NCBI GenBank assembly: GCA_002887195.1
Contig: PJAB01000545.1
Coordinates: 1-24,282, forward strand
Origin: Chrysochromulina parva
Taxonomy: Eukaryota > Haptophyta > Prymnesiales > Chrysochromulinaceae
DNA length: 24,282 nt
Direction of reading: 5' to 3'
Shown here piece by piece: positions 1 to 24,282 of this stretch. How positions within the stretch are numbered: the stretch's first letter is position 1; every line of letters starts with the position of its first letter. A program made the translations under genes and the position numbers. Below the pieces are notes generated by a model, which was not told the DNA's origin, did no database searches, and worked only from the letters and a program-made list of their open reading frames with translations.

Positions 1-491
1 TTTCATCCCTTCGCCCTTTGGCTGCTGCCGCCCCGGTGCTCGAAGCTGTTGGTGAGACGAGCATGCGCGTGCATTGGACGCTACCACCGCTGCTTCCAGG
101 CGCTCCACCGTTCACAGACGTCACGGTCTTCATCCGCGAGGGCGCTTTGGGTACTTGGAAGCCATTGGATTCGAAGACCACTCTAGTAACAGCCAGCGGA
201 GCAATTTCCTATTTGGCGTCGCGATGCAAGGCAGAGGTGACGGGGCTTTCTCCTGACGTGACTTACTTTTCAATGATCAGTGTGAAGAATGCTTGCGGTT
301 GGGGTCCCAGTTCCAAGGCAAGCATTCGCGGGCTTCAGCTGCCCTGCTCAGATGTGGAGGTGACAGGTACCAGCACGCGTGCGGAACGCGATGTCGAACT
401 TCGGAAGCGCGCCATAGACGTCGAGTCGGCGACCCTCGACACTCGGGTGCAGTCACGCATTCCCGACCCGAAGCGCGTGAAGAAGGAGTGA
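1..491 (+). CDS. Fibronectin type III domain protein, C-terminal part (5' truncated by window edge)
   Basis: The reading frame is open from the left edge (first full codon at position 3) to the TGA at 489-491, so only the last ~163 residues are visible. Residues equivalent to ~8-105 look like one fibronectin type III beta-sandwich: an N-terminal 'APVLEAVGETSMRVHW' strand with the conserved Trp, a central Tyr ('SYLASRCKAEVTGLSPDVTYF') and the late 'VKNACGWGPSS' strand. FN3 modules are binding or scaffold domains and have no catalytic role. The tail is basic and charged (RAERDVELRKR, ending PKRVKKE), with no membrane segment. There is no ATG in the first bases, so the start lies to the left or in an upstream exon. 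It converges with the dehydrogenase gene at 1363-2379. The FN3 call is fairly good; the protein's overall function is unknown. Confidence 0.6.
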   Translation, partial: SSLRPLAAAAPVLEAVGETSMRVHWTLPPLLPGAPPFTDVTVFIREGALGTWKPLDSKTTLVTASGAISYLASRCKAEVTGLSPDVTYFSMISVKNACGWGPSSKASIRGLQLPCSDVEVTGTSTRAERDVELRKRAIDVESATLDTRVQSRIPDPKRVKKE

Positions 492-1362
492 CGCGACTAT
501 AGAATATAGGCGCGCGCAGCGATCCGGTGAGGGCTGAAGGGCGAGGTGAGCAGAAAGAAGGCGGCGAAGAGGACCGCTGTCCTTGGGGTGCGCCGTCTTT
601 GGGCTTATTTGGTTTCGTGGATTGCCACTAGCATTCGTATTTCCCCACGTCCGCTCCGGTCTACGGTGTGAGTTCATCTCACCACAGTCTGAGTCACCTC
701 TCTCGCCTCCCCACCTCAGCGCCACCTCGTTTTCGCTTTTCCGGCATTCGATTCCGACATGCATTCCCCGGCTATGACCCGGCTATTACACGGATACACG
801 CTGCGTAAGTCGTAACACGCCGCGTTTCGACCCGTACCCTACGGTTAAACGGACTTAAAACATTCATAAAGCTCGAGGATTACACATTTACTAAAATGAC
901 GTCGGTTCTCGGTACGAATTCTTTTTTTCAGGAGGCTGCGACCTGCGAGCTCTGCGCCGGCTCCTCCCTGTGGGGTGCCGGCCTGGCCGGCATGCCGCTG
1001 ACCGGACGCGGGACCGGCTGACCGCCGGTGACCGGCGCGGCCGGCCGGCGTGTCACGGCACACGGGTCAAAGCACAGCGCAGCCGGCTCGCCATCTTCAG
1101 CAGTGGCACTCTGGCGGAAAAGTCCACTTCAGGTTTTGTCGAAACCTGATCTTTACAAAATAGCTGATGAGTTTCGTCAATTCACACTGAAGAGATAATC
1201 GCCCATCAACGTGCACAGTGTAGACAGACGTGTTCCCGCGACGACGCGCGCGTCGATATCTGAAGTCGTCCGGAGAGGGGAGGTGCCGAGACGGTCACTC
1301 TCTACCGACTCTCCGTGGACAACGGTCCGCGAGCATATGCGCTGCGGTGCGCGAGCTCGCGC
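492..1362. other. Convergent intergenic region, no gene seen
   Basis: This 870-bp gap lies between two converging genes and probably holds both 3' UTRs and polyadenylation signals. I see no convincing ORF, tRNA or rRNA. It contains a CCGG-rich patch (about 955-1055) with a GCCGG-TGA-CCGGC hairpin at 1024-1036, AT-rich stretches around 845-900, and a perfect 7-bp stem at 1130-1148. Confidence 0.5.
1130..1148. other. Short perfect inverted repeat
   Basis: CAGGTTT (1130-1136) pairs exactly with AAACCTG (1142-1148) across a 5-nt loop. It lies about 215 bp beyond the stop codon of the dehydrogenase gene, in the convergent gap. It may be a 3' processing element, or chance. Confidence 0.3.
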
Positions 1363-2379
1363 TCAGTCCGCCGCGCGTGGCCCCAGCCTGTTGATAATCG
1401 AGCTGAAGTCGAGGTGTCCATGGCCGAGCCTCTGGTGCTCCTCGAAGAGATCCTTTGCGAGCCTGCCCATGCGTACATCGAGCCCCGAACTCTCGGCGGC
1501 GTCGAGGGCGAGCTTGAGGTCCTTCACCATCAGGTCCGTCATGAAGCCGGGGGCGAAGCCCTTGGACGCGGGGGCCGTCGCCATCACGCCCGGGAACGGA
1601 TTGTAGACCTCGAGAGACCAGTTGCGTCCTGAGGAGGCGAGCAGAATCTCGCTCAATTTCTCGGGCGCGAGGCCTGCGCGCACGCCCATCGAGAGCGCCT
1701 CGGTGGAGCCGATCATGTGGATCGCAAGCAGCATGTTGTTGCACGCCTTGGCCACCTGCCCCGCGCCCGCAGGCCCCGCGTGGAAGAGCTTCTTGCCCAT
1801 CGCGCCCAGCACCGGCTTCGCCCGCTCAAACGTCTCAGGAGCGCCGCCGCACATGAAGGCGAGCGTGCCGGCGGCGGCGGCCGCGGTCCCGCCCGACACG
1901 GGCGCGTCAAGGAAGCCGAAGCCGCGCTCCGCTGCCGCCGCACCGAGCTCACGCGCTGTTTGCGAGTCGATGGTGCTGCAGTCGACGAGAGTGGCGGCGC
2001 TCGAGGTGCGGCTCAAGAGGCGACTCTGGCCGAGGTAAAGCTCAACGGCGTGCTTGCCGGTAGGAAGCATCGACACAATGTAGTCAGCGCCCTCGGCGGC
2101 CGCCTCGACGGTAGAGGCGACACGCAGCCCAGCCGCCGCCGCCGCGTTCCGTGCCTCCACGGCTGGATCGAAGGCGGTCACCTCGAAGCCCGCCTTGTGC
2201 AGATTCAGCGCCATGCCGCGGCCCATGTTGCCGATTCCATAAAAGGCGACCTTGGCAGAGCTACTGCACGTGCTCGCGTACCTGACCGCGTGCCTCGCCA
2301 ATTGCGGCATCGCCGAACGCCGATGATGACGCGCGTGGAGCGAGGACGGAAACTTGCTAAATAGGTGAAAAGCGAGCAC
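1363..2379 (-). CDS. HIBADH: 3-hydroxyisobutyrate dehydrogenase, mitochondrial
   Basis: This 338-residue single-exon protein belongs to the beta-hydroxyacid dehydrogenase family. It oxidises 3-hydroxyisobutyrate to methylmalonate semialdehyde with NAD+ in mitochondrial valine breakdown. The nucleotide-binding motif GIGNMG is at residues 48-53. The substrate-binding signature DAPVSGG is at 158-164, followed by GTLAFMCGG. The catalytic-lysine block GAGQVAKACNNM is at 205-216, with K211 the expected catalytic Lys and N215 the conserved Asn. A distal Lys motif MVKDLKLAL is at 284-292. The first ~40 residues are rich in Arg, His, Ser and Ala and have no acidic residue, as in a mitochondrial presequence. 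Length matches the animal enzyme. Met1 at 2379 is used, but Met24 is also possible. The start is only 97 bp from the end of the large gene upstream on the same strand. Nothing is missing from the active site. Confidence 0.93.
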   Translation of the reverse strand: MLAFHLFSKFPSSLHARHHRRSAMPQLARHAVRYASTCSSSAKVAFYGIGNMGRGMALNLHKAGFEVTAFDPAVEARNAAAAAGLRVASTVEAAAEGADYIVSMLPTGKHAVELYLGQSRLLSRTSSAATLVDCSTIDSQTARELGAAAAERGFGFLDAPVSGGTAAAAAGTLAFMCGGAPETFERAKPVLGAMGKKLFHAGPAGAGQVAKACNNMLLAIHMIGSTEALSMGVRAGLAPEKLSEILLASSGRNWSLEVYNPFPGVMATAPASKGFAPGFMTDLMVKDLKLALDAAESSGLDVRMGRLAKDLFEEHQRLGHGHLDFSSIINRLGPRAAD

Positions 2380-2476
2380 ACTGCAGTCCGGTTCAGCGTA
2401 GCTATTGTAGGGTTTCTTTCTAACAAGCCTCTAACACGCCCGCGTGCGTGAGAGAGTCCGCCCCCCATTTTCTGAC

Positions 2477-3562
2477 TCACATCGCCTTGGCTCGCCTCAG
2501 CTGCGATCGGACGAGCTGACGACGCGGCTCCTTGAGCTCTGGCAGGATGCCCGCCTCGTGTACGGAGCGGTGCACGTGCTCGATGACAAGGCGCAGACGA
2601 TCGACCAAATGAGGCAACGACTTGGCCGACTTGAAGTACTCATCAGCCGCGCGCGCAAGGAGCTCGATGAAATCTCCGTACGCGAGATGCAGCGCCTCGT
2701 GCTCACCCGTGTACTCACTGGGAGGGTCGACGAAGAGCGTCTTCATGATGAAGGCGCGCGCCTGCACGACCGAGAGCCGCGTGCCAATGATGGCGGCGCG
2801 CTGGAGCATCATCTGTGGGGAAGAGGGCGGGAGCGCCGTGGTGAGCACTTGCATGCGGGGCAGAGGAGCATCTGCGCCAAGCAGAGGCGCGCACGCTCAC
2901 CTGGGCTTCCTTGCAGCTGAGCATGTCGGTGCGTGTCTCGCGCTCGTCCGCCTTGGCCCAGTGGCTGTAGATCTCGCGCAGCTGCCGGCTGAGCTCGCGC
3001 ACCAGGTTACGGCACTCTGGGGATTGACGTAACTCGAGCCGCAGAGCATCGAGCGGAGGATCTCTGGCGGCCACCAGCGCTTCGGCATCGAGTACTTGCT
3101 CGAGTGCCTCCTTCACCGTGGCGTTCGTGACGCACGGCAAAGGCCGGAACGTCTCGATTGCGATCGAAATCAGCCCTTGAAAGAACGCATCGAAGGTGAG
3201 CTGCATGGCACCCACCTCAGCCTCGTGCGTCTCGCCCCTGACGCACGTGAGCGCATGCTTCGGCAGCAGTGCGTCGAGAGCGACCTGATTATGGATCCGG
3301 CCTGAGCGCCCGCCATGCCCACCCTGTGTGAGCTTGGCGCTCTTGCACACGTCCCAGAAGTCTTCCATTCGAATTCGTGGTGACCCTTCCTTGGCCGCCG
3401 CGAGCGCTGCCAAGTCCTTGGGGCTTTTGGGGGACGGGCTGTGGAGCTTTGGCGTGCCGATGCTCACCCCGAGCCCGCCACCGCCGCCGCCAAAGGCCTT
3501 TGCGACAACAGCAGCGGCAATGGGCGAGGGCGTGATGGCCGATGCGGATGAGAGCGGGGATA

Positions 3563-3624
<62 letters not shown>

Positions 3625-5547
3625 GCCGCCGCAGCCGCAGCCGCGTCCTTGGTAGTGTCGGCATCCTCTTCCTTCTCGTCCTCGTCACTGTCCTTGGTAG
3701 TGTCCTCGTCCTCGTCCCCGTCGTCCCCGTCCTCGACCTCCTCCTTGCCTGGCAAAGCTAGGCGGACGGAGCGCTTCCGGTGTGAATGTGAACGTGCCTG
3801 TTGGCCCGCTGCCTGCTGCGCCCTTGCTCGCTCATCACGTTCCTCCTTCTCCCGCGCGGCGTTCCGGTCCGAGATGTCGAGGAAGAGCTCCTCGATCTCG
3901 GCTGCCTTCTCCTTGAGCACGCTCTCGAGACCCTTGTCCATCTTGACCCCTCGCTCCTCGAATGTGCGCCTCACCTGTGGGAAGTGGGGGCGGGCGCCGT
4001 GGTGAGCACTTGCATGCTGGACCCCTCGCTCCTCGAATGTGCGCCTCACCTGCTCAAGTAATCAAGCGCAATCAAGCGCAATCAAGCGCAATCCAGAGCA
4101 ATCCAGAGCAATCAAGAGTGCCTCACCTGCTCGAGCGCCGCCTTCGCGTTCACGCGCGAGACGGCCTTGAGGACTCCGTTAGGTAGTGACGAAGCCGAGC
4201 CGAAGAGCTTGAGTGGGTTTTCAATGTCGAGCACCTCGGTCGCGGCTAGCTCGCCGTTGACGAAGAGGCGCAGCGTGTACCTTCCCCACAGCACCTGATG
4301 AAGGAAACGATCAGTGGCACTCAGGGAGGCATTCGGTGACATTCAGGGAGGCTTTCAGCGGCGGTCCACGCATGGGCAGCACGAGTTCCCCACAGCCCAC
4401 CTCACTTCCCCACAGCCCACCTCATGCAGCTCGGTTACCTCCCATCCTCTCACAATCAAGCGCAATCAGGAGCAATCAAGAGCGCCTCACCTCATGCAGC
4501 TCGGTCGCCTCCATCATCTCACGGTACTCCTCGAGCGCCGAAATGAGGTCAGCCGGGGTCAGCCGAAAGGTCTTGGCGCCATCGTCGACGACGTAGCTGA
4601 GTGCACGGGCGCCTGGGCTGCCATTGGGATCTTCGGCATCGAGCGCCTTGATCTCGAGGTCACCGTACCTGAGAGGGAGGGCGGGGGGTGCGATACAGGG
4701 AGCGTGAGAGGGAGGGTAGGGGGTGAGAGGGAGGGCGGGGGGCGCGATACAGGGAGAGTGATTCGAAGGGACCAACCAGTGGTCATCAGTGGTCATCAGC
4801 GGTCATCAGCGGTCATCAGCGGTTATCAGTGGTCATCAGTGGTCCTCGAGAGCACTCAAGAGCGTGTTCGATCGCAAAGTCTGGCGCGCACGCGTCCGTC
4901 TTCTCCACACGTCCCTGGAGCTTCTCACTGACGAACGTGCGCTCATCCAGCCCACGCAGCAGAGCCTCGGGCTTGCCCTTGGCCGTCTTGCCGGTAGCGA
5001 CCCAGCGCAGCGTCACCTCTCGCCCCTCGACCAACTCGATCACGGCGAGAGCTTCGAGCTGCGTGTCCTTGCGCCGGACGACCTTACCCATCCATTTGAG
5101 CGCGTTGAGTTTACCGGTAGTGGCATCGTCCTCCTCCGCATGGGGCAAGACCAGGGGCTTGGGCGGGCGCACCGGTCGCGTCGCCGGCACGCGCACGCCA
5201 TACGTGCCGTTCTCGCGATCGATGATCGTCGGCGGATCCGGGTCTAACGGCAGCAGGTGGGCGCGTAACCGGCTGGCAAACTTGGAGCCTCGAAGGCTCT
5301 CCATCTCGAGCGTGGCGCTGACCTCGTCGCCTCCGACGCCGGTGCGGTTGCCGTACGCGTCGCGAGCGATCAACGTCATGTCGTACCAGTCGGGCTGTGG
5401 CAGCAACTTTTTGCGAGGGGGGTTGGCGCTGGCGCACAGGCCCCGCTCTCCAGGGAGCTCGACGAGGGTGCACCGATGTGCACACGTACCGCCCGGGATC
5501 ACCTCGAAGTAGATGGGCTCTGTGCAGATGGTGCCGCGGCAGCGCAC
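2477..5547 (-). CDS. Exons 2-6 of the kelch/filamin gene (C-terminal ~815 residues)
   Basis: This is the 3' half of the gene above, described separately because its exons look like unrelated ORFs. Exon 2 (5547-4856) holds the last filamin-type repeats (RDAYGNRTGVGGDEVSATL, ENGTYGVRV), then a charged stretch. Exons 3 and 4 (4668-4491, 4294-4127) are mixed alpha/beta and unrecognised. Exon 5 (3974-2901) starts VRRTFEERGVKMDKG, then has a coiled-coil-like charged helix, an acidic tract with a repeated DEDEDTTKD-like unit, about 22 Gly from a CCG array, and an alpha-helical pair (RMEDFWDVCKSAKL, about residue 2065; LTFDAFFQGLISIAIETF, about residue 2125). That pair resembles EF-hand-like cassettes of protist flagellar proteins but lacks clear calcium loops. 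Exon 6 (2812-2477) is helical and ends RRAKAM. No catalytic motif is seen. Confidence 0.65.
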
Positions 5548-6296
5548 CTGCAGAGCATGGGTGCCGATGCGAGTGTAATCAAGTGTAATCAAGTGTAATC
5601 AAGTGTAATCAAGTGTAATCAAGTGTATAATCAATTGTAATCAATTGTAATCAATTATAATCAAATGTAATCAAATGTAATCAAGTGTTATCAATGTGTG
5701 GGATGTCACCTGCAGAGCATGGGTGCCGACGCGAGTGCTATTGGGGCGTAGTGCGAGGGGTCCGAACAGATGCTGCGGTGCCTGTACCCCAAGGTGACGG
5801 CTCACTCCCTCGATGACGCCCCACGAGCGTGCCGCGCGCTGTCCTGAGCGCGTGGCGGGCGAGGGGCTTCCTCTGGCCGGGGAGGCGGGCGGCGAGGTCG
5901 GATCGCTTCGCTTGGCCGGGACGGCTGTCAGCAGTGCCTCGAGCTGAGCTGGCGCGAGCTCGCAGCAGTTGCCGAACACGTCGTGCGGCTGCACCATCAC
6001 GACGAGGGGCTCGCCCGCGCGAACGACGCACGCCTCGGGCGCGATCGTGAGGGTCGTCATGCTCGGATCGGCCGCTGCGGGCACCACCGTCACCGCGCAG
6101 CACGGCCCATCCGCCCCGTTGATGGCGACCCCAACTTGGAGCAAGCCCACCTGGGTAGGCGCGGTGTACCCGCACGTGTATTGCCCATTCGCATGGTCGA
6201 CCACGCCGCACGTGTCCAACTTGGACGTGAGGAGGAGCAACGCCGCGGGAGGGCCCTCGGCCGCCGCCTCCGACGCCCCGTCATCCTTAGGGGGCT

Positions 6297-6342
<46 letters not shown>

Positions 6343-7751
6343 TGCGAGTCGTCCCTCGTACGTCTGCGGCTCCTCACGTGTGCTCAACACGACGCTGTCG
6401 CCTCCGCGCTTTCGGCGCAGCCCGTTGATGTTGCACGCGGTGACGCGCAGCTCGGTGCGTGCGCCGGCCACCGCCACGCTCGCACCCTTGCCGCTCATCG
6501 TGCTCGTGCCTGCGACCGTCTGACCAACCAGCAAAAAGTCAATCGGCGCTGTCTCGAGCGCATGCGGCGGCTTGCCCTCGGCGGCACGCACGGCGAAGCA
6601 GACGGTGATGTGCACCTCGCCCTCGGCGATCGCGCCATCGAGCCTCGGGCAGACGACCTCGAGCGCATCGGATGCCAGCACGCGCGCGGGGACCATCATA
6701 GACGACCTCGTCACATCGCGAAGACGCACCCCCCCGCTGTGCATCGCGGCCGCATCTGGCCATGCAAAGCGCACGGCAGCGCTCGCTCGCTCCGTGGGCA
6801 CAAAGTGGCGGCCGTGCAGCCTCAGAGGCGTACCGCCCCCCACACTCGCCGCCTGAGGCGTCACGCCGAGCAGCGCGCAGGCAAAGCTGTCGATCTCGAG
6901 CATCTCGGCCGTCGGAGATTCAATCTCGGATGCGTCGAGCCCGCCAAAGAGCAACAAGCACCCTTCGACCACCGCCGCCGCCGCGTGCGAGCGGGACAGC
7001 CCGAGCAGGCCGGGAGAGCCGAGCACCGTCACGGGCGCATGGCGCGTCGGCGGCACCGTTCCCATCGACGCTGCCCCATTACGCATCGGGGCCTCGTGGG
7101 TGAGCTGCATCGGCATCGGCATCGGCATTGGCGTCGTTACCAACGGCGGGAGCCGCTCGGGACGGCGCTCGGCGTGCTCGAGGCCGAGATCGAGGGGCAG
7201 TCCGCACGGCAGCCCGCAGTGCGTCCAGAAGCCATCGCCGCCCGCCGCCGTGCGCCCCGTGAGGGTGAGGAGCGCGGCGTCGGGCACCGCGCGGCCCGAG
7301 CCGTCCCCATCGCGCCCGCCGAGCACAAGGATACGTCCATCGAGCGAGTGCATGCTGTGGAATGCGCGTCTCGTCGCCGGCCAGCCGCACAGCTCCGGCT
7401 GCGACCAGGTGCCCGTCGACGGCTCGAGCACGTGCAGGTCACTCAGCACGATGCGTGCGCGAGTGCGATCGTCCACCGGGAGCCGCAGCAACCGAACCTC
7501 GTCGGAGAGATCCTCATACCCCACGCCGCCGTGCACGAGCAGCCGCGCACTGATGCCCGCGACGGCGCCGCTCACGCACATGGCATGGGCGCAGCGCGCC
7601 GCCGGTGGCCGCCCGTGCGTCCGCAGCCGCCGCCAGACGAGACGCACCGTCGGGACCGCTACGTCTCGATGATGGAAGCCATCATCCGGCAACGCGAGCC
7701 GCTCCATCTGGGCACACAAGAACTCGTCGGTGAGGATGAACTCGTTCACCC

Positions 7752-7785
<34 letters not shown>

Positions 7786-7856
7786 AAGCGCCATTGTCAC
7801 GTGTGCCGTGTACACCATCACGTCTAGCTCCGTGGCGGCCTTCTCCGTGGCGAGCA

Positions 7857-7890
<34 letters not shown>

Positions 7891-9293
7891 AGCCGCTCCA
7901 TTCTCCGCGGCGGCCTTCTCCGCGGCGGCCTTCTCCGCGGCCTTCTCCGCGAGCCTCATGCGCTCTGCCTTTGACAACGGCGCGTTGGCTCTGGCCTTTT
8001 CCAGCTTGGCCCTCTCGGCCTCCGCCTTCTCCTTCGCCGCCTGCTGCGCCGCCGCCTTCTCTGCGGCGGCCTTCTCCGCCGCCGCCTTCTCCGCCACCGC
8101 CCTCTCGTACTTGGCGATCGCTGCGGCCGCCTTTTGGATCGCCGCCGCATCGTCGTTTGCGAGCGCCTCTTCGAGCGCGAACGAGAGACCCATCGGGGAG
8201 CGCGTGCGCGGCCCGTGCCGCATGAGGGCCACCACCGCGGCTGCCTCCTCCTCCTCGACTGGGGGGTGCGCTGCAGCATGCTCCATCGCCGCCTGGATGA
8301 CCTCCGGGTAGCCCATCGCCTCGATCTTCGCCATGCGCCCAAGCAGCACGCCCGCAATGTACTGCGGCGATTCGCGGTCCACCCAGTCATCCTTCTTGGG
8401 CGGCTTACGCAGGCTCGGCCGCGCTGACGATGGCGGCACGGTGAGGTCGGCGCTCAAGACGGCGTCCGAGTCGGCGCTGGGGTCCGCGCTGGGGTCGGCG
8501 GCGGCAGCCTTTGTATTGGGGAGGGCACCTTCGGATCGGACGGAAGTGAGGAAGGCACTCGACGAGGCCTCCTCCGACGCCTCCGACGCCTTCGCGTCTC
8601 CCGCGGTGCCCTCCTCCTCCGCCGCCGCCTCGGCGCCGCTGATGATGCCGGTGCGATGCCACCAAGTTCCTAATTTGGAAGCCGAGGCGGCGGCGGATCC
8701 ACTTCCTAATTTGGATCCACTTCCTAATTTGGATCCACTTCCCGTCGTCGCCGCGCCCGCGCCCGCACCTCCAGCGCCGACGCCGCCAACCCCAACGGCA
8801 GGCGGGCTTGCCTCAGGAGCGCGCGCCGTACTGTGCGCCGCCAACGGCCGGCTGCCCAGCGGAGATCGTATCTCGCCACCGAAGCTCCACAAGACGTGAC
8901 CGGTCGCAGCGAGGGTGTGATGGCGCCGGGGCACGAACGAAACCCCGCGCTCGATGCCGCCGCCGCTGATCGTGATCAGCTTCTCGAGGCCGGCCGAGGG
9001 GGCGCCTAGATGAACTGACTTCTTCTCCAACTCCGCCAACGCCTCCTCTGAGGGCTCGAAGGGCATCTCCACCTTCAGCCATCGCCACTCAACGGCACCG
9101 CCCCCCCCGGCCTGCTCGAGCGCGCTGAGCGCGGCGTCGGCCTTGGCATCGAGGAGCTCGAGCTCCTTCTTGAGCTTGAACATCTCGCGCCGCATCTCAT
9201 GGAGCTCATTCTTCAAGCGCTCGAGCGGCGAGAGCTCCCTCGTCGGGGACGGGGCGTCGTCGCTCAAGGGCGACTGCAGGGAGTGCGGCGAGG

Positions 9294-9325
<32 letters not shown>

Positions 9326-9421
9326 GCCTTAGCTGGCGATGGCTTCGCTGGTGATTGCGACGGCAATTGCTGCTGGTGCTGGTGCTGGTGCTGGTGCTGG
9401 TGCTGGTGCTGGTGCTGGTGC

Positions 9422-9470
<49 letters not shown>

Positions 9471-10260
9471 GGAGCTGCTCCTGTTGTGCCTCCTCCTCGA
9501 GCACCAGCAGAGCCTTCCAGTGGGAGGCGTGCTCCTGTATGCTCACGAGACTCCGTCGCATCGCGCGCTGCCGACCGCGTAGGGTCACGAGCGTGTCGAG
9601 CAGGGCGCGCCGGCCGGGCGCGAGCTCACGACGACGCTCACTGCCCTCGGCCGTCTCGAGCGCGCGCATCTCGAGCACGTGCACGTCGCCCAGCAAGTCG
9701 CCCAACGCGTCCTCGCCACCCGCGACAACGAGCAGCGAGCGTGCATGGCCGACGACCGTCACCGCATGGGCCGCACGCGCGCCGATCGGGCTGGCCGAGA
9801 GAGACGACGTGGCGCTCGTCTCAACGCCGAGCGTGGAAGGTGCCCCCAGCGGCGACCAGATGCGCAGCCACGGATCGCATACGAGCGTCGCCGACGCCGG
9901 GGGCAGTACCTCACCCTTGGCGTCCCGGCCGCCGATCGCCACGAGCCGGCAGAGTCCGACGCCGAGCATGGACATGGTGGCGTCGGTGCGCGCCGATAGT
10001 GGCCGCTCGCCCGAGCTCCCAGCGCCGTCGCGCGCCATCATGGGCGACAACGTCCACGAGAGGCGCTCATCTTCGGCCGCGGGCACCTTCCGCGGCAAGG
10101 GCAGCCTGCGCCGATCATCCGCCGGCACCTTTTGGCCGACGTGCTTGTACAATTCAAACTTGTGCTCCAGCTCCTCCTGCTGCAGCGCGCGCACAGGCAG
10201 CGCCGGCAAACTGCGCGTCGTCGCCAGCGCCGTGGGCTTCTTTTTGCGGAGGAGTGGCAT
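2477..10260 (-). CDS. Giant kelch / IPT-TIG / filamin-repeat protein, six exons, ~2332 aa
   Basis: I read this as one gene. Exons on the minus strand are 10260-5710, 5547-4856, 4668-4491, 4294-4127, 3974-2901 and 2812-2477. All junctions are GT-AG and keep frame (phase 0, except phase 2 at intron 2), giving 2333 codons with the stop. An in-frame TAA just before the ATG at 10260 fixes the start. Kelch-like strands ending in GG occur near residues 105, 180, 455, 905, 977 and 1100 (for example LLVVAGGED, LVLGGRDG, LLLFGGLD). An IPT/TIG domain follows at about 1130-1225 (VTPQAASVGGGTPLRLHG). Filamin-type Ig repeats come next (NGQYTCGY ~1350; HDVFGN ~1420; then RDAYGN and ENGTYGVRV in exon 2). Low-complexity stretches include polyQ/(QH)n, AEKAAAEK helices, poly-Pro and poly-Ala. 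Such proteins are usually structural or cytoskeletal scaffolds; the exact role is unknown. It could be two genes if the decamer tracts are not introns, but the frame continuity argues against that. Confidence 0.75.
2813..2900 (-). other. Intron 5 of the kelch/filamin gene (88 bp)
   Basis: The donor is GCCCAG|GTGAGC (GT at 2900-2899) and the acceptor is TTCCCCACAG|ATGATG (AG at 2814-2813), phase 0. Its 3' half shares an identical 24-bp block (2833-2856) with 3994-4017, plus a similar C-rich tail. CGCAGATGCTCC inside the intron echoes the acceptor region CACAGATGATGCTCC. Confidence 0.8.
3565..3623. repeat. (CCG)n trinucleotide array in exon 5
   Basis: About 20 uninterrupted CCG/CGG units encode the ~22-residue poly-Gly tract on the minus strand. 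Confidence 0.95.
3975..4049 (-). repeat. 75-bp unit with its own GT...AG ends, start duplicated from exon 5
   Basis: On the minus strand the unit begins GTGAGGCGC and ends CCCACTTCCCACAG. Its first 30 bases are identical to the following 30 bases of exon 5 (3974-3945). Its 3' half carries a 24-bp block (3994-4017) also found in intron 5. It could be retained as 25 residues, removed with intron 4, or removed as an intron in its own right. Confidence 0.75.
4059..4119. repeat. 10-bp minisatellite (AATCAAGCGC family) in intron 4
   Basis: Six tandem 10-mers drift from AATCAAGCGC to AATCCAGAGC and AATCAAGAGT. They are related by core and period to the arrays in introns 1, 2 and 3. Confidence 0.85.
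4295..4490 (-). other. Intron 3 of the kelch/filamin gene (196 bp), mosaic of local duplications
   Basis: The donor is CATGAG|GTGAGG (GT at 4490-4489) and the acceptor is CATCAG|GTGCTG (AG at 4296-4295), phase 0. The exon-3 end around 4488-4524 recurs inside the intron at 4418-4454 with a few mismatches. A ~20-bp unit TTCCCCACAGCCCACCTCA is tandem at about 4386-4404 and 4406-4424, and resembles the start of exon 4 (about 4281-4300). CATTCAGGGAGGC is repeated near 4319 and 4341. Decamers of the AATCAAGCGC type occupy 4451-4484. Confidence 0.75.
4451..4484. repeat. 10-bp minisatellite (AATCAAGCGC family) in intron 3
   Basis: Three tandem copies (AATCAAGCGC, AATCAGGAGC, AATCAAGAGC) lie directly after the donor site on the coding strand. 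The last copy is the same type as that beside the intron-4 donor; both introns start GTGAGGCRCTCTTGATTGCTC. Confidence 0.85.
4671..4761. repeat. Duplicated 37-bp G-rich unit in intron 2
   Basis: Two direct copies (4671-4707 and 4725-4761) have two mismatches and are 54 bp apart. On the coding strand they are pyrimidine-rich and precede the acceptor. A third partial copy of GAGAGGGAGGG lies between them. Confidence 0.85.
4781..4840. repeat. 10-bp minisatellite GGTCATCAGY, six copies, in intron 2
   Basis: Six consecutive 10-mers differ only at the last base and at one internal base. It has the same period and ATCA core (TGAT on the coding strand) as the arrays in introns 1, 3 and 4. Confidence 0.9.
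5548..5709 (-). other. Intron 1 of the kelch/filamin gene (162 bp), bordered by a 31-bp direct repeat
   Basis: The donor is CTGCAG|GTGACA (GT at 5709-5708) and the acceptor is CTGCAG|GTGCGC (AG at 5549-5548), phase 0. Exon 1 ends with the same ~31 bp that ends the intron: 5707-5737 and 5545-5575 differ at one base. Because CAG|GT occurs in both copies, the splice boundary is formally interchangeable. The interior is almost wholly a 10-bp minisatellite. Confidence 0.8.
5571..5700. repeat. 10-bp minisatellite (AATCAAGTGT family) inside intron 1
   Basis: About 12 degenerate copies lie in tandem. The left half is nearly perfect AATCAAGTGT; the right half drifts to AATCAATTGT and AATCAAATGT. On the coding (minus) strand the unit contains TTGAT, which fits the branch-point consensus YTNAY, so it offers many potential branch points in series. 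Confidence 0.9.
6299..6342. repeat. (GGC)n array in exon 1, poly-Ala
   Basis: About 14 GGC units encode the long Ala run between the IPT/TIG domain and the first filamin-type repeat on the minus strand. Confidence 0.9.
7752..7787. repeat. (CGG)n array in exon 1, poly-Pro
   Basis: About 12 CGG units encode a Pro run on the minus strand, between the helical AEKAAAEK region and the third kelch cluster. Confidence 0.9.
7858..7889. repeat. (GGGCGC)n hexamer array in exon 1
   Basis: Five copies of a 6-bp unit encode APAPAPAPAP on the minus strand. The array is next to three imperfect copies of a Lys/Glu/Ala repeat (about 7895-8100). Confidence 0.9.
9296..9470. repeat. CTG and CTGGTG arrays encoding polyQ and (QH)n
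   Basis: A CTG run at about 9298-9324 encodes poly-Gln on the minus strand. A CTGGTG hexamer array at about 9370-9420 encodes alternating Gln-His, and a second CTG run at about 9421-9469 encodes ~16 Gln. The regular His alternation is unusual beside pure polyQ. Confidence 0.93.
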
Positions 10261-10409
10261 GCGCTCTTAGCCGCGAGACTGCGAAACGGCGGTAAAGGTG
10301 TGAATGTGAACGTACGCCGATTTCACGCACTATACACACGCTAAAACAGGAAGAGCCCGCCTCGCGATGATAACTATTTACGAAAACTCTTTTTCCCACG
10401 CGCAAAGGC
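10261..10409. promoter_or_regulatory. Shared divergent promoter region (149 bp)
   Basis: This gap separates the start of the kelch/filamin gene (-) from that of the serine hydrolase (+), so it must contain both 5' UTRs and core promoters unless these overlap coding DNA. It is AT-richer than its flanks around 10360-10400. I see no clear TATA box. Confidence 0.5.
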
Positions 10410-11851
10410 ATGTTCCCCTGCATCTTTTGCCTCGCCGTCGCCGCGCCGCCCGAACCGCTCGCGGTCGCGCTCGAGAAGGCCGTAGTTCCGCTACTAGAAG
10501 GGCTGAGCACGCGGGGCAACGAGAGCGCGTGGTCGTTCGCTTACAAGGATGCCGATCTCGAGGTGCAGTTCTGCGCTGGCCCGATCATGCGTGGCGATGG
10601 CGCGCGGAAATGCCACGGCAAAGACACCTTCGCGTGGGGCTCGACGACGAAACCGATCACTGCTGTCATGCTGCTGCAGCTTGCTGAGAGTGGTCTCCTC
10701 GACCTCGATGCACCAGTGGCGCCGCTCATCGATCCATTGTTGCGGAACCTCGCTGGGGATAACTCCACGTCACTTGTCGGCTTGTACGGACCACTCGCGG
10801 CACAGATGACGACTCGCATGCTGCTTTACCACCGCTCCGGGCTCACCGAATATGACAACAAGGATACGCGAAAATACCAGAACACGCACCCGTCGGTCGA
10901 TCTCGACCCGCTGTGGGTGCTGAAGCATGCCAATCTGAGCTACACTCCAGGATACGGGCCGGGCACCCGTGGCGAGTACTCGTCGACAGGCTACACTCTG
11001 CTTGGGCTGGTCGCGGCGGCTGCGCAGCATCTTGCGCGGTGGGACCTCCTCAACCAATTAGCTGCCCTCACGCGTGCCTCCACTACTGACTTTGAAGAGA
11101 CGCGCTTCCCTGTGCATGGCCCCTGCTCCGGCTTCGTGACGGCGACCGGCGAGGCTGGTGGAACGACGATCCATGGCTATCAGAGTGCGGGCCATACGGA
11201 GGGCCTCGGCGTGGTCGACACCTATGGCCTCTCGTGCTTGCAAGGCTGGACGTGCGGCAATATGGTCACGACGCCGCGCAATGTGGCCCGATTCTTCTGG
11301 CGGCTGCTGCGCCCAGTCTCGCGCTCAGCGAGCCCCTCGGCATCGGCACGCGCCGCGCATGCGGAGGGTGGCAGCGTGGCCTCTCAAGGTCCGCTCATCT
11401 CGAACGCCTCACTCACCCAGATGAGGGCGTGGCTGCCGACGGGCCTCCGCCCAGGCGACGTCACGTTCGAGTACGGCCTGGGCCTGATGAATTTCAACTC
11501 GATGGACTGGGGCTTCCAGGTGGGAGCCCTCCAGCCATAGCCTGCTGTATAGCCGACTGCATCCGACTGACTGACTCATCGCCCACCCAACTCTCCGTCC
11601 TCCTTGTAATCCCGTTGATGAGCACCGTTGTTGCGTCGCAGTATAACGGCACACTTACCGGGCACAACGGCCTTACGTATGGCTTCGGCTCGCAGAGCGC
11701 TTATCACACCGAGCTCGATTTTTCGGTCTCGTGGGTCAACAACATCGAGAACTGGATCGGTCCATCCGGGCCGCAGGGTGTGCCAAACCAGCTGTACGCC
11801 ACAGTCGTCGGGGTCGTCGAGCGCTACCGCAGCCGGATAGTTTTGAATTAA
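10410..11851 (+). CDS. Beta-lactamase-like serine hydrolase (class C / esterase type), two exons
   Basis: The exons are 10410-11519 and 11642-11851, joined in phase 0 (GGCTTCCAG|TATAACGGC) to give 439 residues. An upstream in-frame TAA supports the ATG at 10410. The family attacks amides or esters with a Ser in SxxK. That motif is GSTTK at residues 77-81 (S78, K81). The second motif, normally YxN, is YSS at 190-192, so the Asn is replaced by Ser. The third (KTG or HxG type) is GHNG at 377-380, and it lies in exon 2, so splicing is needed for a complete active site. The N-terminus MFPCIFCLAVAAPP is a short hydrophobic stretch that could be a signal peptide. Likely a secreted or lumenal peptidase/esterase rather than a drug-resistance enzyme. 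Confidence is good for the family and low for the substrate. Confidence 0.85.
11520..11641 (+). other. Intron of the serine hydrolase gene (122 bp)
   Basis: The donor is TTCCAG|GTGGGA and the acceptor is GCGTCGCAG|TATAAC. Translation through the intron hits a stop after GALQP, while removing it restores the HxG motif and the C-terminal strand. CTGACTGACTCAT near 11565 is a good branch-point candidate. No flanking duplication is seen. Confidence 0.85.
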
Positions 11852-11997
11852 TGTCGGGGGGCTAGGTATCCGAAGTCGTGCTCGGACGCACGGGTGGCGA
11901 GCGGAAGGATAAACTGGCTGTTCACACCCCTGGACTGTGCACGCATCCAGCGCGAGCGAGGAGGGCGGAGGCTCCTTCTCTCCTTGAGCGCCGCCGC

Positions 11998-13068
11998 ATG
12001 GAGTTCCCGCCGAGCCAAGAATACTGCACGCCTGACGGCCGCCGCTGGCGAAAGTGCGCAGGTGCCGCCATCATCAACTCCGCCGGCCATCTTCTCGTGG
12101 GAGAGCGGATCAAGATTGCTGGCGCGTGGAACTGCCCGCAGGGCGGGATGGATGCAAGCTCCCGTGAGCACAGCAGGCCGGAGACGGTACTAATGGCGGC
12201 GGCGCGAGAGGCTTTCGAGGAGATGGGGCTAAAGGTGGGCGAGCACATAGTCCCCATCGCCGCCATGGACGACGAGCAGGCCGTGCGCTACGCCGCAGGT
12301 GGGTGGCTCGCGCAAGAGGGATATGCTGGGCAGCAGCTTCACTGGGCCTTGTTCCAAATGTGTGATGTGGTGGGCGATTCAGAGCCGTCCCACGTGTGCA
12401 CGCTAGGTGGTCTAGGAGGTGAGGAACCGGAATTCGCGCGCGTAGAGTGGCGACCCTTCGAGGCGGTCGTTGCGGCGATGTGGGCAAACAAGCGCGAGCC
12501 CTATGAGGCTCTCATGCGCTGGGCTTTGCCACTGCTCGAGCAGCGCGCACAGTTGGCGCGTGGCATCGATTTCACCGGCACCTGGCAGCGCCAAGCGACC
12601 CTCAACGACAACGTGGTCGAAGCCCTCGTCGCTCGGGGCCTCGATGTGCTGGCGGCTCAACGCGAGGCGAGCAAGCCGTACATTCAGGAATGGGCGCGTC
12701 ATGACAGCCTGCCACTGGGTGACTGGATGGTGACGACGCTGGACGTCGACGGGCAAGGCGCGTACCGGGCTGTAGTGTACGCCTTGGGTGACTGGGAGGA
12801 GACCCTCGAGCGCCCCTCGGTCCTCTATGGCAATGCATCTGCCATGCAGCCCGACGAGTTGCTCCGCCGGACGGGTTGGGTTGCGCTCCATCCTGAGGGT
12901 TTTGCACACACGACGTGGTCCTCGCGGGTCAATGGCGTGGCGGAGATCACGGCGCGGCGGCTGCGCCACGACGGCGCTATGGTGGTCGCCCGCACCTTTC
13001 TCGTTGATGGGAGGCGACCCGTCGTCTGTGAGGAGACCTTTCAGCGGCAGCCGCCCGATCCGAAGTGA
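11998..13068 (+). CDS. Nudix hydrolase fused to a FABP/lipocalin-like domain
   Basis: The protein has 356 residues. The start at 11998 has a strong eukaryotic context (GCCGCCGCATGG); the frame is open a further 40 codons upstream but without an ATG. Residues ~18-175 form a Nudix domain of the RppH/diadenosine-polyphosphate type: WNCPQGGMD (44-52) and the box REAFEEMGL (70-78), whose R70, E71, E74 and E75 are the expected metal-binding residues. Between the first Gly and E62 there are 11 residues instead of the usual 5, an insertion in the Nudix box. Residues ~190-356 begin DFTGTWQRQ and continue with alternating strands to MVVARTFLVDG, which suggests a fatty-acid-binding-protein or lipocalin-like barrel. 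Expected chemistry is cleavage of nucleoside diphosphate-linked substrates, possibly cap or alarmone nucleotides. It lies 146 bp downstream of the serine hydrolase on the same strand. Confidence 0.82.
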   Translation: MEFPPSQEYCTPDGRRWRKCAGAAIINSAGHLLVGERIKIAGAWNCPQGGMDASSREHSRPETVLMAAAREAFEEMGLKVGEHIVPIAAMDDEQAVRYAAGGWLAQEGYAGQQLHWALFQMCDVVGDSEPSHVCTLGGLGGEEPEFARVEWRPFEAVVAAMWANKREPYEALMRWALPLLEQRAQLARGIDFTGTWQRQATLNDNVVEALVARGLDVLAAQREASKPYIQEWARHDSLPLGDWMVTTLDVDGQGAYRAVVYALGDWEETLERPSVLYGNASAMQPDELLRRTGWVALHPEGFAHTTWSSRVNGVAEITARRLRHDGAMVVARTFLVDGRRPVVCEETFQRQPPDPK

Positions 13069-13553
13069 TGAAGATCATCCCGCATGCCGAAGCCTATACG
13101 GAGACGCCGCAGCAGCCTTGATGATTGAAGGTCTTTGAAGGCGAAGCGCGTTGCTATGGCGTATCCGTATGGACGGTTGAAATGAGACAGGAGAGAGAGG
13201 ATGGGGCTGTGGACGTGTGGGTCCAGAGGGCGTCGTGATTCGTTTGAACCACATCCACGTCGCATTCCGGGCGAACGGAATGGTCGGAACGAGTGAAGGT
13301 TCATCAATCGTTTATTGATGATTAATTTGCGAACGTTCTCGACGTTGGTAATTGGGGCGAGTGGCGTGCGCGGCGCGTGGGCGCTTAACGACCTGCCACG
13401 CACAACCGCGGAACTAAATCTTCGAGATTCGATTCACTTGATTGGCGTCGCCGTCGGGACTCGGGACCGATCAATAATTTGACCTATGCCCCGCTATGCA
13501 GGCGCACAGCCTCCCATATGCAAAATCATTAATCCCGTGCAGGTTGCAGGGGG
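13069..13553. other. Convergent intergenic region, no gene seen
   Basis: This is a 485-bp gap between the Nudix gene (+) and the first SGNH gene (-). It has an AT-rich patch around 13300-13335 and otherwise average composition. The open frames here have no recognisable protein features. Confidence 0.5.
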
Positions 13554-15473
13554 TCACGACGACTTGAGACTGTACAAAGTAAAGCTCGAGGTGGCGCCGG
13601 GCTGCAGCGTGAACGTAACGCGCCAGAGCCCGGGGCGGGGCCCACTAAAAGACCCCTCCTCCTCGATGAGTCGTAATGCCGTGCTCGCATAGATCGAGGC
13701 GTTGATCTCCCAACGGCGGCGCAGTGTGAACGTCCGGCTCAACAGGTGGACCTCGTTCCCGTCGCTAATGTTGCGCTCCATGCACACGCTCACGTCGGCA
13801 TCGCCATCATAGCTGCGTAGATATCCCACACGCAGAGCACGCGAGGCGTTGAGATGCGCTACAAAGGCCGCTCCTGACGTACGCGCCATAAACCCCCACT
13901 TGTCAGCCGCCTGGGCAGTCTTGGGAGCCTCGCGCCACGCCTTCTCTATGTAGTGCCCGTCAGCCGACCGGCGCAGCATCGTCCACTCCCAACGAGGCTC
14001 TGCAGCCGGCGCCGCTTCTGCATCGCCCAGCAGGTTTGGTACGGCGAGCCGCATCGTGCGGCTGCAATTCAAGTTCATCCAGCAGGCGTTGTTCGTAAAG
14101 TCCACAAGGGTGAGTGCCGGCTCGACGAGCTCGATGAGCCTCTCGTGACGGGGCGTGCCGCCCAACGTCTGTGCGTGTGTGGGTGGCAACGTACCTGCAT
14201 GCTCCATGAGCCGCGTGCGCTCGGCCGCTGTGAGGTTCTCGATCCGCTTGCGCTCTGCCTGCATGAGGGACACCAGAAAATATGCGCACATCTCGTGGCC
14301 GCGGCGTGACAGGTGCAAGTTATCCACGATGACCTCACGCCGACTCTCATCGACTCGACGGTGCGGTTTGAGCATGAGCGCGGACGTCCAATTGAGCGCG
14401 GACGTCCAAAAGGACGTTGGAATGCCGTAATGTTCCAACACGTCCTTGTGATATGGCCATCCTCCCCACACTCGCGAGGGTGGAGTCCGTTTCGGATCGA
14501 ACCACGCCGACTCAGTGTACAGGAGGGCGGGCGACGTGGGCGAGAGCAACAGCAGCTGGCGCACCAACGCCTCCGTGACAAGGCTGGCGCCGCCCAAGGA
14601 GCTGATGTACCGTTGATAAACTCGTGGATTCGCAACGGCGTTCAGGTCGTTGGTTGCAGTATCCACGATCACCAGGTCGGCGGGGTGTTCGCGGAAGGCA
14701 GGCAGCACGCGCGACTGAAAGTTATCCACGAAGAAGGCGCTGCCTCTGCCTGCGGCACACAGATTACTGAGTCGGTGGCCCGTTGGGCAGCACACGCTGC
14801 TGCGCGAGTTGAGGTATTCGACCAAGGCGTTGGCCCACGTATGATTGATGCCGGAGACGAGCTTGGATCGTATGCGCCTAAAGAAGGAATATAGTCCATG
14901 CAGGGTCGAATTTGCCAGGGTTCGGCCGGAGGCATACGACGCCCAAAGTTCGTGTTCGCGGGAGGTTTTGGACACGTTCAACGATTCAGCTGGAACCCAT
15001 CCCGCTCTGATGGCCGCAATCATGTGGTCCCTGGTTGGGTCTCCCTCGCCGCACGTGACGCTGCCGCCAATCGTCATTATGTGCAGACAGCAGTCTGCAC
15101 TATCCAGCTTTGCGAGCACCGGCGCCAGCCGTGAGAGCGCCCAGCCACCTTTCACCACGTGCGCAGCATCCATCACCTCGTCAGGGAGCATGGTGTGGGC
15201 ATCGATCGCTGAACCGGGTCTACCGAAATACTCCAAGGCCTGCTGATGCGTGCCGAGCGGGCTGCTGCTCATCGCAGACACCGCGGGGGGAGCCGTGCCG
15301 GTAACCATTCTCGCGAAGAGCACAGGAACGGTGAGGGGTGTGAAGCTGCTATTAGATGAAGCACACAATTTCGCGTTGCGTACATACCGTACGCGCGCTA
15401 GGCGCTGCCACATCGTGACCTCGAGCGGCACATCGCCGGTCATTTTGCTGAGGACTTTTCTGATTCTGCACAT
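13554..15473 (-). CDS. SGNH/GDSL-like hydrolase, probably secretory (639 aa)
   Basis: This single-exon protein of 639 residues carries the SGNH blocks in order. Block I is MTIGGSVTCGEG (133-144) with S138 as the likely nucleophile. Block III is VDTATNDLN (270-278) with N275. Block V is VDNLHLSRRGH (383-393) with D384 and H387. The family hydrolyses ester bonds of lipids or acetylated sugars. Many N-glycosylation sequons (NSS, NST, NHT, NWT, NLT, NCS, NAS, NIS) and numerous Cys point to the secretory pathway, but no classical signal peptide is obvious at Met1; it may begin later or upstream. The C-terminal ~230 residues look like a beta-rich accessory region ending LQPGATSSFTLYSL. A short internal duplication gives WTSALNWTSAL (about 14375-14410). 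Divergent with the next SGNH gene, 85 bp away. Confidence 0.75.
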   Translation of the reverse strand: MCRIRKVLSKMTGDVPLEVTMWQRLARVRYVRNAKLCASSNSSFTPLTVPVLFARMVTGTAPPAVSAMSSSPLGTHQQALEYFGRPGSAIDAHTMLPDEVMDAAHVVKGGWALSRLAPVLAKLDSADCCLHIMTIGGSVTCGEGDPTRDHMIAAIRAGWVPAESLNVSKTSREHELWASYASGRTLANSTLHGLYSFFRRIRSKLVSGINHTWANALVEYLNSRSSVCCPTGHRLSNLCAAGRGSAFFVDNFQSRVLPAFREHPADLVIVDTATNDLNAVANPRVYQRYISSLGGASLVTEALVRQLLLLSPTSPALLYTESAWFDPKRTPPSRVWGGWPYHKDVLEHYGIPTSFWTSALNWTSALMLKPHRRVDESRREVIVDNLHLSRRGHEMCAYFLVSLMQAERKRIENLTAAERTRLMEHAGTLPPTHAQTLGGTPRHERLIELVEPALTLVDFTNNACWMNLNCSRTMRLAVPNLLGDAEAAPAAEPRWEWTMLRRSADGHYIEKAWREAPKTAQAADKWGFMARTSGAAFVAHLNASRALRVGYLRSYDGDADVSVCMERNISDGNEVHLLSRTFTLRRRWEINASIYASTALRLIEEEGSFSGPRPGLWRVTFTLQPGATSSFTLYSLKSS

Positions 15474-15558
15474 TTTCCATGTTCCGGGGTCGAGTGCGTG
15501 TGTTTGATCCTAACGCGGAGGAGAAACACAAGGTCGTGTTTCCCGACCACCCAGACCG
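15474..15558. promoter_or_regulatory. Shared promoter of the divergent SGNH pair (85 bp)
   Basis: Only 85 bp separate the two start codons. An in-frame TAA upstream of 15559 shows the plus-strand gene does not extend left without splicing. No clear core element is recognised. Confidence 0.45.
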
Positions 15559-17394
15559 ATGAGTTCGGCAGATGTGGAGTGGTACCGCAGCCTCGAAGCG
15601 TCGTTCGTAGCTCCAAGCAACGCCTCCTTCAGCACTTGGCCAGACACCCGTCACGAGAGCAGCGCGCATCGCCAAACATCACGTCTGCTGCGGCTTGCGC
15701 AGGCCGGTAAGAACGTGACAATCACTTTGACGGGCGGCTCATCGAGCGCCGCTCGTGAGAGTTTTGCGTATCACTTTGGTCGCCAGCTGGCAGACGCGCT
15801 CAGCCCAAGAGAGAGGGGTGGCAACTGCACGATTGACGCCAGCTCGAGCACGTGGCGCTGTCCAGTTGCTGGGCGCTTCCCCGGACAATTGGTCGAGATC
15901 GTACCCGCCGCAAATGGGCACACGGGGACTGACTTTGCGGCGCTGTTGATGGACGCTCTTGTCCCGCAGCGCACCGACATCCTAGTTTGGGAGTATGTCA
16001 TCAACGACTGGTCGACGCAGCTACTCAACCCTCGCTTTACGGACAACGCGCTTGATCTTTACTTGCGGAGAGCACTGGCAATCAATCCACGCATGGTCTT
16101 CGTCTTCGTGCACTTATGGGTCCCACTCGCTGCCGGGTGCTGGCCCCAATGCGTCATGGGCGGCGGGCCCAAGTTTATGTACGAAGCTGTCACCTCCACA
16201 CTGGAGCGGAACTACCAAGACAGGGGTCTCGACTGGACGTCGATCGACTTCAACGACATCGCGACGCAGCACTACGTGGCTCATCGAGGGAAGCTCAAGC
16301 TGGTCAACGAGACGCACGCCATGTTTTCCGACAAGCAGCATCCGAACCAGAGGACGCACCGCATCATAGGAAGCGTGGTCTGGCAGCACTTTCGTCCTTT
16401 CGTGCTCAACACAAAAAGAGAGGTCACTGCCAATGCCGGCACTGTCATGGACCATGCGCCGGTGGAGAATGTACCTCTGCCGATGCCCCCGACGGGGCTG
16501 CCCGGGGTCTCGAATATGTCAAACGCGTCGGTGGCGGCACGGATGATGTGGCGCTTCCTCTCAAAGCCGGGGCAAGTGCATTCGTGGACGCACTCGCTCC
16601 CCCACAATGGCGACTCTGCCGAGTATGTCTCGTACGGGCTTGCAGGATCACGCTACGCGCAGCCGGGTGACCGGGGCGTGCAGAGCAGCGCTGGGTCGAC
16701 ATTGATCAAGGTGGCCATCGAGGCCGCCGCGTCACGCTCTGACTCTATGCGATATGCACGGCTGCCCCTGTGTAACGGAGCGACCGGCTTCCTTCGCCAC
16801 TCGCTGCAATTCCAAGTGGCCTCGAAACGGCACGGGCACCAAGTGGCCTCGGACCCTCAAACGCCGCGTTTCGTCGGCATCAACTTTGTTGCCAGCCAGG
16901 GCCGCTCACTAGCACCAAAGGCGGCCGCGGAAGACATGGACAGAGGGCTGCTAAACCTGACCCTCGAGTATGTCTGCCAGGCGAGTCCAACGGCGGGTGG
17001 AAACGAAGCTGGCTCAACGACGGCCGGCGACTACCAGCGCAATCAGGGGCGAACTTGCTTCGCGCCGATGGCATCAAGTATGCTTGTCCCGGGCAGCATC
17101 GAGCTGGCCGACCTGGCGGAAGAACGCAACGTAACTACGGTTGCCGTCGACTTGAGCAGTATAGGGGCTTCCGCTCTCCACCGCAAACTGAGACCCACGA
17201 GTCCCGATGACCGCCGAACAGGCTTTGCTGTGCTACTACGAGGGATTCACGCTCCTCAAAATTACTTTGAGCTGCCTGACTCGCGCGTAGCATGCGGACC
17301 TGAGTGCACGGATCCCATTGAGGTCTCTATTCGCGTGTGCCAGCGGACGCTTGAGGGAGCCGCCCAAGGGCTCGGTGCAGTCTTGTTCATATGA
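15559..17394 (+). CDS. Second SGNH-like hydrolase with C-terminal accessory domain (611 aa)
   Basis: This single-exon protein has a different SGNH subtype from its neighbour. Block I is TLTGGSSSA (57-65), likely nucleophile S61. Block III is VWEYVINDWS (143-152) with N149. Block V is SDKQHPNQRTH (257-267) with D258 and H261. The catalytic part spans about 45-280; residues 330-611 form a long, probably beta-rich domain with paired Cys (CNGATGF, CQAS, CFAP, CGPEC). Sequons NAS, NVT, NCT, NET, NMS and NLT suggest glycosylation, yet the N-terminus MSSADVEWYRSLE is not a signal peptide, so a first exon may be missing. Likely substrate is an ester on a polysaccharide or lipid; not determinable here. 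It converges with the TIR gene. Confidence 0.72.
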   Translation: MSSADVEWYRSLEASFVAPSNASFSTWPDTRHESSAHRQTSRLLRLAQAGKNVTITLTGGSSSAARESFAYHFGRQLADALSPRERGGNCTIDASSSTWRCPVAGRFPGQLVEIVPAANGHTGTDFAALLMDALVPQRTDILVWEYVINDWSTQLLNPRFTDNALDLYLRRALAINPRMVFVFVHLWVPLAAGCWPQCVMGGGPKFMYEAVTSTLERNYQDRGLDWTSIDFNDIATQHYVAHRGKLKLVNETHAMFSDKQHPNQRTHRIIGSVVWQHFRPFVLNTKREVTANAGTVMDHAPVENVPLPMPPTGLPGVSNMSNASVAARMMWRFLSKPGQVHSWTHSLPHNGDSAEYVSYGLAGSRYAQPGDRGVQSSAGSTLIKVAIEAAASRSDSMRYARLPLCNGATGFLRHSLQFQVASKRHGHQVASDPQTPRFVGINFVASQGRSLAPKAAAEDMDRGLLNLTLEYVCQASPTAGGNEAGSTTAGDYQRNQGRTCFAPMASSMLVPGSIELADLAEERNVTTVAVDLSSIGASALHRKLRPTSPDDRRTGFAVLLRGIHAPQNYFELPDSRVACGPECTDPIEVSIRVCQRTLEGAAQGLGAVLFI

Positions 17395-17404
17395 GTTTCA
17401 CAGT

Positions 17405-17440
17405 ACCTATATCGTTCGGCTATAAACCTATATCGTACGG
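17405..17440. repeat. 15-bp direct repeat in the 3' gap
   Basis: ACCTATATCGTTCGG (17405-17419) and ACCTATATCGTACGG (17426-17440) differ at one base and are 21 bp apart, about two helical turns. They lie just after the stop codon of the second SGNH gene. The role is unknown. Confidence 0.8.
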
Positions 17441-17583
17441 GGGTACGGAGATACATTATATACCTACCATAGCTGTTAAAATGTGGGGGCTGCTTCTCGC
17501 TTCTGCATACTGCAAGGTATGTGGGGGTTCTGCACAGATGTTATGTTTACACGCTGAGCCTGACAGCTGACAGCTGTGCGCGC

Positions 17584-20500
17584 TCAGGCGTCCTCGACTT
17601 TGTAGGCCTGGTCGGGGCCGAACAACTGCTCCCAAGAGCTCATGTCGTCGTTGAGGAATCCGTTGCGGTATCCTCGCGGTGCCAGCTGGAATTTGATTAA
17701 GTCGACCCTGGGCGAGACCTCGATCCACCCCTTGGCACCCTGCTCCGCCATCGGGCCCACCTCCTCGAGGAGCTTGTCCTTGGTGGCGAAGTGGGCGGAC
17801 ATTTTGGGGTCGGTCGCGAACAGAGCACCGCGCTTGTTGCCGAGTGAGATGGCCATGGTGCCCAGGCCTGGGTTCTTGTTGATCTGTGGCTGCTGGAACG
17901 CGCCCGGCCGCACGCCAGCGGCGACCTGGATGTTCTTGAGGATTGCGAAGGCATGCGCGCCCGCGTCTTGCATCGTGCGCTCACCCGCGGTGAAACGATC
18001 CTTGGCACAGATGTCGCCGCCCGCGTAGATGTGGCCGAGGTTGGGGTGATTGAGCTGTTGCGTATTCTTGGTCCTGATGAATCCCTGATCGTCCATCACG
18101 CTCGCGAACGCACTGTCGCTGCGCGGGTCCGTGAGGAGCCGGCTATTGGGTGTGTAGCCCGTCGCCCAAAAGACGCGCGCGTTTGGCGTGCCGACGGTGA
18201 CGCCGTCCTTCGTGACGGGTCGACCGGACTCGTCGGCGTGAGTAACTTCCTTGGAGTAGTTGACCGCGATGCCGTCCTCCTCGGCGCACGCCTTCACAAG
18301 GGTACTCGCGCCGGGCACGCGTGGCAGGCACTGGGGGCCTCGCGTGATGATCTCGACGGCCTTGTCCGGGAAGAAGGCTTTGATGTCGAACGCTAGCTCA
18401 CATCCGACGACACCGCCGCCCACGACGGTGATGGCGGGGGCATCCTTGATGCGCTGGCGCTCGAGGGCGAAGCTCTGCTTGCGCGCGGCGATCGAGGTGC
18501 CCTCCGTCTTGATGTCCGACGTGTACCTCGTCCCCGTGCAGATCACGAGGTAGTCGTACGGCACAACGCGCGAGGCGACGCCGGAGGAGGTGCCAACGAG
18601 GACGTGGTCTCTGCGGACCGCGCTCGCCCAGCCGACGATGAGCTCGCCCTTGCCGCCCATCACATCGACATGGTTGTAGCACGACACGTCCCACAGGCCA
18701 GCCTGCTCCGCATGCTCGTCAGCGATCAGCCGCAGCACGTTGGGTGTGTACTCGAAGAACTCCTTGGTGTCGACGAGCGTCACGTGGAAGGCCTCTGTCT
18801 GGATGCCCTTGCCGCGCGTCATCTGGTGCGCGACTATCACGCCGCACGGGCCGCCGCCGAGTATGACTACACGCTTCTTGGTGGTTACGTCGGCGGGCTG
18901 TTTCTCTCTCTTGATCGCCGTCCCCGCCGCCGCCTTGTACATCTCCGTGCGCATCGCCTCGACGGCCGAAAGGAGGAGCGCCTCCACGTGCGGCCGATCG
19001 GCCTTGAAGGCCGCCGCCACCTCCATCGCGCCGGCGCTCGCGCTGATGCCCGACGCATTGGGCAGGAGGCCGTAAGCGGCATCCATCGAAGCGTAGGCCT
19101 TGAGGTCGTTCGACGCCGCGAGGGCCGCGCCGCCATTCAGGCCGGCGAGGGCATCCTCGAGCGTGCGCAGGGCCTTGGAGATGAGGAAGGCGCGCTCGGC
19201 CTTGTCGGCCGCTGCGAGGCCGCCCGATTGCTTGCCGAGGAGGGACGCGTGGCGGCGGAGTGACTTGGACTGGTCGTGGTCGCGAAGGATGGACTCGAGG
19301 GTAAGGGCGTCCGCATCGCGCCGCTGGCTCTGCGAGAGGATCGACGCCGCCGCCGTCGCCGCCGCCGCCGCCGCCGCCGCCGCCGAGTCGACCGAGCTCG
19401 CCTCCGGTGTGGCCGGTGTGGCCGGCGCGCTCTCGGCGGCCTTGTCGCCCGATTTGGTAATGTCGCCCGATTTGGTAACCACCTGGATTGGGTCGCCGAC
19501 CTCGCGCCCTTTGATGAGCGTCTCCTGCTTGCGCTTCACCGCGCGGCCCTTGACCTGGAACGTGAACTGGCCCGTCGCGAGCGCCTTCCGCACCGCCGAC
19601 TCGTCCTCCTCGCCCTCGTCCTCGTCCTCCTCGTTGGCTTCGATGATCTGCTTGCGCACGTCGGCGAAGGTGGTCGCGCCGCCGACGAGGGCGAGCCCGC
19701 CATCGCCGGCCTCATCGACGACGACGGGGACGCACTTCTCAGCGTCAGCTCCGCCCGACAGCGCGATCATCGCTTCGACCGTCGCCTTGACCGACGTCTG
19801 TGCGAACAGCGTCGCGAACGTCGTCGCCGTGACCATCGCGCCCGCGTCCCCGAGCGCATCGCGCACGCCGAGGGCCTTGGCGATCGTGGACTCGACGCTG
19901 CCGAAGCTGGAGCCGCAGGCTTGGGCGAGCGAGGCCTTGAGCATCGCCCACGACACCGTCGCCCCACCGCCCGCCGCCGACCACACCCCCCTGGCCTCGC
20001 TCTCGACCGACGAGATAGCCGGCGGCGGGCCGAGCTTCTTGCATAGGGCGTCGACAAAGGGATTGAAGTACGAGCGTGTGTGCTCGACGAGCTGGGCGGG
20101 TGGGAAGACCTTGGCGGCGGCCTCGCGGACGTGGATGGTCACGTCCTCTACCTTGATCGTCACCGGCACGTCCGACAGCGACGGGAACTGCGCGCCATTC
20201 GCCCCCCACGTCGACCCGTCGACGTGGATGAAGAGGATGGTCACGCCGTGGCGGACTGCCTCGACAAACTCGAGGCAGCACCAGGCCGAGGCAAAGTAGG
20301 CGGGCGTGAGGAAGACGACGAGCGTCTGCGTGTCGCGCACAGCCAGCTTCAGCGAGGGCAGCTCGATCAGGTCGTTCCGGTCGATGAAGGCGCGGTAGCC
20401 GAAATCCGAGAGCCGGTCGTGCACGCGCGCCACAATGTCCTGCGCCTCCGAGCGCTTATGGGAGAGGAAGGCGTCGTAGCGGATGGCGCGCTCTCCCAGG

Positions 20501-21288
20501 AGGAAGTCTGTCGACGTCTCCCGAGGCCGCCTCCCGGCGGACGATGCCTCACCGGGCCCCCCCAGACGCTTCCCAAGGTTCTCAAGGAACGCGTCCAGGT
20601 ACGCGTCCATGTGGTCGAGCGCGATCGTGTGACCGAAGACGGCCGCTGCGGCGTCGCGCGGCTTGATGAGGCGGCCCTCGTCGGTCTGCGCGGTCTCGGG
20701 CACGTCGGTGAGCGCGGGGAACGGCATCCCTCGCCACGACGACCCCTCGACAGACACGGGAAGCACCTCCACGCCGTTGATCACGGCCTCGCAGAATTCG
20801 GCGCAGCAGGCCGGCGAGTCAAAGTACGTCTGGGAGATGAAGCTGACCACGCGGCGGGAGTCGCGGATGGCCTGCTTCTGCGCGTCGGGCTCCTTGCGCG
20901 GATTCGGAATCTTGTATCCCGCCGCTCTCAGATGATCGCGCACCCTCTTCGCCAGCGCGGTCTCCGCCGGCGCCGCGCTCACAAACGTGTCCCATTGCGC
21001 CTTCCGCAGATCGCTCTCCCTGATGCGCTCGGTGTACGACTTTATCAGATCGTCCCCTTTGATAGGCGGCGACTCCGCATACTTGGCACCGGGAGGGCTT
21101 GAGGACCCGCAGCCCATGATGACGGCCGCCAAGATGCAGATGAGCGCGACCACAACGGTGATGGCCAGCCCCTCTTCGTTTGTCAATATGGGAGGAGGGG
21201 GCGGTGGTTGGCCCCAGACGAAGTCTTCCACGAGCGACATCAGCGACGCGGGAGGAGGACTGGGCGGAGCCCATTGAACCCAGTACAT
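17584..21288 (-). CDS. Membrane-anchored TIR-TIR-FAD/NAD(P)H oxidoreductase fusion (1234 aa)
   Basis: One uninterrupted ORF. Domain order: Pro-rich N-terminus; a single hydrophobic segment at ~41-59 (LAITVVVALICILAAVIMG); TIR 1 at ~98-240 (WDTFVSAA, candidate catalytic E164 in CCAEF); TIR 2 at ~269-420 (YDAFLSHKRSE, E340 in WCCLEF); an unassigned helical region ~430-510; a possible ubiquitin-like module ~518-605 (TFADVRKQI...FTFQVKGRAVKRKQE); an Ala-rich linker and helices ~630-790; and an FSP1/AIFM2-like flavoprotein at ~805-1165. The last has FAD-binding GGGPCG (811-816), VICTGTRY, NAD(P)H-binding GGGVVG (957-962) and IYAGGD (1087-1092). Known TIR enzymes cleave NAD+, and FSP1-type enzymes oxidise NAD(P)H to reduce quinones. 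Placing both on one chain is the striking point. The overall function is inferred as NAD-linked signalling or cell death. The domain calls are strong, except the 430-610 region. Confidence 0.85.
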   Translation of the reverse strand: MYWVQWAPPSPPPASLMSLVEDFVWGQPPPPPPILTNEEGLAITVVVALICILAAVIMGCGSSSPPGAKYAESPPIKGDDLIKSYTERIRESDLRKAQWDTFVSAAPAETALAKRVRDHLRAAGYKIPNPRKEPDAQKQAIRDSRRVVSFISQTYFDSPACCAEFCEAVINGVEVLPVSVEGSSWRGMPFPALTDVPETAQTDEGRLIKPRDAAAAVFGHTIALDHMDAYLDAFLENLGKRLGGPGEASSAGRRPRETSTDFLLGERAIRYDAFLSHKRSEAQDIVARVHDRLSDFGYRAFIDRNDLIELPSLKLAVRDTQTLVVFLTPAYFASAWCCLEFVEAVRHGVTILFIHVDGSTWGANGAQFPSLSDVPVTIKVEDVTIHVREAAAKVFPPAQLVEHTRSYFNPFVDALCKKLGPPPAISSVESEARGVWSAAGGGATVSWAMLKASLAQACGSSFGSVESTIAKALGVRDALGDAGAMVTATTFATLFAQTSVKATVEAMIALSGGADAEKCVPVVVDEAGDGGLALVGGATTFADVRKQIIEANEEDEDEGEEDESAVRKALATGQFTFQVKGRAVKRKQETLIKGREVGDPIQVVTKSGDITKSGDKAAESAPATPATPEASSVDSAAAAAAAAATAAASILSQSQRRDADALTLESILRDHDQSKSLRRHASLLGKQSGGLAAADKAERAFLISKALRTLEDALAGLNGGAALAASNDLKAYASMDAAYGLLPNASGISASAGAMEVAAAFKADRPHVEALLLSAVEAMRTEMYKAAAGTAIKREKQPADVTTKKRVVILGGGPCGVIVAHQMTRGKGIQTEAFHVTLVDTKEFFEYTPNVLRLIADEHAEQAGLWDVSCYNHVDVMGGKGELIVGWASAVRRDHVLVGTSSGVASRVVPYDYLVICTGTRYTSDIKTEGTSIAARKQSFALERQRIKDAPAITVVGGGVVGCELAFDIKAFFPDKAVEIITRGPQCLPRVPGASTLVKACAEEDGIAVNYSKEVTHADESGRPVTKDGVTVGTPNARVFWATGYTPNSRLLTDPRSDSAFASVMDDQGFIRTKNTQQLNHPNLGHIYAGGDICAKDRFTAGERTMQDAGAHAFAILKNIQVAAGVRPGAFQQPQINKNPGLGTMAISLGNKRGALFATDPKMSAHFATKDKLLEEVGPMAEQGAKGWIEVSPRVDLIKFQLAPRGYRNGFLNDDMSSWEQLFGPDQAYKVEDA
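19349..19384. repeat. (CCG)n array in the TIR-oxidoreductase gene
   Basis: A GCC/CGC repeat encodes the Ala run at about residues 636-648, separating the signalling half from the helical linker. An 18-bp tandem duplication near 19448-19483 encodes TKSGDITKSGDK just beside it. Confidence 0.85.
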
Positions 21289-21488
21289 ACGGCGCCGATC
21301 GATTGTGTGAAGAAGGAAGCGCTAGCGTTCACTGACCAATTTTCCTGTGAAAGCCAAGCGTTACTCCGACGGAGTGTCGAATCGAATCGGGGTCGAATTG
21401 GTGTCGCCGCTTCTTTCGCGTTGTGACCGTGTTCGAGCTCGCTTTCTCGTCGCGCTGCGTGGAAAAGAAGCAGGCAACGGCCGTCCCG
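21289..21488. promoter_or_regulatory. Divergent promoter region between TIR fusion and PIH1 gene (200 bp)
   Basis: This is the gap between the ATG at 21288 (-) and the ATG at 21489 (+). The plus frame is open from at least 21423 but without an ATG, so the last ~65 bp are probably 5' UTR. No clear core element. Confidence 0.4.
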
Positions 21489-22436
21489 ATGCCCTCGCCT
21501 TCTGCTTCCGCCACGCCGACCGCCGGCTTCGTGGTGAAGCTGAAGGCGCCGGACGGCACGCGGCACTACGCCAACATCTGCTCGCATCCCGCCATCCAGC
21601 GGCCGCTCAATCCCGCCGACCAGGAGGTCGAGGACGGCGTGCTCCGCACGCGCGGCATCGACAACCTGCGGGTGCCGTTGCTCCTCTCGCCGGTGCGCAC
21701 GGTGGCGCTCGGCGGCGACGACGACGAGGAGGCCGTGTGCTTCGACGTCATGTTCAACAGCGCCGTGCTCGACGTCGCGCTCCCGGGCGGCGCTTCCGAG
21801 GACGCCAACAGCGCGGCAGCGGCGCATGGCATCGACCCCGCGCTCAGCAAGATGGTGCGCATGCGCCTCGTGGAGCTGGCGCTGTCGCACGCGGAGCAGG
21901 ACCTCGGGTACAAGCTCGGCCGCGCGTACACGCTGCCCAAGAACGCATCCTACAAGGGCGGTGTCGGCGGCGGGCGCCAGCCGGTGCCGTGCCAGGCGCT
22001 GCGCAACCTCATCTCCGCCCAGGAGGCGGCGGAGCTGCAGGCGCAGCAGCACGCGGCGGCGGGCCCTTGGAAATCGAAGCGCGAGGCGGCGGGCCAGACG
22101 ACGCGCGCCAAGATCGAGGAGCTCGCCTCGTTTGAGGACGATCGGCTCGAGGAGCGCAGGCAGCAGCCTCTGATTAAGAAGGGCTTCCTCAGCGCGCAAT
22201 CGGCCAAGGGACGCCATCTCTACCCTAACGGCTCGGAGGAGGGCATGCTGTACGGCGACGTCAAGGTGGCGGGCGACCCGCTCGGGTACCTGCCCAAGGG
22301 GCTGCGCAGCCGCGTCAAGGTCGTCGACCCCGCCACCACCACCCCTGAACAGCAGCAACAGATGATGGAGGACTACGCCAACGGATCGGGACCCAGGCGG
22401 CCGAGTGCCACAGCGGGCGCCGCCAATAGCACCAAG

Positions 22437-22471
<35 letters not shown>

Positions 22472-23132
22472 GGGGAATCTCAACAAGGGCTTTCTCAACG
22501 GCGCGGGCGGCTCCCTCTACCCGAACGGGTCTGCCGAGTCCGGCGGAGGCAAGCCAAGCGCGGAGGCTGCCCTCAACGAACTGATCCCCTCGACGGCCGA
22601 GCTGGAGCGCATTGCTTCCGAGACAGATTCAGACACGTTCCTCAAGGAGCTCTCCGGGATGGCCTCGCTCCTAGGGCTCGGCAGCTCGGGGGGGCCGTCA
22701 GCATGGCCCCCGAGCGACGCCGGCGGCCTCGGCGGCCTCACCAGCGGGGATCTCTTCAGCGGGGAAGGCCCCGTCCATGCCGCCAAACGGGAGTCGCTCC
22801 GTCAGCACTACGAGACTGGCTACAGCGGCAACAGCAGCGGCGGCGGCGGCGCGGCGAGCGCCAGCGCGCTTAGCGACGAGCGCCGTCCCGAGCACGAGCT
22901 GCTCGACAGTGGCGTCGATGAGCCAGTGGTCCTCAAAGTGAGCTTGCCCGCGCTCGAGTCCCTCGAGGGTGTCGAGGTCGATATCTCCGAGGACCATTTC
23001 CGGCTCGTCGCGCCGAATGCGTACCGGCTCGAGCTGAGCTGGCCGCGCCCGATGGACGCCGACGCCGCCAAGGCCAAGTTCCTTAAGAAGAGCCACACCC
23101 TGCAGGTGACGGTGCCGCCCGCCGCCGTCTAG
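21489..23132 (+). CDS. PIH1 domain protein with C-terminal CS-like domain (dynein-assembly/R2TP type)
   Basis: The protein has 547 residues from the first ATG. Residues ~12-175 form a PIH1 domain (FVVKLKAPDG, ANICSHPAIQRP, VPLLLSPVR, CFDVMFNSAVL, and the helix VRMRLVELALSHAEQD). Residues ~475-547 (VVLKVSLPALESLEG...YRLELSWP...LQVTVP) look like a CS/alpha-crystallin-type domain. Such proteins are HSP90 cofactors; PIH1D1 works in R2TP, while DNAAF2/MOT48-type members pre-assemble axonemal dyneins in the cytoplasm. A KGFL...LYPNGS motif occurs twice (231-249 and 333-348), separated by a poly-Gly run from a GGC array. The C-terminal CS domain favours the dynein-assembly group, but I cannot choose the orthologue. 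Its presence suggests a flagellated life stage. Confidence 0.82.
22438..22471. repeat. (GGC)n array in the PIH1 gene, poly-Gly
   Basis: About 11 GGC units encode the Gly run between the two KGFL...LYPNGS motifs. Confidence 0.9.
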
Positions 23133-23791
23133 CTGGCCGCCATCACGATCGAGGAGGTGTGGCACGGCGGCGCACTGGGAGCGTATTCGCCTCGAAGGCG
23201 AGCGGACAGGCGCGGCGGCCGTAACTGACATGTTTCGCTCGGGGTCGCCCCGACCCACAAGTAAGTAAGTAAGTAAAACACGCCTGACGCGAGCGGCGCG
23301 GGCCCAACACCGCTCACGTGGCGGGCGAGGGCCGCTGGGCGCCCATCATGGGCCGGCTCAGCCTCAGGGGGTGTCGCAACCAGGCATCACAAAGCGTGGC
23401 GGTGGTGTGCTGTTGAGCAGCTCGTTTTCATGCACAAATGCGATCCAGTTCGACGTCATTGTCAGGGCTCATGGTTTAACATTGAGACACTTTTTTGCGT
23501 TAAGTATCAAGTGTTGAGACACCAAAACAGGTGTTGAGACACCAAGTGATGAGACAGGAAAACAGGTGTTGAGACAGGTGTTGAGAAAGGTGTAGATGTT
23601 GCCGCCGTCATCATCTACAGTTCAAACGCCGAATCGGGGCCAAAAATAACGGACGGTCGTCAAGTGCGGATATTCTTTGTTTGCTTTTTATCCCCTCAAC
23701 AATCTCGGACATTTTTTCAGTTCCGCTTATAGTTGTCTTGGGCGTCAAAGTTCCCACGAAGCGGGTCTTTTGACTGCCGGCCTCTCTCTGA
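23133..23791. other. Repeat-rich intergenic region, no gene seen
   Basis: This is the gap between the PIH1 stop and the hAT remnant. It contains two short hairpins after the stop (TCGCCT-CGA-AGGCGA near 23187 and CGGGG-TCG-CCCCG near 23240), a GTAA microsatellite at 23261-23276, and the TGTTGAGACA repeats at 23480-23595. I find no supportable ORF. Confidence 0.5.
23480..23595. repeat. Irregular TGTTGAGACA repeat cluster
   Basis: About six or seven copies of a (G)TGTTGAGACA core (variants ATTGAGACA, TGATGAGACA, TGTTGAGAAA) are separated by 0-12 bp, often followed by CCAA or GGAAAACAG. Short subterminal motif clusters of this kind are common near hAT element ends and can bind transposase; here that is only an inference from the hAT remnant 200 bp away. 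Confidence 0.75.
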
Positions 23792-24282
23792 TGTCGGCAT
23801 CGTCGCAGATCATGTCGCGGCTTGTGTGGGACCTACAAGATCTTCTATTCAGAAGAGGAGACGGAGGAGATGGTGCGCGAGCAGTGGGAGGACCTGAAGG
23901 CGGAGATCAACGTGCCGACGCTGCGCACGCTCACCTTTCATCAGCTGTGGGCGAACATGCTCGTACAGTACACGGACGAGTATGCGCTGGTTCTGCGCCT
24001 TGTTGTCATTTCACTGCTCATCCCCGCTGACACATCGGAATGCGAGCGCATCTTCTCGCTCATGAACGACCTCAAGACTACCGAGCGGAACTCGATGGGC
24101 CAGCAGAACCTCAAGAACCGGATGCTGTGGCACATAATGGGCTAGAGGGCTACAGACGGACACGGAGGGCAAAAAGGTCAAGATGCCGTGCTGTGACGTG
24201 CCGGTGATGGCCATCCTCAAGGAGTTCCGCTCGATGGCATTCGAGAATGGAGGCACGCTCGGCCGCAAGGCCCACCGGGCGG
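23792..24282 (+). pseudogene. hAT-family transposase C-terminal remnant, frameshifted
   Basis: The open stretch 23792-24145 encodes, near its end, the hAT C-terminal dimerisation signature: LLIPADTSECERIFSLMND followed by LKNRMLWHIMG. It ends at TAG (24143-24145). In the +1 frame, open from 24138 through the window edge, the text continues DVPVMAILKEFRSMAFENGG...GRKAHR, which looks like the natural tail of the same protein, so a small frameshift is likely. No ATG, DDE-domain residues or zinc-finger BED domain are visible to the left, so this is a 3' fragment or the last exon of a spliced gene (a CGTCGCAG acceptor-like site lies near 23801-23808). Confidence 0.65.

Follow-up and report, generated by a model that had tools for sequence, protein, structure and literature searches.

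A conserved fusion of TIR domains with an FSP1-like flavoprotein in the haptophyte Chrysochromulina parva

A gene of the haptophyte Chrysochromulina parva joins a pair of TIR domains to an FSP1/AIFM2-like flavoprotein, and judged from sequence this join is real and conserved. TIR domains of the immune type are the kind known for destroying NAD+, and FSP1/AIFM2 is a suppressor of ferroptosis. The protein is best explained as a membrane-anchored, redox-coupled TIR enzyme, although this reading is held tentatively and falls somewhat short of an even prospect. The window, i.e., the whole stretch of DNA analysed (24,282 nucleotides), carries the gene on its minus strand, on which all features given below lie. 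From the ATG at 21288 to the stop at 17584 (17584..21288) the frame stays open for 1234 codons (1234 amino acids plus stop), in agreement with the single uninterrupted frame reported in a preliminary description of this DNA. The predicted order along the chain is membrane segment, TIR1, TIR2, conserved middle and FSP1/AIFM2-like flavoprotein.

That description stated that no protein of such layout was known to its author, and targeted literature searches likewise returned none among the matches listed. Sensor domains such as ARM, NLR and STING gate known TIR NADases, as related in part of a survey (PMC9153377). The joining of TIRs to sensors is thus already known, and what is new here is the partner, a predicted redox enzyme that would act on this very nucleotide. 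In the available main text of two TIR surveys (PMC7075850, PMC9153377) the word "oxidoreductase" does not occur.

The TIR pair

In a Pfam search of the whole protein, with cut-offs of 28 bits for TIR_2, 21.3 for TIR and 26.1 for Pyr_redox_2, TIR_2 reached 73.0 bits in two stretches, TIR 38.3 bits in two stretches and Pyr_redox_2 96.3 bits (residues 806-1100). Taken singly, TIR1 and TIR2 exceeded the TIR_2 cut-off with 41.3 and 37.7 bits, so that the profile search proposed earlier placed both TIR stretches and the flavoprotein above curated thresholds.

TIR2 (residues 268-423, 20020..20487) is read as an intact TIR of the type seen in SARM1 and plant NADases. Its BB-loop region contains DRNDL (residues 303-307, 20368..20382), with Asp303 and Arg304 in 17/17 covering rows of the 24 examined. 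The alpha-C motif WCCLE (residues 336-340, 20269..20283) ends in the candidate catalytic E340, which is Glu in all 19 covering rows (24 examined); the Trp of this motif is Ala in P0006 and P0007. E340 aligns with the Glu of RUN1 WCLDE and equals RUN1 E100 by count (offset 19). TIR1 (residues 96-250, 20539..21003) is degenerate. It keeps the candidate catalytic Glu, E164 (20797..20799; Glu in 9/9 rows covering the position, 24 examined), and is without a recognisable DRxxL BB-loop motif and without the "SHKR" of TIR2. The BB-loop stretch of TIR1 is 3 residues shorter than that of TIR2 in the window protein and another 4-8 residues shorter in P0006, P0007 and P0009.

The TIR fold and a Glu in helix alpha-C at the place of SARM1 E642 and RUN1 E100 are both present. 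Two TIR domains with candidate Glu residues were therefore rightly recognised from the outset, CCAE ending at E164 and CCLE at E340. The further suggestion of NAD+-consuming TIRs stood for the fold and the Glu position in both domains; since TIR1 is degenerate, however, the two TIRs more probably make up a single asymmetric pair than two NADases that each act alone. We infer that this pair would act as an NADase. Paired TIRs are needed for plant TIR function (PMC9153377, in part), and in the available portion of another source NAD+ and NADP+ are given as substrates of SARM1, whereas NADH is not cut (PMC7282519).

Alternatively, and somewhat unlikely in our judgement, the TIRs are scaffolds and not enzymes; they would oligomerise or recruit other TIR proteins and cluster a membrane FSP1-like antioxidant reductase, e.g., against lipid peroxidation. 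The degeneration of TIR1 speaks for this, as does a 677-residue protein of the same genome (P0015) in which the flavoprotein, a helical module and MGCGAS are found without TIRs. Such a TIR-less protein lets the reductase appear as the central part and the TIRs as an accessory. The adaptor TIRs of Myd88 and Mal are also described as acting through assembly, in part of a survey (PMC9153377).

The flavoprotein and the middle region

Residues 804-1234 (17587..18879) were assigned to an FSP1/AIFM2-like flavoprotein by Pfam and by profile comparison. A profile of eight sequences compared with solved structures gave 48 sequences at E <= 0.001 and matched FSP1 best (2.1e-22), followed by NoxA-3 (1.9e-11) and then CoA-disulfide reductases; the S. 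aureus NADH dehydrogenase-like protein scored 9.2e-9. The proposed FSP1/AIFM2 affinity was thereby supported, FSP1 being the closest solved relative, well ahead of the next family. The accompanying label "NAD(P)H oxidase-type" fits only in part, as the module is FSP1-like but better read as an NAD(P)H:acceptor reductase of that type. Both dinucleotide-binding motifs occur exactly where they had been reported: GGGPCG, the first (FAD) motif (residues 811-816, 18841..18858), in which G811-G813, C815 and G816 are nearly invariant, and GGGVVG, the second (NAD(P)H) motif (residues 957-962, 18403..18420), read directly from the sequence.

In the alignment with FSP1, D41, K118, E156 and D285 correspond to D840, K927, E964 (18397..18399) and D1092 (18013..18015) of the window protein, and FSP1 E160 to D968. 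D840 is found in 23/23 and K927 in 22/22 rows with a letter, E964 is Glu in 21/21 such rows (24 examined), and D1092, the equivalent of the FAD-contact D285, is Asp in 18/19. The E156A substitution of FSP1 abolishes most or all activity, according to the accessible parts of two reports (PMC10516921, PMC10896247). The flavoprotein should oxidise NAD(P)H.

The alignment to FSP1 ends at FSP1 residue 337, so K355 is unplaced; L330 is replaced by Ile and F328 by Met, and several nicotinamide- and quinone-site residues of FSP1 are altered. Human FSP1 His-Ser-Gln becomes Thr982-Arg983-Gly984, with Thr982-Arg983 standing at His174-S175, and other pocket residues differ too. Part of one report places a Glu tied to NADH choice in NDH-2 and Ndi1 at the site of His174 and states that FSP1 uses NADH and NADPH alike (PMC10516921); part of another names R208 with S175 and Q176 as 2'-phosphate contacts (PMC10896247). 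R983 (18340..18342), at FSP1 S175, adjoins the residue of NADH/NADPH choice and is Arg in 11, Lys in 2, Gly in 8 and Ala in 1 of the 22 rows with a letter, i.e., basic in 13/22 and Gly or Ala in 9/22. Arg983 would suit NADPH, but Glu1014, which replaces FSP1 R208, speaks otherwise, so that either NADH or NADPH may be the co-substrate. A redox-active CX2-4C Cys pair was not found in residues 800-1234.

These altered pocket residues favour another reading, which we regard as unlikely: the TIR would make mainly a nucleotide messenger (cADPR-type or 2',3'-cNMP) and the flavoprotein would have lost turnover and serve to sense NAD(P)H or redox state. C337 lies three positions ahead of E340 and does not vary in alignments of 14 and of 17 rows; it can be read as the conserved alpha-C Cys important for 2',3'-cNMP synthesis by plant TIRs, as given in part of a survey (PMC9153377). 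Nevertheless, the persistence of D840, K927, E964 and D1092 argues for turnover by the flavoprotein and hence against a pure sensor.

The stretch between the TIRs and the flavoprotein, residues 425-800, is conserved, and the predicted structure shows a fold over most of it; it is more than a mere linker. A helical domain (residues 430-511, 19756..20001; structure model m9243903798f2) is followed by a possible ubiquitin-like domain (residues 517-608, 19465..19740) and by a helical module with an Ala-rich lead (residues 633-787, 18928..19392; structure model). The last module is retained in the TIR-less paralogue P0015, which aligns to the window protein from residue 632 onward.

Membrane anchor and proposed mechanism

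The membrane segment noted earlier corresponds to a predicted hydrophobic helix at residues 41-59 (21112..21168), whose Kyte-Doolittle mean of 2.98 over 19 residues is the maximum for the entire protein. It lies largely in an N-terminal extension (residues 1-57, 21118..21288) that is identical to P0002 at 52/56 aligned residues, to P0003 at 52/57 and to P0005 at 52/56. The part after the extension is identical at 531/541, 489/538 and 488/541 aligned residues in the same order, and the extension is thus conserved like the downstream part in P0003 and P0005 and slightly less in P0002. MGC..S at the start is typical of an N-terminus that is both myristoylated and palmitoylated. P0004, P0008 and P0009 start in this way, and P0014 and P0022-P0026 with MGAGAS or MGGGAS. 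In the window protein MGCGSS (residues 58-63, 21100..21117), at the start position of several relatives, is preceded by the 57 residues that include the helix; it is a possible myristoyl/palmitoyl site if the internal Met58 serves as start. Since Lys replaces Met58 in P0003 and P0005, these two must use an upstream start. Together with the conserved extension and the MGC..S starts elsewhere, this suggests that a helix is the probable anchor in the group of the window protein and a lipid in other relatives. FSP1 itself carries a myristoylation motif for N-terminal membrane anchoring, as stated in part of a report (PMC10516921).

As a redox-coupled TIR enzyme, the protein may work as follows. 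The flavoprotein would be reduced by NAD(P)H and would transfer the electrons to a quinone or another acceptor at the membrane. TIR1 and TIR2 would form a built-in asymmetric pair, whose active site joins the TIR2 BB-loop to a Glu pocket. The middle, with its helical domain, possible ubiquitin-like domain and helical module, would link the pair to the flavoprotein and probably gate it, so that flavin redox state or NAD(P)H binding holds the TIRs apart or together. Once released, the TIRs would cleave NAD(P)+, a substrate that the flavoprotein could supply by oxidising NAD(P)H. The resulting nucleotide signals, or the depletion of NAD(P), would lead to a stress or immune death response. Both the gating of the TIRs and the immune role are inferred. 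Gating by flavin redox state, in the way that ARM gates the TIRs of SARM1, with possible feeding of NAD(P)+, is preferred over feeding alone. If true, redox state would be tied directly to TIR action by a partner enzyme acting on the same nucleotide, and the TIR/SARM1 and FSP1/ferroptosis fields of cell death would be linked in one algal polypeptide. It is also conceivable, though again improbable, that the protein destroys the NAD(P)(H) pool: the FSP1-like module would make NAD(P)+, an intramolecular TIR1:TIR2 site would cleave it, and supply of electron acceptor at the membrane would set the trigger of cell death or immunity. Such a link between pyridine-nucleotide redox chemistry and TIR cleavage on a single chain would, as far as we are aware, be without precedent.

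The comparison of a redox-coupled TIR enzyme with SARM1/TIR-1 extends only so far. SARM1 has ARM repeats and handles nucleotide through an allosteric ARM site, whereas the window protein has none and would handle it through the flavoprotein; it differs further in its tandem TIRs and in another kind of membrane anchor. No ARM or SAM model was found in the window protein among 10 families at E <= 1, so that the ARM-SAM-SAM-TIR layout of SARM1 is not seen. Plant TIRs (RUN1, Roq1, RPP1, AtTIR) are the top sequence matches of the TIR2 profile and have the WCxxE motif in common with it. Unlike plant TIR-NLRs, the window protein has no NB-ARC/LRR model in Pfam, and it departs from both TIR-NLR and TIR-only proteins in having two TIRs on one chain and an attached redox enzyme. 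FSP1/AIFM2 is the closest solved relative over residues 806-1154, with equivalents of E156 and three FAD contacts kept, and a membrane anchor at the N-terminus (myristoyl in FSP1, predicted here) would be common to both. In contrast to FSP1, the flavoprotein of the window protein is fused to TIRs and the middle part and has a longer, unaligned C-terminal region. Models of Thoeris ThcB4/ThsB, named for anti-phage systems, also match TIR2 (ThcB4 at 4.3e-11 and 42.3 bits, far below the cut-off of 220), a likeness limited to the TIR domain with no match to the flavoprotein.

Relatives and continuity of the gene

Among about 5.8 billion proteins searched, the window protein found 13 relatives; the TIR-less paralogue and P0012, used as further queries, each contributed six more, 25 distinct database proteins in total. 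According to their precomputed Pfam assignments, 14 of the 25 combine a TIR model with Pyr_redox_2 in a single chain, the architecture that the preliminary description had proposed looking for, and this supports its claim of a fused TIR/oxidoreductase gene. Nine of these (P0002, P0003, P0004, P0006, P0007, P0009, P0012, P0013 and P0014) share 36-95% identity with the window protein where they align, and P0022-P0026 are 73-87% identical to P0012. Of the rest, P0005 and P0008 contain TIRs, but their sequences run out within or ahead of the flavoprotein. P0010 and P0011 start only within TIR2, and P0016 is all but a duplicate (99%) of the TIR-less paralogue. P0017, P0018 and P0027, on short contigs, start past the TIRs, and no TIR model is assigned to the flavoproteins P0019-P0021. 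It counts against a single gene that, as read from the alignments, the match of P0007, P0009, P0014 and P0026 (4 of the 14) breaks off before the flavoprotein is complete, and that P0011 (on a 96 kb contig), with its start in TIR2, loses its frame further on; introns, assembly frameshifts or decay could account for this.

In alignment the order TIR1-TIR2-middle-flavoprotein recurs in relatives, with the middle conserved. Third codon positions have a GC fraction of 0.85-0.91 across TIR1, TIR2, middle and flavoprotein and of 0.74-0.76 in the first 95 residues. Compared with the paralogue on contig C23, differences pile up at codon position 3 (204/166/325, 592 codons). The recurring domain order, this GC profile and the codon-position bias indicate that the fusion is more than chance, and one continuous gene is supported as far as sequence can tell. 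The relatives come mostly from environmental assemblies on short contigs, as a misreading of two neighbouring genes or of an assembly chimera as a single frame would allow, but the one-chain architecture of the 14 relatives, the conserved middle and the even codon composition make this exceedingly improbable.

Two-TIR proteins of the window kind form the first kind of relative. The second has one TIR (P0012, P0013, P0014, P0022-P0026), preceded by a hydrophobic helix in P0012 and P0013; the others have MGAGAS/MGGGAS there, together with a stretch that bears a weak likeness to SAM. The third form is P0015, the paralogue on contig C23 of the same genome, a frame of 677 residues with MGCGAS at Met31, the helical module and the flavoprotein, and no TIR. 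In the flavoprotein tree it falls within a ten-row clade of two-TIR proteins (96/99), with its exact place inside the clade unfixed; the outgroup is joined by very long branches (2 to 7.2), which leaves the root unsure. The simpler way to explain P0015 is that it lost the TIR cassette. In the source assembly (45 Mb, 2199 contigs) the light-harvesting family PF00504 has 58 matches, with exons counted apart, which by itself points to an alga. TIR_2 has 18 matches across this genome, including 2 from the window protein itself; 17 of the 18 are above the cut-off, two of them only together with neighbours in frame.

TIR-less relatives in the same genome

The C. parva genome assembly also encodes a relative of the window protein that carries no TIR domain. 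This paralogue of 677 residues (positions 1261–3294 of locus L015, contig C23), in which Met31 opens the motif MGCGAS, consists of the helical module and the FSP1-like flavoprotein, and is 54% identical to residues 631–1231 of the window protein. A second Pyr_redox_2 frame without TIR lies on contig C1035 (L023, 1659–4994) and shows 32% identity to window protein residues 799–974.

Other frames with TIR matches

A single frame on contig C57 (L024, 4366–8103) combines Armadillo-like repeats (PF00514, 21.2 bits; cut-off 20.6) with a TIR domain (TIR_2, 58 bits), and an additional partial TIR match was found close to its end. This pairing resembles that of SARM1, here in an alga. One frame on contig C1210 (L025, 10–3702) has a helicase-like part and a C-terminal TIR. 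In the helicase-like part, ResIII scored above its cut-off, and neither DEAD nor Schlafen group 3 helicase reached its own. On contig C1148, a PfkB kinase and ankyrin repeats share a frame (L029, 4239–7934) with a weak TIR match, whose score of 18.7 bits falls short of the cut-off (28).

Neighbours of the TIR gene

Roughly 4.5 kb separate the TIR gene from a NUDIX-domain frame (window 11878–13068, forward strand). ADP-ribose is a substrate of some NUDIX enzymes; gene neighbourhood in an alga is nevertheless weak evidence. Between them lie two divergent frames with a likeness to GDSL lipases below the cut-off (13554–15473, reverse strand; 15559–17394, forward strand), which are perhaps duplicates. 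Adjoining the TIR gene, a PIH1-domain frame (21423–23132, forward strand) is arranged head to head with it, the starts of both listed frames being 135 bases apart.
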